From the NCBI GenBank assembly GCA_030654395.1, contig JAURXM010000131.1, positions 496,001 through 560,000 on the forward strand: a stretch of 64,000 nucleotides of DNA. Direction: 5' to 3'. Positions 1 through 64,000 of the stretch are shown one piece after another (position 1 is the first letter of the stretch; each line of letters starts with the position of its first letter). The translations under genes and the position numbers were made by a program. The stretch comes from Aquabacterium sp. Lineage in GTDB: Bacteria; Pseudomonadota; Gammaproteobacteria; Burkholderiales; Burkholderiaceae_C. The notes beneath the pieces are model-generated. The model did not search any database. It saw only the letters and a program-made list of their open reading frames with translations, and had not been told where the DNA came from.

Positions 1-153
1 ATGAATCGACGCATCAGCATCATCGTGATGAACCGCGAAGCCGAAGACCGCTTCTTTGACTCTGCTCGCGCCGAGAACGTACCGGCAGAAGGTGTCGAAG
101 ATGAGGAAATGAGCGATGTAAAACCCTTAAGACCAAGCGTAACCGGTCGATAA
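1..153 (+). CDS. motB: Flagellar motor stator protein MotB, C-terminal end (partial)
   Basis: Only the last 50 codons are present; the gene begins before the window. The translated end opens with NRRISIIVMNREAEDRFF, the closing strand of the OmpA-like peptidoglycan-binding domain of MotB, followed by a short acidic tail ending in TGA-free TAA at 151-153. MotB anchors the MotA/MotB proton channel to the cell wall. The cheY and cheZ genes that follow on the same strand fit a flagellar/chemotaxis locus extending to the left. The assignment rests on one conserved stretch plus context, so PomB-like variants cannot be excluded. Confidence 0.85.
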   Translation: MNRRISIIVMNREAEDRFFDSARAENVPAEGVEDEEMSDVKPLRPSVTGR

Positions 154-209
154 GCCTTTAGCGAGTGTGGCGCAACCCTAGGCGCCCCAGACTGAAACAA
201 GGATGAGCC

Positions 210-608
210 ATGAGCACCCCAGCTGACCTGAAATTTCTCATCGTGGACGACTTCTCCACCATGCGCCGGATTGTCCGGGGCCTGCTCAAGGAGATCGGCT
301 ACATCAATGCCGAAGAAGCCGAAGATGGTGCAGTCGCTTTGAGCATGCTGCAAAACGCCAAATTCGACTTTGTCGTCAGCGATATCAACATGCCCAATAT
401 GAACGGTTTTGAGTTACTCAAAGCAATCAAGGCAGACGACACACTCAAGCACTTACCGGTGCTGATGGTCACGGCTGAGGCCCGCAAAGAAGACATCGTT
501 CTGGCTGCTCAAACAGGCGCAGCAGGCTACATCGTCAAACCTTTTACCAAGGCCACCTTGGAAGAAAAGGTCCAGAAGATCATGCAAAAACTGGCCGCCA
601 CGGCCTGA
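210..608 (+). CDS. cheY: Chemotaxis response regulator CheY
   Basis: A single receiver domain of 132 residues, the usual CheY length. The acidic pocket is D13 and D14, the phospho-acceptor is D58 (in [12 protein letters not shown]), and the switch residues T88, Y107 and K110 are all present in the expected order. Phospho-CheY binds the flagellar switch protein FliM and changes the direction of rotation. The motif spacing and the flanking motB and cheZ identify it as the flagellar CheY rather than a stand-alone receiver. An AAGGATG stretch lies just before the start. It is 13 bp upstream of cheZ and probably co-transcribed with it. Confidence 0.97.
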
Positions 609-621
609 TAGGGAGTACGCC

Positions 622-1263
622 ATGAAGATGGACCTACCCGACAACATGCAGATGCCCGCAGCATCACCTGAGATCTTCCAGCAACTGGGCACGCTGACAC
701 GTCAGCTTCACGACACGCTCAACATGCTGGGCGTGCTACCAGGCTTGAAGAACACGGTGGACGACCTACCCGATGCGCGCAGCCGGTTGACCTACATCGC
801 CACCAAGACGGCCGAAGCCGCCGAGAAGGTACTGAACTTGGTGGACAAGGCCAAGGAAGACCAAGAACACATCGTCAGTGAGACGCGCCGCATCGCCAAG
901 CTGATTGTGGCAGACCCGGTTAAGGCGGTGGCCAGTGGCGCTGTGCTGAATTTCGTAGAAGACGTGGAAGTCGTCACACGCCGTGTTGACAGCCATTTGA
1001 CCGACATCATGATGGCCCAAGACTTCCATGACCTCACCAGTCAGGTTGTAGCCAAGGTGGTGAAGCTGGCCAATGACCTCGAGACGCAACTGGTCAAAGT
1101 ACTGGTTCAAGCCGCCCCGCTGGAGCAAGCGCAAAAGGTCGAAGCGATGCTGACCGTTCACAACGTGATACTGGAAGGCCCCGTCGTCGAAGCGGATGGC
1201 CGCACCGACGTGGTAGCCAATCAGAGCGAGGTCGATGATCTGCTGGCCAGCATGGGTTTTTGA
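622..1263 (+). CDS. cheZ: Protein phosphatase CheZ
   Basis: CheZ removes phosphate from CheY-P and ends the tumble signal. The 213-residue protein has the catalytic helix signature QDFHDLTSQV, giving D137 and Q141 as equivalents of the E. coli catalytic Asp and Gln. It ends in the amphipathic CheY-binding tail (SEVDDLLASMGF). The long helical middle fits the four-helix bundle formed by the dimer. It follows cheY closely with a GGGAGT ribosome-binding site. The last 43 bp overlap, in antisense, the 3' end of the convergent LytTR regulator gene, so both C-termini are encoded by the same DNA. Confidence 0.95.
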   Translation: MKMDLPDNMQMPAASPEIFQQLGTLTRQLHDTLNMLGVLPGLKNTVDDLPDARSRLTYIATKTAEAAEKVLNLVDKAKEDQEHIVSETRRIAKLIVADPVKAVASGAVLNFVEDVEVVTRRVDSHLTDIMMAQDFHDLTSQVVAKVVKLANDLETQLVKVLVQAAPLEQAQKVEAMLTVHNVILEGPVVEADGRTDVVANQSEVDDLLASMGF

Positions 1264-2039
1264 TCCACCATGCACTCACGTACCGCTGTCACCTGACGGC
1301 GGGACACGGCCAACCACTCCATCGTGGGCGCCACCTGTACGGCCCAGGCCTCACCGCCTTCGGCGTCGTCAGCACGGCGCTCAAGTGCTTTCATAGCCTG
1401 ACGCGACACCAGCGCATTGCGGTGGACACGGATGAACCGGTCACCGACCCTGGCCTCTAGCTCGGCCAGTGATTCGTCCAGCACGTGGCTGTGCTCGGCT
1501 GTGCGCAAGGTCACGTATTTTTGCTCGGCCTTGAAGTAGAGGATGTCGGTCAGCGCGATGCGCTCCAAGCTGCCACGCTCTTGCACCACAAAGACCTCAT
1601 GGGCCTCTAACTCAGCGGTGCGCCCTCTATCGACCATGGCAGGCTGGCGTGCAGCCAGTAACTTGACGACACGCTCCAGCGTCGCATTGAGCCGCTCTAG
1701 CCGAACGGGTTTGGTCAGATAATCTGCGGCAGCCAAATCAAACGCCCTCAAAGCATGCTCTGCATGGGCCGTCACGAAAGCCACTGCAGGCGGGGTTTTG
1801 AGCTCACGCAAACGGGCTGCCAGCACCATGCCGTCCAACCCGGGCATCTGGATATCAAGCAGCACCATATCGGGTGCTTGCCCGGCCTCATCTTGCTCAC
1901 GCAGCCACATGAGCGCAGCCACGGACTCGCCAAATTCGGCGATCACCTCATTGGGTACGCTAGATTGCGCCAACAGGGATTTGATGCGCAAACGCGCCAA
2001 AGGTTCGTCATCGATAACGGCAATCTTCAGGGCTGTCAT
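1221..2039 (-). CDS. LytTR-type response regulator (AlgR/LytR family)
   Basis: A 272-residue two-domain regulator. The N-terminal receiver has D10/D11, phospho-acceptor D62 (LLDIQMPGLDG) and a TKP lysine; a linker leads to a LytTR DNA-binding domain from about residue 150 (with FIRVHRNALV). This is the AlgR/LytR architecture. The kinase gene upstream overlaps its start by 4 bp (ATGA), so the two are translationally coupled. The position beside argH matches the Pseudomonas argH-fimS(algZ)-algR arrangement, where AlgR controls minor pilin genes; that role here is inferred. The C-terminal tail (about 18 residues) is encoded antisense to the end of cheZ and is not a conserved part of the family. 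Confidence 0.9.
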   Translation of the reverse strand: MTALKIAVIDDEPLARLRIKSLLAQSSVPNEVIAEFGESVAALMWLREQDEAGQAPDMVLLDIQMPGLDGMVLAARLRELKTPPAVAFVTAHAEHALRAFDLAAADYLTKPVRLERLNATLERVVKLLAARQPAMVDRGRTAELEAHEVFVVQERGSLERIALTDILYFKAEQKYVTLRTAEHSHVLDESLAELEARVGDRFIRVHRNALVSRQAMKALERRADDAEGGEAWAVQVAPTMEWLAVSRRQVTAVRECMVDQKPMLASRSSTSL

Positions 2040-3199
2040 GATCGACCTTCCTTACGCGGCATGGGTACCACCACTTTAACCACATACACAGGCGGCTGGT
2101 GTGGGTCAGCGCTGCGTTGAAGGCCCGCGTCAAAGTCCGCCTCGACATCGTGCATCAGGCGCAAACGCTGGCGCACATTGCGCAAGGCGATGCCGTGCCC
2201 TGCCGTCGATTGTGTCGGCTGTGCCAAGGGCAAGGAATTGCTCACGGTCAGCACAGCCCGGCCCGACTGCACTTTGGTGCGCACCACGATCCAGCCCCCC
2301 TGAGGCGACACTTCAATGCCGTGACGCACCGCATTTTCAACCAAGGGTTGCAAGATCAGGGCAGGTACTTCGGCACACCCCGCATCCTCATCCAACTCCC
2401 ACCTGACCGTCACACGGTCGCCAAACCGCAAGGCCTCGATGCTCAGATAGCGTTTGGCCAAATCCACCTCAGCGTCAAGGGTGGTGCGCAAAGAGGGTGA
2501 CGACAGGGCTTGGCGAAACAATTCGGCCAAGTCCTCCAGCACGGCTTCCGCACGCTGCGGGTCAATTTGTACCAACGCAATGGCTGTATTAAGCGTGTTA
2601 AACAAGAAATGCGGCCTGATGCGGGCTTGCAGCTCCGCCAAGCGTGCGGCGGAATGGGCCGGCAACTGGCTGTGCGCGCGATGACGCAACCATGCCAGTG
2701 CAACCGCCGCCATGCTGGCCCCGGTCAACATGGCCGGCATCTGCGGCCAACCCCAAACGGGCATCGCCCCTGTAAAAGCTTGCTCCAACAACGCAGCTTG
2801 CACTTGACTCAGCCAACCACACAGCGCCCCCAGAGCCGTGGCAAACACCCATTGCCATTGATCGGAAACACGGGCGAGCCAGCGCTTGGATGCGCAAGCC
2901 ACCAGCAACCACAACAAGGAGGCAGGTAGCGTCAACACGGTAGACTGCGACCATCGGTGAACCGCATCCATTGGCGTGTTCGCCAAATAGGCCACACCCA
3001 GAGCCACAACCCCTTGCGAGCCCATGACCACGCGCAACACCACCCCGACGTGGCAAACGTCAAAAGGTGATGGTGCGGGGTCGCGCCCACCTGCTACGCC
3101 CGGCCCTGAAGGGGCCGATGCGAACTGTGTAGAAAGCGCCCAAGCAGCAGGTTGTGAGTTTGGGCTGGCGTCCGAGGCCTTTGGCTTAGTAAAATCCAT
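2036..3199 (-). CDS. LytS/AlgZ(FimS)-type sensor histidine kinase
   Basis: 387 residues. The N-terminal half has several hydrophobic membrane segments (about 50-175). The cytoplasmic half carries the His_kinase signature [14 protein letters not shown] with H197 as the likely phosphorylation site, followed by an ATPase domain with an N box ([12 protein letters not shown]) and a GxGIALRN motif. This is the LytS/YehU/AlgZ class, which pairs with LytTR regulators; the partner is the next gene. The chosen ATG has only a weak ribosome-binding site, and a later start is possible because the first 45 residues are low-complexity. Only 32 bp separate it from argH, so the divergent promoters must overlap coding sequence. 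Confidence 0.88.
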
Positions 3200-3231
3200 A
3201 TTTGCACATTCTGCGTGAAGAGCGCTTTGTC

Positions 3232-4629
3232 ATGAGCACCAATCAACTCGACAAGAAGTCCCAAGCCTGGTCAGCCCTGTTTTCTGAGCCGATGAGCGAC
3301 TTGGTCAAGCGTTATACATCCAGCGTCTTTTTTGACAAACGTCTGTGGCAGGCCGACATTCAGGGCTCCCTCGCCCATGCTGAAATGCTGCATGCACAAG
3401 GTCTGATTTCAGCCCAAGACTGGGCGTCGATCGACAAAGGCATGGCACAGATCCGCCAAGAGATCGAATCGGGCGCCTTCGAATGGCAGCTCGACCTTGA
3501 GGACGTGCACCTCAATATCGAGGCACGGCTGACGCAATTGGTTGGAGATGCGGGCAAGCGCTTGCACACAGGCCGCTCGCGCAATGACCAGGTCGCCACC
3601 GATGTGCGGCTGTGGCTGCGCAGTGAAATCGACGAGATTGGTCTGCTGCTCAATGCGCTGCAATCGGCCTTGGTCGACGTGGCTGAGCAAAATACCGAAA
3701 CCATTTTGCCGGGCTTTACGCACCTGCAAGTAGCCCAACCTGTGTCCTTTGGTCACCATCTGCTGGCATATGTCGAGATGTTCGCCCGCGATGCCGAACG
3801 CCTGATCGACCTGCGCAAGCGCGTCAACCGCTTGCCCTTGGGCTCAGCCGCCTTGGCTGGCACGAGCTACCCGCTTGACCGCGAACGTGTCGCCAAAACA
3901 TTGGGCTTTGAAGCTGTGAGCCAAAACAGCTTGGATGCCGTGAGCGACCGCGACTTCGCCATTGAGTTCACCGCTGCCGCTTCGCTGGTCATGATCCACA
4001 TCTCGCGCCTGTCTGAGGAATTGATTTTGTGGATGAGCCAGTCTTTCGGCTTCATCGATCTGGCTGACCGTTTTTGCACCGGCTCGTCGATCATGCCGCA
4101 AAAGAAAAACCCGGACGTGCCCGAACTGGCGCGTGGCAAAACAGGCCGCGTGGTGGGCCACCTCATGGGTCTGATCACCCTGATGAAGGGCCAGCCGTTG
4201 GCCTACAACAAGGACAATCAGGAAGACAAAGAGCCTTTGTTCGACACGGTCGACACGCTCAAGGACACTTTGCGCATTTTTGCGGAAATGGCTGCCGGCA
4301 TCACCGTCAAGCCTGAAGCGATGGAGCGTGCCGCCAAAAAGGGCTATGCCACCGCCACCGATTTGGCCGACTATCTGGTCAAAAAGGGCCTGCCCTTCCG
4401 CGACGCGCATGAAGTGGTGGCACACGCTGTCAAGGATGCCATCGCCGCTGGTGTGGATCTGTCCGAGCTGCCCTTGAGCACGCTGCAAACCTACAACCCA
4501 GCCATCGAGCAGGACGTATTTGAAGTGCTCAGCCTGCGTGGCTCGCTCAATGCACGCAACCTGCTGGGCGGCACAGCGCCTGTTCAGGTTCGCTCACAAG
4601 TGGCAAGGCATCGGATGCGTTTAGCCTGA
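3232..4629 (+). CDS. argH: Argininosuccinate lyase
   Basis: The final enzyme of arginine synthesis, splitting argininosuccinate into arginine and fumarate. The 465-residue product carries the fumarase/aspartase-superfamily signature [12 protein letters not shown] with the mobile catalytic-loop serine, the [13 protein letters not shown] substrate-binding motif, and TFHLQ-like [11 protein letters not shown] around the second catalytic region. An in-frame TTG 10 codons upstream exists, but the ATG at 3232 gives the usual N-terminus ([13 protein letters not shown]) and follows a GAAGAG ribosome-binding site. Its stop is immediately adjacent to the stop of the convergent GtrA gene. Confidence 0.97.
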
Positions 4630-5049
4630 TCAGCTTTTGCGCTGCATCAGGATGCGCTTGGTGGACAAGTAATTGAACACCATACTGAACAAACTGCCGA
4701 TGACGACGCCCAACTCTGGTTGAGCACGCACAGCATCGATACTGTGCAAGCTCAAGGCATAGACGCCATAGTTGATCGCGCCACCCACCATCATGGAGGA
4801 CAGGTATGTCAGGAACTCCGTCAACAAGTTGCCAGACTTGGGGCCGCTGAAAGTGATGTTGCGGTTGAACAGCCAAGTGAAAATCACGGCGGCCAAGAAT
4901 GAGGCCGCGCGGCCTACATAGTCACCCATCCATGGCCTGCACAGATGCAACACGCCCATGTCCACCAGCAATGCCAAGCAGCCGGACACCACAAAAAACG
5001 CCAAAGAACGGATACGTTGCAAGACAGACCTCTTTACCAATGCGCGCAT
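4630..5049 (-). CDS. GtrA-family integral membrane protein
   Basis: 139 residues with four predicted membrane helices and short loops. The conserved GtrA features are present: a Phe-Asn-Arg motif (TWLFNRNITFSG) after the second helix and a Lys/Arg-rich C-terminus (YLSTKRILMQRKS). GtrA proteins are thought to help flip polyprenyl-phosphate-linked sugars in O-antigen or cell-wall glycosylation. No glycosyltransferase partner is adjacent, so the substrate is unknown. The gene lies tail to tail with argH, with no base between the two stop codons. Confidence 0.85.
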   Translation of the reverse strand: MRALVKRSVLQRIRSLAFFVVSGCLALLVDMGVLHLCRPWMGDYVGRAASFLAAVIFTWLFNRNITFSGPKSGNLLTEFLTYLSSMMVGGAINYGVYALSLHSIDAVRAQPELGVVIGSLFSMVFNYLSTKRILMQRKS

Positions 5050-5139
5050 TTTATCGCTGACTGAAGTCGCGCTTGCGCCAGCTCAAAGCAGCTTCGCACG
5101 CGGCCGTATAGTCTTGCGGATTTCGTCAGAAAGTCAGCC

Positions 5140-5637
5140 ATGCCCAGCCTTGTTTGGTCCGATGCCTTATCTCTGTCGATGCCGGTCATGGACGCGACCC
5201 ACCAAGAGTTTGTCGATCTATTGGCCGTTGTCGAAGCCTCGTCTGATGCAGACCTGCTGGCGAACTGGCACACGCTGCTCAAGCACACCGACGAGCACTT
5301 CGCCCGTGAAGACAAGTGGATGCAGGACACGGGCTTTGCACCGGGCAACTGCCACAGCTCGCAACATGCCGTCGTGCTCACCGTGCTCAAAGAAGGCGCA
5401 ACACGTGGCGCCGCGGGCGATCTGGCCCCTATCAGGCAAATGGCGCAAGAGTTAACGCTGTGGTTCCCGCATCACGCCCAGAACATGGACTTTGGCTTGG
5501 CCCTGCATCTTAAAAGCATGGGCTACGACCCCGAAACGGGCGAACTGAGCAACCCTGACAAGCTGCCCGAGCAAGCCATTTCAGGCTGCGGAGGCAGTTG
5601 CAGCGACAACAACAGTGGCGATCGCGCGGCTGCTTGA
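5140..5637 (+). CDS. Bacteriohemerythrin-like non-heme di-iron protein
   Basis: 165 residues. The complete hemerythrin ligand set is visible: H21 (DATHQEF), H53 and E57 (HxxxE), H72 and H76 (HxxxH), and H112 and D117 (HxxxxD). Such proteins bind O2, or sometimes NO, at a di-iron centre in a four-helix bundle, in the cytoplasm. The C-terminal extension of about 40 residues after the bundle ends in a cysteine motif (GCGGSC), which is not needed for iron binding and might be a redox or metal site. It is a single gene, convergent with dxs 16 bp away. The ligand reading is firm, the physiological role is not. Confidence 0.9.
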   Translation: MPSLVWSDALSLSMPVMDATHQEFVDLLAVVEASSDADLLANWHTLLKHTDEHFAREDKWMQDTGFAPGNCHSSQHAVVLTVLKEGATRGAAGDLAPIRQMAQELTLWFPHHAQNMDFGLALHLKSMGYDPETGELSNPDKLPEQAISGCGGSCSDNNSGDRAAA

Positions 5638-5653
5638 CAGCACGCTTGGGGTA

Positions 5654-7552
5654 TCAGGTTTGAGCGGTCGCCGCTAACCTGGTTCGCACCGCGAGTTCTA
5701 TCCCCGCAGCATCCAGCCCACACAGCGAGAGCAGCTTGGCGGGCTCACCATGCTCGACGAACTGATCGGGCAGACCCAGCATCATCAGGGGCACGCTCAG
5801 CCCGGCCGCCGCCAAGGCCTCGGCCACAGCGGCGCCAGCACCGCCTTGAATGCAGCCCTCTTCCAGCGTCACCAACAGATCGTGACCCTTGGCCAAGTCG
5901 AGCAGCAAGGCCGTGTCCAAAGGCTTGATGAAGCGCATATTGGCCACGCTTGCATCCAGCACGTCGCCTGCCACCAAGGCCTGTTGCAGCAAAGTACCAA
6001 AGGCCAAGATGGCCACGCGCTGGCCTGATGCCGTTTGGGTGGTGTGACGACGCACTTCGCCCTTACCCCAAGGCAAGCAACTGAGATCTGTCGGCACAGC
6101 TACGCCAGCACCTGTTCCGCGTGGATAACGCACGGCGACGGGGTGGTTTTGTGCATAGGCCGCACTCAAAGCTTGACGGCACTCTGCCTCATCAGCAGGT
6201 GCAATCACGCTCATGTTCGGAATGCAGCGCACAAAGGCGATGTCAAACGCGCCCATGTGCGTTGCACCGTCTGAGCCCACAATGCCAGCACGGTCCAATG
6301 CAAACACGACAGGCAGATTCTGGATGGCCACGTCGTGAATCAACTGGTCATAAGCACGCTGCAAGAAGGTCGAATAGATCGCGACGACGGGCTTGAGGCC
6401 CTCGCACGCCAAGCCCGCAGCAAAGGTCACGGCGTGTTGCTCGGCAATGCCCACGTCAAAGTAACGGCCTGGGTATTTTTGGTGAAATTCAACCATACCC
6501 GAGCCTTCACGCATGGCAGGGGTGATGCCCACCAAACGTTGGTCGTGCGCAGCCATGTCACACAACCATTGTCCAAATATTTGGGCAAAAGTAGGCTTAA
6601 CTGGCCCTGTCACAACGGGCTTGACCAAACCCACTGCAGGATCAAATTTACCCGGCCCGTGATAGGCAATGGGGTCGGCCTCAGCCAGTTTGTAGCCGTT
6701 GCCTTTTTTGGTCACCACATGCAAAAACTGAGGGCCACCCAGATCGCGCAGGTTCTCTAGCGTTGGAATCAAGGAATCCAAGTCATGCCCATCGATCGGG
6801 CCGACATAGTTGAAGCCGAATTCCTCAAAAATGGTGGCGGGCACCACCATGCCTTTGGCATGCTCTTCGAACTTTTTGACCAACTCAAACAGCGGCGGTG
6901 CGTTGCGCAGCACTTGCTTGGCGCTTTCGCGTGCCGTTGTATAAAAGCGCCCGGACATCAAACGGGCCAGATAGCGGTTGAGTGCACCCACCGGTGGAGA
7001 GATCGACATGTCGTTGTCGTTGAGCACGACCAGCACATCGGCCAAGCGCCCAGCATGCGGCATGCCGCCGTTGTTCAAGGCCTCGAACGCCATGCCAGCG
7101 GTCATTGCGCCATCACCGATGATGGCCACTGCCTTGCGTGCCTCACCCCGTAGCTGTGCACCCAATGCCATACCCAGAGCCGCAGAAATCGATGTTGACG
7201 AGTGCGCGGTACCGAACGTGTCGTACTCGCTCTCATCACGACGCGGGAAGCCACTCATGCCGCCGAGCTGACGCAACGAAGGCATGCGGTCACGTCGGCC
7301 TGTCAAAATTTTGTGCGGATAGGTCTGGTGGCCCACGTCCCACACCAAGCGGTCTTCTGGCGTATTGAACACGTAGTGCAAAGCGATGGTCAACTCCACC
7401 GTGCCCAAGTTGGACGACAAATGCCCGCCCGTGCGCGAGACGCTGTGCAACAGGTAGTCGCGCAACTCGAACGCCAATTGCTTGAGTTCAGACCGCGACA
7501 GGTGCCGCATGTCGGCAGGCTTGTCGATCTTGGACAACAGGGGGTAGCTCAT
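5654..7552 (-). CDS. dxs: 1-deoxy-D-xylulose-5-phosphate synthase
   Basis: This thiamine-diphosphate enzyme condenses pyruvate and glyceraldehyde 3-phosphate in the first step of the MEP isoprenoid pathway. At 632 residues it is the usual length. It shows the N-terminal GGHLSSNLG motif with the catalytic His, the ThDP-binding [10 protein letters not shown] region, and the transketolase central and C-terminal domains (RYPRGTG). An ATG lies three codons upstream, but the ribosome-binding site AAGGA sits 8 bases before the second ATG and overlaps the first, so 7552 is the preferred start. It ends the xseB-ispA-dxs operon, 34 bp after ispA. Confidence 0.97.
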
Positions 7553-7586
7553 GGGGGTCATCCTTGAATGGATTGATGCTTTGTCA

Positions 7587-8513
7587 TCAGTGATCGCGGT
7601 GCACGATGCGCTCGGCCAGCGCGCGCAATGAGGCCGTGGCCTGCGAAGGCAATCCGCTGCGCTGCAATGCAGACAGCGCTTGATGCAACAAGTCTGAGGC
7701 TTCTTGTCGCGCGCCTTCCAACCCCAGCAAGCTGACGTAAGTGGGCTTGTTCGCGTCGGCGTCCTTACCAGCCGTCTTGCCTAGGGTTTCAGATGCTTGG
7801 GTTGCATCCAACACATCATCGACGATCTGAAAGGCCAAGCCCACAGCATGGCCATAGTCGCTCAGAGCCTGCCAGGCTATGCTGTCGGTTGGCACGCCAC
7901 CGCACGCAGCACCCATTTGCACGCTGGCACGCAGCAAGGCGCCTGTCTTGCGATGGTGCATGTCACGCAAGGAGGTCTCAGCCAATGCCGCACCCACGCT
8001 GGCCAAATCAATGGCCTGCCCACCAGCCATACCAGCCTGACCCGAGGCTCGTGCCAGCAAGCGACACAAGCGGGCTTGCAATACAGGGGGCACACCAGCG
8101 CCCTCACCCACATCAGGTGTCAACACCTCAAAGGCCAATGCCTGCATGGCGTCACCGGCCAGCATGGCTTGGGCCTCGCCAAACTGGACGTGCGCAGTAG
8201 GCTTGCCTCGGCGCAGCACGTCGTTGTCCATGCAAGGTAAATCATCATGCACAAGCGAGTAGGCGTGTATCAGCTCAACGGCACACGCTGCGCGCAAAGC
8301 CGCCTCTTGGCTCGCAGGTGTTGCGCCCGCATCAGCCGCCTCTGCCGCGGCCTGAACCAGCAGGGCACGCAATCGCTTGCCCCCATCCAACGAGGCATAG
8401 CGCATGGCTTGGCCCAATCCAGCAGGGGCTGACTCAGGCACCCAGTTGTCTAGTGCCGACTCCACACTGGTCAGCACCTGAGTTGACCATGCTTTAAATA
8501 GTTCAGGACTCAT
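7587..8513 (-). CDS. ispA: Farnesyl diphosphate synthase
   Basis: A 308-residue all-alpha prenyl synthase. The first Asp-rich motif reads [11 protein letters not shown] (DDxxxxD spacing, bacterial type with two extra residues) and the second is IVDDVLD. It condenses isopentenyl diphosphate with DMAPP and GPP to form farnesyl diphosphate. The ATG at 8513 overlaps the xseB stop in an ATGA, so translation is coupled; an in-frame TTG upstream is less likely. It is followed by dxs, which supplies the precursor pathway. Confidence 0.95.
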
Positions 8514-8761
8514 GCCGCGTCCCAAGGTTTAATTTGCCCATCTTCGAGCAGCTTGACTTGTGTCTCGACCGCTTCAAGGCGGGTGCGACAAAACTGCAGC
8601 AACTGCGCCCCGCGCTGGTAGCTGGCCAACAAATGATCCAAAGGCAAAGCGCCCGCCTCCATTTTGCTAACAAGCTGTTCTAGCTCCGCCAAGGCTTCTT
8701 CGTAGCTGGCGGGCATCGGGGTATCAACGGTCTTGCCTGTCGCTGCAGGAGATTTGGCCAT
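8510..8761 (-). CDS. xseB: Exodeoxyribonuclease VII small subunit
   Basis: An 83-residue helical protein with the characteristic XseB core: [18 protein letters not shown], then [11 protein letters not shown] and a C-terminal helix ([13 protein letters not shown]). It pairs with the large XseA subunit, which is encoded elsewhere, to degrade single-stranded DNA. An in-frame ATG lies further upstream, but the start at 8761 (MAKSPAATG) gives the normal length and has an AGG sequence in front. It begins the ispA-dxs operon, and its stop overlaps the ispA start. Confidence 0.93.
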
Positions 8762-8861
8762 GGTGTCGCCTGAAAAGCCCCGGTTACGGGCAAACGCGTA
8801 TTCTATTTCGCCTCGCACCCCAAGAGTCCCCCCTGAGGGTACAATTTCGGGCTTTCCGGCC

Positions 8862-8926
8862 CCCTAGCCATACTAGGGATTATTCCAAGCCCTTTGCGCA
8901 TACCGAATGCCCTAGGGGGGTTGACA
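8862..8926. promoter_or_regulatory. Palindromic CCCTAG boxes in the xseB / Rieske divergent region
   Basis: The 190-bp region between the divergent xseB and Rieske genes contains CCCTAG-CCATA-CTAGGG (8862-8878), a perfect 6-bp inverted repeat with a 5-bp spacer. Further on is CCCTAGGG (8910-8917), directly followed by TTGACA at 8921-8926, a consensus -35 hexamer. No convincing -10 follows at 16-18 bp before the ATG at 8952. The repeats look like operator sites for a dimeric regulator; the regulator is unknown. Confidence 0.4.
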
Positions 8927-8951
8927 TCGGTTTTTGGAGATCCTCAGGATC

Positions 8952-10082
8952 ATGTCAGACCTGAGTCCTGTACTCAACGCCCTTCACTGCAGCGATTCTC
9001 AGCTGCCCGTATCCGCTTACTTCGATACGTCGCTGTACCAGCAGGAGCTCGCGCGCATTTTTCAGCCCGGCCCACGTTATCTGGGCCATGCGCTGTCAGT
9101 GCCTGAGGTCGGTGATTACTACGCGCTGCCGCAAGAGGGGCAAGGGCGCGCTTTGGTGCGCTCGCCCCAAGGCATTGAGTTGATCTCCAATGTGTGCCGA
9201 CACCGTCAAGCGGTCATGCTCAAAGGCCGTGGCAATGCACGCAACAACATCGTCTGCCCATTGCACCGCTGGACTTACAGCCATCAGGGCGAGTTGATCG
9301 GTGCGCCGCACTTTGACCACGACCCCTGCCTGAATCTGAACAACTACAAGGTTCGCAACTGGAACGGCCTGCTGTTTGAGGACAACGGCCGCGACATTGG
9401 CGCCGACTTGGCCGGTGTAGATGCCCGCTTTGCGCCCGGCGGCGACTTGGATTTCTCTGGCTACGTGCTCGACAAGGTCGAACTGCATGAGTGCAACTAC
9501 AACTGGAAGACCTTCATTGAGGTCTACCTTGAGGACTACCACGTAGGTCCTTTCCACCCAGGTCTTGGCAATTTTGTGACGTGTGACGACTTGGCTTGGG
9601 ACATGGCCAAAGAGTATTCGGTGCAGACCGTGGGCGTGGCCAGCAGCTTCGACAAGCCCGGCTCTGACGTCTACAAAAAGTGGCACGACGTCGTCATGAA
9701 GTACCGCAATGGCGAGCGCCCCAGCAAGGGTGCTGTGTGGTTGACCTACTACCCCACGATGATGGTGGAGTGGTATCCGCATGTGCTGGTGGTATCCAAT
9801 ATGTACCCGCAAGGGCCACAAAAGACACTCAATGTGGTGGAGTTTTACTACCCCGAGGAGATCGTCGCCTTTGAGCGCGAGTTCATCGAAGCCCAGCAAG
9901 CCGCCTATATGGAGACCTGCATCGAGGATGATGAAATCGCCGAGCGCATGGACGCAGGGCGCCGCGCCTTGATGGAGCGCGGCGACAACGAAGTCGGCCC
10001 CTATCAAAGCCCGATGGAAGACGGCATGCAGCACTTCCATGAGTGGTACCGCCGCGCAATGGATTTCAAAGATCCAGCGTGA
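8952..10082 (+). CDS. Rieske non-heme iron oxygenase, large (alpha) subunit
   Basis: 376 residues in the ring-hydroxylating oxygenase fold. The Rieske [2Fe-2S] ligands are C82, H84, C102 and H105 (CRHRQ...CPLHRW). The mononuclear iron site is in EDYHVGPFHPG, giving H197 and H202, with a further Asp expected downstream. Such enzymes use electrons from a reductase to oxygenate aromatics, quaternary amines or similar substrates. No small subunit or reductase gene is next to it, so it is a single-component alpha subunit of unknown substrate. The ATG at 8952 has AGGA in front. The next gene overlaps its stop (GTGA), suggesting the exporter handles a related compound. Confidence 0.88.
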   Translation: MSDLSPVLNALHCSDSQLPVSAYFDTSLYQQELARIFQPGPRYLGHALSVPEVGDYYALPQEGQGRALVRSPQGIELISNVCRHRQAVMLKGRGNARNNIVCPLHRWTYSHQGELIGAPHFDHDPCLNLNNYKVRNWNGLLFEDNGRDIGADLAGVDARFAPGGDLDFSGYVLDKVELHECNYNWKTFIEVYLEDYHVGPFHPGLGNFVTCDDLAWDMAKEYSVQTVGVASSFDKPGSDVYKKWHDVVMKYRNGERPSKGAVWLTYYPTMMVEWYPHVLVVSNMYPQGPQKTLNVVEFYYPEEIVAFEREFIEAQQAAYMETCIEDDEIAERMDAGRRALMERGDNEVGPYQSPMEDGMQHFHEWYRRAMDFKDPA

Positions 10083-11002
10083 AGCAGCTCAAACGGGCTG
10101 CAGGTAATTTGTCAGCTGCGTGGCTGATGGTGTTGGCCACTTTGCTGTTTGCGGCCATGGGCGTGTGCGTCAAAAAGGCGGCGAGCGAGGTCTCTACCGC
10201 TGAAATTGTCTTCTCACGCGGTCTGGTCGGTGCCGTCTTGATTGGCGCTTTGGCTTGGTGGCAAGGGCTGCGCCTGAGGACGCAGGTGCCCATGCTGCAC
10301 TTGTGGCGCGGTTTTGCAGGCGTGTGCGCGCTGAGCCTGTGGTTCTACACGATTGGTCGGCTGCCACTGTCCACCGCGGTGACCTTGAACTACATGTCAT
10401 CAGTCTGGATGGCTGTGTTCTTGCTCTTGCGCCAAATCTGGCGGCGCTGGAGCGGGCGTCACCATCAAGCCATTCCTGTCCCGCTGCTGGCATCCATCTT
10501 GATTGGATTTGTGGGTGTCGCGCTCGTTCTGCGGCCCACCTTGCAACGTGACCAATGGCTTGAAGGCGTATTGGGCTTGGTATCGGGCATGTTGTCAGCT
10601 TGGGCTTATTTGCAAGTGGCCCAATTAGGCCGCGCCGGTGAGCCCGAACACCGTGTGGTGTTTTACTTCTCGCTGTTCGGCACGTTCGCTGGCTTGATCA
10701 TGGGCGCAGGCTTGAGCGTGTCTGGCCATGTCGCTTGGCGCGAACCCAGCCCATCAGTCATGGTTTGGTTGTTGGGCGTAGGCGGGTTTGCCACCTTGGC
10801 GCAACTGGCCATGACGCGTGCTTATGCAAGGGGCCAAGCCTTGGTCATGGCCAGCTTGCAGTATTTGGGCATCGCGCACGCCTTTGTACTGGGGGTGTTT
10901 TTATTTGACGATCCGGTGCACGCATCAGCCATCGCAGGCATGCTTTTGATCATCATGGCCGGCATCCATGCCACCCGCAACAGCGCGGCCATCAAGGACT
11001 GA
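10079..11002 (+). CDS. EamA/DMT-family transporter
   Basis: 307 residues with about ten hydrophobic segments arranged as two EamA repeats, typical of drug/metabolite exporters. The start is a GTG (10079) overlapping the Rieske stop in GTGA, which gives a normal N-terminus; an earlier ATG would lie inside the upstream gene. The substrate cannot be read from sequence. The coupling to the oxygenase is the only clue. The last 11 bp overlap the convergent SCO gene. Confidence 0.88.
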   Translation: MKQLKRAAGNLSAAWLMVLATLLFAAMGVCVKKAASEVSTAEIVFSRGLVGAVLIGALAWWQGLRLRTQVPMLHLWRGFAGVCALSLWFYTIGRLPLSTAVTLNYMSSVWMAVFLLLRQIWRRWSGRHHQAIPVPLLASILIGFVGVALVLRPTLQRDQWLEGVLGLVSGMLSAWAYLQVAQLGRAGEPEHRVVFYFSLFGTFAGLIMGAGLSVSGHVAWREPSPSVMVWLLGVGGFATLAQLAMTRAYARGQALVMASLQYLGIAHAFVLGVFLFDDPVHASAIAGMLLIIMAGIHATRNSAAIKD

Positions 11003-11594
11003 GTTTGATGAGGCCCGTCAGCATACCGACGACCTGCTCCGCAGGCGGGAAGTCCACCGTGCGCATCGCCAAGCGGCCCTGCTTGTCGAACACGTAGACT
11101 TGACCTGTATGCCGATCCGGCCCCGACTGCCCTGACTTGAGGAAGTCGACCCACTTGGGCAAGGCTTCAATGGCTGGGCGAGCAGCCTGCCAACGCGTGC
11201 CTGCTTGACCAAACCGGCCCAGCCACGCAGCCAAAGACTGAGGCGTGTCCGTCAAGGGATCCAAGCTCAAGGACAGCAAGCGCGCTTGTGGCCACGCTGC
11301 CCCCAAGCCGTCCCGCACCGCAGCGAACAAAGCGCCTTGTATAGGGCAAGTCGCACTGCACGTGGTGAACATCATTTGCACGGCAGTGACTTGCCCCGCC
11401 AACACCGCGGACACATCCAAGCGTCGGCCATCGGTCATCTGCAAAGGCAAGCTAGGCGGACGCTGCGGCGGCACAACCCGGCCAGCGAGTTGATGCGCCT
11501 GCGCCGTGGATGAGCCCACCAGTCCGCCACCTAACAAACCCCAACCCAACAAGGCCTGCGTGGCCTCGCGGCGCGTCAAGTTAGACCGTGTCAT
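10992..11594 (-). CDS. SCO1/SenC/PrrC-type copper chaperone, secreted
   Basis: 200 residues with a thioredoxin-like fold. The copper-binding CxxxC motif is C79-SAT-C83 followed by Pro, and the conserved distal histidine is H162 (DRHTGQVYVFD). The N-terminus has twin arginines (TRREATQALLGWG) before a hydrophobic stretch and an Ala-x-Ala site, suggesting export by Tat or Sec. SCO proteins deliver copper to cytochrome oxidase CuA or, in some bacteria, to other copper enzymes. Here it is the third gene of an operon with a predicted copper-radical oxidase and overlaps the preceding cytochrome gene by 4 bp (ATGA). Its client is therefore probably that oxidase; this is inference. Confidence 0.9.
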   Translation of the reverse strand: MTRSNLTRREATQALLGWGLLGGGLVGSSTAQAHQLAGRVVPPQRPPSLPLQMTDGRRLDVSAVLAGQVTAVQMMFTTCSATCPIQGALFAAVRDGLGAAWPQARLLSLSLDPLTDTPQSLAAWLGRFGQAGTRWQAARPAIEALPKWVDFLKSGQSGPDRHTGQVYVFDKQGRLAMRTVDFPPAEQVVGMLTGLIKLSP

Positions 11595-12025
11595 GGCGCC
11601 CTTTCAACCAGAAACACCCACATAGACTGACACTGCGCGTCAGTCACCTCGTACCTTGGCATGCTTTGATTCACCATGACGCCAGCCGGATCAATGCCGT
11701 TGCGCAGCACCTGGCACAAGGCTTTGGCATCAAAATGCGATGCGGGCCCGCCCCGACGCGCCGTGTCAGTCAACAACGACGACGCAGACAAAGTCGGCGC
11801 GAAACCAGGCGCCGCCGCCTTGGCCTGCGTTTGGTGGCAGTTCGAGCAACGCGTCGCCATGTCCGGCAAGACATCATGGTGCCCGACCATGCGTGCCACC
11901 AGCGGGGTATCGCCCGCAAACAGGCGCTGCCCTGCGCGCCATTGTTCAGGCGACACAGCAGGGCCACAGGCCGTCACGCACCACGCGGTCAAGAGCACCG
12001 CGCCCATCCTGTTCAACACACGCAC
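11591..12025 (-). CDS. Small mono-heme cytochrome c lipoprotein
   Basis: About 144 residues from a GTG start at 12025, chosen because GAAGG lies 10 bases upstream; an ATG at 12007 is the alternative. A short basic n-region and hydrophobic stretch end in a lipobox-like VTAC (C20), so it is probably an outer- or inner-membrane lipoprotein. One CxxCH (C60-SN-C63-H64) binds a covalent heme; a methionine in NQSMPRY may be the sixth ligand. It lies 26 bp after the large oxidase-cytochrome gene and overlaps the SCO gene. It may carry electrons from or to the oxidase. I do not recognise a named family. Confidence 0.8.
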   Translation of the reverse strand: MRVLNRMGAVLLTAWCVTACGPAVSPEQWRAGQRLFAGDTPLVARMVGHHDVLPDMATRCSNCHQTQAKAAAPGFAPTLSASSLLTDTARRGGPASHFDAKALCQVLRNGIDPAGVMVNQSMPRYEVTDAQCQSMWVFLVERAP

Positions 12026-12051
12026 GGACAAGTCACCTTCATTGAACGAAC

Positions 12052-15000
12052 TCAAGGCAGATAGAGGCGGCTCGTCGGGACGCTTGTGAAGGCGCCACCA
12101 GTTGGCTTTTGCCACGTCAAGCGCATCACGGCACCGCCCGTTGCATCATAGTAATCAATCTTGATCGTATAGCGCTTACCCAACTCCAGTGCGATCGTGC
12201 CGCTGGTGTTGGTGGTCGCACCATGATCCGTCCAGTTGTCGATCAGCAATACGCCGTTAACCCACACCCTGACACCATCGTCGCTGAGTGTCTGGAAGCG
12301 ATACAAGCCCGCCTCCTCTGCCTGGACTGTGCCGGACCACTTGACCACAAAGTTGTCTGCGTTCACCCTAGGGTCTGGGCGAGCCGTTCCCCAGTCGAAA
12401 TTCGGGTTCTCGCCCATGTGGGTCGAGGCCAAATTGAGCGCACCGAACCAGCCCTTGTTGTAGTACTCACCTTTCAAACCCGCGCCCGTGCCAACCGGCA
12501 CCAGCGGGGCCACTGCGCCCTCTGTGCGGTCAATTTGACGCACATACTCGCTCACAGCAGCCAAATCACCGGCGCTCAAAGTCAAGCCAGAATGGGCCTT
12601 GACCGCATCTTCAACCGTGGGCGCCGACCCGTCGTGCAGATACGGTGCCGTAGCCCATACGTCACGCAAGGTGGGCACATCGATGCCGGTCAAGGTGCCA
12701 CCCAAACGCTGGCCACTGCTGGCCTTGATGGTGCCCACGTTGCGCAAGGCACCCGTGGCACTGTCGGTGAAGTCAACGCCGGTATGGCAGCTGATGCACT
12801 GCGCCGCAAACACGGCACGACCCGTTGAGGCTTGCGCCGTCAACGCACCGTCCGCTGCGCGATACGGGCTGAGGCCAAAGTCATTGAGCGACGCCACATA
12901 CGCGGCCAAGGCATCCAGATCAGCACTGACGCCGGTCTTGCGATCACCCAAAGCTTGCTTGCGCGTGCCGGTATTGAATTGGCTGTCCGACATCAGGCCC
13001 GTGCCTTGCGCCAAGGTGCGGATCTGCCCTTCAAAGTCTTGCACCTCGTCAAAATTGCCACTCCAGTGCAGCTTGCCATGCCCACCTGCGCGGCCACGCA
13101 AACTGATGGTGTTGCGCAGGCCTTCACCCATGCCGGTGATGTCCCAAGTGCGGCCATCAGACGCGCCATCGTTGTGGCAAGACGCGCAACTCATGTAGCC
13201 GTCGCGTGCCAAACGGGGGTCACGTGCGTCATAGAACAACTGCTTGCCGATGAACACATTGGCCGGCAATTTCTCAGCCGCCACCGTTTGCTGGATGCTC
13301 ACCAAAGGCACGGAGGCTTCGCCATAGCTGATCAGGCGATCCAAGTTGAACACGCCCACGGACCTGTCCATGAAGTGCTGCACGTACAGCTGTTTGCCAT
13401 CGGCGGACAAGGCCAAGCCTTGCGGTGCACGGCCCACATCAAAGCGGAACAACTCGCGCTTGCCCACGGCGTCCATCACAGCCACATGGCGGCTGGTCTC
13501 TAGCGCCACGAACACATACGCACCAGATGGGTGGTAAATGGCCGCGCTGGCCAACGACGAGTTGTCGTGATCGACACGGCCTGCATAGTCTTCAGACAGT
13601 GTCGTCAAGTCAACGCGTGAAGAAATCGCCCGCACTGTGCTCTCAAAGTTCAGGTTCTGTCCATTGCGCAAGGTGCCGCGCTGGATGTTGTCCTGCTTGG
13701 ATGGCACCCAAGCTGACAAGCCATCCGGCGCGATGGCTGCCGCGCCCAGATAGTTGGGCACGCCACGCGCAGACACGGTGGTGTCCGCCTTGTCACTGTG
13801 CTGCAGCACAACCGTGCGGCTCAAGGTCAAGGTATCAGGATCGATCACCATCAACTCGCCGCCTTGCTTGACGCCATTGACGGCGGTCTGGATGGTGGCC
13901 GTGGCCTCACCAGGCTGCGCACGCGTGATGAAGCGCGATACCAACAATCGGTCCATCGCAGGCGACATGGCCAGATGGCGCGGCGTGCCGCCAACAGACA
14001 AGCTGCCCAACACAGCACCAGCCGCATCCAGCTTGAGCACTTGGCCCTTGGCCTCCAGCGCCACGAAGGCCTGGCCATTGCGACCAAAGATCAGGCCATA
14101 AGGCATGGATGCACGTGGCAGACTGATGGTCTGCACCACAGCCAAGCTGGCGGGGTCAATGACACTGATCGTGGCACTGCCTTTGTTGACCACCCACACA
14201 CGGCCACTTGGTGCGACAGCCACCGAACGGGGTTGTGAGCCCACCGCGACTTCAGCCACTTTCTTCAGCGGGGAAGCGTCAAACACAGCGATGGTGTCCG
14301 TGTCTGGATTGAGCACCCACAGACGGGGCGCCGCACCACTGGCGGACGTCAGCGACAGGCTGCTGGATGCTTTGGCCTGTACGCGGTTGATGTCACCGCC
14401 TACTGCCTGCCAAAAACGCCGAGTGACGTTGGTGCCGCCTGCATCTTGCGCAGTCAATGTCACCTCATAAACCCCTGGGGCTGTGTAGGTGTGCTTGATG
14501 TTGGCGATGTTCGTGAACGCCGTATCAACCGAGCCATCGCCAAACGCCCATTTGTATTGGATGGGGCCCTGACCTGTGACCGTGGCCACATAGCTTGCCT
14601 CAGACCCTGTGATCATTGCAGGCGCCAAAACAGACGACACCACTGGAGGCGGCGCGAGCACAGCCCACGTGAAGCTGCTACTGGCACTGCCACCACGGCC
14701 ATCATTGACACCAATCGTCACATCATAGCTACCGGCCTTACTGGCCAAGCCACTGATGACACCGGACTTGGCGTTGATGAACAAACCCGTTGGCAAACCT
14801 GTTGCGCTGTAAGTCAACACGTCTGCATCGGGGTCACCTGCAGGCACGTTCAACACGGCAACCTCGCCCTCGCGCACCGCAGCTGGCGCCAGCGAAGAGA
14901 TCGTGGGTGGGCGGTTCACGGCCAAGCTGCCGTAGACCTCAACCTCTGCCAAGCTCAGGAAGTTGGTACCGGCCAATTGCACACGCACATAGCGGCCTTT

Positions 15001-17634
15001 GACACCCACACTGATCAAGCTGCTGCGTGGCGCCGTGCCGGGCACCTTCAATCGCCAGACAGCGGTATCGGCCAGCAACTGCGTCAGCGTCTTACCCGTC
15101 ATCGGGGTCTCAGACACCAGCACATAGAAGTTACTCAATCGATCAGCGCAACAATCTGAGCGGTTCCACAAACGCGTCGACTGCACCTGAAAGAGGTTAC
15201 CCAGATCAACGTCCCAAAATGCATTGGCTTCTTGTGCCGTATGCGTCACAGAGCCGTTGCCATGTACGCCATCCACATTGCCATCGACTGCACGGCTGGC
15301 TGACTCGCCGTTGTTGGTCGACGACTGCGAAGCCGTTTTGCCCCGCGCCACGTTGTTGATGTAAACGTCTTTTTCAAGGCCCCAAGCACCAAGATCACCC
15401 AAGTTGCCTTCTGCCGCTGGCGTGCCCCAGTTCACACCGTCAGTGCTGACATAGAAGCGGTACTTGGCGATCGTGCCATTGCCGCCACCTGGTCGTGGCA
15501 TGTAGCGAAACCCACTGACCTTGAACGCGCCACCCAAGTCGACCACAACCCAGTGAGGCAAAACAGGCGTCGCCCCTTGGTACTGGGTATGCCAGAGCGT
15601 ATCGGGCTTGCCATCGATCACATTCGCAACGTTGCCTCCTTCAGCAGTCAGCTCTTGGCTGTCAGCAGACACGCGCCAGTTGCCACGCGATAATGGGCGT
15701 CCCTCCTCGTCCAGCACGTTGAGCTCGGCCATCGAGGTCCACGGGTTGCCAGCTTGCTCAGACAAGGCCTCTAGCTTGACGAAACGAACGGCGCCAGTGC
15801 CGGCCACGTTCCACAAAAACTCGGTGCTGACCGTGGCCACACCATCGCTGACGGACCACTTCACCAAACTGCGCCCCACAGTAGTGCTCACACCACTGAT
15901 GCGGCCTGTCGCTGGGTCAAGCGATAAACCACTTGGCAAACCAGTCGCTTTGAAAATCAAACCGGACGAGCTGGATTTCGCGAGAGGCTGAAGAACGGTG
16001 CTCTCACCCAATACCGAGGACTGATCTGGAACCGGCGTGATCACAGGTGCATTGGTGCCATGAATGCGCACAATCTTGGCCACAGAGGGCACGCCATCCG
16101 CATTCAAGGCGAACAGCATCCACTGACCAGGCAAAGCCCAACCTGGGTTGCTGGGCACATCGACCTCGTAGGTTTTACTGCTGGTCGCTTTGAACGTCAG
16201 GGACAAGCGCCGCTGATCGTTGTTCACTGTGTGGGTGGTAGAGCCCATGCGCACGATGGCAAACGAGCTGACTTCAGAGTCCATCGACACGGCCATCTTG
16301 CTGCCGTACACCGCTGCGGCGGGTGCCGATGCAATCACAGGCCTCGTGGCTGCGCTACCGTCCGTCTTGAAGAGGTAATGCGGACTCAGAATCTGCATAT
16401 CGGCGTGGTTGGCGGCACAACCAGTGCCACACAGCCCCCCCCCAGCAGACATCACCCTGCCGTCAGGCAACAACAGCGCCACGCTGTGATAGTTGCGCGG
16501 CACGCTGATCGCAGGCAAGGTGGTGAAGGTTTCGCTGACTGGGTCAAACAACTCAGGCACCATGACCGCGTTGTCGTCCTTAAAGCCGACCGCATAGGTT
16601 TGGCCACCGATGATGACCACCTGTCCATTTGGCAGCACCACAGAGTTGTGGAACGCACGGCGGTAAGCCATGGGCGCCAACTTACGCACCGACACACCTG
16701 CATTGATGTCTATGACATAGCTGTTGGCGTTGGCATTGGTTGCGTCATAACCCGGCGAGCCTCCCACCTTGAGGATGCGGCCGGTGTCATACATCACCGC
16801 ATTGCCACTGACACTGAACTCGTCATCGCCACGCTTGCCTGCTGGGCTGACGCTGCCTGCGCCTTGCGTGTCGATCCAATGCATGTTCACGCCGGTGCCC
16901 GCATAAAACACCTTGCCATTGCCTGCAGGCAAGAGCCAAAAGTGGCTGTCTCCGCCAAAAGTGGGGCGTGAGGCATCAACCGACAAAAACGGATCAATCG
17001 GCACGCCATCCAACTTGCGCCAGCCCAGCCCCTCGGTCCAGACCTCCCCTTGCCGGTTGGCTGCTGGCCCTGACCATGACCCACCCAGCGTGAACACCGA
17101 GCCATCTTGCAAGATGGTGTTGGCCTGATAGGCCCGCGGAACCTTCATGAGGTCACTGCGCGTCCACGTGCCCAGCTTGCTGTCAAAAATACTGGTCAAG
17201 GCATTGCTGATGCCACCATTGACCAACAAGCGTCCATCCGCCAAATTAGTCGTACCTGGGCAGAACATATCGTGCCCGGTCTCAGACACCAGACGCTCAG
17301 CGATCGCACCCGTCAGTGGGTTGTACAAGGCCGAATACGTATTACCGGCTGCATTGCCGCCAAAAGAGAACCGATCATCTGCCGACCAAAACAGCACCGT
17401 ACCATCTGGCAAATTGGCTGCTGACACAGGCACCAGCGGTAAAGCAATCGGCGCGCCCCAACGTGACATGGAAACGGGGGAGACGGCCAATGCAGACGCC
17501 CTGCCCAAGCCGTAAGGATGAGCCGAGTCCACTGCGCCACTGCCTGATGCTGTTGACGCGTCGCCACTGCCGCCGCCACAACCCGATATCAAAGACGCGC
17601 CCAAGAGAGACGCTATCAGTAAAGCTTTTTTCAT
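12052..17634 (-). CDS. Multidomain lipoprotein: galactose-oxidase-like copper-radical oxidase fused to di-heme cytochrome c and PA14
   Basis: 1,860 residues from the ATG at 17634 (MKKALLIASL...LISGC, lipobox Cys19). Domains in order: kelch/galactose-oxidase propeller (about 55-425) and its C-terminal DUF1929 domain (425-525); Ig-like putative domain (530-612); two F5/8C discoidin-like regions (615-765, 762-905); a second Ig-like domain (907-995); PKD (1000-1080); YVTN-type propeller (1100-1440); cytochrome-c-peroxidase-like di-heme module with CxxCH at C1483-H1487 and C1613-H1617 plus the APYLHDGS motif (1440-1705); PA14 (1718-1860). All galactose oxidase active-site residues are recognisable: C125 (MFCPG), Y169 (RAYQ), W187 (GGSWSG), Y382-H383 (RNYHS) and H468 (THTVN). 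It is presumably exported and oxidises a primary alcohol or aldehyde, perhaps on a polysaccharide. First gene of an operon with a cytochrome and a SCO chaperone. Confidence 0.88.
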   Translation of the reverse strand: MKKALLIASLLGASLISGCGGGSGDASTASGSGAVDSAHPYGLGRASALAVSPVSMSRWGAPIALPLVPVSAANLPDGTVLFWSADDRFSFGGNAAGNTYSALYNPLTGAIAERLVSETGHDMFCPGTTNLADGRLLVNGGISNALTSIFDSKLGTWTRSDLMKVPRAYQANTILQDGSVFTLGGSWSGPAANRQGEVWTEGLGWRKLDGVPIDPFLSVDASRPTFGGDSHFWLLPAGNGKVFYAGTGVNMHWIDTQGAGSVSPAGKRGDDEFSVSGNAVMYDTGRILKVGGSPGYDATNANANSYVIDINAGVSVRKLAPMAYRRAFHNSVVLPNGQVVIIGGQTYAVGFKDDNAVMVPELFDPVSETFTTLPAISVPRNYHSVALLLPDGRVMSAGGGLCGTGCAANHADMQILSPHYLFKTDGSAATRPVIASAPAAAVYGSKMAVSMDSEVSSFAIVRMGSTTHTVNNDQRRLSLTFKATSSKTYEVDVPSNPGWALPGQWMLFALNADGVPSVAKIVRIHGTNAPVITPVPDQSSVLGESTVLQPLAKSSSSGLIFKATGLPSGLSLDPATGRISGVSTTVGRSLVKWSVSDGVATVSTEFLWNVAGTGAVRFVKLEALSEQAGNPWTSMAELNVLDEEGRPLSRGNWRVSADSQELTAEGGNVANVIDGKPDTLWHTQYQGATPVLPHWVVVDLGGAFKVSGFRYMPRPGGGNGTIAKYRFYVSTDGVNWGTPAAEGNLGDLGAWGLEKDVYINNVARGKTASQSSTNNGESASRAVDGNVDGVHGNGSVTHTAQEANAFWDVDLGNLFQVQSTRLWNRSDCCADRLSNFYVLVSETPMTGKTLTQLLADTAVWRLKVPGTAPRSSLISVGVKGRYVRVQLAGTNFLSLAEVEVYGSLAVNRPPTISSLAPAAVREGEVAVLNVPAGDPDADVLTYSATGLPTGLFINAKSGVISGLASKAGSYDVTIGVNDGRGGSASSSFTWAVLAPPPVVSSVLAPAMITGSEASYVATVTGQGPIQYKWAFGDGSVDTAFTNIANIKHTYTAPGVYEVTLTAQDAGGTNVTRRFWQAVGGDINRVQAKASSSLSLTSASGAAPRLWVLNPDTDTIAVFDASPLKKVAEVAVGSQPRSVAVAPSGRVWVVNKGSATISVIDPASLAVVQTISLPRASMPYGLIFGRNGQAFVALEAKGQVLKLDAAGAVLGSLSVGGTPRHLAMSPAMDRLLVSRFITRAQPGEATATIQTAVNGVKQGGELMVIDPDTLTLSRTVVLQHSDKADTTVSARGVPNYLGAAAIAPDGLSAWVPSKQDNIQRGTLRNGQNLNFESTVRAISSRVDLTTLSEDYAGRVDHDNSSLASAAIYHPSGAYVFVALETSRHVAVMDAVGKRELFRFDVGRAPQGLALSADGKQLYVQHFMDRSVGVFNLDRLISYGEASVPLVSIQQTVAAEKLPANVFIGKQLFYDARDPRLARDGYMSCASCHNDGASDGRTWDITGMGEGLRNTISLRGRAGGHGKLHWSGNFDEVQDFEGQIRTLAQGTGLMSDSQFNTGTRKQALGDRKTGVSADLDALAAYVASLNDFGLSPYRAADGALTAQASTGRAVFAAQCISCHTGVDFTDSATGALRNVGTIKASSGQRLGGTLTGIDVPTLRDVWATAPYLHDGSAPTVEDAVKAHSGLTLSAGDLAAVSEYVRQIDRTEGAVAPLVPVGTGAGLKGEYYNKGWFGALNLASTHMGENPNFDWGTARPDPRVNADNFVVKWSGTVQAEEAGLYRFQTLSDDGVRVWVNGVLLIDNWTDHGATTNTSGTIALELGKRYTIKIDYYDATGGAVMRLTWQKPTGGAFTSVPTSRLYLP

Positions 17635-17797
17635 GTCCGGCAGCACCAGCAAGGCGCACAGTTTGGTTAACAGGCAGCCAAAACACAGTGCGCTCAGGCT
17701 GAACCTGATGGTAACAATTCAGTTACAAGTGTGCGCGAATCACCCCCCCCAAACCACGGGGCTAAAAGGGGCCCTATCTAAGGGGGAGGGTCAGACC

Positions 17798-18571
17798 TCA
17801 CTCATGGAGGGTGTGCACGATCAGACCGATCATCACCAAGCCGGCTGCCAACCAAAAAATTTGCAAAACTGTATCGCGACGGTTCAATCTCTTTTGCAAT
17901 TGCGGGATCAAATCGGCCACAGCCACATAGATAAAGCTGCTGGCCGCTACAACCATCATGTAGGGCAAGAAATCCTGCCACGGCTCGATCAGGAAGTAGC
18001 CCAGCACGCCACCAACCACCGCAGCCATGCCCGAAATCATGTTGTAGACCAAGGCCCGCATACGCGATAAGCCCGCATTGATCAACACAATGTAGTCACC
18101 CACCTCTTGCGGGATTTCGTGGGCAATGATGGCCAGAGACGTCACGAAGCCCAATTGAGGGTCGGTCAAAAAAGCGGCCGCGATCAACACCCCATCACAA
18201 AAGTTGTGGATGCTGTCCCCTACCAACACGCTCCAGCCTCCACGACCAGCCTGCTCGGCATCAAACCCATGGTGATGGTGATGGTCGTCATGCTCGTGGT
18301 GATGGCCATGGCGATACAACTCGGTTTTCTCCAAGAAGAAGAAAAATAGCAAACCACCTAGCAAGGTCAAAAACAAACTCTGTGGCGTCTTGGCCGACTC
18401 AAACGCCTCCGGCAAGACATGCAACAGCGCTGTGCCCAGGAGTACACCGGTTGAAAAACTCACCAAATGGCGAACGAGCAAGCCCAGCAAGGGGGCCGAC
18501 AGTGCTGCAGCCAGCACCACAGAGACCACGCCACCCACAAAGGTAGCGGTCACGATGTAAATCAGGGTCAT
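17798..18571 (-). CDS. ZIP-family divalent metal transporter
   Basis: 257 residues with about eight membrane helices. A histidine-rich cytoplasmic loop (about residues 88-101, GHHHEHDDHHHHHG) separates the third and fourth helices. Metal-site motifs are DSIHNFCDG in helix 4 and IAHEIPQEVGD in helix 5, the ZIP signature. ZIP proteins import zinc, iron or manganese into the cytoplasm; the ion cannot be decided here. It is transcribed toward the oxidase operon but 163 bp separate them, a stretch with G-rich runs and no clear terminator. It is divergent from the Ppx/GppA gene, 49 bp apart. Confidence 0.9.
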   Translation of the reverse strand: MTLIYIVTATFVGGVVSVVLAAALSAPLLGLLVRHLVSFSTGVLLGTALLHVLPEAFESAKTPQSLFLTLLGGLLFFFFLEKTELYRHGHHHEHDDHHHHHGFDAEQAGRGGWSVLVGDSIHNFCDGVLIAAAFLTDPQLGFVTSLAIIAHEIPQEVGDYIVLINAGLSRMRALVYNMISGMAAVVGGVLGYFLIEPWQDFLPYMMVVAASSFIYVAVADLIPQLQKRLNRRDTVLQIFWLAAGLVMIGLIVHTLHE

Positions 18572-18620
18572 AGGGCGATCTTAACAACGCTGTCAACACC
18601 TGCGCTGAGGATGTCTCGGC

Positions 18621-20210
18621 ATGTCACAACAAACAGTGACAATACAGACCATGGAAAAAACAACAACCGCCAAAACAAGCAAAAGCCAAGCAAGCAGCGT
18701 GGACAACAACCGTTTGCCCCACCTGCTGGCCGCCATAGACATGGGCTCGAACAGCTTTCGGCTCGAAATCGCGGAGATCACCAAGGGCCGCTATAAACGC
18801 ATCGACTACCTCAAAGAAACCGTGAGGCTGGGCGCCGGCCTAGATAGCCACGGCTTGTTGACTGAAGAGGCCACCCAAAATGGCTTGATCTGCCTGGCCC
18901 GCTTTGCTCAACGCTTGAAGGGCTTCGCGCCCAGCCAAGTGCGCGCTGTAGCCACCCAAACACTGCGAGAGGCCCGCAATCGCGACGCTTTTTTGCAGCG
19001 CGCCAACCACGTGCTTGGCCACCCCATTGAGGTGATTTCAGGCCGTGAAGAAGCCCGGCTGATCTACCAAGGTGTGTCACGCCTGCAACCTAGCGAGTTG
19101 CCTCGCCTCGTCATCGACATCGGTGGGCGATCGACGGAGATGATTTTGGGTCACGGTCGCAGCACAGAGCGCACCGAATCATTTGGCGTCGGCAGCGTGA
19201 GCCTGTCGATCCAGCAATTCCCGGACGGTCGCTATACACCCGAGTACTTCCGTGCAGCCCAAATCGCAGCAGGAGCCGAACTGGAAGAAGCCTTGACCCT
19301 TTTCGGACGCAGCCACTGGAAAGAGGCACTGGGCTCATCGGGCACCGTGGGCGCCGTCTCGCAGATCCTGTCTGCCAATGGCATCACGGATGGCTCCATC
19401 ACGCCAGAAGGCTTACGCTGGTGCATTGAACAATGCATCAACGCGGGCTCCAGTGCGCAGTTGAACTTGGCCGGACTCAAACCCGAGCGCAAAGCCGTTC
19501 TGGGCGGCGGCTTGTCTATCCTCTACACCCTGTGCCAGCATTTCGACATTGAGGCTTTAAGGCCAGCCAAAGGCGCCTTGCGCCAAGGCGTGATTTTTGA
19601 TCTTGAAGAGCGCCAAGAAGCCGCGCGCAACCACCGCCTGCCCGACCCACGCGACACGTCCGTGCGCGAGTTGCAGCAACGCTTTCGTGTCGACCTGCCA
19701 CAAGCCGAGCGCATTCGCCAAAAAGCACTGCATTTGTGGGTCGGACTGCAAGAGCCCCAAGCCAGCCCAGATGGTGAGCATGCCCGCGAACTAGGGTGGG
19801 CCAGCGCCCTGCATGAAATTGGCATGATGGTGTCCCACCACGACCACCACCGCCACAGCGCCTATCTGCTGGGCCATGTGGACGCGGCTGGGTTTTCTCA
19901 ATCGCAGTTGCGCCGCTTGGCCGCCTTGGTGCTGGGGCAACGGGGTGAGCTGATCAAGCTGGCCGAACACCTGCGTGACAAGGCCTTGATGTCTCAGGTG
20001 ATGTGCCTGCGCTTGGCCATCATCTTGCACCATGCCCGTATCGATCGGCCAACCAGGGTCGCCACGCTGCAACGTGTACGTGGCAAAACACGTTTGGTCC
20101 TGTCAAGACAATGGGCAGATCAGCACCCGCGTACGCTGCACCTGCTGGACGAAGAAACGCGCCGCTGGGCCCACCAAGGTGATCGCCCGCTCGACATCAC
20201 CTTCATTTAA
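18621..20210 (+). CDS. Ppx/GppA-family phosphatase (exopolyphosphatase)
   Basis: 529 residues, close to proteobacterial Ppx length. The sugar-kinase/Hsp70 fold begins with the phosphate-binding loop AAIDMGSNSFRLEIAEI. It continues with the second loop VIDIGGRSTEMILG and a glycine-rich SSGTVGAV region, then an HD-like helical C-terminal domain (residues about 330-529). It hydrolyses terminal phosphate of polyphosphate and/or pppGpp; the two activities cannot be told apart from sequence. The first ATG is kept because GAGGA lies 9 bases upstream; a second ATG 10 codons in has no such site. The stop overlaps the convergent lipoprotein gene by 8 bp. Confidence 0.92.
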   Translation: MSQQTVTIQTMEKTTTAKTSKSQASSVDNNRLPHLLAAIDMGSNSFRLEIAEITKGRYKRIDYLKETVRLGAGLDSHGLLTEEATQNGLICLARFAQRLKGFAPSQVRAVATQTLREARNRDAFLQRANHVLGHPIEVISGREEARLIYQGVSRLQPSELPRLVIDIGGRSTEMILGHGRSTERTESFGVGSVSLSIQQFPDGRYTPEYFRAAQIAAGAELEEALTLFGRSHWKEALGSSGTVGAVSQILSANGITDGSITPEGLRWCIEQCINAGSSAQLNLAGLKPERKAVLGGGLSILYTLCQHFDIEALRPAKGALRQGVIFDLEERQEAARNHRLPDPRDTSVRELQQRFRVDLPQAERIRQKALHLWVGLQEPQASPDGEHARELGWASALHEIGMMVSHHDHHRHSAYLLGHVDAAGFSQSQLRRLAALVLGQRGELIKLAEHLRDKALMSQVMCLRLAIILHHARIDRPTRVATLQRVRGKTRLVLSRQWADQHPRTLHLLDEETRRWAHQGDRPLDITFI

Positions 20211-20709
20211 GCCCCAAGGCCTTTTTATAGGTCTTGGACCACATCGGGTGCCCTGCCTCAGCCTTTGTCAGCGCAAAGCTGGCATCGGCTGCTTTGGCCG
20301 CCTTGAAGGCTTCTGCGCACAGCTTATCCCTGCGGCTGGTGCAATAAATAAAGGCCAAGTGCTTATGCGCGTTGGCCACATCAGCAGGCGCAGCCAAACC
20401 AGCCTGAACCGCTGACTTCAGTTGCGTTTCAGCCAAGCGGTATTGCGCAGTTTGATAGGCCTTCAGGCCATCGGCCAAAGCCACCTCAGCTGCCGCACGC
20501 ACACTGGCAGCTGGCGCAGTGCCACCTGTTGGCGCTGATGCTGCAGCCGTTGATGACGCCGCAGGCGCTGGGCTCGACGCAGCAGATTGCTGCGCCCCGC
20601 CGTAATCAAGCCGACCTTTGATCGCTGCACAACCAGACAACAAAAACAACACGGCCAAGCCCACTGGGGCCAAGCTGGTGTAAAACGGCGTGCGATTGAC
20701 AAACATCAT
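20203..20709 (-). CDS. TssQ-family (T6SS-associated) TPR-like lipoprotein
   Basis: 168 residues. A signal peptide ends in the lipobox LLSGC (Cys27), followed by an Ala/Ser/Pro-rich linker and a C-terminal TPR-like region of about 90 residues. The core (GLKAYQTAQYRLAE, AHKHLAFIYCTSRR, AEAGHPMW) resembles, from memory, the TssQ family of lipoproteins found with type VI secretion clusters in Burkholderiales. No other T6SS gene is in the window. It lies 18 bp after the Ser/Thr kinase gene and is probably co-transcribed with it; kinases also occur in T6SS loci. Family assignment is moderately sure, function unknown. Confidence 0.7.
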   Translation of the reverse strand: MMFVNRTPFYTSLAPVGLAVLFLLSGCAAIKGRLDYGGAQQSAASSPAPAASSTAAASAPTGGTAPAASVRAAAEVALADGLKAYQTAQYRLAETQLKSAVQAGLAAPADVANAHKHLAFIYCTSRRDKLCAEAFKAAKAADASFALTKAEAGHPMWSKTYKKALGLK

Positions 20710-20727
20710 GACTCGGCTACCTCTGCA

Positions 20728-22245
20728 TTAAAAGCGATGGCGTATTTGAACAGACTTGCCTGCCTGCACCTCTATGGTCTGCCTATAGTCAGCACTGTCA
20801 CCATTGCGGATCATGATGGTGTGGACACCGGCCTCCACGGGTAGCTGGATCAGGGGCGGTGTCACACCCACCGATCGACCATCCAACCAGACCTCGCCCC
20901 AAGGGCTGATGGCCAGCTTGACCACACCCATGGCAACGGCAACCTTGTCAACCTTGTCAACCCTGGGAACAGCAGCGGCACTCACTGCGGCCACCACAGG
21001 CAAGGGGTTGGCGACAGGGGCCGAGACGGTCTTAACAGGCGCAACAAGCACCACCTTGGCTTCAGTGGCCGGCGGTTTGGCTGCACCCCGTGCTTGCCAC
21101 ACAAACCAAGCCGCACCCAGCAACACAAGCAACCAACCCGCTGCGGCCAAAGACCACAAACCAGCCCCGGGTGCTTGGGGCTTTGGGGGCTTTTGGGGCT
21201 TCTGACCCGCACCAGCTGCATCAACACCACCCGCCTGGTGTCCGGCATCCACCGTATTGAGCCACTCCCTCAACTCGCTGGACAAACGCCGTGCAGAGCG
21301 CGTGCGTTGCTCAGGGTCACGGTGCATGGCACGCGCCACGATATCCGACAGCGCGCGAGGCACATCCGGATTGACCTCATGCGGGACAGGCACAGGCTTG
21401 TTCACCACCGCATCGGCGATGTCTTCTAAGCTGGTGCCACTGAATGCGCGCTTGTAGACCAGCAACTCATACAACACCACACCCAAGGCGTACACGTCCA
21501 CCCGGCGGTCAACGGCTTGCTGTAGCACCTGTTCGGGCGCCATGTAATAAGGCGATCCACCCACCATTTCTTGAAAGCGGCTTTGTGGGTCATCTCGTTG
21601 AGCCAAGGACTCAGCCTGGCGAATACGGGCAATACCAAAATCCAACACACGCGGCTGTGTGCGACCCACCATGAAAATATTGGCCGGTTTGATATCGCGG
21701 TGAATCACACCCTTGTGATGGGCATACGACAAAGCATCTGCCACACGCCGAACAATCAACGCAGCCTGCGTGGGCGTGGGCTTCCATCCCATGGTCAACA
21801 ACTGACGCAGGTCTTTGCCACGCAACATCTCCATGGCGATGTAGGTGCCTTGCTCGCTGGTGCCCGCGTCATACATCGTCACGATGTGTGGGTGGTTCAA
21901 GCTACCGGCTGCCTTGGCCTCATTCAAAAACAAGGCATTGAACTGGGCGCGATCGGCCACAGGCAAATCGACATGCAGCGTTTTGATGGCGATCAGGCGT
22001 GACAGCAAAGGATCATGGGCGGCGTACACCGTACCCAAACCGCCCTCACCAATCACGTACTTCAGCGCATAACGCCCAATGTGTCCGATGGTCGGCAACA
22101 GATCAGGACGACCACGGTGCGCCTCCAGTGACTCAGGCTCAGGCAGCGGCCGTGTCTCAGCTACCGTGTCCTGGTCATCATCCACCAAGCGATCGGCCTC
22201 CTCTTCGTAAGGCTGCGTCACCGCTGGTTGCGTTGGCGTGGACAC
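20728..22245 (-). CDS. Membrane-anchored Ser/Thr protein kinase with PEGA domain
   Basis: 505 residues from a GTG start with GAGGG 10 bases upstream. A Hanks-type kinase domain occupies about 58-330: glycine loop GEGGLGTVY, catalytic Lys88, HRDIKPANI (D184) and DFG (202-204). A Pro-rich linker leads to one membrane helix (363-384) and, after a variable Val/Ala-rich stretch, a C-terminal PEGA domain (about 435-505), presumably periplasmic. It probably senses an envelope signal and phosphorylates cytoplasmic proteins. It lies 26 bp downstream of nusB and 18 bp upstream of the TssQ-like lipoprotein gene. A PpkA-like role in type VI secretion is possible but unproven. Confidence 0.9.
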   Translation of the reverse strand: MSTPTQPAVTQPYEEEADRLVDDDQDTVAETRPLPEPESLEAHRGRPDLLPTIGHIGRYALKYVIGEGGLGTVYAAHDPLLSRLIAIKTLHVDLPVADRAQFNALFLNEAKAAGSLNHPHIVTMYDAGTSEQGTYIAMEMLRGKDLRQLLTMGWKPTPTQAALIVRRVADALSYAHHKGVIHRDIKPANIFMVGRTQPRVLDFGIARIRQAESLAQRDDPQSRFQEMVGGSPYYMAPEQVLQQAVDRRVDVYALGVVLYELLVYKRAFSGTSLEDIADAVVNKPVPVPHEVNPDVPRALSDIVARAMHRDPEQRTRSARRLSSELREWLNTVDAGHQAGGVDAAGAGQKPQKPPKPQAPGAGLWSLAAAGWLLVLLGAAWFVWQARGAAKPPATEAKVVLVAPVKTVSAPVANPLPVVAAVSAAAVPRVDKVDKVAVAMGVVKLAISPWGEVWLDGRSVGVTPPLIQLPVEAGVHTIMIRNGDSADYRQTIEVQAGKSVQIRHRF

Positions 22246-22271
22246 GGATCAAGCACCCTCGGTTAACGCCC

Positions 22272-22805
22272 TCACCGATGGCTTGGGCGTGCTACTTTGA
22301 CCTCGTCAGGGCGAATGCTGGGGGCCAAGTGGTCCAGCACGCCATTGACGAATTTATGCCCATCTGTCCCGCCGAAGCTTTTGGCCAACTCCACCGCCTC
22401 ATTGATGGCGACTTTGTACGGCACATCCAAACAGTGCATCAGTTCATACGCACCGATCCAGAGCACGGCATGCTCGACTGGCGACAATTCATCGACAGGT
22501 CTGTCCAAAAACTTAAGCAAAGCTTCGTCAAGTTGTGCACGTTGATCGATGCAACCATTCAACAAAGCGTCGTAATGCGCACGATCACACTTGGTGAACT
22601 CTTCCAACTCGCGGATGTGTGCATCCACACTGCTGGCTTCACGGGTGTTGATTTGCCACTCATACAGGCCTTGCAAGGCAAACTCACGTGCACGGCGACG
22701 CGATGATTTAGCGCGATCACGCGGCGGGCCACCAGCTGTTGTTTTGCGGGCCGGTCGGCCTTCTAGCGGGGTGGCAGGCTTAGGGGTATCGGGCATATCG
22801 CTCAC
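22272..22805 (-). CDS. nusB: Transcription antitermination factor NusB
   Basis: 177 residues. The NusB helical core is clear: [16 protein letters not shown] near the start and [26 protein letters not shown] near the end. NusB with NusE(S10) binds boxA RNA and supports antitermination on rRNA operons. The N-terminal 30 residues are a Pro/Ala/Arg-rich extension, common in betaproteobacteria. The start overlaps the ribH stop (ATGA), the standard ribH-nusB arrangement. Confidence 0.96.
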
Positions 22806-23266
22806 AGCATGTCATCCAGCAAATTGGCCATTTCAACGGCAACACGGGCGGCATCGCGGCCTTTTTCTTCAACGCGGGCCTCAGCTTGGGCTTGGTTCTC
22901 AACGGTGAGGATGGCATTGGCCACCGGCACCGTGTGATCCAAACTCACGCGGGTCACCGCAGCGCCGCTTTCGTTGGCCACCAACTCGAAGTGGTAGGTC
23001 TCGCCACGGATGATGCAACCCAGCGCCACCAAGGCGTCAAAACGCTCGCTTTGCGCCATGGCCTGCAGTGCCACCGACACTTCCAGTGCGCCAGGCACAG
23101 TCACGTGCTTGATGTGCTTGGGCGACACGCCCAGCTTGACCAATTCGTCGATACAGACCTCAGCCAGCCGTGAAGTCAGCTCGTCATTGAAGCGAGCCTG
23201 CACGATCCCGACACGCAGATCGTTACCGTCAAGCCGGCCGGCTTGTCCTTTGTCAGCGCCTTGCAT
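22802..23266 (-). CDS. ribH: 6,7-dimethyl-8-ribityllumazine synthase
   Basis: 154 residues, the normal length, from the ATG at 23266, which has GGAA 8 bases upstream; the longer reading frame to 23329 has no family support. It joins the ribityl-aminouracil and dihydroxybutanone phosphate precursors in the penultimate riboflavin step. Motifs seen: VGIVQARFN (substrate loop), [25 protein letters not shown] and the loop that normally carries the catalytic His. Its stop overlaps nusB, and ribBX ends 69 bp upstream. Confidence 0.96.
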
Positions 23267-23335
23267 AGTGTTGTTCCAGGTAAAGAGCGAAGAAATAAAA
23301 AAGAAAGAGCGATTCAGCGCTGACCCCAACGGGGA

Positions 23336-24451
23336 TCAGTGCGAGGGTGCCAGGGTCACCCCATCAGCGGTCAAAAAGCCAGTGACCTCTAAGCCATAGC
23401 CCACCATGCTGGGCAGACGCTGCTGGTTGCCCAACAAACGCATGCGGTGCACACCCAGCGTCTTCAAAATCTGGGCACCCACGCCATAGGTACGCAGGTC
23501 AACGGGTGTCTTAGGCGCCTGAACCGGCACCTCTGGCAGCAACTTGTCGACCAAGTGCTCCGCGTCGTCACCTGCATTGAGCAAGACAACCACGCCACGG
23601 CCTGCTTCACGCACAGCGGCCAAAGCCTTGGGCAGCGCCCAGGAATGCGTGCGGCTACCGGCATCCAACCAATCCAACACAGACAGGGGTTCGTGCACGC
23701 GCACCAGCACCTCGTCCTCAGGTGTCCACTGGCCTAGGCTCAAGGCCAAGTGCACCGCACCGGTACGGTCACGGAACACATGCGCATCAAAGTCGCCCTC
23801 GGGCGTTTGCATGGTGCGCTTGCCCAAGCTTTGAATCAGCGACTCATTGCGGCTGCGGTATTGGATCAGGTCGGCAATGGTGCCGATCTTCAAGCCATGT
23901 TGTTGAGCGAACACCTCCAGATCAGGTAGACGGGCCATCGTGCCATCGTCATTCATGATCTCGCAAATGACGGCAGATGGCGTCAAACCAGCCATGCCTG
24001 ACAAATCGCAACCCGCCTCGGTATGGCCTGCGCGCATCAGCACGCCGCCATCTTGCGCTTGCAGCGGGAAGATGTGGCCGGGCTGAACCAAGTCAGTGGG
24101 TTTGGCAAAACGGGCCACAGCGGCCTGCACCGTGCGCGAGCGGTCAGCGGCTGAAATGCCAGTGGTCACGCCCTCTGTCGCCTCGATGGACACGGTAAAA
24201 GCGGTGCCATGTTTGGTGCCGTTGCGGGTGGCCATGGGCGGCAATTGCAGCCGCTCACAGCGCTCGCGCGTCAGGGTCAGGCAGATCAGGCCACGGCCAA
24301 ATTTGGCCATGAAATTGATCGCTTCAGGGGTGACGTGGTCAGACGCCAAGATGAGATCGCCCTCGTTCTCGCGGTCCTCTTCATCCACAAGGATGACCAT
24401 GCGACCGGCGGCGAGCTCCGCAATCAACTCAGGAATAGGTGAAATAGGCAT
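23336..24451 (-). CDS. ribB: 3,4-dihydroxy-2-butanone-4-phosphate synthase with degenerate GTP cyclohydrolase II domain (RibBX type)
   Basis: 371 residues. The N-terminal RibB domain (1 to about 205) is intact: VDEEDRENEGDL acid loop, the RAGHTEAGCDL loop and NDDGTMAR. It makes dihydroxybutanone phosphate from ribulose 5-phosphate. The C-terminal RibA-like domain has lost its zinc and catalytic residues: the region that should carry the Cys-x10-Cys-x-Cys zinc site reads VHEPLSVLDW...HSWALP, and the RQEGRGIG loop reads NAGDDAEHL. It therefore probably cannot act as GTP cyclohydrolase II, and a separate ribA is expected elsewhere. The start at 24451 gives the family N-terminus (MPISPIPEL) and lies 4 bp after the ribD stop. 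Confidence 0.92.
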   Translation of the reverse strand: MPISPIPELIAELAAGRMVILVDEEDRENEGDLILASDHVTPEAINFMAKFGRGLICLTLTRERCERLQLPPMATRNGTKHGTAFTVSIEATEGVTTGISAADRSRTVQAAVARFAKPTDLVQPGHIFPLQAQDGGVLMRAGHTEAGCDLSGMAGLTPSAVICEIMNDDGTMARLPDLEVFAQQHGLKIGTIADLIQYRSRNESLIQSLGKRTMQTPEGDFDAHVFRDRTGAVHLALSLGQWTPEDEVLVRVHEPLSVLDWLDAGSRTHSWALPKALAAVREAGRGVVVLLNAGDDAEHLVDKLLPEVPVQAPKTPVDLRTYGVGAQILKTLGVHRMRLLGNQQRLPSMVGYGLEVTGFLTADGVTLAPSH

Positions 24452-24455
24452 ACCC

Positions 24456-25589
24456 CTATTGTAGGCGGGCATGGGGGCGAGCGAGCACGCGCAGGTCATC
24501 ACCGACTAATTGCACGTCATGAAAATACAAACCAACGGCGTGATCCAGCGATGCCAAAGCAGGCAAAGCAGCCAAACCACGCCCCGGTCCCAGCAGTTTC
24601 GGGGCGATGTAGAGCAAATATTCATCCACCCAACCACCCGCAATGAAGGCCGCGTTCAGTTGTGCGCCCGCCTCAACATGGAGCTCATTGATGCCGCGTG
24701 CCGCCAAATCTGCCAACACCGCGCCCAAATCCAAATGCGCGCCCGTGCTGTCAGCGGGCAAAGGGATGGCGACCGCGCCTTGGCGGGCTAAGGCACGCTG
24801 CCGATCAGATGCGGCGCCGTCCTCATCACAAGTCAAGCCACACAGCCACACCCCGCCCGGGGGCTGGAGCAAGCGCGCGGTCAAAGGCGTGCGCCAATGA
24901 GAGTCCAGCACGACACGGGTAGGTTGCTTTGCCACCGCCATGGCACGCACATCCATGCGAGGGTCATCAGCCAGCACGGTACCAATGCCCGTCAGCACCG
25001 CACCAGCGCGTGCACGCCAGACTTGCCCATCGGCACGGGCAGCGTCCCCTGTGATCCACTTGCTCTGGCCGTTGTCCAAAGCCGTGCGCCCGTCCAAAGA
25101 GCCCGCTATCTTCATGCGCACCCAAGGTCGCTGGCGCACCATGCGGGACAAAAAGCCCACGTTCAAATCACTTGAGGCGACCGCTGCGGGGTGATCGGGC
25201 GCCAGCACATCCACCTGCACACCCGCCGCACGCAGGCGGGCCACCCCTTGGCCGCCAACCAATGGGTTGGGGTCAAGCAAGGTGATGACGACACGCCGGA
25301 TGCCCGCTTTGACCAGCGCATCGGCACAAGGCGGCGTGCGGCCGTGGTGTGAGCAGGGCTCCAGCGTCACGTAAGCCGTGGCCCCGTGGGTTGAGGCCCC
25401 TTGTGCGGCCGCATCTGCCAAGGCCATGACCTCGGCATGCGGGCCACCAGCTTGTTGGGTGTGCCCTTGGCCGATGACCTGCCCAGCCACCGACACCACC
25501 ACGCAACCAACACGAGGGTTAGGTTCAGACAGGCCAATGGCTTGTTTGGCCAGCGCCAAAGCTTGGGTCAAATACAGGTCATCGGACAT
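24456..25589 (-). CDS. ribD: Bifunctional riboflavin deaminase/reductase RibD
   Basis: 377 residues from ATG 25589. The N-terminal cytidine-deaminase-type domain holds the zinc ligands H51 (HAE, with E53 as proton shuttle), C79 (PCSHHGRTPPC) and C88. The C-terminal reductase domain starts near 150 with a typical VRMKIAGSLDG motif and a GIGTVLADDP segment. It performs the second and third steps from GTP to riboflavin. The reading frame extends 42 codons upstream without family resemblance. It begins the rib operon; no FMN riboswitch is visible ahead of it, and ribE (riboflavin synthase) is missing from its usual place between ribD and ribB. Confidence 0.95.
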   Translation of the reverse strand: MSDDLYLTQALALAKQAIGLSEPNPRVGCVVVSVAGQVIGQGHTQQAGGPHAEVMALADAAAQGASTHGATAYVTLEPCSHHGRTPPCADALVKAGIRRVVITLLDPNPLVGGQGVARLRAAGVQVDVLAPDHPAAVASSDLNVGFLSRMVRQRPWVRMKIAGSLDGRTALDNGQSKWITGDAARADGQVWRARAGAVLTGIGTVLADDPRMDVRAMAVAKQPTRVVLDSHWRTPLTARLLQPPGGVWLCGLTCDEDGAASDRQRALARQGAVAIPLPADSTGAHLDLGAVLADLAARGINELHVEAGAQLNAAFIAGGWVDEYLLYIAPKLLGPGRGLAALPALASLDHAVGLYFHDVQLVGDDLRVLARPHARLQ

Positions 25590-25750
25590 GGCAAATTCAA
25601 GGTCATCAAAGCGGTATCGGGTAATCACGCACCCCACCCCCGAAACAGGGTGGCCATTCATCCCACCAACGTGACCGCTGGTCGGATCAAGTGTGCCGTA
25701 TGTCGGCAAGCCCATTTTCTACATCAAAGCCCAAGTGCAGAATCAGCGTC

Positions 25751-26344
25751 ATGAAAATTCGTGACCTTTTGCACAAGCGACACAAGCTGAACGGCTTCAC
25801 TTTGGTGGAGCTGATGGTGACCGTCGCGATTGTGGCGATCTTGATGGCCGTTGGCGCACCGCAGTTGCGGGGTTTTTTGCAAAAACAGCAAGTGGCTGCC
25901 GATGTAGAAAGCCTGACATCAGCGATCCACATGGCGCGGTCTGAGGCGCTTAAACGCAGTGGCCGGGTCAGCATTTGCGCTTTGAGTGGGGCTGATTTCG
26001 CAGTCAGCACCGATGCAGTTTGCGCAGGCAACGCCGAAACAAATTGGTCACATGGCTGGTTGATCTACATCGACTACAGCAATGGCGCGGGCTACGCCTC
26101 AACCACAGACACCGTCTTGCAGGTTGAGCGCACTGTCCGGTCTGGCTCAATCACCGGCACGACGGGGATCATCAGTTTCATGGCCAATGGCCTGACAGCA
26201 TCCGACAACGGCAGCTTGATCATCAAACCGAAGGGCACGGCAGATACCGACCCCGCCTGCAAAAAATGGACTTTAAGCCGCCAAGGGCGCTTTGCAAGGG
26301 ACACCACAACCACAGGTTGCGTCGCTCCCGTCAAATCGAAATAA
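25751..26344 (+). CDS. fimT: Minor pseudopilin FimT/GspH family
   Basis: 197 residues from ATG 25751. A class III leader (MKIRDLLHKRHKLNG) is followed after the cleavage glycine by FTLVELMVTVAIVAIL, with the conserved Glu at +5, then the GspH/FimT globular domain (SAIHMARSEALKRSG). Minor pilins prime assembly of the type IV pilus; FimT in some species also binds DNA during uptake. It is first in an operon with pilV, pilW, pilX, pilY1 and pilE. It is divergent from ribD; the 161-bp gap holds its promoter. Confidence 0.9.
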   Translation: MKIRDLLHKRHKLNGFTLVELMVTVAIVAILMAVGAPQLRGFLQKQQVAADVESLTSAIHMARSEALKRSGRVSICALSGADFAVSTDAVCAGNAETNWSHGWLIYIDYSNGAGYASTTDTVLQVERTVRSGSITGTTGIISFMANGLTASDNGSLIIKPKGTADTDPACKKWTLSRQGRFARDTTTTGCVAPVKSK

Positions 26345-26353
26345 GGCACGCAC

Positions 26354-26914
26354 ATGCACCAATCAAAACAAAGCGGCGTCTCACTCATTGAAGTGCTGGT
26401 GGCCATGCTGATTGCCTCACTGGGCATCCTGAGCATGATCGCCATGCAGATCAACGCCACCAAATACACCAAAACCAGTGAAGTGCGCACCATGGGCACC
26501 CTGCTGGTCGGTGATTTGACCGACCGCATGCGCGCCAACAAGGCCGGGTTCTTGGCAGGCAGCTACTTCATCGACCCTGCAACCAAGTATCCAGACGATG
26601 GCCCTGTCAAGGCGCCAGAAAAAGCCCAGCCTACGTGCAACGAAGCTGCCAGCAAATGCGATGTAGCACAGTTGGCAGCACAAGATCTTGCTGACTGGCA
26701 GCGCTCGGTCTTTTTTGCCTTGCCTGGTGGGTCTGCACGCATTTCAAAACCAGATCTGACCGGCAGCGAAAACGCGGCAGACATCTGGCTGATCTGGGCG
26801 CCGCCTCAAGGTGACGCCAGCTTTGACAACAACGCCACGGAATGCCCAAGCGCTGCCATACCAAGCAAAGCAACCGTCACACCACGTTGCCTCCATTTCC
26901 GGGTCAATATATGA
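26354..26914 (+). CDS. pilV: Type IV pilus minor pilin PilV
   Basis: 186 residues. The leader MHQSKQSG precedes VSLIEVLVAMLIASLGIL, the PilV-type N-terminal helix with Glu+5. The region after it (NATKYTKTSEVRTMGTLLVGDLTDRMRAN) matches the PilV pattern of a helix ending in DRMRAN. The C-terminal part is a variable globular head with two cysteine pairs. It follows fimT by 9 bp and its stop overlaps the pilW start. Confidence 0.9.
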   Translation: MHQSKQSGVSLIEVLVAMLIASLGILSMIAMQINATKYTKTSEVRTMGTLLVGDLTDRMRANKAGFLAGSYFIDPATKYPDDGPVKAPEKAQPTCNEAASKCDVAQLAAQDLADWQRSVFFALPGGSARISKPDLTGSENAADIWLIWAPPQGDASFDNNATECPSAAIPSKATVTPRCLHFRVNI

Positions 26915-27861
26915 GCACGCACACACCTCACCGCCACGCCCGCGCACCCATGGTCAAGCGGCAAAACAGGGGCTTGTCTCTGATCGAGATCATGGTCTCG
27001 CTGGCCATTGGCTTGGTGGTCATTGGCGCGGTATTTGCCAATTACATCAACAACAGCATGGGGTCGCGTCAAACCGCGGCCATGACCCAAGTGGCCAATG
27101 ATGCAGCCTTGGCGTTTGGCATATTGCGCAATCACATAGCCATGGCGGGCTACAGCACGCCAACGAGCACCACTCCCACTGGCTTTACCCCCACCACCGT
27201 CAGCCTGCCTATATTTGGCTGCGAAGGCAGATTCGACAAAGACACAGACGCCTCAACTGACCCGCTCAAGGTGACCTGCGCTACAGGCAAGGACGCCAGC
27301 ACATCAGATGCCCTGCTCATCCGGTTTGAAGTTGACGCGCAAAGTGTGCCAACGGCCTCTTACGAAAGCACAGACACAACAACAGGCAAGACTGTGACAT
27401 CACAAACCCCAACAGACTGCCAAGGCAACGGGATAGTCCCCACAGTACCACCCAGCGCATTGCTGGCTGACAGCCGATTCCAAATAGACGCAAGCACGGC
27501 CACCCTGACCTGCCTGGGTAATGGTAAACAACCCCGAAATGACCCCTTGGTTGAGAACATCGCCGAGATGCACCTGACCTACGGCGTGGCAGCTGACGTT
27601 GTCAATGGTCGGCCCACAGCCATCATCCGCTACATCACAGCCAGCGACGTGGCCCAGGTCCTAGACAGTGACACCGTCAAAGCCACCAAATGGGCCAGAG
27701 TGGTGTCGACTCGCATCTGCTTGGTCGTGCGCAGCGCAGAAGAAGTACTCAATGAACCCACGCCTTACCGCAACTGCGCTCAAGACGTGGAGACACCAAC
27801 AGACCGCCGCATCTACCGCGCCTTCACCAGCACCGTCGTACTCAATAACCGCGTCCTGTGA
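26911..27861 (+). CDS. pilW: Type IV pilus minor pilin PilW
   Basis: 316 residues. The start ATG at 26911 overlaps the pilV stop (ATGA), leaving an unusually long leader of about 21 residues (MSTHTPHRHARAPMVKRQNRG) before LSLIEIMVSLAIGLVVIGAVF. PilW features follow: an AFGILRNHIAMAGYSTP segment, then a large globular domain (VARICLVVRSAEE-like end region). PilW joins PilV, PilX and PilY1 in the tip complex. An earlier in-frame ATG lies within pilV and is rejected. Confidence 0.9.
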   Translation: MSTHTPHRHARAPMVKRQNRGLSLIEIMVSLAIGLVVIGAVFANYINNSMGSRQTAAMTQVANDAALAFGILRNHIAMAGYSTPTSTTPTGFTPTTVSLPIFGCEGRFDKDTDASTDPLKVTCATGKDASTSDALLIRFEVDAQSVPTASYESTDTTTGKTVTSQTPTDCQGNGIVPTVPPSALLADSRFQIDASTATLTCLGNGKQPRNDPLVENIAEMHLTYGVAADVVNGRPTAIIRYITASDVAQVLDSDTVKATKWARVVSTRICLVVRSAEEVLNEPTPYRNCAQDVETPTDRRIYRAFTSTVVLNNRVL

Positions 27862-27871
27862 GCGTACAAAA

Positions 27872-28438
27872 ATGATGCACCGCCTCCAGCCAAAGCACCA
27901 CTTTAACGGGCGGCAACGCCAGTCCGGCGTCGTGCTGATCGTCGCCCTTGTGATGCTGGTCGTCATCGGCTTGGCGTCCGTATCGATCATGCGCAACGCC
28001 ATCAGCACCGACATCATCAGTGACAACACGCGCAGGCAAACACAGGCACTGCAGGGCGCACAAGCAGGCTTGCGTTTTTGTGAACTGCAAGTGACCAGCA
28101 CCGACGACCAAGTCGCTGTTGCGCCTGAAGCTGCGGCTGCATCGATCAAAGACGAAGACTGGCAAACCTTCAGCAATTGGCAAGCCACAGGCAAACGGCG
28201 AGACGTCACTGCTGGGTTCTTGCAAGATGCCGCTAGCAAAGGGGCCCCGCTGCATGTACCCCAGTGCATGGCCCAACTGCGCACGGTAGGCGGCACGGCT
28301 GGCACGGTGGTGGTGATCACCGCCCGGGGGTTCAGCGACAACTACACCGAAGACGAAGACCACCGCACCAAAGCTGGCGCAGTGGTCTGGCTTCAATCCA
28401 TCGTTCAGCTGGCCTCGGCCTCAGGAAGCACCCTATGA
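27872..28438 (+). CDS. pilX: Type IV pilus assembly protein PilX
   Basis: 188 residues from ATG 27872 (a second ATG follows at once). PilX differs from pilins in having a short basic leader before GVVLIVALVMLVVIGLASVS, with no Glu+5, as here. The sequence then carries a conserved SIMRNAISTDIISDNTRRQTQALQGAQAGLRFCE-like segment. It ends in a C-terminal domain with a Cys pair. The stop overlaps the pilY1 start (ATGA). The ribosome-binding site is weak, so coupling to pilW is likely. Confidence 0.87.
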   Translation: MMHRLQPKHHFNGRQRQSGVVLIVALVMLVVIGLASVSIMRNAISTDIISDNTRRQTQALQGAQAGLRFCELQVTSTDDQVAVAPEAAAASIKDEDWQTFSNWQATGKRRDVTAGFLQDAASKGAPLHVPQCMAQLRTVGGTAGTVVVITARGFSDNYTEDEDHRTKAGAVVWLQSIVQLASASGSTL

Positions 28439-31400
28439 GCCAAACCCAAACATCCCGCGCCATCCGCTTGCTCACCCTACTGGCCCTATTGAGCCAAGCA
28501 TGGGCCACGTGGGCCGAGCCATCACAAAACCCCCTGATCAACAGACCTGGCTCACAACCACGCCCCAATGTCATGCTGACGCTGGATGACTCTGGTTCGA
28601 TGACTTACCAGTACCTGCCTGAGCGACCGTTTGATTTCAAATACGGCACCAACACGGCGGTGGTTAAGTTCCCAAATGATGCCAAGGTATATTTGCACCC
28701 AGAAGAATTGCGCAAGAATATATTCAGCCCATTCTTCCGAAGCGCAAAGACAGAAACAAAAAAAGAAACAGCAACAGCAATTGATACCACCTTTGTGTCT
28801 GCCACACTCACGGACGATGAATTCGCCTTAAGCGACCCACCGGGTGGCAATAATGCGTACAGCATCTTGAAGATATACCAGGTGCAGATGCGTTCACCTC
28901 AAATGAACACCATCTATTACAACCCCGCCATACGCTATACCCCATGGGAAACAGCCAGCGGCGATCGCTACAAAGAACCCACAACAAAAACGGCAGTACC
29001 ACTTGATCCGCTGTCACTTTATCCGGATACCCCCAAGCGAACCGGCGACAAACCCATAGCAACAACCGTTATAAAGGACACAGTCGACTTAACGGCCACA
29101 ACGACCAAAACCGCAAAGTGGTATTGCGGCCCCATATCTGGCAAAGATGCATCAGGCACATACAACTACTGCACAGACAAGAAGTTGAGCTTTAATCCAG
29201 CCATTTTCTATCTGCACAACGCAAACACCGACCCCAACAATGCTAAAAACTACGTTCTATACAACCTGAACGATGGTCAAAAAGACTCTGACAAAACGGT
29301 ATACACCTATTCAAAAGACCGCACAGACTGCGCTGCTTCAGCATGGTCAGATGACACAAAGACGACGCCTACCAAAATGGAGTGCGCACGCAGCGCAGAT
29401 TGGCAGAACTTCATAAACTGGTTCGTCTTTTACCGCTCGCGCCTGATGATTGCCCAGCATGTCATCCCGGCCGCATTCAATGCGTCCAGCGAAAACGTGC
29501 GCATTGGCTGGGGGACCATTCACACTGGCATTGCGTACGACAAGACTGGTGAACCGATAGAGTCAACAGATCCAGAAAAGGTTAGCGTACCGACTGATCC
29601 CTCACAAAAAGTCAATATTCACGGCCACGAAACCCAGACGTCCATCAAACAAGGTGTGCAAAATTGGACATCTGCCCAAAAAGACATCTTTACAAAGTGG
29701 ATGCGTCAGCTCAAAACCTACAGATTGACACCATCCAAAGAAGCGCTGAGCCATGTGGGTGCGTATTTTCAGAGATCGGACGAAGGAGGCCCTTGGAGCG
29801 CAGATCCAAGCACAGGTACCATTAAACCAAGCCTAGGATGCCGGCGCGCATACAACATTCTTTTGACCGATGGCTATACATCAGACGTCACCAACGTAGG
29901 GAACGTCGACGGAGCTGCCGCTGCGCCCTTTAAGGACGCCGTAGACAACACACTAGCTGACATTGCCATGAAGTTTTGGCTCACTGATTTGAGTAAACCA
30001 TCTCCATCTAATAGTAATGGATTACCTGATGAGGTGAGACCGATCACGGTCGCCCCTACGGAAACCATCAGTACAGAATTGGCAAAATATAAAAGCAACC
30101 CCGCCACTTGGCAGCATCTCACCCAAATGATGATAGGTTTTGGTGTATCAGGCAATATCGTCACAAAATCCAACGTTGAAAATGACGCGCTGCTAGAACG
30201 ACTTGGCCAGTGCGGCACCAATGGCACTTCGCCACTTTGCTGGACAGGCGCCAACGAGATAGATGATTTGTGGCATGCCGCCATCAATTCACGTGGCTCA
30301 TATTTCTCAGCCAACAACCCCGAAGAGTTAAAAACATCTTTAAAAGAAGCTTTAAACCTAGCCAGCACCTCTAGCTTTAAAGAGGCGGGGTTGGCCACCG
30401 CCAGCGCCACCCTGTCTGCTAGTAATTTTAAATATGTGCCTTCGTACAAGCCCATGACATGGACTGGTGATTTGGTGGCTTACGAACTAGACAATAAAGG
30501 CGTCGCCGGAGCACTAGCTTGGAGCGCTAATGAGCAACTGGTCAAATCAGGCGCACCGCGTCATGTCTTTATCAATGACAGAGACGCAAGCACCACCTCA
30601 GCTCAGAACGTCGTTAGATTGAATACTTATGATGCCCTCAGCGAACGCACCCAAGCCGCGCTGGGCAAAAATGCTGCACGCGTTGATTATTTACTTGGCA
30701 AGGATGGGGACGCCACCGTCCGTCAGCGCAACAGTGAAAAGCAAACAACCTCAAAAGGCGAAGAGGTACTCAAACAGCTTTTACCTGACTTCATCAATTC
30801 ACTGCCTTTATTTGTTAAAAATGGCATTGACGCAGGCTACGCCACCACTGAATCCAGCTCAGACGGGAAGGCTACATACGCAGCCTATCTGACAGACAAG
30901 AAAGACAGAAAAAAGGGTCTCTTGTTCGTTGGTGGCAATGGTGGCATGCTGCACGCATTTGATGCCACATCAGGTTCAGAGGCCTTCGCCTTCATCCCCA
31001 GTGCGGCCATACCCAAAATAAGCACCTTGACCCAACCAGATTATGGTTTGTCAGGATCAGGCAATTACCACCAATATGTGGTCGACGGCCCATTGATGGA
31101 GTCAGACGTATATTTGAAAAGTAATAGCGATAGTGCTGATGCTGATGGTGGTTCTTGGACAAACATCGTAGTGGGCACCATGGGCGCGGGCGGTCAATCC
31201 GTCTTTGCATTGAAACTCGACGCAAAAGACCCCATCGGCAATCTCGGCGCCAGCAGCGTCTTGTGGGAGAAAACATCAGTCCAAGCCACAGACATGGGCT
31301 ACATCACAAGCGAGCCGCAAGTGGGCCGTTTACCTGATGGCACGTGGAAGGTGTTTATCGGTAACGGCTTCGATAGCGCAACGGGCAATGCAACCTTGAT

Positions 31401-32424
31401 CACCATCGACGTCGCATCTGGCGACGTCAGCCAAACCCAAGCCTACACACAGGTCAAACCCGGTGGCACCGCAGCGCAAACCGCTCCCAATGGCCTAGGT
31501 GGCGTCACCTTGGTCAAAGACAGCAAAACTGGCAACGTCACGGCGGCCTATGCAGGCGACAAGCTGGGTAAATTGTGGCGCTTTGATGTCAGCACAGTAG
31601 GCAACATATCCACAGTGAGCGTGGGCTTGCAAGATAAAAAACCGCTGTTTGTCACCCAAGCAAACCAACCCATCGTGGCGGCCCCGTCCGTTTGGTCGCA
31701 CCCAAAAGGTGGCCAGTTGGTCGTGATCAACACGGGTAGCCTGTCATACGAAGCCGATGTCACCGATCACACGCCGCAATCTGCCTACGGCATCTGGGAC
31801 AAACAATCGGCACTGCTGCCCTCGTCAGCCGCCTTCGAGACAGTCACACGGTCACAACTGTTTAAGCACACCATCAACAACAGAACCAATCCAACAGATA
31901 GCACCAAGCCATTTTTTGACCTCGCAGACGCCGAAAAAACCGCATTGGACTGGGCGACAAATATGGGCTGGTATCTGGACTTGGCCATCCCGGCTGCTAC
32001 TGTTAAAGGCCTACCCACCTACCCCAAAGCCATACGCACCCCGATCAGCCTGAAACGCTCTGTTGTCATCACTGCAATCCAACCCTCAGCCAACGAGGAG
32101 TCATGCACGGAGAGCAAGTCAGTCGGCTATGCCTTCTTGCTCAATGCATTGACAGGAGCGGCCTACACTGTGCCGGTACTGGATACCAATGGCGATGGCA
32201 AAATCGACAACGACGATGTGACTGTCGGCGGATACCAATCGGATACGGTTCCGGTTGGTTTTCTCCGCGGAGAAACCGGCACAGGAACGCCCTGCAAAAA
32301 AGGAAGTGATGCCTTCAGCCTGCAGAGTGCCACTGGCGACCAATTCGGTTGTGAGCCGCCTGGTGCTGGCAATACCATCAAAGACAGAGTTTGGCGCCAG
32401 TTGCTGAACCCACCTCATCCTTGA
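28435..32424 (+). CDS. pilY1: Type IV pilus tip adhesin/assembly factor PilY1
   Basis: 1,329 residues. A signal peptide of about 28 residues (ending WATWA) is followed by a vWA-like region with the MIDAS-type motif DDSGSM at 51-56 (D-x-S-x-S). The C-terminal half is the PilY1 beta-propeller ([16 protein letters not shown] at its start, a [18 protein letters not shown] blade). A calcium-binding loop of EF type ([12 protein letters not shown]) sits at 1250-1261. PilY1 sits at the pilus tip, promotes extension and acts in adhesion and surface sensing. Base composition of the first two thirds is visibly more AT-rich than the flanking genes, with many AAA and TAT codons, typical of a variable surface protein. 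Confidence 0.93.
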
Positions 32425-32447
32425 TTTCAGCCGAGCAACAACTTGTT

Positions 32448-32918
<471 letters not shown>

Positions 32919-32924
32919 ACCCTC

Positions 32925-35900
32925 ATGCTGTTGTCCCCACGGGCGCCCAAGTCCGCGCCTGAATTGATCGCCCCCGTCGCCCAGATTTGGGTTGAGATCC
33001 TAGAGCAGCCCGATTGCCCACAGCAGGTCAGCTTCATGGACTTGGGTGGGGATTCCATCTCGGCCACGCAGATCACCTCGCGCGTGAGGGCGTCTTGGGC
33101 TGTCGACATCCCACTTGATGCCCTGCTCGATGGCATGACCATTGACCAGATGGCCACGTTGATCGCCGCCAAACTGGCCACGTCAGACTCGTCCCAAATC
33201 GGCCTCACACTGCCCGTGATCGAGCGTCAACCGCGAGACGCCCCCCTGCCGCTGTCGCATTCGCAACGCCGCATGTGGTTGGTGCAGTCGTTTGCGCCCG
33301 AGACCACGGCCTACAACGTGGCGCTTTGTTTGAAGCTCACAGGGCCTTTGGACAAGGCCTTGCTGCACAGCGCCATGTCCACCATCTGGGCGCGCCACGA
33401 CACCTTTCGCACCCGCTTCACCAATACCCCTGATGGCCCCATGCAATGGGTGCAAGCAGCGCAGCCCTTGGCGCTGGCCTTGAACCTGATCGATCTGCAG
33501 CACCTGCCCGCCGCCGAGCGTGAACCCGCCGCCCAAGCGCACCTCACGCACACGGCGTCACAAGCCTTTGATCTGACGGGCACATCACCATGGCGCTGCA
33601 CCCTGGTGCAGCTTGATGAGCAAACCCACATCTTGGCGTGGGTGGCCCACCATATCTTGGTTGACCTCTGGGCCAACCTGACGCTGGCGCGCGAATTGGC
33701 ACAGGTCTACAACCACCTGCAAGCCGGGCAAGCACTGCAGTTACCGGAGGTGGTGCTGGACTGCGCTGACCACGGTTACTGGCAAACCAGCGACGCCGTT
33801 CAAGCGCACTTGGCCCCGCAATGGGCTTACTGGCGCGATCAACTCAAAGACCTGCCGCCCAGCAATCTGGCCACCGACCGGCCCATGAGCACCGACTGGT
33901 ATCGAAGCGCCAAACGCATCACCTCGCCCATACCCAGCACGCTGCGTGCACGCTTGCTTGAACAGGCCAAGCAGAGTGGCCACACGCCCTTCATGATCAT
34001 GCTGGCGTGCCTGAGCGTTTTGCTGGGCCGCCAAGGGCGTCAAGATGATGTGGCCGTGCTCAGCCCCATCGCCAATCGGCAACACCCCCACACCGAGCAC
34101 CTGGTCGCCAGCCTCACCAACACCTTGGTGATGCGAACTGATCTGTCAGGCGACCCCAGCTTTTTGACCCTGCTCGATCGGGTCAAACGCACGACACTGG
34201 CGGCCTACGCGAACCAAGACTACCCCTTTGACCAACTGGTCGAGAAAATAGGCCAGCACAAGCGCCTGCATGATCTGCCTCTTGGCCTGCAGGTGATGCT
34301 CAACGTGGCCAACGCCCCCAGCGAGGGCATTGCGTTCACGGGCTTAAAGGCCGAGCGTGTCTTGGTTGACCGGAGTGGGACGCAGTTCCCCTTGACCTTC
34401 GTGGTTGACCTCGAGTTGACGCAAACGCTGTTACTGGAGTACGCCGATCAGCTTTTTGACACCGCCACGGCGCAAGCGTTCTCTGCACATTTTTTGCAGC
34501 TGCTTGACCAGGTATTGCAATCACCGTCGCAGCCCCTGTCCAAGCTGCATTGGCTTAGTCCAGCCAGTCAAATCGCCTTAGCTCAATGGAACGACACGGC
34601 CCAAGCCCCGTGCGAACACGACAACATCGACGCGCTATTGACGGCGCGTGCGCTGCTGTCCGGCGATGCCATTGCATGCCGCTTTCAAGGCCAGAGCTTG
34701 AGCTACACGACGCTGGAGGCACGCGCGCGCGCGCTCGCCTTGCAACTGCGCTCACAAGGCATCGGCGCAGGGCACCGTGTGGGCATCAACATGCCTCGGG
34801 GCTTGGACCTGCTGATCGCGGTGCGCGCGGTGTTGATGAGCGGTGCAGCCTATGTGCCGCTCGACCCACGCCACCCCCCAGAGCGCATCAACCAAATGGT
34901 GCAAGACGCCCAGTTGAGCCTGATCTTGAGCGACGCCAACAGCGCCGCCGCCGTCGCGCATGGTGCGCCGCAGCCCAAAGGCCCCCTTGACACGGCTTAC
35001 GTGATCTACACATCAGGCACCACTGGCCAACCCAAGGGCGTGGTCGTGCCGCACCGGGCTGTCGTGAACTTCCTGCGCAGCATGGCGAACGCCCCGGGCC
35101 TGCAGGCCACGGACAAGCTGCTGGCTGTCACGACCTTGTCTTTCGACATCGCCGTGCTGGAGTTGCTGCTCCCCCTGTCGGTTGGCGCTGAAATCATCAT
35201 GGCCAGTGATGATGACGTGATGGACGGTGATGCGCTGCGGCGCTTGATTGATACCCACCAGATCACCACCATGCAGGCCACACCGGCTACGTGGCGGGCT
35301 TTGCTGGACACGGGCTGGCAAGGATGCCAAGGACGCCACAGCTTCAAGGCCTTGGTCGGCGGTGAGGCGCTGTCACGCGAACTGGCAACACGGCTGGTTG
35401 GTTGCTGCGATGCCGTCTGGAACATGTACGGCCCCACAGAAACAACCGTGTGGTCCACCTGCTGGCCAGTACAAAACCCAGAACAAGGCATCTACATTGG
35501 TCGCCCGATTGACAACACCCGCGTCAGGGTGCTGGATCAGGCCGGGCACGATTGCCCCATCGGCATCCCCGGTGAGATCGTCATTGAGGGCGCAGGCGTC
35601 ACCTTGGGCTACTGGCACCGCGATGACCTGACCGCCGAGCGTTTCCTGACCGATGACAGCCACCCAGACCGCGCCCCCGTCGCCTACAAAACCGGTGACT
35701 TGGGCCGCTGGTGTTGGTCAGGGCAACTTGAGCACCTTGGCCGCTTGGATCACCAGATCAAGCTGCGCGGCTACCGCATTGAACCAGGCGACATCGAGGC
35801 ACAGTTGATGCGTCATCCCGATGTCGCGCACTGTGTCGTCATCGCGAGGGAGGATCATCCCGGCGACGTCAGGCTGGTCGCCTACGTGGTGTTGAATGAG

Positions 35901-36440
35901 CAAGTTGGACAAGCGCTTGGTTTGGGCGGTTTGGGCGGTTTGGGCGGTTTGGGGATTTGGCGCGAGTTTCTCAGACGCAGCCTGCCCGATTACATGGTCC
36001 CTCAGCATGTGATCACGCTCGATGCCATGCCCTTGCTTGGCAATGGCAAACTCAATCGACAGGCACTGCCCGCACCCATCACACACGCAGGGTCGACATC
36101 AACGTCCGCATCAACATCAAGTGAGCCGCAAGCCTTGACACCATGGGAGGCGCGACTGGCCTCGGTATGGTGCAGCCTGCTTGAGCTAGATCGCATCGAT
36201 CTAGGTGACAACTTCTTTGACCTAGGCGGCCATTCGCTGCTGGCCATGCAGGCCATTGGCCTCATCGCCACCGAGACCGGTGTGCGCGTCAGCCCCCGTC
36301 GCTATATCTTTGAATCGCTGACGCAACTGGCCTCGTCATATGAGCTGGCGCAGGCCACCCCGGAAATCAACCCAGACGCAGCGCGCCCAAGTATCATTCA
36401 ACGGCTTTGGCAAGCAGTCACTCACCCTCGCCAATCTTAG
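32925..36440 (+). CDS. Stand-alone nonribosomal peptide synthetase, T-C-A-T, predicted glycine-activating
   Basis: 1,171 residues. Order: carrier domain T1 (LGGDS, Ser44), condensation domain (about 106-540; active site HHILVDL at 242-248, with Leu replacing the usual Gly), adenylation domain (565-1050; [11 protein letters not shown] at 695-705, NMYGPTETT at 833-841, YKTGDLGRW at 921-929, NGKLNR with Lys1042), carrier T2 (LGGHS, Ser1104). There is no thioesterase. The ten-residue pocket positions read D741, I742, L745, Q784, V811, G813, M834, V842, W843; this is close to the known glycine code DILQLGLIW. Both carriers need a phosphopantetheinyl transferase from elsewhere. It is probably translated from the pilin operon transcript. 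The last 23 bp overlap nrdR in antisense. Product unknown. Confidence 0.9.
35922..35948 (+). repeat. 9-bp tandem repeat (TTGGGCGGT x3) inside the NRPS adenylation domain
   Basis: Three exact copies of TTGGGCGGT encode the Gly-Gly-Leu run at residues 1000-1010, in the small C-terminal subdomain of the A domain, upstream of the catalytic Lys1042. Copy number changes would stay in frame and alter only the length of a flexible glycine-rich loop. Confidence 0.9.
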
Positions 36441-36891
36441 CCCGCTTGCCGGTCTCCTTGATGGCTGCAGCGAACTCGCTGACGTCATCAAAGCTGCGGT
36501 ACACCGATGCAAAGCGCACATAGGCCACTTTGTCCAGCTTGCGCAGGGCGCCCATCACCCACTCACCTAGCTGGGTAGAGTCCACCTCTTTCTCACCGCG
36601 CTGGCGCAGCTTGGCTTCGATGGACTCTAAAGCGCCGTCCAGTGCTTCGGCGCTCACGGGCCGTTTGCGCAAGGCGATCATCATCGAGCCCTTGAGCTTG
36701 GCTCGGTCAAAATCGGTGCGCCTGCCATCTCGCTTGACGATGGCTGGCAATTCGATTTCAGCGCGTTCATACGTGGTGAAGCGCTTGTCGCAGTCACCAC
36801 ACTTGCGGCGCCTGCGGGTCGAATCCCCCTCATCAGAGTCGCGTGTTTCAACGACCTGCGTATCGGGGTGGCCACAAAACGGGCAACGCAT
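36418..36891 (-). CDS. nrdR: Transcriptional repressor NrdR
   Basis: 157 residues. The N-terminal zinc ribbon has C3, C6, C31 and C34 (MRCPFCGH...KCGDC), followed by an ATP-cone domain (VVKRDGR-like [15 protein letters not shown]). NrdR represses ribonucleotide reductase genes when dATP is bound. It starts one base after the glyA stop, so the two form an operon (glyA-nrdR), the standard betaproteobacterial arrangement. Its 3' end overlaps the convergent NRPS gene by 23 bp. Confidence 0.96.
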
Positions 36892-38142
36892 TCAGCGGTA
36901 AACCGGGAACTCGCGTGTCAAGGCAGCCACTTGCTCGCGCACACGAGCCAGCGTGGCCTCGTCATGTGGGTTGTCCAGCACGTCGGCGATCAGGTTACCG
37001 ACCGCAATGGCTTGCGCTTCCTTGAAGCCGCGCGTGGTGAACGCTGGCGAACCCAAACGGATGCCGCTGGTCACCATGGGCTTTTGCGGATCGTTAGGGA
37101 TGCCGTTTTTGTTGCAGGTCATGTGGGCCTTGCCCAAAATGGCTTCAGCTTCCTTGCCCGTCAGGTTCTTGGGACGCAGATCAACCAGCATCAGGTGGCT
37201 CTCGGTACGGCCTGAGACGATGCGCAGACCGCGCTTGGTCAGGGTGTCAGCCAGTGCAGCGGCGTTTTTCACCACTTGCTGCTGGTAGGTCTTGAACTCA
37301 GGCGACAGCGCTTCCTTGAACGCCACGGCCTTGCCAGCGATCACATGCATCAGCGGGCCACCCTGGATGCCAGGGAAGATGGCGCTGTTGATCTTCTTGG
37401 CGATGTCTTCGCCGCGCATCAAAATGATGCCGCCGCGAGGGCCGCGCAGGCTCTTGTGTGTGGTCGATGTCACCACGTCAGCATGAGGCACGGGGTTGGG
37501 GTACACGCCCGCTGCCACCAAGCCTGCGTAGTGGGCCATGTCAACCATGAAATAGGCGCCGATTTCTTTGGCGATCTTGGCAAAGCGCTCGAAGTCAATG
37601 CGCAGCGCAAAAGCAGACGCACCAGCGATGATCAGCTTGGGCTTGTGCTCACGGGCCAAACGCTCCATGGCTTCGTAGTCGATGTCTTCTTTGGCATCCA
37701 AGCCATAGCTGACCACATTGAACCACTTGCCCGACATGTTCAGGGGCATGCCGTGGGTCAGGTGACCGCCTTCAGCCAAGCTCAAACCCATGATGGTGTC
37801 GCCGGGTTGCAGCAGGGCAAAAAACACAGCCTGATTGGCTTGTGAGCCCGAATTAGCTTGCACGTTCGCGAACTCGGCACCGAACAGCTGCTTGACACGG
37901 TCAATGGCCAATTGCTCGACCACGTCCACGTTCTCACAGCCACCGTAGTAGCGCTTGCCTGGATAGCCTTCGGCGTATTTGTTGGTCAACTGCGAACCCT
38001 GCGCCTCCATCACGGCGGGCGAGGTGTAGTTCTCAGAGGCGATCAGCTCAATGTGATCTTCTTGGCGCTGGTTCTCAGCCTGTACAGCCGCCCACAGTTC
38101 GGCGTCAACGTTGGCAAGCGTGTGTTGGGTACGGTCAAACAT
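36892..38142 (-). CDS. glyA: Serine hydroxymethyltransferase
   Basis: 416 residues, PLP-dependent fold type I. The PLP lysine is K230 in [14 protein letters not shown]; the substrate motif [14 protein letters not shown] and the YPGKRYYGG loop are intact. It interconverts serine and glycine with tetrahydrofolate, feeding one-carbon units to purine synthesis. Its leader carries a ZTP riboswitch, consistent with control by folate stress. GAGG lies 11 bases before the ATG. Confidence 0.98.
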
Positions 38143-38207
38143 GACTTGGCAGTCCTCTTCAAGGTCGAAGTCCCGCAGTCTTGGTCAACATGACCAAGCG
38201 TGAGGAT

Positions 38208-38332
38208 TGCCCAGGCGAACGGCTAACACAGCCCGAGCTGGTGAGCCCGTAGCTGGCCGCGCTTCCCGGTGGTTCACCACCTCAGGCACCAAGCTGTGAC
38301 AGCTTTGGGCCATGTATCGCCAGTCGCGCGGC
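38208..38332 (-). promoter_or_regulatory. ZTP (pfl motif) riboswitch controlling glyA
   Basis: On the minus strand the glyA leader contains the conserved pfl elements in order: GCCGCGC-GACTGGCG, then CCACCGGGAAGCGCGGC, then GCCG-TT-CGCCTGGGCA. P1 is a perfect 7-bp stem (38326-38332 with 38256-38262), and the GGCG of the first loop can form the diagnostic pseudoknot with CGCC of the last element. The ZTP riboswitch senses ZTP/ZMP, a signal of 10-formyl-folate shortage, and is known upstream of glyA and other one-carbon genes. A perfect 8-bp hairpin follows at 38180-38198 without a U tract, so the expression platform may act on translation or as an antiterminator. Confidence 0.88.
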
Positions 38333-38368
38333 AAGATCAGATTGTAATGGACGCGCTGGTCCTGCGGT

Positions 38369-39388
38369 TTACCGGATGCCCGAGAGCATCGCCACCTGTT
38401 CTGGCCGGTGTCCCACAGGGGCCACAGGCACGGGTGCCGAGTCACTGGCTGCAGGTGCTGCGGGTTGCACCTCAACAGACTTGCTCAAGCCAGAGGGGCT
38501 CGGTTGCACGGTTGCGGCAGGCACATCAGCCTGCGCTACGGCTTGCGGCAGCGGCGAGTTCACAGGCAATTTAACGCCAGCTGCAACTTGTCGCAGATAG
38601 GCTTGCTCAGCCAGTACCTTGCCCGCGTATCCGCCGTCGTCCACCAAATTGGCTGCGCCAACGTAGTACTTCAGGCCACCTTCAAGGCTGCCCGCACGGC
38701 GGATGCATTCTTTGAGTACCTGCACACCCACACGCAAGTTAGTCACAGGATCAAACGCCGCGTTTTGACCACCAAAAAGCTCGTACTTGTCGTGGTGGAT
38801 ACGGGTCATGACCTGCATCAAACCTTGCGCGCCAACATGACTTTGCGCAAAAGGGTTGAACCCCGATTCAATGGCCATCACAGCCAAAACCAAAGTGGGC
38901 TCCAAGCTGACACGCTGGCCCACAGACCAAGCCTCTTGCACAAGGCGGCTAATGGGCTCAGGCGCCACGCTGTAGCGACGCGATATCCAATACGCCACGG
39001 CAGCCTGCTGGCGCGTCAGATCAGACGGGTTCGACGCGGTTGCGCGCTGAATCGCCTCTGGTTCGGCCATGGCCAATAACACGGCATTGTCAGCACCCTC
39101 GGCCGCATCACTTGCACCCAAGGTGCGCAAGCTGGCGCGGTCTACCAACCAACTCAAAGCTTGGCTCTCCAGATGGCGGCTCACGTCAGCGTGCCCCATC
39201 AAGAACACGGCCAAAGCCACCGCAGCCAAACCCAACATCGCCAGCGCATTGTGGCTGACCAGACGCACACCTTCCAGTGCGTCAGACATGAACAAAACCA
39301 CGCCAGTACGGCAGGTTGCCAAACTAAACCGTGCGTCAGAGGACGTCAACGGCGCTTCAATCTCAACTGCAAGTTCATTCGCTGTCAT
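38369..39388 (-). CDS. Membrane-anchored SLT-type lytic transglycosylase
   Basis: 339 residues from ATG 39388, which has GGAAA in front; the longer frame upstream has no family features. One membrane helix at about 47-65 anchors it, with the catalytic domain in the periplasm. The SLT domain has the catalytic Glu174 in AIESGFNPFAQS and the conserved GAQGLMQVM, then ANLRVG- and YYVGAAN-type motifs. The C-terminal 60 residues are Pro/Ala/Val-rich. It cleaves peptidoglycan glycan strands with 1,6-anhydro formation. It lies upstream of the glyA riboswitch on the same strand but is probably a separate unit. Confidence 0.9.
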   Translation of the reverse strand: MTANELAVEIEAPLTSSDARFSLATCRTGVVLFMSDALEGVRLVSHNALAMLGLAAVALAVFLMGHADVSRHLESQALSWLVDRASLRTLGASDAAEGADNAVLLAMAEPEAIQRATASNPSDLTRQQAAVAYWISRRYSVAPEPISRLVQEAWSVGQRVSLEPTLVLAVMAIESGFNPFAQSHVGAQGLMQVMTRIHHDKYELFGGQNAAFDPVTNLRVGVQVLKECIRRAGSLEGGLKYYVGAANLVDDGGYAGKVLAEQAYLRQVAAGVKLPVNSPLPQAVAQADVPAATVQPSPSGLSKSVEVQPAAPAASDSAPVPVAPVGHRPEQVAMLSGIR

Positions 39389-39674
39389 GCTTTTCCTTTC
39401 CTCACCTGGCCTAGGTGCATCACGGCAGACCCAAAGGCCTTTTGCCGTGCCACACACAAGCGGCAGTGATAATGGCCCTGGCAAAACGGCAGCAAAAGCC
39501 TTGCAAAGCCCATGCGCCCGATGAAAACCGCCAAGGCTGGCAGCGTTGCACCCCAACACGGGGCACAAGGGGAAACCCGGCAAAACTGCATACCGGGTAC
39601 GTCGGGGCGGATTCTAGGCAAGCCTGTAATACCCAGTCAAGCATAACAAATCAACTTCTTATAACTTTTAGAAC

Positions 39675-41264
39675 ATGAAATACCGTGATTTGCGAGACTT
39701 TGTCTCCGGCCTGGAACGCATCGGCGAGCTCAAACGCGTGGCAGAACCCGTGTCTACACGGCTAGAAATGACCGCTTTGTGCGACCGCGTGTTGCGAGCC
39801 GCTGGCCCCGCTTTGTGGTTCGAGCAGCCTGTAGGCCACTCAAAAAATAAGCCAAACACCCCTAAAAAATTCGACATCCCGGTTCTCGCGAACCTGTTTG
39901 GCACCCCTCGCCGTGTGGCTTTAGGCATGGGCGCCGACGACGTCAGTCAATTGCGTGATATCGGAAGCATGCTGGCCAGTTTGAAAGAGCCCGAGCCCCC
40001 AAAAGGCTTAAAGGATGCGGGCAAGATCTTGCACATGGCCAAAGCGCTGTGGGACATGAAACCAGCCACCGTGCGCAGTGCGCTTTGCCAAACCGAATCA
40101 AGGCAAGGCAGTGAGGTCGACCTGACCGAGTTACCCATCCAGCTGTGCTGGCCCGAGGACGCGGCCCCTTTGCTAACTTGGGGCTTGGTCGTCACCCGTG
40201 GACCACAAGGCGTGCCCAACCCACGTCGCCGCCAGAATCTGGGCATTTACCGCCAGCAGTTGATCAGCAAAAACCAGTTGATCATGCGGTGGCTGGCACA
40301 CCGAGGTGGCGCACTGGACTTCCGCGAGTTCACGCTGGCCAACCCCGGCAAGCCCTTCCCTATCGTGGTGGCGCTGGGCGCTGACCCGGCCACCATTCTG
40401 GGCGCCGTCACCCCCGTGCCTGACTCTTTGAGTGAATACCAATTTGCAGGCTTGCTGCGCGGTAGCCGCACCGAGGTGGTCAACACCAAAGTAGGTGAAG
40501 GCGATCAATGGCTGCAAGTGCCCGCCAGTGCCGAATTCGTGCTCGAAGGCCACATCCCCACGGCCGAAGCAGGCTTCAAAGGCGTCAGCGAACACGGCGT
40601 GCCTTTGATGGAGCGAGGCGGCTACCTGCATGCGCTAGAAGGCCCGTTTGGTGACCACACCGGTTACTACAACGAGCAAGATTGGTTCCCCGTGTTCGAG
40701 GTGAACCGCCTGACCAACCGCCCTGACCCGGTCTACCACTCAACCTACACGGGCAAACCGCCCGATGAGCCGGCCGTATTGGGTGTGGCACTCAATGAAG
40801 TCTTCGTGCCGATCTTGCAAAAGCAGTTCCCCGAGATCGTTGACTTCTATCTACCGCCAGAAGGCTGCAGCTACCGCATGGCCATCATCAGCATGAAGAA
40901 GGCCTACCCGGGCCACTCCAAACGTTTGATGTTTGGCGTATGGAGCTTCCTGCGCCAATTCATGTACACCAAGTTCATCGTGATCTGCGACGACGACATC
41001 GACATCCGAAACTGGCAAGAAGTGATCTGGGCGATCACCACCCGAATGGACCCCGTTCGGGACACCACTTTGGTGGACAACACACCCATTGATTACTTGG
41101 ATTTTGCATCCCCAGTCAGTGGGCTGGGCGGCAAAATGGGCATGGATGCCACCAACAAATGGCCCGGCGAGACTGGCCGTGAATGGGGCCGCACCATCAC
41201 CATGCCGGACGCCGTCAACGCTCGGGTCGATGACATCGTTTCACGGATTTTGCAAGGGCGCTGA
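39675..41264 (+). CDS. ubiD: UbiD-family prenylated-FMN-dependent decarboxylase
   Basis: 529 residues, slightly longer than E. coli UbiD because of an insertion near residue 55-65 ([11 protein letters not shown]). Motifs: [14 protein letters not shown] at the start, [21 protein letters not shown] and [11 protein letters not shown] in the prFMN-binding centre, [11 protein letters not shown], and [25 protein letters not shown] regions. It most likely decarboxylates 3-polyprenyl-4-hydroxybenzoate in ubiquinone synthesis, with UbiX supplying the cofactor. It overlaps the convergent OGT-like gene by 24 bp. No ubiX is in the window. Confidence 0.93.
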
Positions 41265-43253
41265 AGCGCACCACCGCGTCCACATGCCCCTGAGCGCTTG
41301 TTCAAAGAACTGAGCAAACCGGGGGGCATCAAACACCGGAGAGGCCAGCACCTGCTGCCTCAACCGCCCTCTCAAGGCGGCCAAGCCAGCCACATCTTGT
41401 GCATGTGACGCCGCACGCGCCACGTAGTCATCTGTGTCGCTGGCCACCCAATCTGGCAACCCCGCATTCATCATCAGGCCCACACCTTGGCGAGACACCA
41501 AACGGGCGCCTGCCAAGGTCACCACGGGCACGCCCATCCACAAACTCTCGACACTCGTGGTGCCGCCCGTGAAGGGGAATGGGTCGAGGCCGATGTCCAC
41601 CTTGTTATAGGCGGCAAGGTAAGTCGCACGGTCGCTCTTGCCCTCCAAAATCAGACGATCCTCGCTAATGCCTTTCGCCGCAAACCGCGCCACCACGCCT
41701 TGCCGAACAGAGCCCTCGTCCAGCTGTTTGGCTTTGAGGAACAAGCGGCTACCCGGCACGGCCATCAACACCCTGGCCCACACAGCCACCACGGCATCGT
41801 TCATCTTGGTGATGTTATTGAAGCATCCGAAAGTAATGTGCTGGTTGATCAATGCAGGCAAAGGCGAGACCTGCACGGCCACATCCGGCGGCGTGAAGCA
41901 CAAACGCGTCTCTGGCAGGCGCCATATTTGCTCGGTGAACTGACCTTGGGCAGCGTCTGGCAGCGTCCACGGGTCAGCGATGAGGTAATCAATCGCCGCG
42001 ACGCCGGTGGTGGCGAAATACCCCAACCACGTGACCTGCACGGGCGCAGGCCTCAAGGCGAACATGGGCAGGCGGTTGTAAGCCGTGTGCCCTGACAGGT
42101 CGATCAAAATGTCGATCTGGTCTTGGCGTATGCGCTCTGCCAAATCGGCGTCTGACACCCCCGCGGCTGCACACCAGCCTTGGCAACTGCCTTTGATTCG
42201 ATCCGTCAGTGCGTCACTTTGGCTGTGCGCCGAATAAGCAAAGATAGCCAAGCCGTCTGAGGCCTTATTGGCCAATGCCGCGATCACACCTTCCACAAAA
42301 AAACCAACCGGATGTTGGCTGAAATCCCCAGACACCAAACCCACGCGCAAAGCACGATCGGGCTCAGGTGTGTTCGGCCAGTCAGCATAAGGTGCCGCCT
42401 TTTTGCCCACCATCTCGCCATAGCTGCGGGCCTCGCGCAAGAGCGCATCGGTCGGTTGATCCAGCACATAGTTCAGCGTGAACAACAAGTTGCTGTGCGC
42501 TTCTGGGTAGTCTGGCTTGATAGCCAAAGCCTTGTTGAAACTCGCCACGGCCGCATCAAGTTGCCCCAAATCCTTCAGCAAGTTGCCCAAGTTGCTGTGC
42601 GCATCCGCCAGATCAGGCTGGATAGCCAACACCCGGCGCGTGCTCTCTACAGCCTCATCAAAACGACCCAAGTCTTTGAGGGCGATGCCGAGATTGATCA
42701 AAGCGCCCACAAAATCGGGCTTGATGGCCAGCGCCCTGCGGTAGCTCGTCACGGCATCCTCAAGGTGCCCCAACTCCTTCAAGCTGATGCCGAGGTTGTA
42801 GTGCCCATCAGCGAAACCGGGGTTAATCGTCAATGCGTGGCGATAACTCGCGACCGACTCCCCTAAGCGCCCTACATCCCTCAAAGCCAGCCCCAAGTTG
42901 TAGTGTGCAGCGCAGTCATCAGGCTTGATATCCAATGCACAGCGGTAACTCGCCACCGCCTCATCAAATCGACCTGCAGCCCGCAAGGCATTACCGAGGT
43001 TGTTGCGTGACTCGACATCCGCCGGAGACAAAGCCACGGCTTTCTGCAAAGGCTGCAATGCATCTTTACCTTGAACCAACAAGGCGGTGCCGAAGATCTT
43101 CCAGACAAAACCGGAGGTGGGATAACGCATCACCAGCAACTGCGCACGCGCTTCTAGCTCGGCATAGCGTCGTGCGTTGAACAGCGCAACCAACTCAAGC
43201 GCCTCCTCACGTGGCACAGCCGTTACGGGTGTAGATGACTTGGTTTTTTTCAT
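41241..43253 (-). CDS. TPR-containing O-GlcNAc-transferase-like glycosyltransferase (GT41/SPINDLY type)
   Basis: 670 residues. TPR repeats (about 48-285; repeated NLGxxLxxxGxxxEAVxSYRRALxIKPD units) precede the catalytic region (about 305-660). Family motifs: [13 protein letters not shown] (H314 region), [15 protein letters not shown] (382-395), [10 protein letters not shown] (477-486) and [20 protein letters not shown] (555-574). Eukaryotic OGT and bacterial relatives transfer GlcNAc or other sugars to Ser/Thr of proteins. Bacterial examples glycosylate flagellins or surface proteins, so the pilins, flagellin or PEP-CTERM proteins are possible targets; that is inference. Cytoplasmic, no signal peptide. 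Confidence 0.9.
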
Positions 43254-43343
43254 GTTGACACTGACCCTAGATGATCCGACAGACGGTCTTGCGCCGCTGA
43301 GGGCTTAGGCTTAATCTGCAGATGCCTGTTCAACAGGCGACTC

Positions 43344-43367
43344 AAAAAGGCGCAGTCACTGCGCCTT
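43344..43367 (-). terminator. Rho-independent terminator downstream of the ElyC/YdcF-like gene
   Basis: On the minus strand AAGGCGCAG-TGA-CTGCGCCTT, a perfect 9-bp stem with a 3-base loop, runs into TTTTT (43348-43344). It lies about 95 bp after the stop at 43463 and ahead of the OGT-like gene. The rest of the 209-bp gap shows only a second GC-rich hairpin (43424-43443) facing the other way. Confidence 0.8.
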
Positions 43368-43462
43368 AGGATGATGCAACACACTGTTTGCGCCATCCTC
43401 GGGCGGCCCTCGTGTCGCCCCACCCCCCGGCCTCGTCCGGGGGTTTCTCATTGTGGGCCCGC

Positions 43463-44344
43463 TTAAGCGCCCGTCAAAAGCCCCAGCCATTCGCGCAAAG
43501 CACGGTGGACGTTGCTTGCCCCCTCGGTAGAGGGCAACCAATCCAGCCCAGAACGCTCACCGGCAGTCCAAAAAGCCATGGGGGCCGGCGTCACCTTCAT
43601 CAAGGGCCATTGCGGATGCAGGGCCGCCACGCGCTGCGCAGCCTCCGTGAAAGCCCGCTGGGCCCGTGGCATATGGAAGGCGGCCGTGACGACCAGCACC
43701 TCAGCCACCCCCTGCTCAGCCAGCATCTGCACGGTTCTGTCGGCGTTGCCACGTGTGTCGGATGACTGGCCCTCTGTCCAGCGCAAGGTCAGCCCTAACT
43801 GCTGCTCGGCGATGCGGGCGGCTATCTCTGCCTCAGAGGCACCTACTGTGCCGCCCTTTTCTGCCCAACCAATGCCGCCACTGAAGCCCAGCGGGAGCCC
43901 GGTTTGCCGACTCAACCACACGCCGTATCGCAAGCGGGCCATACCATGAGCAGTCAAATCAGACATGCCGTACTCAGCCGCCAAGGCATCACGCCCCGCC
44001 CCCAACACCACAATGCCCGCAGGTGGGACCACAGCAGCGCCCCGACCTGTTGTGCGCTTGGCCTGCGCCACTTGCTGCGCGTAGGCTTTACCTAATCCGG
44101 CCAAGCGTGTTTGTTGTGCCCCCAACAACGCTGGTGCGGGTTTGAGCACCTGGTTTTGAAGCCACACCGCTGTCACTTGGGTTGAGGTGATCCAAATCCC
44201 CATGACACCTGTCAGCAAAATCAGATAGCCCAGCCCCCTACGCGGCAAGATCAAACGTGCCCCGATCAAGATCAATATCAAAAATGGCACAGGCGGCATG
44301 GCCAACACCGTTAGCACTGGTTTGTACATTCCCACATCGACCAT
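43463..44344 (-). CDS. ElyC/YdcF (SanA, DUF218)-family membrane protein
   Basis: 293 residues. Two N-terminal membrane helices (about 10-30 and 36-60) are followed by a DUF218 domain: GIVVLGAGRD, LGFSGGIGW, the SSDTRGNADRT helix and VLVVTAAFHMPRAQRAF. DUF218 proteins such as ElyC affect peptidoglycan or envelope polysaccharide synthesis with undecaprenyl phosphate; their chemistry is unsettled. The first ATG is kept because AAGGG lies 6 bases ahead; a second ATG is 5 codons in. A terminator follows. Confidence 0.85.
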   Translation of the reverse strand: MVDVGMYKPVLTVLAMPPVPFLILILIGARLILPRRGLGYLILLTGVMGIWITSTQVTAVWLQNQVLKPAPALLGAQQTRLAGLGKAYAQQVAQAKRTTGRGAAVVPPAGIVVLGAGRDALAAEYGMSDLTAHGMARLRYGVWLSRQTGLPLGFSGGIGWAEKGGTVGASEAEIAARIAEQQLGLTLRWTEGQSSDTRGNADRTVQMLAEQGVAEVLVVTAAFHMPRAQRAFTEAAQRVAALHPQWPLMKVTPAPMAFWTAGERSGLDWLPSTEGASNVHRALREWLGLLTGA

Positions 44345-44405
44345 GCCTTGCCCTTTTGTGAAGCTTACGTGTGACGCCTATTGTGCGTGCATTGGGTTAA
44401 CGGCC

Positions 44406-44411
44406 TATAAT
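44406..44411 (+). promoter_or_regulatory. Candidate sigma-70 -10 box upstream of the cysteine-cluster gene
   Basis: A perfect TATAAT lies 75 bp before the ATG at 44486. The nearest -35-like hexamer is TTGTGC at 44381-44386, 19 bp upstream, longer than the usual 16-18. Only the -10 match is strong. Confidence 0.4.
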
Positions 44412-44485
44412 TTCCCGCCAAAAAAGGACCACCCGCATCTCCGACTGAGATAGCACCACAGAGAAAAATCCAAAAAGGAACAAGG

Positions 44486-45166
44486 ATGGACTCAATCCAA
44501 ACAGACGAATCTGCATTGGTCATGCAACGCTTGGCTGAGCGAATGGCCGAAGGCCGCACCGAGGCGAGCGCACGGCTAGCCGCCATCGAGCAGAGCATGA
44601 CGCCAAGTTGGAAGGCGGCCATGCATACCAAGTTAGCCGCCCTCACCCGCGAATCTGCATCCCCACGCAGCAAGCTGCCCAAGCTCTACGCTTTAATGGA
44701 ATTGGTCAGCGAAGTCAGGTCGCCTCATTTGGCTTGCAATGCTGGCTGCAGCGCCTGCTGCCGAACCATTCCAGTCGAGATATCTGATTTAGAAGCCAAG
44801 CACATTGCCGCCGCGACAGGCAGAGCACCAGCCGTGCTACCACCGGGCCGCCATACCATTCCAGGAAATGCCCCGGGGCGCACCAATACGCCATGCCCAT
44901 TTCTTGTCGACAATCTGTGCTCAATCTATGAGCACCGCCCGTTCAACTGTCGTTCACTGGGCGTCGTAGACCGCGACTCACTGACATGCAGCGAAGAGAA
45001 CACCGCACTGACTCGTGCCAATGACCCACGAGCTGTGCCGGTATACATGACCAAGATGCTGGCGTTTGATCCGCTATTCTCTGAGCTGACTAACCGTGCA
45101 GGCACAATCTGGGCAGATATCAGGCAATTCTTCCCAGCCCAAACCACATCGCCCCCATTGACATGA
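44486..45166 (+). CDS. YkgJ-family cysteine-cluster protein
   Basis: 226 residues. The C-terminal half has the Zn/Fe-binding cysteine cluster of the YkgJ family: CNAGCSACC, CPFLVDNLCSIYEHRPFNCR. The N-terminal 70 residues are helical with no recognised motif. The metal bound and the function are unknown in this family. AAGGA precedes the start at 6 bases. The stop overlaps the msrA start by 4 bp (ATGA), so a link to oxidative damage repair is suggested by context only. Confidence 0.85.
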   Translation: MDSIQTDESALVMQRLAERMAEGRTEASARLAAIEQSMTPSWKAAMHTKLAALTRESASPRSKLPKLYALMELVSEVRSPHLACNAGCSACCRTIPVEISDLEAKHIAAATGRAPAVLPPGRHTIPGNAPGRTNTPCPFLVDNLCSIYEHRPFNCRSLGVVDRDSLTCSEENTALTRANDPRAVPVYMTKMLAFDPLFSELTNRAGTIWADIRQFFPAQTTSPPLT

Positions 45167-45729
45167 CCACAACGGCCATTGCGACAAACAACACCATAGA
45201 AGAAGCCACCTTTGGCGGCGGCTGTTTTTGGTGTGTCGAGACGCTATTCAACCAGTTACGCGGTGTCATTGAAGCCGAATCAGGCTACTGCAATGGCCAG
45301 CACCCCCACCCCACTTACGACGATGTCTGTGGTGGGCGCACGGGGCACGCGGAAGTTGTCAGGGTGCGATTCAACCCCGAGGTGGTCAGCTACCGCGCCT
45401 TGCTGGAGGTGTTTTTCGCCATCCATGACCCCACCACGCCCAACCGGCAAGGCAACGATGTGGGTAGCCAATACCGATCAGGCATCTACACGCACAACCC
45501 AGATCAAGCCGCACAGGCCAACGAGATCATCGCGCAATTGGCCGCCAACAACGACTTTGGCGCACCGATCGTGACCGAGGTCGCGCCCCTGCAGAATTAC
45601 CACCCAGCTGAGGCCTACCACCAGCGGTATTTTGAGCAAAACCCGCACCAAGGCTACTGTGCCGTGGTGATCTCACCCAAGGTCAGCAAGTTCAAGCGAA
45701 CCTTCATTGACTTGCTCAAGCCAGCCTGA
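45163..45729 (+). CDS. msrA: Peptide methionine sulfoxide reductase MsrA
   Basis: 188 residues. The catalytic motif GGGCFWCVE (C21 attacking cysteine) is near the N-terminus, and the substrate motif GYCNGQHPHPTYDDVCGGRTGHAEV follows. It reduces methionine S-sulfoxide in proteins. The resolving cysteine is likely the one in HQGYCAVV. Coupled by ATGA to the upstream gene; its stop is directly adjacent to the pdxH stop on the other strand. Confidence 0.96.
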   Translation: MTTTAIATNNTIEEATFGGGCFWCVETLFNQLRGVIEAESGYCNGQHPHPTYDDVCGGRTGHAEVVRVRFNPEVVSYRALLEVFFAIHDPTTPNRQGNDVGSQYRSGIYTHNPDQAAQANEIIAQLAANNDFGAPIVTEVAPLQNYHPAEAYHQRYFEQNPHQGYCAVVISPKVSKFKRTFIDLLKPA

Positions 45730-46380
45730 TCACGGCGCCAAACGCTGCACCAACCACTGACCATCGGCCTGCAATTGATAGACGATACGGTCGTGCAGGC
45801 GTGAGCTGCGGCCCTGCCAGAACTCCCAATGGTCTGGCACCAAACGGTAGCCCCCCCAATGCGGTGGCCGATGTGGGTCGTCGCCCAGCTGGGCTTGTTG
45901 CGCTTGCCAAGCCGCCTCTAAAACAGCACGAGAGGGCAACACTTGGCTTTGTGGCGAGGCCCAAGCCCCAATGCGTGAGCCAAGCGGGCGACTGCGGTAG
46001 TAAGCATCTGACTCTGCATCAGACACGCGCTCCACTCGGCCTTCTATGCGAACCACGCGCTCCAGCTCAGGCCAGAAAAACTGAATGGCGCCAAACGGAT
46101 TGGCCGACAAGTTTTGCCCCTTGCGGCTCTCGTAATTGGTGAACCAGACCAAACCGTGCTCGTCAGCCCCCTTGAGCAACAACACCCGGGTTGACGGTCG
46201 ACCAGCGGCGCTGACCGTGGCCAAAGTCATGGCATTGGGCTCAAGCGCCTTGGCGCGGGCGGCCTCATCAAACCAGTGGTGAAACTGGTTAATAGGCTGA
46301 GGGAGAACATGCGACTCATCAAGTTCAGCCTGTTCATAGCTTTTGCGCATTTGCGCCAGATCGTGCTGTGTCTTATCCAT
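45730..46380 (-). CDS. pdxH: Pyridoxamine 5'-phosphate oxidase
   Basis: 216 residues. FMN-binding and catalytic segments are clear: [61 protein letters not shown] region and the C-terminal [14 protein letters not shown] then QRLAP. It makes pyridoxal 5'-phosphate, the cofactor of the nearby glyA product among many others. The first helix ([12 protein letters not shown]) is normal for the family. It is divergent from the MobA-like gene. Confidence 0.96.
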
Positions 46381-46516
46381 GGCATCAGTATCGGCCAGAA
46401 CGAATCCAGCCTGAAATGATCTTGATCAAGTAAGGGGGGTATGCCCCTAAGTGAAGCCACTATGGTGCAGCGCAGCAAACATGTTCACACTTTGTTTCAA
46501 CTTATGGAATTGACGC

Positions 46517-47122
46517 ATGGACCGAGCACCTGCCCTGTTGATTTTGGCCAACCCCGTCGCGAGGGGCGAGGCCAGAATGCGCTTTTTAGATGCCTTAGAC
46601 AGCACCTTGCGCGTGGGCTTGTCATGTGGCTTGCCGATGCTGCTGGTGGCCCCTGGCGACATCGCCCAGCAAACGCGGCAGCTTTTACCTGGCGACTGTG
46701 TGGTCGAACTGGGCACTGACGCAACGCAACTGAGCAGCCAATCCGATTTTTTTGCCCGCGCGGTGTCAGCAGGGGTGTTGGCCAGCGCCAACGGCAACGG
46801 GTGGCTGGTTATGCCAGGTGACACACCTATACAACACGCAGACACCTTGCAAAAGATGGCAGAAGCCTTGATGACCCAGTCTGTGGTGTACCCGCAGTAT
46901 CACCAAATGCAGGGCTACCCAATTGGTTTCTCGTCTGAGTTTTACTCAGAGTTGATCCGACTGCAGACTGAGCGGGACTGGGGACGGCTGATGGCCCGGT
47001 ATCCGGCCCAAGGTATTGATGTGGATGATGTGGGTGTACTGGCCAGCGCGACTGACCACAACCTGTTAGCGCCATTTATGGGGCAACAACAAAGTGATTT
47101 GCTGGGGCGTGGTTTGCAATGA
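46517..47122 (+). CDS. MobA/MocA-like nucleotidyltransferase-fold protein, atypical
   Basis: 201 residues in the NTP_transf_3 fold: a first strand LLILANPVARG, a central PGDTPIQ at 100-104 and a GYPIGFSSEFYSELIRL segment like the GHPVGF region of MocA (molybdenum cofactor cytidylyltransferase). The P-loop-like signature LAAGxSxRxG is not conserved: it reads LANPVARGEARM. Nucleotide binding may therefore be altered or lost. No molybdenum gene is adjacent. GGAA lies 8 bases before the ATG. A bidirectional terminator follows at once. Confidence 0.7.
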   Translation: MDRAPALLILANPVARGEARMRFLDALDSTLRVGLSCGLPMLLVAPGDIAQQTRQLLPGDCVVELGTDATQLSSQSDFFARAVSAGVLASANGNGWLVMPGDTPIQHADTLQKMAEALMTQSVVYPQYHQMQGYPIGFSSEFYSELIRLQTERDWGRLMARYPAQGIDVDDVGVLASATDHNLLAPFMGQQQSDLLGRGLQ

Positions 47123-47135
47123 TGGTTGGAAACAA

Positions 47136-47161
47136 AAAAGCCTCGCATCTGCGAGGCTTTT
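47136..47161. terminator. Bidirectional rho-independent terminator
   Basis: AAAAGCCTCGCA-TC-TGCGAGGCTTTT is a 12-bp perfect inverted repeat with A and T runs at the two ends. It serves the MobA-like gene on the plus strand and the outer-membrane protein gene (stop at 47179) on the minus strand. Confidence 0.92.
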
Positions 47162-47178
47162 GATTGGGTTAGTGCATA

Positions 47179-47775
47179 TCAAAACTGCATTTCAGCACCC
47201 AAACCCATCATGCCTGCGTGAGATTTTTTACCATCGACATCAAATACGGTCAAATCGTAACTACCCACCAACTTAACATTCTCATCCACAGAGAAAGATG
47301 CGGCCAAACCTAGATAAGGTTTGAATTTAGTTGCTGTGACGCTGCCATTTGGGGCGCCGTCAACGTATGTGCGGACAGTAGAAGACACGTATGCCACGCC
47401 CATCTTGGTGGCTAGAACAAAACCATCCGCAATCGTGAAGTTTAGGACGCCAGAGAATGTCAAGGCATTAACCAAGCCGACCTTTGAAACATCTTTAAGA
47501 TGAGAAACGTTTTCAACATCAACATAATCTACCAATACAGAACTACGGCTTTTGCCAAAGTTAAGAACGCCTACTTCCACCGCATCCACAGGATCACCTG
47601 CAGACAATTTAGCACCTGCGAATAACTTAACACCAAAACCTTTGCGATCGCACAACGTTTTACCCGCACAATCAATGCCCACATTTGATTTAGCAGCAGC
47701 CACTCCGACATAACCCTGTGCGTTAGCCAGCATAGGCAAGGAGAATAAAATCCCCGCAACAAAAAATCGATACAT
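47179..47775 (-). CDS. Outer-membrane beta-barrel protein (OmpA-like barrel fold)
   Basis: 198 residues from ATG 47775, chosen because AAGGA lies 7 bases ahead and a signal peptide follows (MYRFFVAGILFSLPMLANA, cut before QGYVG). The mature protein alternates hydrophobic and polar residues as in an 8-stranded barrel and ends in Phe (AEMQF), the outer-membrane sorting signal. A cysteine pair (DCAGKTLC) sits in the first loop. Base use is AT-richer than nearby housekeeping genes. It is 44 bp downstream of the OmpW-like gene and probably in its operon. Function unknown. Confidence 0.8.
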   Translation of the reverse strand: MYRFFVAGILFSLPMLANAQGYVGVAAAKSNVGIDCAGKTLCDRKGFGVKLFAGAKLSAGDPVDAVEVGVLNFGKSRSSVLVDYVDVENVSHLKDVSKVGLVNALTFSGVLNFTIADGFVLATKMGVAYVSSTVRTYVDGAPNGSVTATKFKPYLGLAASFSVDENVKLVGSYDLTVFDVDGKKSHAGMMGLGAEMQF

Positions 47776-47819
47776 ATATATATCCTTAACCATTAGACGA
47801 AATGATGCACTGCGCGTAA

Positions 47820-49019
47820 TCAAAATTTGCGACCGACAGAGAACATGAACATGGTGTTATCAAGTACTGTAGATTGTTTTCGCACAAAGGTACCCAGATT
47901 GCAGTTTGCACTCTTATACTTAGCCGCAGCCAAATCACACATGAACGCATCAGTCGCAGTCAGACCAGGTGTTGTCGGTGTAAAGTTATCATCGGCCACA
48001 CCGACAGTATTTGCCACATTCAATGAAAGATCCTTCAAAACACCTGTACTAGATGTAATATTCTGCGAAGTTAACAATGTAGCCTCAGTTTTATACTTTA
48101 ACTTACCCACACTGAAGTTAACGTGCCAATCATCATTCAATTCACCGCGAGCACCCAAAAAGGCGCCAAAACCCATTGCATTCTTCACCGATATATTAGT
48201 CTGACCACCAACATATTGATTCAAGGCGTCTGTAGCTTTGACATCAAAGAACATGGCGTATGAAGCACCCAAGCCCAAAAAAGGCCTAATGCGATCACCT
48301 GCCCTACCAAAATATCGACCAAAAATTGCGGTTGGCGGCAGTAATTTTGCTTTAATAACATTAACTCCACTAATCCCAACAGGACGACCATTGGCATTCA
48401 CGCCATCACCACGTATCGCCGCAGTAATTGGTGCAGCAAGCACAAGGGCCTCAACGAACCAACTATAATCGTCCGTTAGAAAATAGCCAACGCTAATAGC
48501 AGGGGTACCCACCGAATCATCAGAAACAGCCTTAACACCTTTTGGCGTCCCAAGCCCTGTTAAGCCATCAGCAACCAATGCATCTTCCAAGAATTTATTA
48601 AATGATATGGAGCCGTTAGTTCTACCCAAGTAAGCCTTAAATCCGCTTGAATTCAAATTACCGGAAGAACCCGCCAATCTGCATGCACTAGCAGATGCTG
48701 AATCAGTACCGCACTGTGGATAATGCGGAGACACATACAAAGTCCCGCCAGGCCCTGATGTATTATTGACTCCTAAGTATTTTTCAATATCACCTGCGTC
48801 ATAAAGATTGCCTGATACGTCACGCACATCACCTGAAGTGGTTTTGACATTAGCATGCACGTAGTTAATCCGGAAAAACATCCGGTCACGGGCCGCAGGG
48901 GCCACCTGTGAAAAAATGCTGTTGCTCTGGATCTGCGCGGCCGCTGGGGCTGCCACTGAGCCCAAAGCAGCAGCCAAAGCCACCGCGAACCCGGTTCGCG
49001 ACAAGGCTGAAAATGTCAT
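47820..49019 (-). CDS. OmpW-like outer-membrane protein
   Basis: 399 residues from ATG 49019, with GAGGAGA just ahead and a signal peptide ending AAPAAAQ. The barrel ends in Phe (FSVGRKF), and OmpW-type segments are seen: VGYFLTDDYSWFVEALVLAAP, LLPPTAIFGRYFG, RPFLGLGASYAMFFD and NDDWHVNFSVGKLKY. It is about twice the OmpW length, with large extra loops (residues about 55-150 and 330-385) that hold cysteine pairs. OmpW proteins let small hydrophobic compounds pass. Codon use is AT-rich compared with neighbours, as often for surface proteins. Confidence 0.8.
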   Translation of the reverse strand: MTFSALSRTGFAVALAAALGSVAAPAAAQIQSNSIFSQVAPAARDRMFFRINYVHANVKTTSGDVRDVSGNLYDAGDIEKYLGVNNTSGPGGTLYVSPHYPQCGTDSASASACRLAGSSGNLNSSGFKAYLGRTNGSISFNKFLEDALVADGLTGLGTPKGVKAVSDDSVGTPAISVGYFLTDDYSWFVEALVLAAPITAAIRGDGVNANGRPVGISGVNVIKAKLLPPTAIFGRYFGRAGDRIRPFLGLGASYAMFFDVKATDALNQYVGGQTNISVKNAMGFGAFLGARGELNDDWHVNFSVGKLKYKTEATLLTSQNITSSTGVLKDLSLNVANTVGVADDNFTPTTPGLTATDAFMCDLAAAKYKSANCNLGTFVRKQSTVLDNTMFMFSVGRKF

Positions 49020-49172
49020 GCTGTCTCCTCGATTGGCCACGCCCACGCAGCAATGGGGCGGCACTTTTGATCAAATCACCCACATGGGTTAATTTGTGAC
49101 TTTGTACCAGATTATGGTCAAAGTCAATTCATGGAAAACGCTATCGACAAGGATAAAAAGACCCTTGCTGGT

Positions 49173-49924
49173 TTACTTTTGCCTGCGGCGTGCCACCAAG
49201 CTCAGGCCAAACAAACCCAAGCCCATCAGGGCATAGGTTGACGGTTCAGGCACAGTCCCTACAGTGAGGGTACCGAAGTCATTCACATCCAACAGAGCCG
49301 AGCGGCCCAGTGACAGCAAACCCAAACCCTTACTGAAAGCGTCGAAGCCATCAGCTGTGATCTTCAGGCCATTGAGTGTGATCCCATGGTTGTCAAGCCA
49401 TACGGGAGGGAAGTTACCTGTCCATACAGGGTAAGGCTCGACTGTCATGGTGGTTGACCCCACGATAGCAGTCGATGCGTCATAGCCTGTGAAGCTGCCG
49501 TCAGCACCATACTGAGCCTTACCCATGACGTCCCACAGGTGGAAGTTGTTCAGTGTTTTGTCGCCTGCAGCGTTCAGTGCATTATTGCTGATGATGTTGG
49601 CGTACACCCGCTTGTTAACCAAGTCAACGCGCAGGTCAGTCACGGTCATCACGCCGCCTGAGGACACGCTCTTGAGCACTGGTGCCGTTTGAGTCGCGCC
49701 ACCCACGGTTGCTACCTGCAACACGTTGTTTGTCACGTCATCAATGGTCAAGCTTGAAATCTGGGCCGATACGCCAGCGCTGGTGTAGAAGCCGTCTGAG
49801 TCTTTGGTGATGTTGCCGATGGCGCCACCTATTGGGTGACGGTGACGGTGACGGGGGCTGCGCTTGCAACACCAACAGCCACAAAGGTAGCGGCTGCAAC
49901 GAGGTTCTTTAATGCAAATTTCAT
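49173..49924 (-). pseudogene. Disrupted PEP-CTERM paralogue (internal 97-bp net deletion, frameshift)
   Basis: The N-terminus (ATG 49924, MKFALKNLVAAATFVAVGVASAAP) and the C-terminus (VPEPSTYALMGLGL... RRRQK) match the neighbouring intact gene. Between them the segment encoding about residues 30-64 is lost: the shared GGTGGCGCC lies 95 bases after the start here but 192 in the 50031-50849 gene, a net loss of 97 bp, which breaks the frame and meets a TAG. The junction sits on a short GTCACC repeat, as in slippage or recombination. The C-terminal part from an internal ATG (49751) is 192 codons but has no ribosome-binding site. It also lacks the upstream module of the intact copies. Confidence 0.85.
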
Positions 49925-49954
49925 ATCCATCTCCACTGGTATTTTTTCAAAAAA

Positions 49955-49987
49955 AACCGCAGCACACCAAAGCGTACCGCGGTTTGC
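49955..49987 (-). terminator. Terminator of the 50031-50849 PEP-CTERM gene
   Basis: On the minus strand AAACCGCGGTACGC pairs with GTGCTGCGGTTT, followed by a run of eight T and then TGAAAAAA. It lies 45 bp after the stop and immediately before the pseudogene start region. Confidence 0.8.
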
Positions 49988-50030
49988 GAGCATCAATCGG
50001 CCACAGGTGCCCGATTGATATGCGTGCTTA

Positions 50031-50849
50031 TTACTTAGCGCGGCGGCGAGCAACCAAGCTCATGCCAACCAAGCCCAAACCCATCAGGGCGTAGGTTGAT
50101 GGCTCAGGCACAGCCACAGCCACGATGGTGGATGTAACAGAACCGAAGTCATTCACACCCAACAGAGCCGAGCGGCCCAGTGACAGCAAACCCAGACCCT
50201 TGCTGAAAGCGGTGAAGCCGTCAGTCGTGATCTTCAGGCCGTTCATGGTGTTCACATAGGTGCCAGGGCCAGCAACCGTGGTCGAACCAACGATGGCTGT
50301 AGATGCGTCATAGCCAGTGAACGTGCCTTCGACGTCATACTGAGGCGTACCCATGATGTCCCACAGGTAGAAGTTGTTCAGTGTCTTGTCGCCAGCTGCG
50401 TTCAGTGCGTTGGTGCTGATGATGTTGGCGTACACGCGCTTGTTAACCAAGTCAACGCGCAGGTCAGTCACGGTCATCACGCCGCCAGAGGACACGCTCT
50501 TGAGCGCAGCGGCCGTTTGCGTGGCGCCACCAACGGTTGCAGCTTGCAACACGTTGTCTGTCACGTCATCAATGGTCAAGCTGCTGATTGATGCAGAGAC
50601 AGCGGCGCTGGTGTAGAAGCCGTCTGAGTCTTTGGTGATGTTACCGATGGCGCCACCTGATGGGGTCACGACCACTTTACCTGTGTCCAAAGCACCCATC
50701 AGTTCCGCGCTGAACGACAAAGCGCCGGAGCCTGAGGCTGTCAAGCCTTTGAAGGTGTCAGTTGGGGTGACGGTGACGGCGGCAGCGCCTGCGACGCCAG
50801 CAGCCACGAAAGCGGCGGCGGCAACAATGCTCTTCAATGCAAATTTCAT
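50031..50849 (-). CDS. PEP-CTERM sorting-domain surface protein, copy 1
   Basis: 272 residues from ATG 50849 (GGAG 7 bases upstream, the same context as in its paralogues). Signal peptide to about 23 (AGVAGA), then a conserved domain: FSAELMGALDTGKV, GNITKDSDGFYTSAAVS, SVSSGGVMTVTDLRVDL, LNNFYLWDIMG, then FSKGLGLLSLGRSALLGVNDFG. The C-terminal sorting signal is VPEPSTYALMGLGLVGMSLVARRRAK in two parts: PEP motif, helix, basic tail. Exosortase cuts at PEP; the enzyme is not in this window. I do not know the function of the main domain. One of five tandem copies, each with its own promoter and terminator. Confidence 0.9.
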   Translation of the reverse strand: MKFALKSIVAAAAFVAAGVAGAAAVTVTPTDTFKGLTASGSGALSFSAELMGALDTGKVVVTPSGGAIGNITKDSDGFYTSAAVSASISSLTIDDVTDNVLQAATVGGATQTAAALKSVSSGGVMTVTDLRVDLVNKRVYANIISTNALNAAGDKTLNNFYLWDIMGTPQYDVEGTFTGYDASTAIVGSTTVAGPGTYVNTMNGLKITTDGFTAFSKGLGLLSLGRSALLGVNDFGSVTSTIVAVAVPEPSTYALMGLGLVGMSLVARRRAK

Positions 50850-50894
50850 ATCTATCTCCACTAGGAAGCGGCCCATTTTTTAAACTTCTTTGCT

Positions 50895-50922
50895 ATCAAA
50901 GGCGTCCGCGTGTTCCTTTGAT
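50895..50922 (-). promoter_or_regulatory. Conserved leader hairpin, PEP-CTERM copy 1
   Basis: A perfect 8-bp stem ATCAAAGG/CCTTTGAT encloses AACACGCGGACG, ending 46 bases before the start codon. The same position in copies 2 and 3 holds a hairpin of different stem sequence but similar loop (core GCGG). The 342-bp gap in which it lies also carries the two upstream blocks and the terminator of copy 2. Confidence 0.65.
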
Positions 50923-50950
50923 CCGCACAGATCAATAGCGATCCGTTAAA

Positions 50951-51084
50951 TCAAGCATATCCGCCATCAAACACCATGCGCAACGCCTGTATCCCCCCAA
51001 ACCCACAGGATTCGCGGCTGAAAAACATCTGTTACGCACAACGCCCCGCATTCAGGTGAAGGGCTAACCCCAATCAAGGGTGCC
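50951..51084 (-). promoter_or_regulatory. Two-block upstream module, PEP-CTERM copy 1
   Basis: Block A (51044-51084, minus strand) contains GGGGTTAGCCC then CACCTGAATGCGGGG. Block B (50951-50968) reads GATGGCGGATATGCTTGA. The gap between blocks is about 75 bp, the same as in the other three intact copies. A likely reading is an activator site plus core promoter; neither matches a known consensus convincingly. Confidence 0.6.
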
Positions 51085-51111
51085 GCACATGCCAATTTGT
51101 AGCCATATACG

Positions 51112-51145
51112 TAAAAAAACCGCGATGCACCAAAGTGCACCGCGG
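51112..51145 (-). terminator. Terminator of the 51192-52016 PEP-CTERM gene
   Basis: Minus strand CCGCGGTGCA-CTTTGG-TGCATCGCGG followed by TTTTTTT. The stem has one mismatch. It lies 47 bp beyond the stop. Confidence 0.85.
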
Positions 51146-51191
51146 CTTGCAAGCATCAACCGGGCGACGAAGCCCGGTCTAGGCTGTTTTC

Positions 51192-52016
51192 TTACTTAGC
51201 GCGACGACGAGCAACCAAGCTCAGGCCAACCAAGCCCAAACCCATCAGGGCGTAGGTTGTTGGCTCAGGCACAGCCGTGGCCACGATCGTTGAAGTCATC
51301 GTGCCAAAGTCGTTCACACCCAACAAGGCCGATTTACCCAAAGTCAACAGGCCCAAACCTTTACTGAAGGCTTCAAAACCACCAGTAGTGACCTTCAGGC
51401 CATTCAAGGTGTTTTGATAAGTGCCTGGGCCACCGATCAAGGTCGTGCCAACAATGGCAGTAGAAGAATCGTAGCTTGTGAAGTTGCCATCGACGTCATA
51501 CTGCGCCTTACCCATGATGTCCCACAGGTTAAAGTTAAGCAGCGTTTTGTCGCCGGCAGCATTCATCGAGTTGGTGCTGAAAAGGTCGGCGTACACCTTC
51601 TTGGCATTCAGGTCGATGCGCAGGTTGGTCACGGTCAACTCGCCACCGGATGACACGCTCTTGAGCACAGGGGCCACTTGCTTGGCGCCGCCAGAGGTTT
51701 GTACACTGACAACCTTATTGGCCACGTTGTCCATGGTCAAAGAGGCAACACCGGTAGACACAGCAGCGCTGGTGTAAAAGCCATCAGTGTCCTTCGTGAT
51801 GTTGCCAATGGCGCCGCCAACCGGTGTCACTTGGACTTTACCGGTGTCCAGTGCGCCCATCAATTCGGCGCTGAACGCCAAACCACCAGAACCTGTGAAG
51901 GTCATGTTGTTGAACACGGCCGTATTGTTAGCAGCCACCGTGACGTTGGCGGCGCTGGCCACGCCAACAGCCACGAATGCAGTTGCTGCGACGATGCTCT
52001 TCAATGCAAATTTCAT
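51192..52016 (-). CDS. PEP-CTERM sorting-domain surface protein, copy 2
   Basis: 274 residues from ATG 52016, same GGAGATAGAT leader as copy 1. Signal peptide MKFALKSIVAATAFVAVGVASA, then the family domain with FSAELMGALDTGKVQVTP, GGAIGNITKDTDGFYTSAAVS, the LRIDLNAKKVYADLF segment and LNFNLWDIMG. It ends in VPEPTTYALMGLGL plus basic tail. It differs from copy 3 at only about 20 positions, so the two arose by recent duplication; copy 1 is more distant. Role unknown; probably a secreted or surface-retained protein sorted by an exosortase. Confidence 0.9.
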   Translation of the reverse strand: MKFALKSIVAATAFVAVGVASAANVTVAANNTAVFNNMTFTGSGGLAFSAELMGALDTGKVQVTPVGGAIGNITKDTDGFYTSAAVSTGVASLTMDNVANKVVSVQTSGGAKQVAPVLKSVSSGGELTVTNLRIDLNAKKVYADLFSTNSMNAAGDKTLLNFNLWDIMGKAQYDVDGNFTSYDSSTAIVGTTLIGGPGTYQNTLNGLKVTTGGFEAFSKGLGLLTLGKSALLGVNDFGTMTSTIVATAVPEPTTYALMGLGLVGLSLVARRRAK

Positions 52017-52065
52017 ATCTATCTCCACCAGAAAGCGGCCCTTTTATTCAAAATCTCTTGGCAAC

Positions 52066-52089
52066 CAAGGGCATCCGCATGCTCCCTTG
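52066..52089 (-). promoter_or_regulatory. Conserved leader hairpin, PEP-CTERM copy 2
   Basis: Stem CAAGGG/CCCTTG around AGCATGCGGATG, 50 bases before the start codon. Relative to copy 1 both arms have changed together, keeping pairing. It lies in the 365-bp gap between copies 2 and 3. Confidence 0.65.
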
Positions 52090-52122
52090 ACTTGCACAGA
52101 CTGTTTTCTAGATCTGTTAGAT

Positions 52123-52252
52123 GAAGCTTATCTGGCATCACACGGCCATCACACCGGGCATCCCCCCAAACACGTTAGATTCAGCGCCTTTACGCGCCGT
52201 TTAACGGCTTTCCCCCCTCGTTTAAGTGAAGGGCTAACCCCATCATGGGGTG
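52123..52252 (-). promoter_or_regulatory. Two-block upstream module, PEP-CTERM copy 2
   Basis: Block A (52212-52252) has GGGGTTAGCCC then CACTTAAACGAGGGGG. Block B (52123-52140) reads TGATGCCAGATAAGCTTC. About 72 bp separate them. The rest of the gap to the next gene holds only its terminator. Confidence 0.6.
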
Positions 52253-52302
52253 CTTTGCACGCCAACTTCACGCACATTGCGCCAGTTTTACCCCCTAAAA
52301 CG

Positions 52303-52337
52303 GAAAAGCCGCGCTGCACCAATGTGCAACGCGGCTT
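52303..52337 (-). terminator. Terminator of the 52382-53209 PEP-CTERM gene
   Basis: Minus strand AAGCCGCGTTGCAC-ATTG-GTGCAGCGCGGCTT ending in TTTT. It is similar in position and in the GTGCAC core to the copy 2 terminator, so terminators were duplicated with the genes. Confidence 0.85.
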
Positions 52338-52381
52338 AGAGGGCTCGGATCGGGCTAGCAAGCCCGATTCAATGTGCTGAT

Positions 52382-53209
52382 TTACTTAGCGCGACGGCGG
52401 GCCACCAAGCTCAGACCAACCAAACCCAAGCCCATCAGGGCGTAGGTTGATGGCTCAGGAACAGCAGCCGTGGCCACGATCGTTGAAGTCATCGTGCCAA
52501 AGTCGTTCACACCCAACAAGGCCGATTTACCCAAAGACAACAGGCCCAAACCTTTACTGAAAGCGTCAAAACCACCAGTAGTGACCTTCAGGCCATTCAA
52601 GGTGTTTTGATAAGTGCCTGGGCCACCGATCAAGGTCGTGCCAACAATGGCAGTAGAAGAATCGTAGCTTGTGAAGTTGCCGTCGACGTCATACTGCGCC
52701 TTACCCATGATGTCCCACAGGTTAAAGTTAAGCAGTGTTTTGTCTCCCGCAGCATTCATCGCGTTGGTGCTGAAAAGGTCGGCGTACACCTTCTTGGCAT
52801 TCAGGTCGATGCGCAGGTTTGTCACGGTCAACTCGCCACCGGATGACACGCTCTTGAGCACAGGGGCCACTTGCTTGGCGCCACCGGTGGTCGCCACAGC
52901 CATAACCTTATTGGCCACGTTGTCAATGGTCAAATTAGCAATGCCGGTAGAGACGGCAGCGCTGGTGTAAAAACCATCCGTGTCCTTCGTGATGTTGCCA
53001 ATGGCGCCGCCAACCGGTGTCACTTGGACTTTACCGGTGTCCAGTGCGCCCATCAATTCGGCGCTGAACGCCAAACCACCAGAACCTGCAAAGGTCATGT
53101 TATTGAACACGGCTGCGTTGTTACCAGCCACCGTCACGTTGGCGGCGCTGGCCACACCAACAGCCACGAATGCAGTTGCTGCGACGATGCTCTTGAGTGC
53201 AAATTTCAT
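52382..53209 (-). CDS. PEP-CTERM sorting-domain surface protein, copy 3
   Basis: 275 residues from ATG 53209 (GGAGTTAGAC leader). Nearly identical to copy 2 over the whole length. The differences cluster in residues 30-40, 85-110 and one extra Ala before the PEP motif (TAAVPEPSTYALMG). The same signal peptide and family domain are present. The even spread of changes with full frame conservation suggests both copies are functional. Function unknown. Confidence 0.9.
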   Translation of the reverse strand: MKFALKSIVAATAFVAVGVASAANVTVAGNNAAVFNNMTFAGSGGLAFSAELMGALDTGKVQVTPVGGAIGNITKDTDGFYTSAAVSTGIANLTIDNVANKVMAVATTGGAKQVAPVLKSVSSGGELTVTNLRIDLNAKKVYADLFSTNAMNAAGDKTLLNFNLWDIMGKAQYDVDGNFTSYDSSTAIVGTTLIGGPGTYQNTLNGLKVTTGGFDAFSKGLGLLSLGKSALLGVNDFGTMTSTIVATAAVPEPSTYALMGLGLVGLSLVARRRAK

Positions 53210-53256
53210 GTCTAACTCCATTTAAAAGCAGCCTGTTGGTATCGAAACTTGTTGTG

Positions 53257-53285
53257 GTCAGAAGGTGGCCGCATCAACCTCTGAC
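53257..53285 (-). promoter_or_regulatory. Conserved leader hairpin, PEP-CTERM copy 3
   Basis: Stem GTCAGAGGT/ACCTTCTGAC (one bulged base) around TGATGCGGCC, 48 bases before the start codon. A third stem sequence with pairing kept and the GCGG loop core conserved. It lies in the 383-bp gap between copies 3 and 4. Confidence 0.6.
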
Positions 53286-53316
53286 TTGCTCAGACTGCTA
53301 TCGCCGCCTGTTGATA

Positions 53317-53447
53317 ACAAGGATATCTGCAATCAGACAAATAACCCAACAGGGTTAACCTTGTCGGCGGCGTAAAAATCACACAAAAACCGAACTAGCC
53401 AGAAAACACCCCCGCATTCAGGTGGGGTGATAACCCGAAAATGCGGC
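53317..53447 (-). promoter_or_regulatory. Two-block upstream module, PEP-CTERM copy 3
   Basis: Block A (53409-53447) has GGGTTATCACCCC then ACCTGAATGCGGGGG. Block B (53317-53335) reads TGATTGCAGATATCCTTGT. About 74 bp separate them. Otherwise the gap holds only the copy 4 terminator. Confidence 0.55.
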
Positions 53448-53517
53448 ATTACGCTCCAAATTAAAGCAGGCACCCCCCACCACATCAAATCAACGGGATG
53501 CGTCATCGACACCATAG

Positions 53518-53548
53518 AAAAAGCCGCGTGCACCTGAGCGCACGCGGC
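53518..53548 (-). terminator. Terminator of the 53593-54351 PEP-CTERM gene
   Basis: Minus strand GCCGCGTGC-GCTCAGGT-GCACGCGGC followed by TTTTT, 45 bp beyond the stop. Confidence 0.85.
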
Positions 53549-53592
53549 CGATAAAGATAACCCGGGCAATCAACCCGGATCGAGTTTGAGTC

Positions 53593-54351
53593 TTACTTTG
53601 CCTTACGGCGTGAGGCCAAGCTCAAGCCAACCAAACCCAAGCCCATCAGGGCGTAGGTTGATGGCTCCGGGACGGCTGTGACGGACTTGGCGATGATGGT
53701 CGAGCTGATGGAGCCGAAATCGGTCACACCTAACAGGGCTGACTTACCCAACGACAGCAAACCCAATGACTTGCTGAACTGATTAAAGCCTTCTGTGGTG
53801 ATAGACAGGCCCGTCATATTGGTTGTGAATGTGCCTGCGCCTGTGACTTGCGTTGCTCCTGTGATGCTGCCGATGTTCCACAGGTAAAAGTTTGTCAATG
53901 TGCCAACGCCATTGCCGCCAATCAAGGTGGCATAAACCCGTTTGTTGGCTATGTCCACATTCAAATCGGTAACGGTCAATGAGCCGCCACTGGAGACGCT
54001 TTTAAGCGCGGGCGCAGTTTGGGTGGCGCCGCCAGTGGTTGCTGCAGCCAAAACAGTGCGTGTCGTGCTGTCAATGGTTAAGGCCGTGATGGGCGCAGCA
54101 GCCGATGCCTCTAGAAAATACCCATCGGCATCCTTGGTCACTGTCGCTTTGGCAGCCCCGTAGCCGGCCACTGCTACCTTGCCAGTGTCCAGCGCACCGA
54201 GCAAGTCGGCACTGAAAGACAAGGCGCCATTGCCAGAAAAGCTCAAACCTTCGTAGGTGGTGTTTGCTGCGACGGTCACGCTGGCGGCGTTGGCCACACC
54301 AGCGGCGACAAAAGCGGTGGCGGCAACGATGGTTTTGAGGGTGAATTTCAT
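53593..54351 (-). CDS. PEP-CTERM sorting-domain surface protein, copy 4 (divergent)
   Basis: 252 residues from ATG 54351. Signal peptide MKFTLKTIVAATAFVAAGVANA and the family domain are recognisable (FSADLLGALDTGKVAV, TKDADGYFLEAS, SVSSGGSLTVTDLNVDI, LTNFYLWNIG, FSKSLGLLSLGKSALLG), but it is shorter by about 20 residues and the most distant member. It ends in VPEPSTYALMGLGLVGLSLASRRKAK. It keeps the upstream two-block module but lacks the leader hairpin seen in copies 1-3. Role unknown. Confidence 0.9.
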   Translation of the reverse strand: MKFTLKTIVAATAFVAAGVANAASVTVAANTTYEGLSFSGNGALSFSADLLGALDTGKVAVAGYGAAKATVTKDADGYFLEASAAAPITALTIDSTTRTVLAAATTGGATQTAPALKSVSSGGSLTVTDLNVDIANKRVYATLIGGNGVGTLTNFYLWNIGSITGATQVTGAGTFTTNMTGLSITTEGFNQFSKSLGLLSLGKSALLGVTDFGSISSTIIAKSVTAVPEPSTYALMGLGLVGLSLASRRKAK

Positions 54352-54423
54352 GGGGTACTCCGTTGGACTGCAGGCAATTTGCCGGGCTTCGTGAACTGAC
54401 CAAGATCTTTCGATCTCCATGTA

Positions 54424-54557
54424 ACGAAGCTTATCTGCCGCCCCCACAGGGCACAACGGAGGTTGACGGTGATCGGTGTGACGTAGTTCTCAAGATCACC
54501 AAAGTCAAGCAAATCACCCCCCTTATTCATGCGGGGGTTACCCCGAATCAAGGGGTT
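54424..54557 (-). promoter_or_regulatory. Two-block upstream module, PEP-CTERM copy 4
   Basis: Block A (54517-54557) has GGGGTAACCCCC then GCATGAATAAGGGGGG. Block B (54424-54442) reads GCGGCAGATAAGCTTCGT. About 75 bp separate them, though block B is 73 bp from the ATG rather than about 105 as in the other copies. Block A abuts the tyrS stop. Confidence 0.55.
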
Positions 54558-54559
54558 AA

Positions 54560-55822
54560 TCAACCCTTGATCGTCACTTTGGCAAATTTACGTTTACCAA
54601 CCTGAACCACGTACACACCGCCAGCCAGCTTGAGGCCACGGTCGCTGATGACTGCGCCATCTATGCGCACACCGCCTTGGTCCACCATGCGCAGCGCCTC
54701 GCTGGTGGAGGGCACCAAACCGGCTTGTTTGAGCAGTTGCCCGATGGCCAAGCCTTCGCCGCCGTCTGGTAAGGTCAACTGCACTTCAGGGATGTCATCA
54801 GGCACCCCGCCCTTAGATCGGTTGACAAAATCAGCCAAGGCATCTTGAGCCGCCTGTGCGTTATGGAAGCGGGCCACAATTTCTTGGCCCAGCATGACTT
54901 TGGCATCGCGCGGGTTGCGCCCTGCTTCGCACTCGGCTTTGAGTTGGGCGATCTCGTCCAGCGACCGGAAGCTCAGCAGGGTGAAGTACTTCCACATCAG
55001 CACATCGCTGATGCTCATGAGCTTGCCAAACATGTCGTTGGGCGCCTCGCCGATGCCGATGTAGTTGTTCTTGGATTTGGACATCTTCTCGACGCCGTCC
55101 AAGCCCTCCAGCAAGGGCATGGTCAAGATGCACTGAGGCTCTTGACCATATTCGGCCTGAAGATGCCGCCCCATCAACAGGTTGAACTTTTGATCGGTGC
55201 CGCCCAATTCCAGATCGGACTTCAAAGCCACAGAGTCATAGCCTTGCATCAAGGGGTAGAGGAACTCGTGCACGCTGATAGAGGTGCCTGCGTGAAAGCG
55301 CTCATGAAAGTCGTTGCGCTCCATCATGCGGGCCACGGTGTAGCGGCTAGACAGCTCGATCATGCCGCGTGCGCCCAAGGCATCACACCATTCACTGTTG
55401 TAGCGAATCTCGGTGCGTTCAGGGTCAAGCACCAAGCTGGCTTGCTTGTAATAGGTCTGCGCATTGACCTTGATTTGCTCGGCTGTGAGTGGCGGGCGCG
55501 TGGTGTTGCGACCAGATGGGTCACCAATCAGCGATGTGAAATCGCCAATCAAGAAAATCACGGAATGACCGATATCCTGTAATTGACGCAGCTTGTTGAG
55601 CACCACTGTGTGCCCCAAATGGATGTCGGGCGCCGTGGGGTCTAAGCCCAATTTGATGCGCAATGGCGTGCCAGTGGCTTCTGATCGGATCAGCTTTTTA
55701 AGCCATTCAGCCTCGGGCAGCAGCTCATCAACACCACGCTGAGTCACCGCCAAGGCCTCGCGCACCTTGTCGCTTATAGGGAGATTTGGCTGAGCTTGTG
55801 GCGCTTTTTCAGGATAAGACAT
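54560..55822 (-). CDS. tyrS: Tyrosyl-tRNA synthetase
   Basis: 420 residues from ATG 55822. The class I signatures are HLGH ([17 protein letters not shown]) and EKMSKSKNN, and a C-terminal S4 RNA-binding domain ends the protein (residues about 355-420, [17 protein letters not shown]). The sequence type ([15 protein letters not shown]) is the TyrZ-like group common in betaproteobacteria. An upstream in-frame extension to 55975 has no homology features. It is divergent from the M23 peptidase gene, the usual arrangement. Confidence 0.97.
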
Positions 55823-55963
55823 GAGTAACCAATGGGTGAAAATCCGGACGCTGACACCCCTCTTTGCGGGGATATACTCCGCAGGTTGTGGGCGCCCATC
55901 GTGTGTTTGTTGTTTGCAAGGCGGGTTGATTTTAGGGGACAGTGTCTCCGCCAACAAATCTAG

Positions 55964-57415
55964 ATGGGATTTCAAGTTTTGAATTCATCCAAATTGGTTA
56001 AGGCCTTGCGGTCTTCACGTATTGAACCGTTGATCAATGGTGTGCTGGCTGCTCAAGCCACTGCGCACCGTCACCCCAAGCGCATCAGCGCTGCGGTATT
56101 GGTCCTGCTGGCTGGTTCAGCCATGACAGCATTTGGTGTGGCCCCGCTGTCAAGTCTGCCTGAGGCACGCTTGCCTCAGATTTCGCAAATCCACGAAACC
56201 TTGCTCGTGCCTGCGTTGCCAGTGCAACTGGCGCAAATGGATGAGCAAACGCTGAACTTGTTCCGCAGTGATGTCACCAAGTCTGCGGACACGGCAGACA
56301 GCTTGTTGCAGCGCTTGGGTGTGGACGACATTGAGGCTGCTCAATTCATTCGCAACGACCCTGTAGCGGGCGCTGTGCTGCAAGGCCGCATCGGCAAGTC
56401 TGTCAAAGCCACGGTTGAAGGCGGTCACCTACAACAGTTGGTTGTACGGGGTCCAGCAGATACCAGCAACGATTTTGATTCGCACTTCACACGGATCACC
56501 ATCACGCGTGTTGTGGCACAAGGCGCTACACGTTGGGACGTTCGCAAAGAAGTCTTGCCTTTAGAAGTTTTGCCGCAAACGGCATCAGGCACCATCGAGT
56601 CATCTTTGTATGCCGCCGCCGATGACGCACACATCCCAGATGGCGTCACCAACCAGTTGGCTGAAATTTTTGGCACGGACATCGACTTTCGCCGTGAGTT
56701 ACGCAAGGGTGATGCCTTCAGCGTGCTGTACGAAGCCCATACCGCTGACGGTGAGCCTGTTACTTGGGCGGGTTCGGTTGGCCGTGTTTTGGCCGCACGT
56801 TTTATCAACAAAGACAAAACCCATGATGCTGTTTGGTTCCAAGAACCTGGCCGCAAAGGTGCCTACTTTGACCTGACTGGGCGCAGCAAGACTAGGGCCT
56901 TCTTAGCCTCGCCGCTGGCATTCTCACGGGTGACGTCGGGCTTTGCGATGCGTTTTCACCCGATTATGCAAAAGTGGCGTGCCCATTTGGGTGTGGACTT
57001 CGGTGCACCAACGGGCACGCCCGTTCGCAGTGTGGGCGACGGCGTGGTGAGCTTTGCAGGCCAACAAAATGGTTATGGCAATGTGATTGAGTTACAGCAC
57101 AGCGGTGGCCGCACCACGGTTTACGCCCATTTGAGCCGCATTGATGTGCGCAAGGGCCAACATGTTGAGCAAGGCGTGCGAATCGGTGCTGTGGGTGCCA
57201 CAGGCTGGGCGACGGGGCCGCATCTTCACTTCGAGTTCAAGGTCGGTGGCCATCAAATTGATCCGATGACCATTGCACGCGCCTCCGAGAGCCTGCTGTT
57301 GTCGCCACAAGCGTTGGTGCAATTTCGCCAACGTGCACTTGACGTGGCACAAAGGCTGAAGACGGCAGATGAATGGCAAACACTGGGGGCTCAATCGGGG
57401 CCACGCTTCGAATGA
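55964..57415 (+). CDS. M23-family peptidoglycan endopeptidase (MepM-like)
   Basis: 483 residues. A membrane helix at about 41-60 anchors it; a LysM/OapA-like middle region (about 95-290) precedes the lysostaphin-type domain. Zinc ligands are H341 and D345 ([13 protein letters not shown]) and H422 (GPHLHFEF); H389 (YAHL) is the general base. It cuts cross-links between peptidoglycan peptides to allow growth. The ATG has a weak ribosome-binding site, and an in-frame TTG 6 codons later is possible. The stop overlaps the anmK start. Confidence 0.92.
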
Positions 57416-58605
57416 CAAGTGACTCAGCCGCTTTGACACAGGGGCTGAATCTGGTCACCACAGCCCGCCTTGGCGGGCTTTTTTCAAATCTGTACATCGG
57501 TTTGATGTCAGGGACATCGCTGGATGGCGTAGATGGCGTCTTGCTGCACGACAACAAGGGCCACTGGCAGATGTTGGCCCATGCACACAGGCCGTTGCCC
57601 CCCCCCTTAAGGCAGGCCCTGCTGGAACTGAACACGCCCGGCGACGACGAACTGCACCGCAGCGCCCAAGCCGCTCAAGCACTGGTGGTGCTCTATGCCA
57701 CCGTTGTTCAAGCGGTGTGCGCGGCATCGAACGTGCTGCCCAGCGAGGTTCAAGCCATCGGCGCGCATGGCCAGACCGTGCGCCACCGCCCCGATTTGGC
57801 CTACACATTGCAAATCAACAACCCCGCCCTGCTGGCCGAGATGACAGGCATCGATGTGGTGTCTGATTTCCGCAGCCGCGACATCGCGGCCGGTGGACAA
57901 GGTGCGCCCTTGGTGCCCGCCTTTCACGACACCATTTTTGGCAAGCCAGATCGGGTCGTCGCCGTACTGAACATCGGTGGCATGGCCAATTTGAGTATTC
58001 TGCGACCAGGTCAGGTGCCATTGGGATTTGACTGCGGCCCAGGCAACGCCCTGCTGGATATGTGGTGTGCATGGCAGACGGGCCATGCCTTTGATGCCAA
58101 TGGCGAGTTCGGCGCGTCGGGTGAGGTGCGAGAAGATTGGCTGTGCGACGCACTGGCTGACCCATTCTTTAGCCTACCGCCCCCCAAAAGCACCGGGCGT
58201 GACTTGTTCAATGCAGATTGGCTGAACCGCTGGTTGGCACCACATGGGCTGACTGATGGCCCTTTGTCAGACAACGAACTGGCACACGATGTTCAAGCTA
58301 CGCTGTGCGAGTTGACGGCACGCAGCGCCGCCATGGCCTTGCGCGAACATGCGCCGGAGGCATCGGAGGTGGTGGTCTGCGGCGGGGGTGCCTTGAATGG
58401 CGACCTGATGCAACGCTTAGGCGAACAACTACCAGGCGTGCGTGTCGGGCGCTCCGACAGCCATGGACTGGATGTGATGCAGGTAGAGGCCGCTGCGTTT
58501 GCTTGGCTGGCCTGGACCCATGTGCATCGTCTGGCTGGCAATGTGCCCGCCGTGACCGGGGCGCGAGGCCCTAGGGTGCTTGGCGGGCTTTACCCTGCCC
58601 GTTGA
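57412..58605 (+). CDS. anmK: Anhydro-N-acetylmuramic acid kinase
   Basis: 397 residues from ATG 57412, overlapping the M23 stop (ATGA). The ATP-binding loop YIGLMSGTSLDGVDG follows about 27 residues in; other AnmK segments are GAHGQTVRHRP, DVVSDFRSRDIAAGGQGAPLVPAFH and NIGGMANLS, and the C-terminal CGGGALNGDLM. It phosphorylates anhydroMurNAc released in cell-wall turnover for recycling. The family usually starts within a few residues of the YIG motif, so the first 25 residues are extra. They include an intrinsic terminator-like hairpin (57462-57484). A non-ATG start at CTG 57490 would skip it. Confidence 0.9.
   Translation: MTSDSAALTQGLNLVTTARLGGLFSNLYIGLMSGTSLDGVDGVLLHDNKGHWQMLAHAHRPLPPPLRQALLELNTPGDDELHRSAQAAQALVVLYATVVQAVCAASNVLPSEVQAIGAHGQTVRHRPDLAYTLQINNPALLAEMTGIDVVSDFRSRDIAAGGQGAPLVPAFHDTIFGKPDRVVAVLNIGGMANLSILRPGQVPLGFDCGPGNALLDMWCAWQTGHAFDANGEFGASGEVREDWLCDALADPFFSLPPPKSTGRDLFNADWLNRWLAPHGLTDGPLSDNELAHDVQATLCELTARSAAMALREHAPEASEVVVCGGGALNGDLMQRLGEQLPGVRVGRSDSHGLDVMQVEAAAFAWLAWTHVHRLAGNVPAVTGARGPRVLGGLYPAR
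57462..57484 (+). terminator. Intrinsic terminator-like hairpin inside the anmK 5' coding region
   Basis: AGCCCGC-CTTG-GCGGGCT followed by six T. It is a perfect 7-bp GC-rich stem (8 bp with a 2-base loop) and a textbook rho-independent terminator. It lies 47 bp after the M23 stop and within the anmK reading frame, so it either ends the M23 transcript or attenuates anmK. Confidence 0.85.
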
Positions 58606-58626
58606 GCGGGTTTGCGGGCTTAAGGC

Positions 58627-59004
58627 TTAAACCGAGAAGCTTGAACCGCAACCGCAGGTGCTTTGCGCATTCGGGTTGCGAATCACGAACTGGGCGCCTT
58701 CGAGGTCATCTTTGTAGTCGATCTCGGCGCCAGTCAGATACTGCAAGCTCATGGCGTCGATCAACAAGGTCACACCGTTCTTCTCCATTTTGGTGTCATC
58801 TTCGTTAGAGATTTCATCAAAAGTGAAGCCGTACTGGAACCCCGAGCACCCGCCGCCTTGCACAAACACACGTAACTTCAGGTCAGGGTTACCTTCTTCT
58901 GCGACCAGTTCAGCCACCTTGCCAGCAGCTGCATCTGTGAAAACGATGGGAACCGGCAGGTCTTCATAGGCATTTTCAGCAGGGACTTGGGCTACGGCGG
59001 TCAT
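58627..59004 (-). CDS. erpA: Iron-sulfur cluster insertion protein ErpA
   Basis: 125 residues. A-type carrier with the three conserved cysteines: C53 ([11 protein letters not shown]), C117 and C119 (STCGCGSSF). It passes [2Fe-2S]/[4Fe-4S] clusters to target enzymes such as IspG in the isoprenoid pathway. The neighbourhood (anmK before, bactofilin after, ribosomal protein S9 further on) is the standard betaproteobacterial one. The stop lies 22 bp from the convergent anmK stop, with no clear terminator between. Confidence 0.96.
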
Positions 59005-59025
59005 GAATACTCTCCGGGAACAACG

Positions 59026-59481
59026 TTAAATCTTCTGAATCTGACCCATCAAAGCGGGCTGCGCAGCAGCTGCACGCTCACCTGATGAGCCAACGGAACT
59101 GGTTGCCAGCTTAAGGCCTGGCTTGTCTTCGGTCTTGAGTGGGCGCAACTCACCATCTATGGTGGCGCCTTGGTGCATTTCAAGGGCCTCGTATCGCACA
59201 TCACCCACGATACGCGCTTTAGGTTGCAGCTCAAGTAAGTCCTCAGCCATCACGGGGCCTTCTATCAACCCGTTGATGATGACATGACCTGCCCTGACCT
59301 TGCCATGAATACGGGCTTTCTCGCTGATCACCAAGAGTGAGCGTGCCTCACCTGTGCAGGTGACGTTGCCGTGCACCTCGCCATCAATGCGCAGGCCGTC
59401 CGAGAAACGGATTTCGCCCGTGATCACGGTGCCTTCCCCAATCAGGGTGCGGATGGGAGGGGGTTTTTTCCAGCCAAACAT
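59026..59481 (-). CDS. Bactofilin-family cytoskeletal protein
   Basis: 151 residues from ATG 59481 (MFGWKK), preferred over an ATG eight codons upstream. The DUF583 beta-helix core spans about 15-110: TLIGEGTVITGEIRFSDGLRIDG, then repeated short G-x-V strands (VHGNVTCTGEARSLLVIS, ARIVGDVRYEALEMHQGATIDGEL). The tail is Ala/Ser-rich. Bactofilins polymerise into filaments that scaffold cell-wall enzymes. Immediately upstream of erpA on the same strand. Confidence 0.93.
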   Translation of the reverse strand: MFGWKKPPPIRTLIGEGTVITGEIRFSDGLRIDGEVHGNVTCTGEARSLLVISEKARIHGKVRAGHVIINGLIEGPVMAEDLLELQPKARIVGDVRYEALEMHQGATIDGELRPLKTEDKPGLKLATSSVGSSGERAAAAQPALMGQIQKI

Positions 59482-59577
59482 CACAAAATCCTTAAGAAGC
59501 CACATGCGAGGCCTTCAAGGTTACACCTTTACCAAGTTGGGTCAATGCCTTAAACGGGCGGTTGTCACAATGCGGGG

Positions 59578-60297
59578 TCAAAGTTGAAGCACCTGAGTAG
59601 CTCGGACTTGGCTCATTTCATCAAGTACCCGCACCTGGACTTTCTTGACCACCGTGTGCTGTGAAGTGGGCATAACGCCCTCGACCCGGAGGTATTGCTT
59701 GAAAACGAGCGCTTGCTGAAACGCTGCGCGGGTGTCAACCCAAGGCCTGCCGTCTTGCAAGCCACTGAGCATCAACTCCACCCGCCCTTTGAACTCAGCT
59801 TGGTTGCGTCCGCCCTGTTGCATGATCAGCAACTGAAAGCGCAATTGCCCCGGCCCGGATGGCTCGACTTGCAAGCCGCGCACAGACAGCCCGTCACCAG
59901 CTGCGGGCAGCAAGCGCTCAAAAAAACCGAGGTCGTCCTTGAGCGCCAGGTTCTCGGACTCAAGCGATTTAACTTGCTCGGCCAAGCGCTGCTGAGTAAC
60001 CCGTTCAGCCTTGATCATGCTGTCAGCCGAGTTGGCGACCGATTGCGCTGCATCACGATCGCGTATCAGTTCTTCGATTTGCTGCTTGGCTTGAGCCAAG
60101 GCTTGCTTGGCTTGTGGCGCATCGTGGTTCAAGCCTGCGATGTTGCGTCCAAACTCAAAGGCCCATAAGGCCAGCGCGGCAGAGAACCCGAGCATCAACG
60201 CCGCCAAAGCCCAGCGCAAAGGCCACGCCCTGTGACTGCGCACCGCCATGCGTGGCGCGCTGATGGACAGGCGCCGACGGATCAATTTCCAGCGCAT
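59578..60297 (-). CDS. DUF6776-like membrane-anchored coiled-coil protein
   Basis: 239 residues. A basic N-terminus (RRRLSISAPR), one membrane helix at about 27-50, then a coiled coil at about 60-120 (KQALAQAKQQIEEL, LKDDLGFFERLLPA) and a C-terminal beta-rich domain. The layout and position between argC and bactofilin match the DUF6776 family known from betaproteobacteria, from memory. Probably periplasmic; function unknown. The start shares one base with the argC stop (TGATG), so translation is coupled. Confidence 0.8.
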   Translation of the reverse strand: MRWKLIRRRLSISAPRMAVRSHRAWPLRWALAALMLGFSAALALWAFEFGRNIAGLNHDAPQAKQALAQAKQQIEELIRDRDAAQSVANSADSMIKAERVTQQRLAEQVKSLESENLALKDDLGFFERLLPAAGDGLSVRGLQVEPSGPGQLRFQLLIMQQGGRNQAEFKGRVELMLSGLQDGRPWVDTRAAFQQALVFKQYLRVEGVMPTSQHTVVKKVQVRVLDEMSQVRATQVLQL

Positions 60298-61334
60298 CAG
60301 GGCAGCACCGGGATCAGGTTCAATCCCATTTGCTCATCCAGACCAAACAGCAAGTTCATGCATTGCACGGCTTGGCCTGAGGCACCTTTGGTGAGGTTGT
60401 CCTCAACGACCAGCACCATCACGGTATCGGGCAGTGGTTTGTGCACAGCGATGCGCACAGTGTTGCTGGCTCGGACGCTGCGTGTCTCTGGTGCGCTGCC
60501 TGCTGGCAATACATCGACAAAGCGCTCGCCTTGGTAATAGGCTTCAAACAGCGCCTGCAGGTCGGCGCCCTGCCCTGCTTCAGTCAATCGACCGTAAATC
60601 GTCGAGTGGATGCCGCGAATGATGGGCAGAAGATGCGGCACGAACAGGCAATTGACGCTGTCATCGCCCGCAATGACACGCAACTGCTGGTTGATTTCGG
60701 GTCCGTGACGGTGTCCCTTGACGCCATAGGCCTTGAAGTTGTCAGCGGCTTCGGCCAGCAGGGCATGAACTTCGGCCTTGCGCCCGGCGCCGGAGACACC
60801 GGATGCGCAATTGGCGATCAGGTGGGTCGGCTCAACGAGCTTGTTGGCCAACAAAGGCGCAAGCCCTAATTGAACAGACGTGGGGTAGCAGCCGGGGTTA
60901 CCAATGATCCGAGCCGTCTTGATGGCTTCGCGATTGAGCTCTGGCAAGCCGTAGACGGCCTCTTCAAGCAAATCGGGGCATGCGTGCGGCATGCCATACC
61001 ACTGCTCGAACACAGCTGTGTCTTTGATGCGAAAGTCGGCAGCCAAGTCGATGACTTTGACCCCTGCCGCTAACAATTCGCGAGCTTGAGCCATGGCCAC
61101 ACCGTGGGGGGTCGCAAAAAACACGACATCGCATTCGGTCAATCTGGCGTTATCCGGCGTCACGAATGCCAAATCGACATGACCACGCAGGCTGGGGTAC
61201 ATGTCTGCAACAGGCAAGCCAGCCTCTTTGCGGGATGTGATGGCTTGGAGTTTGACTTGGGGGTGCTGTGCCAACAAGCGCAACAACTCCACTCCGGTAT
61301 AGCCCGTGCCACCAACAATGCCGACTTTGATCAT
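60297..61334 (-). CDS. argC: N-acetyl-gamma-glutamyl-phosphate reductase
   Basis: 345 residues. Rossmann-type start [18 protein letters not shown], active-site Cys149 in [12 protein letters not shown], the catalytic [10 protein letters not shown] region and [10 protein letters not shown] near the C-terminal part. It makes N-acetylglutamate semialdehyde in arginine synthesis; argH is at the other end of the window. AGGA lies 8 bases before the ATG. A 201-bp gap upstream, without notable features, separates it from the secreted protease. Confidence 0.97.
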
Positions 61335-61535
61335 CTGAAATCCTTTTGACCCAGAGCGACAACGATCGTGTGCCGCCCGAACAGATCCCGCTTCGGGAAA
61401 GTCGCCATTCTAGGAAACTCCGAGCGAATTGGACGCGTGGCATGCAAATGAATCCACCGCCAGTGCTGTTTCTTTCAAGTTCTCCCCTTCAACATCCGAA
61501 ATCAAGGCACACCGCTACTAAACACGCTATCTGTC

Positions 61536-63677
61536 ATGTGCAATCTACGTCAAACGTATATCCTGTCCGCCCTCGCGGTGGCTTGCCATGCAGCGAGTGC
61601 CCAGTCTGTGTTCGCACCGACCATAGGCGAGTACAACTGGTCCACCACGGTGAATCAGTTGGGTATGCGTGGCGTACACAGTCGGGGCATCCTTGGTCAG
61701 GGTGTGATCGTGGGGATTCTGGATACGGGTATCAACAGCGCCCATCCTGAGTTTTCCAACAACAGCCGTGTGTTGGCGGGCTTCAATGCAGTCGATGGCT
61801 CCAGTGATGTGAGCGATGCGATGGGCCACGGCACACACGTGTCGGGCATCATCGGCGCGCCGGGCAATGGCACAGGCATGTATGGCGTAGCCCCTGCAGC
61901 CAACTTGCTGATGGTCAAGGTATTCAATGGCAGCACCGCTTCGAGCAGCGCCATCAACAGGGGACTGGACTACGCCGTATCAAGGGGCGCCCGCGTCGTC
62001 AATATGAGCCTAGGGGCCAACAGCCCAACCGGCGATGCATCGCTTCGACAAGCCGCATCGGGCAATAACACCGTCATCGTCGTGGCAGCTGGCAATGAGT
62101 CAGCACGCAACCCCAGTTGGCCCGCACGCTATGCCAAAGAGGGCTGGGCCAATGGCACCATCGTGGCGGTGGGTGCGGTTGACGCCAATAAGCGGCTTGC
62201 CTCTTTCTCAAACCGGGCAGGTGACACGGCGGCGTTCTTCTTGGTGGCACCGGGGGTCAACATCATTTCGTCTTACAGCACAGGCTATGCGTATATGACG
62301 GGCACCTCGATGGCCACGCCTGCGGTATCGGGGGCTGCTGCATTGGTCTCAGGGTACTGGCCGTATTTGCGAGCCAATCAAGTCGCCGCGATTTTGCTCA
62401 ATACGGCTGACGATCTGGGTGCGCCGGGTGTGGATGCGGTCTATGGCCGAGGCATGTTGAATGTGAACCGCGCCTTATCGCCCATCGGTCGCTATACCTA
62501 CCGCATCGCCACGGGTGACCGTGTCGTGGTGAGCCTATCAGGGCAACGCGTGCTGAGCAGCCAACCCCACGTCACCACCCCATCGGCCTTTGAGGGCCTG
62601 CGCACAGATGTGTTTGATGAGTACGGGCGCAACTTCACGAGCGACGAAGGATCGACGATATCGATGCGCAGCGTGATGACGGTGGACAGCATCCTCGGTC
62701 GGGCAGACCGGCTGCTGGACGCGGCCAACCAGGTGCTGGGCAATGGGGCGCGCCTGATGCGGCTGCAATCACGCCAAACGCACACGCCACAAGCCGACCC
62801 ATGGAACCACATCAAGCAAAGCGATGCGTCGATGGTGAGTTTGCAACTGGCCTCTGGCGACGTTGTCAGTGCAGGCGATGGGGGCCTAGCGGGCATGAGC
62901 TTGGGCCTGATGGGCTCACGCATGGCGACACGCTTAAGCGGGGCTGAGGGCCTATTGGGCAACGCCTTACTTGGTTTTGCACCCAAGCACCAATTTGCCA
63001 CCTGGGCCACACCCATTGGCCACAGCTGGACAGGGCGCGTGGGCGTCGCACGAGCCCATGCCGACAACTCAGCCGCCGGTGATGTCAACGTGATGGAGCT
63101 GACCTATGAGGACAGCGTCAAAGCCATCAACATCTCAGCAGCCCAACTGACCGAGCAAGGCATGCTAGGCGGCTATTCACAACAGCACTTGGGGCTGAAC
63201 CAACAAACGGGATCAACCGGGGTGACGGTCAGCGGCGCGTGGGCACTGGCCACACACTGGACTTTGGCAGGCGCATACGGCATCACGCAGACCAGCGCGC
63301 CCGCAGCCAATGGCATGCTCTTGGGAGGCACATCTGTGCAGTCTCAATCATATGGACTGGGCCTGATCCGCAGCGACAACTGGCGCGATGACGACCGTTT
63401 GAGCATGACGTTGAACGCCCCCTTGCGGGCGCGAACAGGCAGCCTGAATTACAGCGTGGTCACAGGCGTGAATGAGCAAGGCGAGCCTGTCTATGGCACC
63501 CACCTGGTCAACCTGGCAAGCGGTGCACAAGAGTGGATCGCGGAAACGCGTTACGCCACTCGGCTGACATCTGGCGCCACACTGAGCGTGGCGGCGGCTT
63601 GGCGCATCAACCCAGACAACGAAAGCAAAGCGCCATCGCAGCTGGCGCTGGGCGCACGCTACAACCTGAGTTTTTGA
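61536..63677 (+). CDS. Secreted S8 (subtilisin) protease, autotransporter-like
   Basis: 713 residues. Signal peptide to about 22 (CHAASA). Subtilase domain about 45-320 with D63 (GILDTGI), H98 (GHGTHVSG), oxyanion N187 (AAGNES) and S258 (GTSMATP). After a linker, residues about 430-713 alternate as in a beta-barrel and end in Phe (ARYNLSF), as in SphB1-like autotransporters, but no Pfam-strength barrel motif is recognised by eye. It probably cuts surface or secreted proteins. It sits alone between argC and rpsI, a neighbourhood normally without it. Confidence 0.85.
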   Translation: MCNLRQTYILSALAVACHAASAQSVFAPTIGEYNWSTTVNQLGMRGVHSRGILGQGVIVGILDTGINSAHPEFSNNSRVLAGFNAVDGSSDVSDAMGHGTHVSGIIGAPGNGTGMYGVAPAANLLMVKVFNGSTASSSAINRGLDYAVSRGARVVNMSLGANSPTGDASLRQAASGNNTVIVVAAGNESARNPSWPARYAKEGWANGTIVAVGAVDANKRLASFSNRAGDTAAFFLVAPGVNIISSYSTGYAYMTGTSMATPAVSGAAALVSGYWPYLRANQVAAILLNTADDLGAPGVDAVYGRGMLNVNRALSPIGRYTYRIATGDRVVVSLSGQRVLSSQPHVTTPSAFEGLRTDVFDEYGRNFTSDEGSTISMRSVMTVDSILGRADRLLDAANQVLGNGARLMRLQSRQTHTPQADPWNHIKQSDASMVSLQLASGDVVSAGDGGLAGMSLGLMGSRMATRLSGAEGLLGNALLGFAPKHQFATWATPIGHSWTGRVGVARAHADNSAAGDVNVMELTYEDSVKAINISAAQLTEQGMLGGYSQQHLGLNQQTGSTGVTVSGAWALATHWTLAGAYGITQTSAPAANGMLLGGTSVQSQSYGLGLIRSDNWRDDDRLSMTLNAPLRARTGSLNYSVVTGVNEQGEPVYGTHLVNLASGAQEWIAETRYATRLTSGATLSVAAAWRINPDNESKAPSQLALGARYNLSF

Positions 63678-63688
63678 GCTCGAAAAGC

Positions 63689-63729
63689 AAAAAGCCCGCA
63701 CAAGGCACGAGGCTTGGCGGGCTTTTTTT
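63689..63729. terminator. Bidirectional rho-independent terminator
   Basis: AAAAAGCCCGC at 63689-63699 pairs with GCGGGCTTTTTTT at 63717-63729 around a 17-base loop. It ends the protease gene (plus) and can end the rpsI transcript (minus). Confidence 0.85.
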
Positions 63730-63772
63730 CGATCCCCAGACCGAAGTGATTCGGCCTGAAAGGACAGAAGGA

Positions 63773-64000
63773 TCAGCGCTTGCTGAACTGCTTCCTGCGA
63801 CGAGCGCCGTGCAGACCGACCTTCTTACGTTCAACTTCGCGGGAGTCGCGAGTGACGAAGCCGGCGCGGCTCAATTCAGGCTTCAACAGCGCGTCGAAGT
63901 CGATCAGAGCGCGGGTCACACCGTGACGCACAGCGCCAGCTTGACCAGATTCGCCGCCACCCTTGACGGTGACCTTGACGTCGAAAGCTTCGACATTGTT
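63773..64000 (-). CDS. rpsI: 30S ribosomal protein S9, C-terminal part (partial)
   Basis: 75 codons plus stop are present; the gene continues beyond the window. The translated end is unmistakable: [39 protein letters not shown] and the terminal FSKR that reaches the ribosomal P site. rplM is expected next, outside the window. Confidence 0.98.

Follow-up and report, generated by a model that had tools for sequence, protein, structure and literature searches.

It is not settled how copper radical oxidases (CROs), the galactose oxidase family, attain their radical state in nature and hold on to it; assays in vitro supply horseradish peroxidase to obtain full activity, as stated in a study of a fungal enzyme pair (PMC9770985). 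The window, a stretch of 64,000 nucleotides of Aquabacterium sp. DNA, raises this question through a single gene that encodes both a CRO and a two-heme module. What could the hemes do for the oxidase?

Domain organization of the fusion protein

The minus-strand translation of 12052-17634 runs from ATG to stop over 1,860 residues with zero internal stops, and is arranged as follows:

12052..17634 (-): whole gene, a 1,860-residue lipoprotein with CRO, Ig-like, two discoidin, Ig-like, PKD, propeller, diheme and PA14 domains
17578..17634 (-): signal peptide and lipobox (ISGC, Cys19; residue +2 is Gly), residues 1-19
16063..17499 (-): CRO (AA5-type) domain, residues 46-524
16063..16344 (-): galactose-oxidase-like early set domain (Pfam GO-like_E_set), residues 431-524
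15796..16035 (-): first He_PIG Ig-like domain (PF05345), about residues 534-613, limits estimated
15364..15795 (-): first discoidin (F5/8 type C) domain, about residues 614-757
14920..15357 (-): second discoidin (F5/8 type C) domain, about residues 760-905
14659..14910 (-): second He_PIG Ig-like domain (PF05345), residues 909-992
14425..14598 (-): PKD domain, residues 1013-1070
13315..14349 (-): seven-bladed YVTN-type β-propeller, about residues 1096-1440
12535..13272 (-): diheme domain of the bCCP/MauG/hydrazine synthase γ superfamily, about residues 1455-1700
13174..13188 (-): heme I motif CASCH, residues 1483-1487
12784..12798 (-): heme II motif CISCH, residues 1613-1617
12592..12594 (-): His1681, candidate distal ligand of heme II
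12061..12480 (-): PA14 domain, residues 1719-1858

Pfam matches above cut-off were obtained for GO-like_E_set, Kelch_6, F5/8 type C (two stretches), He_PIG (two) and PKD, and, in the C-terminal part, for CCP_MauG (40.5 bits, cut-off 25.6), RoxA-like_Cyt-c, YNCE and PA14. Together with PDB matches, these confirm the one-chain domain combination that had been proposed from the sequence by the first-pass annotation. A read error splitting the frame, which that annotation had named as a possible flaw, is ruled out by nine relatives from other genomes that align over the full length with 48-67% identity, and by a relative that covers 82% of the query with 55.7% identity and is carried by a Comamonadaceae leaf isolate on a plasmid whose record is marked complete.

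The ISGC motif with Cys19 is one that we take to be a lipobox by the general lipobox rule, and Cys19 is invariant in all 10 aligned rows (the window protein and its nine relatives). The protein is probably anchored in the outer membrane. The surface location suggested earlier is consistent with the results. Domains of carbohydrate-binding type surround both the CRO and the propeller-diheme module.

The copper and heme sites

Residues 46-524 match the galactose oxidase structure PDB 9g43_A with an E-value of 5.7e-158, and residues 47-524 match PDB 1gof with 2.1e-133. C125 and Y169 (the cross-link pair), W187 (stacking) and Y382, H383 and H468 (the copper site) align with the homologous positions of galactose oxidase, so that all six residues, as well as the CxxCH motifs at 1483 and 1613, are as first read. 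The Kelch propeller and early-set domain of the AA5 family, in the galactose oxidase fold, are both present. The window protein shares with the AA5 CROs (1gof; 9g43; GlxA 4unm) the fold, the early-set domain, the Cys and Tyr of the cross-link, the stacking Trp, both copper Tyr and both His, and differs from the known members in its fused propeller-diheme module, its lipoprotein anchor and the lack of the galactose-binding Arg.

The cross-link Cys and Tyr and the copper Tyr, His and His are kept in 93/93 aligned CRO domains, fused or standalone. The column of the stacking Trp187 is more variable: it is Trp in 37 of the 42 fused rows whose best query is the window's CRO, and is not Trp in the fused rows of the B groups (see below), where a Trp precedes the cross-link Tyr (RWY), an arrangement that we take to be like that of GlxA and the glyoxal oxidases. 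The galactose-binding Arg of fungal galactose oxidase, presumably R330, is replaced by Gly227 in the window protein according to the alignment with 1t2x. Therefore, "galactose oxidase" denotes here a fold and a chemistry, not a substrate, and galactose, which had been proposed for assay, is not supported as the substrate of the window protein; the surface polysaccharide that had been suggested would be a candidate only. As the Gly227 column is mixed among the 42 fused relatives of the window's CRO type (Gly in 16, Arg in 12, various residues in the others), the substrate range probably varies among them.

The best structural match of the second propeller is the β subunit of hydrazine synthase, level with one other propeller. 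A β-type seven-bladed propeller ahead of a diheme domain is also the arrangement of hydrazine synthase β-γ and its non-anammox homologues (5c2v; PMC12758564), and the heme part resembles both hydrazine synthase γ and the bacterial cytochrome c peroxidases. Unlike hydrazine synthase γ, the module has Trp1524 in the place of γ-His144 (a correspondence taken from PMC12758564) and lacks the third heme-binding Cys (γ-Cys165); the only cysteines between residue 1096 and the C-terminus are those of the two CxxCH motifs. It also differs in having a CRO in the same chain and in scoring far under the NCBIfam hydrazine synthase cut-off (65 bits vs 1250), and an α-subunit gene was not noticed by eye beside it. 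The heme part is probably closer to the hydrazine synthase β-γ type than to the plain cytochrome c peroxidases whose motif the first-pass annotation pointed out.

The module shares two CxxCH motifs, the CCP_MauG domain, the APYLHDG motif, the interheme Trp and the distal Gln with diheme cytochrome c peroxidase, MauG, MbnH and BthA. It differs from them in that the distal Pro and Glu have no counterpart, and in that the candidate distal residue at heme II is His rather than Met or Tyr. In a comparison with nine diheme genes, eight of them peroxidase-type by eye and one more distant (hhalign probability 99.9%), the interheme Trp, the distal Gln (with Gln1537) and the heme II ligand Met (with His1681) fell in register. 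The distal Pro of bCCP, MauG and BthA aligns with Leu1541, which is Leu or Phe (54/15) in the 69 CRO-fused modules. For their distal Glu no counterpart was found, as hhalign places it in a stretch that is absent from the module; an ungapped count from the Gln leads to Leu1547, which is Leu in 69/69.

Conservation around the hemes is high. Trp1524 is Trp in 76/76 modules (69 fused to a CRO and 7 without one), His1523, Trp1524, Glu1535 and Gln1537 are invariant in all 69 CRO-fused modules, His1681 is His in 68 of these, and both heme motifs read CxxCH in 67. Two B1 fusions (L113 and L119) have a heme II motif with one extra residue (C-x3-CH). The distal Glu is common to bCCP, MauG and BthA, and its loss in BthA impairs peroxidase activity (PMC6405878). 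Speculatively, Glu1535, located two residues ahead of the Gln, might substitute for it. Heme II is probably bis-His, judging from the sequence. Since the canonical Glu is absent and heme II is probably bis-His, the diheme domain is not a textbook peroxidase. The earlier suggestion that the heme module handles H2O2 or electrons is consistent with these features, whereas a plain cytochrome c peroxidase is not, given the missing distal Pro and Glu.

Distribution, partner genes and history of the pairing

A scan of one genome per species across 84,980 species returned 458 relatives, and the best 80 of the 458 gave 78 loci, several of which are the same contigs as genomes sampled separately. Among these 78 loci, the same chain occurs in public genomes of Betaproteobacteria, other Proteobacteria and Verrucomicrobia; carriers include Sphaerotilus natans ATCC 13338, Aquabacterium parvum, Undibacterium, Rhizobacter, Azohydromonas, Paraburkholderia ribeironis, Steroidobacter agaridevorans, Methylobrevis albus and several Verrucomicrobia. 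A CRO lies within the locus in 76/78, and with few exceptions one ORF holds both it and the heme module; these shares are not a prevalence because the loci are those most like a fused query. Only the CRO tail is on the contig in L093 and L145, and the two loci without a CRO (L135, L151) are short contigs. By best-matching CRO query, the 76 loci divide into group A (45; galactose-oxidase-like CRO, the window's type), B1 (19), B2 (7) and a Verrucomicrobia set (5). The CRO-diheme genes of L066, L070 and L107 are split over two ORFs, through frame breaks or real splits; in L107 it is the module itself that is broken, and L102 is cut by the contig end.

At class level, 19/369 genomes matched at E 1e-30 or better; outside the window's family, fusions were recognized in G587 (two) and G442, a module without a CRO in G652 and G748, and a CRO without a module in G691. 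Within the family, 14/150 genomes have a GO-like_E_set match, with 26 matches in all, 14 of them in open frames of at least 1,300 residues, the hemes having been checked in some. The window's genome has a second CRO-propeller-diheme-PA14 protein (L036:8360-13135, G000:C52) of 1,591 residues with another CRO type and a Sco-like gene directly upstream, and a standalone CRO on another contig (L037:8419-9969). At L059:4798-12462, one protein of 2,554 residues carries a CRO and two propeller-diheme modules (four CxxCH).

The first-pass annotation knew of no described enzyme with this combination. Our literature search for a single-chain protein with a CRO and a hydrazine-synthase-like diheme module likewise gave no description among the matches listed. 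The combination is not a one-off: numerous species have it, and more than one CRO lineage carries the module. CROs, diheme enzymes, the Sco partnership and CRO-peroxidase cooperation are already known. From the title of a 2023 reference by Mazurkewich, an AA5 enzyme is reportedly fused to a CE3 domain.

Two genes lie directly downstream on the same strand in the window:

11591..12007 (-): monoheme cytochrome c lipoprotein (CSNCH), probably translated from the ATG at 12007 (12115 in the mechanical ORF)
10992..11594 (-): SCO1/SenC-type copper chaperone (CSATC), with a 4-base overlap with the cytochrome ORF

The cytochrome matches PF00034 (22.0 bits, cut-off 21.3) and the chaperone SCO1/SenC (46.5 bits, cut-off 22.8). 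By eye, the Sco protein has a twin-arginine-like signal at its start (TRREATQALLG), and the next same-strand gene upstream of the fusion (17798-18571) encodes a putative ZIP-type metal transporter. The same three-gene order is found on the leaf-isolate plasmid, where the genes are annotated "discoidin domain-containing protein", "hypothetical protein" and "SCO family protein" (the middle gene being placed by this annotation). Genes annotated as protocatechuate 3,4-dioxygenase lie near the CRO operon of that plasmid (L192:12612-13977), a weak hint at aromatic plant compounds.

Sco and cytochrome genes were sought across each whole locus, with 7 kb flanks where the contig allowed. Group A has Sco in 40/45 loci, the cytochrome in 39/45 and both in 39/45, and among the six loci that lack the pair, three (L102, L106 and L115) have genes that reach the end of their contig. 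The partners are placed downstream, upstream or divergently, and in the 39 loci with both, Sco lies within 924 bases and the cytochrome within 773 bases of the CRO gene. B2 has Sco in 6/7 and the cytochrome in 0/7; B1 has Sco in 5/19 and the cytochrome in 0/19, 14 of its 19 loci having neither partner. The Verrucomicrobia set has Sco in 0/5 and the cytochrome in 0/5 in this whole-locus search. Copper supply is the most frequent partner theme around the CRO fusions. A group-A CRO without a heme module (L169:182-3259) has the same cytochrome c and Sco neighbors; the cytochrome might thus be a partner of the CRO or of Sco instead of the hemes.

Other copper-related diheme genes were seen beside some fusions. 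An MbnP-MbnH fusion gene lies directly upstream of two Verrucomicrobia CRO-diheme fusions (L142:1251-3065 and L146:6143-7909), as a second copper-related diheme enzyme in the cluster; none was seen in L144, L149 and L153. An MbnH-like diheme gene with two CxxCH (L182:7755-8987) adjoins the fusion of G442.

Stretches shorter than 400 residues and duplicates were removed first, and an 85% identity filter then took the 116 remaining CRO domains down to 93 (72 fused and 21 standalone, of which L066 is probably a split fusion, as the next ORF holds its heme module). On the resulting tree, the fused/standalone label needs at least 6 changes, 5 of them forced by starred branches, compared to a mean of 19.1 in label shuffles, 0/500 of which were as low as 6; this tree and that of the modules are "quick" searches without a mixture model, with weak deepest splits and with two long branches (L174, L177) that meet. 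On the tree of the 76 modules, A, B1 and B2 fall in one supported set (99, starred). For the 69 loci present on both trees, two members of A are on average 0.91 apart by CRO and 0.90 apart by module. A member of A and one of B1 are 2.71 apart by CRO and 1.02 by module, and for A and B2 the mean tree distances are 2.77 and 0.96. As closely related modules sit on distant CRO lineages, the two parts probably met on more than one occasion. Rates are equal inside a group, whereas distances from group to group are not, and this suggests that a module younger than the CRO lineages was attached to these or passed between them. A possible alternative history is a single old fusion whose CRO part later changed fast or was replaced; against it, a clade of standalone CROs sits among the B groups on the CRO tree.

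We take the repeated pairing as the strongest sign of a joint function of CRO and module. A counterargument is that the propeller-diheme module also occurs without a CRO (L071-L075, L157, L158). In the two loci searched among L071-L075 (L071 and L073), its fusion partners are LamG, Big_5 and ricin-B lectin domains; the N-terminal region of the L071 protein had zero PDB sequence matches.

Possible roles of the heme partner

The intact copper-tyrosyl-radical site and the intact two-heme module on a hydrazine-synthase-β-like propeller lead us to a reading that we favor tentatively, giving it slightly less than half of our confidence: the protein would be a surface-binding CRO to which a heme redox partner is tethered, and this partner would take up H2O2 and keep the copper-tyrosyl radical active. 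Sco would load the CRO with copper. The CRO would oxidize a primary alcohol or aldehyde of a surface-bound substrate, probably not specifically galactose, and yield H2O2, with which the diheme module could react at heme I. Heme II, probably bis-His, may relay electrons together with the lipoprotein cytochrome c, and one-electron exchange by the module would hold the CRO in the active Cu(II)-radical form. In this reading, removal of peroxide and reactivation of the CRO would be two outcomes of one redox partner, and the data fit either.

The conservation of the copper and cross-link residues (93/93), of Trp1524, Glu1535 and Gln1537 (69/69) and of both CxxCH motifs (67/69), the repeated pairing of CRO and module, and the presence of Sco and the monoheme cytochrome c at 39/45 group-A loci, support the tethered-partner reading. 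So do three precedents. A fungal heme peroxidase activates a neighboring CRO, with EPR supporting one-electron oxidation (PMC9770985). In Streptomyces, the CRO GlxA requires both Sco and the heme peroxidase DtpA to mature when copper is limiting, and with GlxA, DtpA behaves as a peroxidase (PMC4736821). For hydrazine synthase, heme γ-II is proposed to pass cytochrome c electrons to heme γ-I (PMC12607021). Like the fungal AlcOx-peroxidase tandem and the Streptomyces GlxA-DtpA-Sco system, the window pairs a CRO with a heme partner, and it shares Sco as a further partner with the latter. In contrast, the fungal and Streptomyces heme enzymes described there are separate proteins of other families, whereas the window's is a diheme domain of the same chain. 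By analogy with these precedents, oxidative activation or maturation of the CRO by the heme partner would be a third role, beyond the peroxide removal and electron uptake that the first-pass annotation had proposed.

Several observations count against the tethered-partner reading. The distal Glu has no counterpart and the distal Pro falls on Leu1541. The predicted structure of the CRO-plus-module part of a relative (pTM 0.62, linker poorly predicted) had no fixed CRO-heme contact. B1 and B2 have no cytochrome c match in the locus (0/26), the module exists without a CRO, and the L169 CRO keeps cytochrome and Sco without a module. A broader formulation, to which we attach somewhat lower confidence although it is possible, is a self-sustaining copper-radical enzyme, whose diheme unit would use H2O2 or cytochrome c to make and restore the radical, or would send electrons from the CRO to the respiratory chain.

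The absent peroxidase Glu, the probable bis-His heme II and the adjoining cytochrome c fit electron transfer better than peroxide cleavage, and would suit a cytochrome-linked CRO dehydrogenase, in which the two electrons of the reduced CRO pass through the hemes and cytochrome c to the respiratory chain instead of to O2. We regard this alternative as unlikely: the copper and radical residues of the CRO are all kept, the relative's model has no fixed CRO-heme arrangement, B1 and B2 have no cytochrome neighbor, and that neighbor remains at L169 where the module is absent.

More doubtful still are two uncoupled catalytic modules that act on one surface substrate, the CRO making aldehydes and the diheme domain performing RoxA-like oxygenase or oxidase chemistry. 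The many binding domains do suggest a polymer substrate, the poorly predicted linker is possibly flexible, CRO-less modules fused to lectin domains occur, and the RoxA-like_Cyt-c stretch is above its Pfam cut-off. However, the RoxB and RoxC models gave no full-length match, covering ∼30 residues with 20-23 bits against a cut-off of 900, and a module that is paired with several CRO lineages more likely has a role tied to the CRO.

A role in maturation only, in which the diheme domain forms the Cys-Tyr cross-link or oxidizes copper at assembly in a MauG/MbnH-like manner and is later idle, is improbable: the module scores with the MauG and MbnH models, although under their cut-offs, MbnP-MbnH fusions are directly upstream in 2/5 Verrucomicrobia loci and DtpA is required for GlxA maturation, but the work on GlxA also reports that the purified apoenzyme cross-links upon copper addition (PMC4736821), the Glu required for bis-Fe(IV) chemistry in BthA (PMC6405878) is without counterpart here, and a permanent covalent maturase for a single event would be unusual.

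If the self-sustaining reading is true, these proteins would be a class of heme-coupled CROs for which O2 is not the sole partner, and a bacterial single-chain answer to CRO activation in vivo. A natural CRO-diheme protein in one chain in the cultured Sphaerotilus natans and Aquabacterium parvum opens the activation question to mutagenesis, and the fusion is a lead for self-activating oxidase catalysts. It also suggests a role for the hydrazine-synthase-like module, which is prevalent in environmental bacteria according to a 2025 study (PMC12758564). In the one annotated record examined, the CRO-diheme protein is annotated only as "discoidin domain-containing protein".
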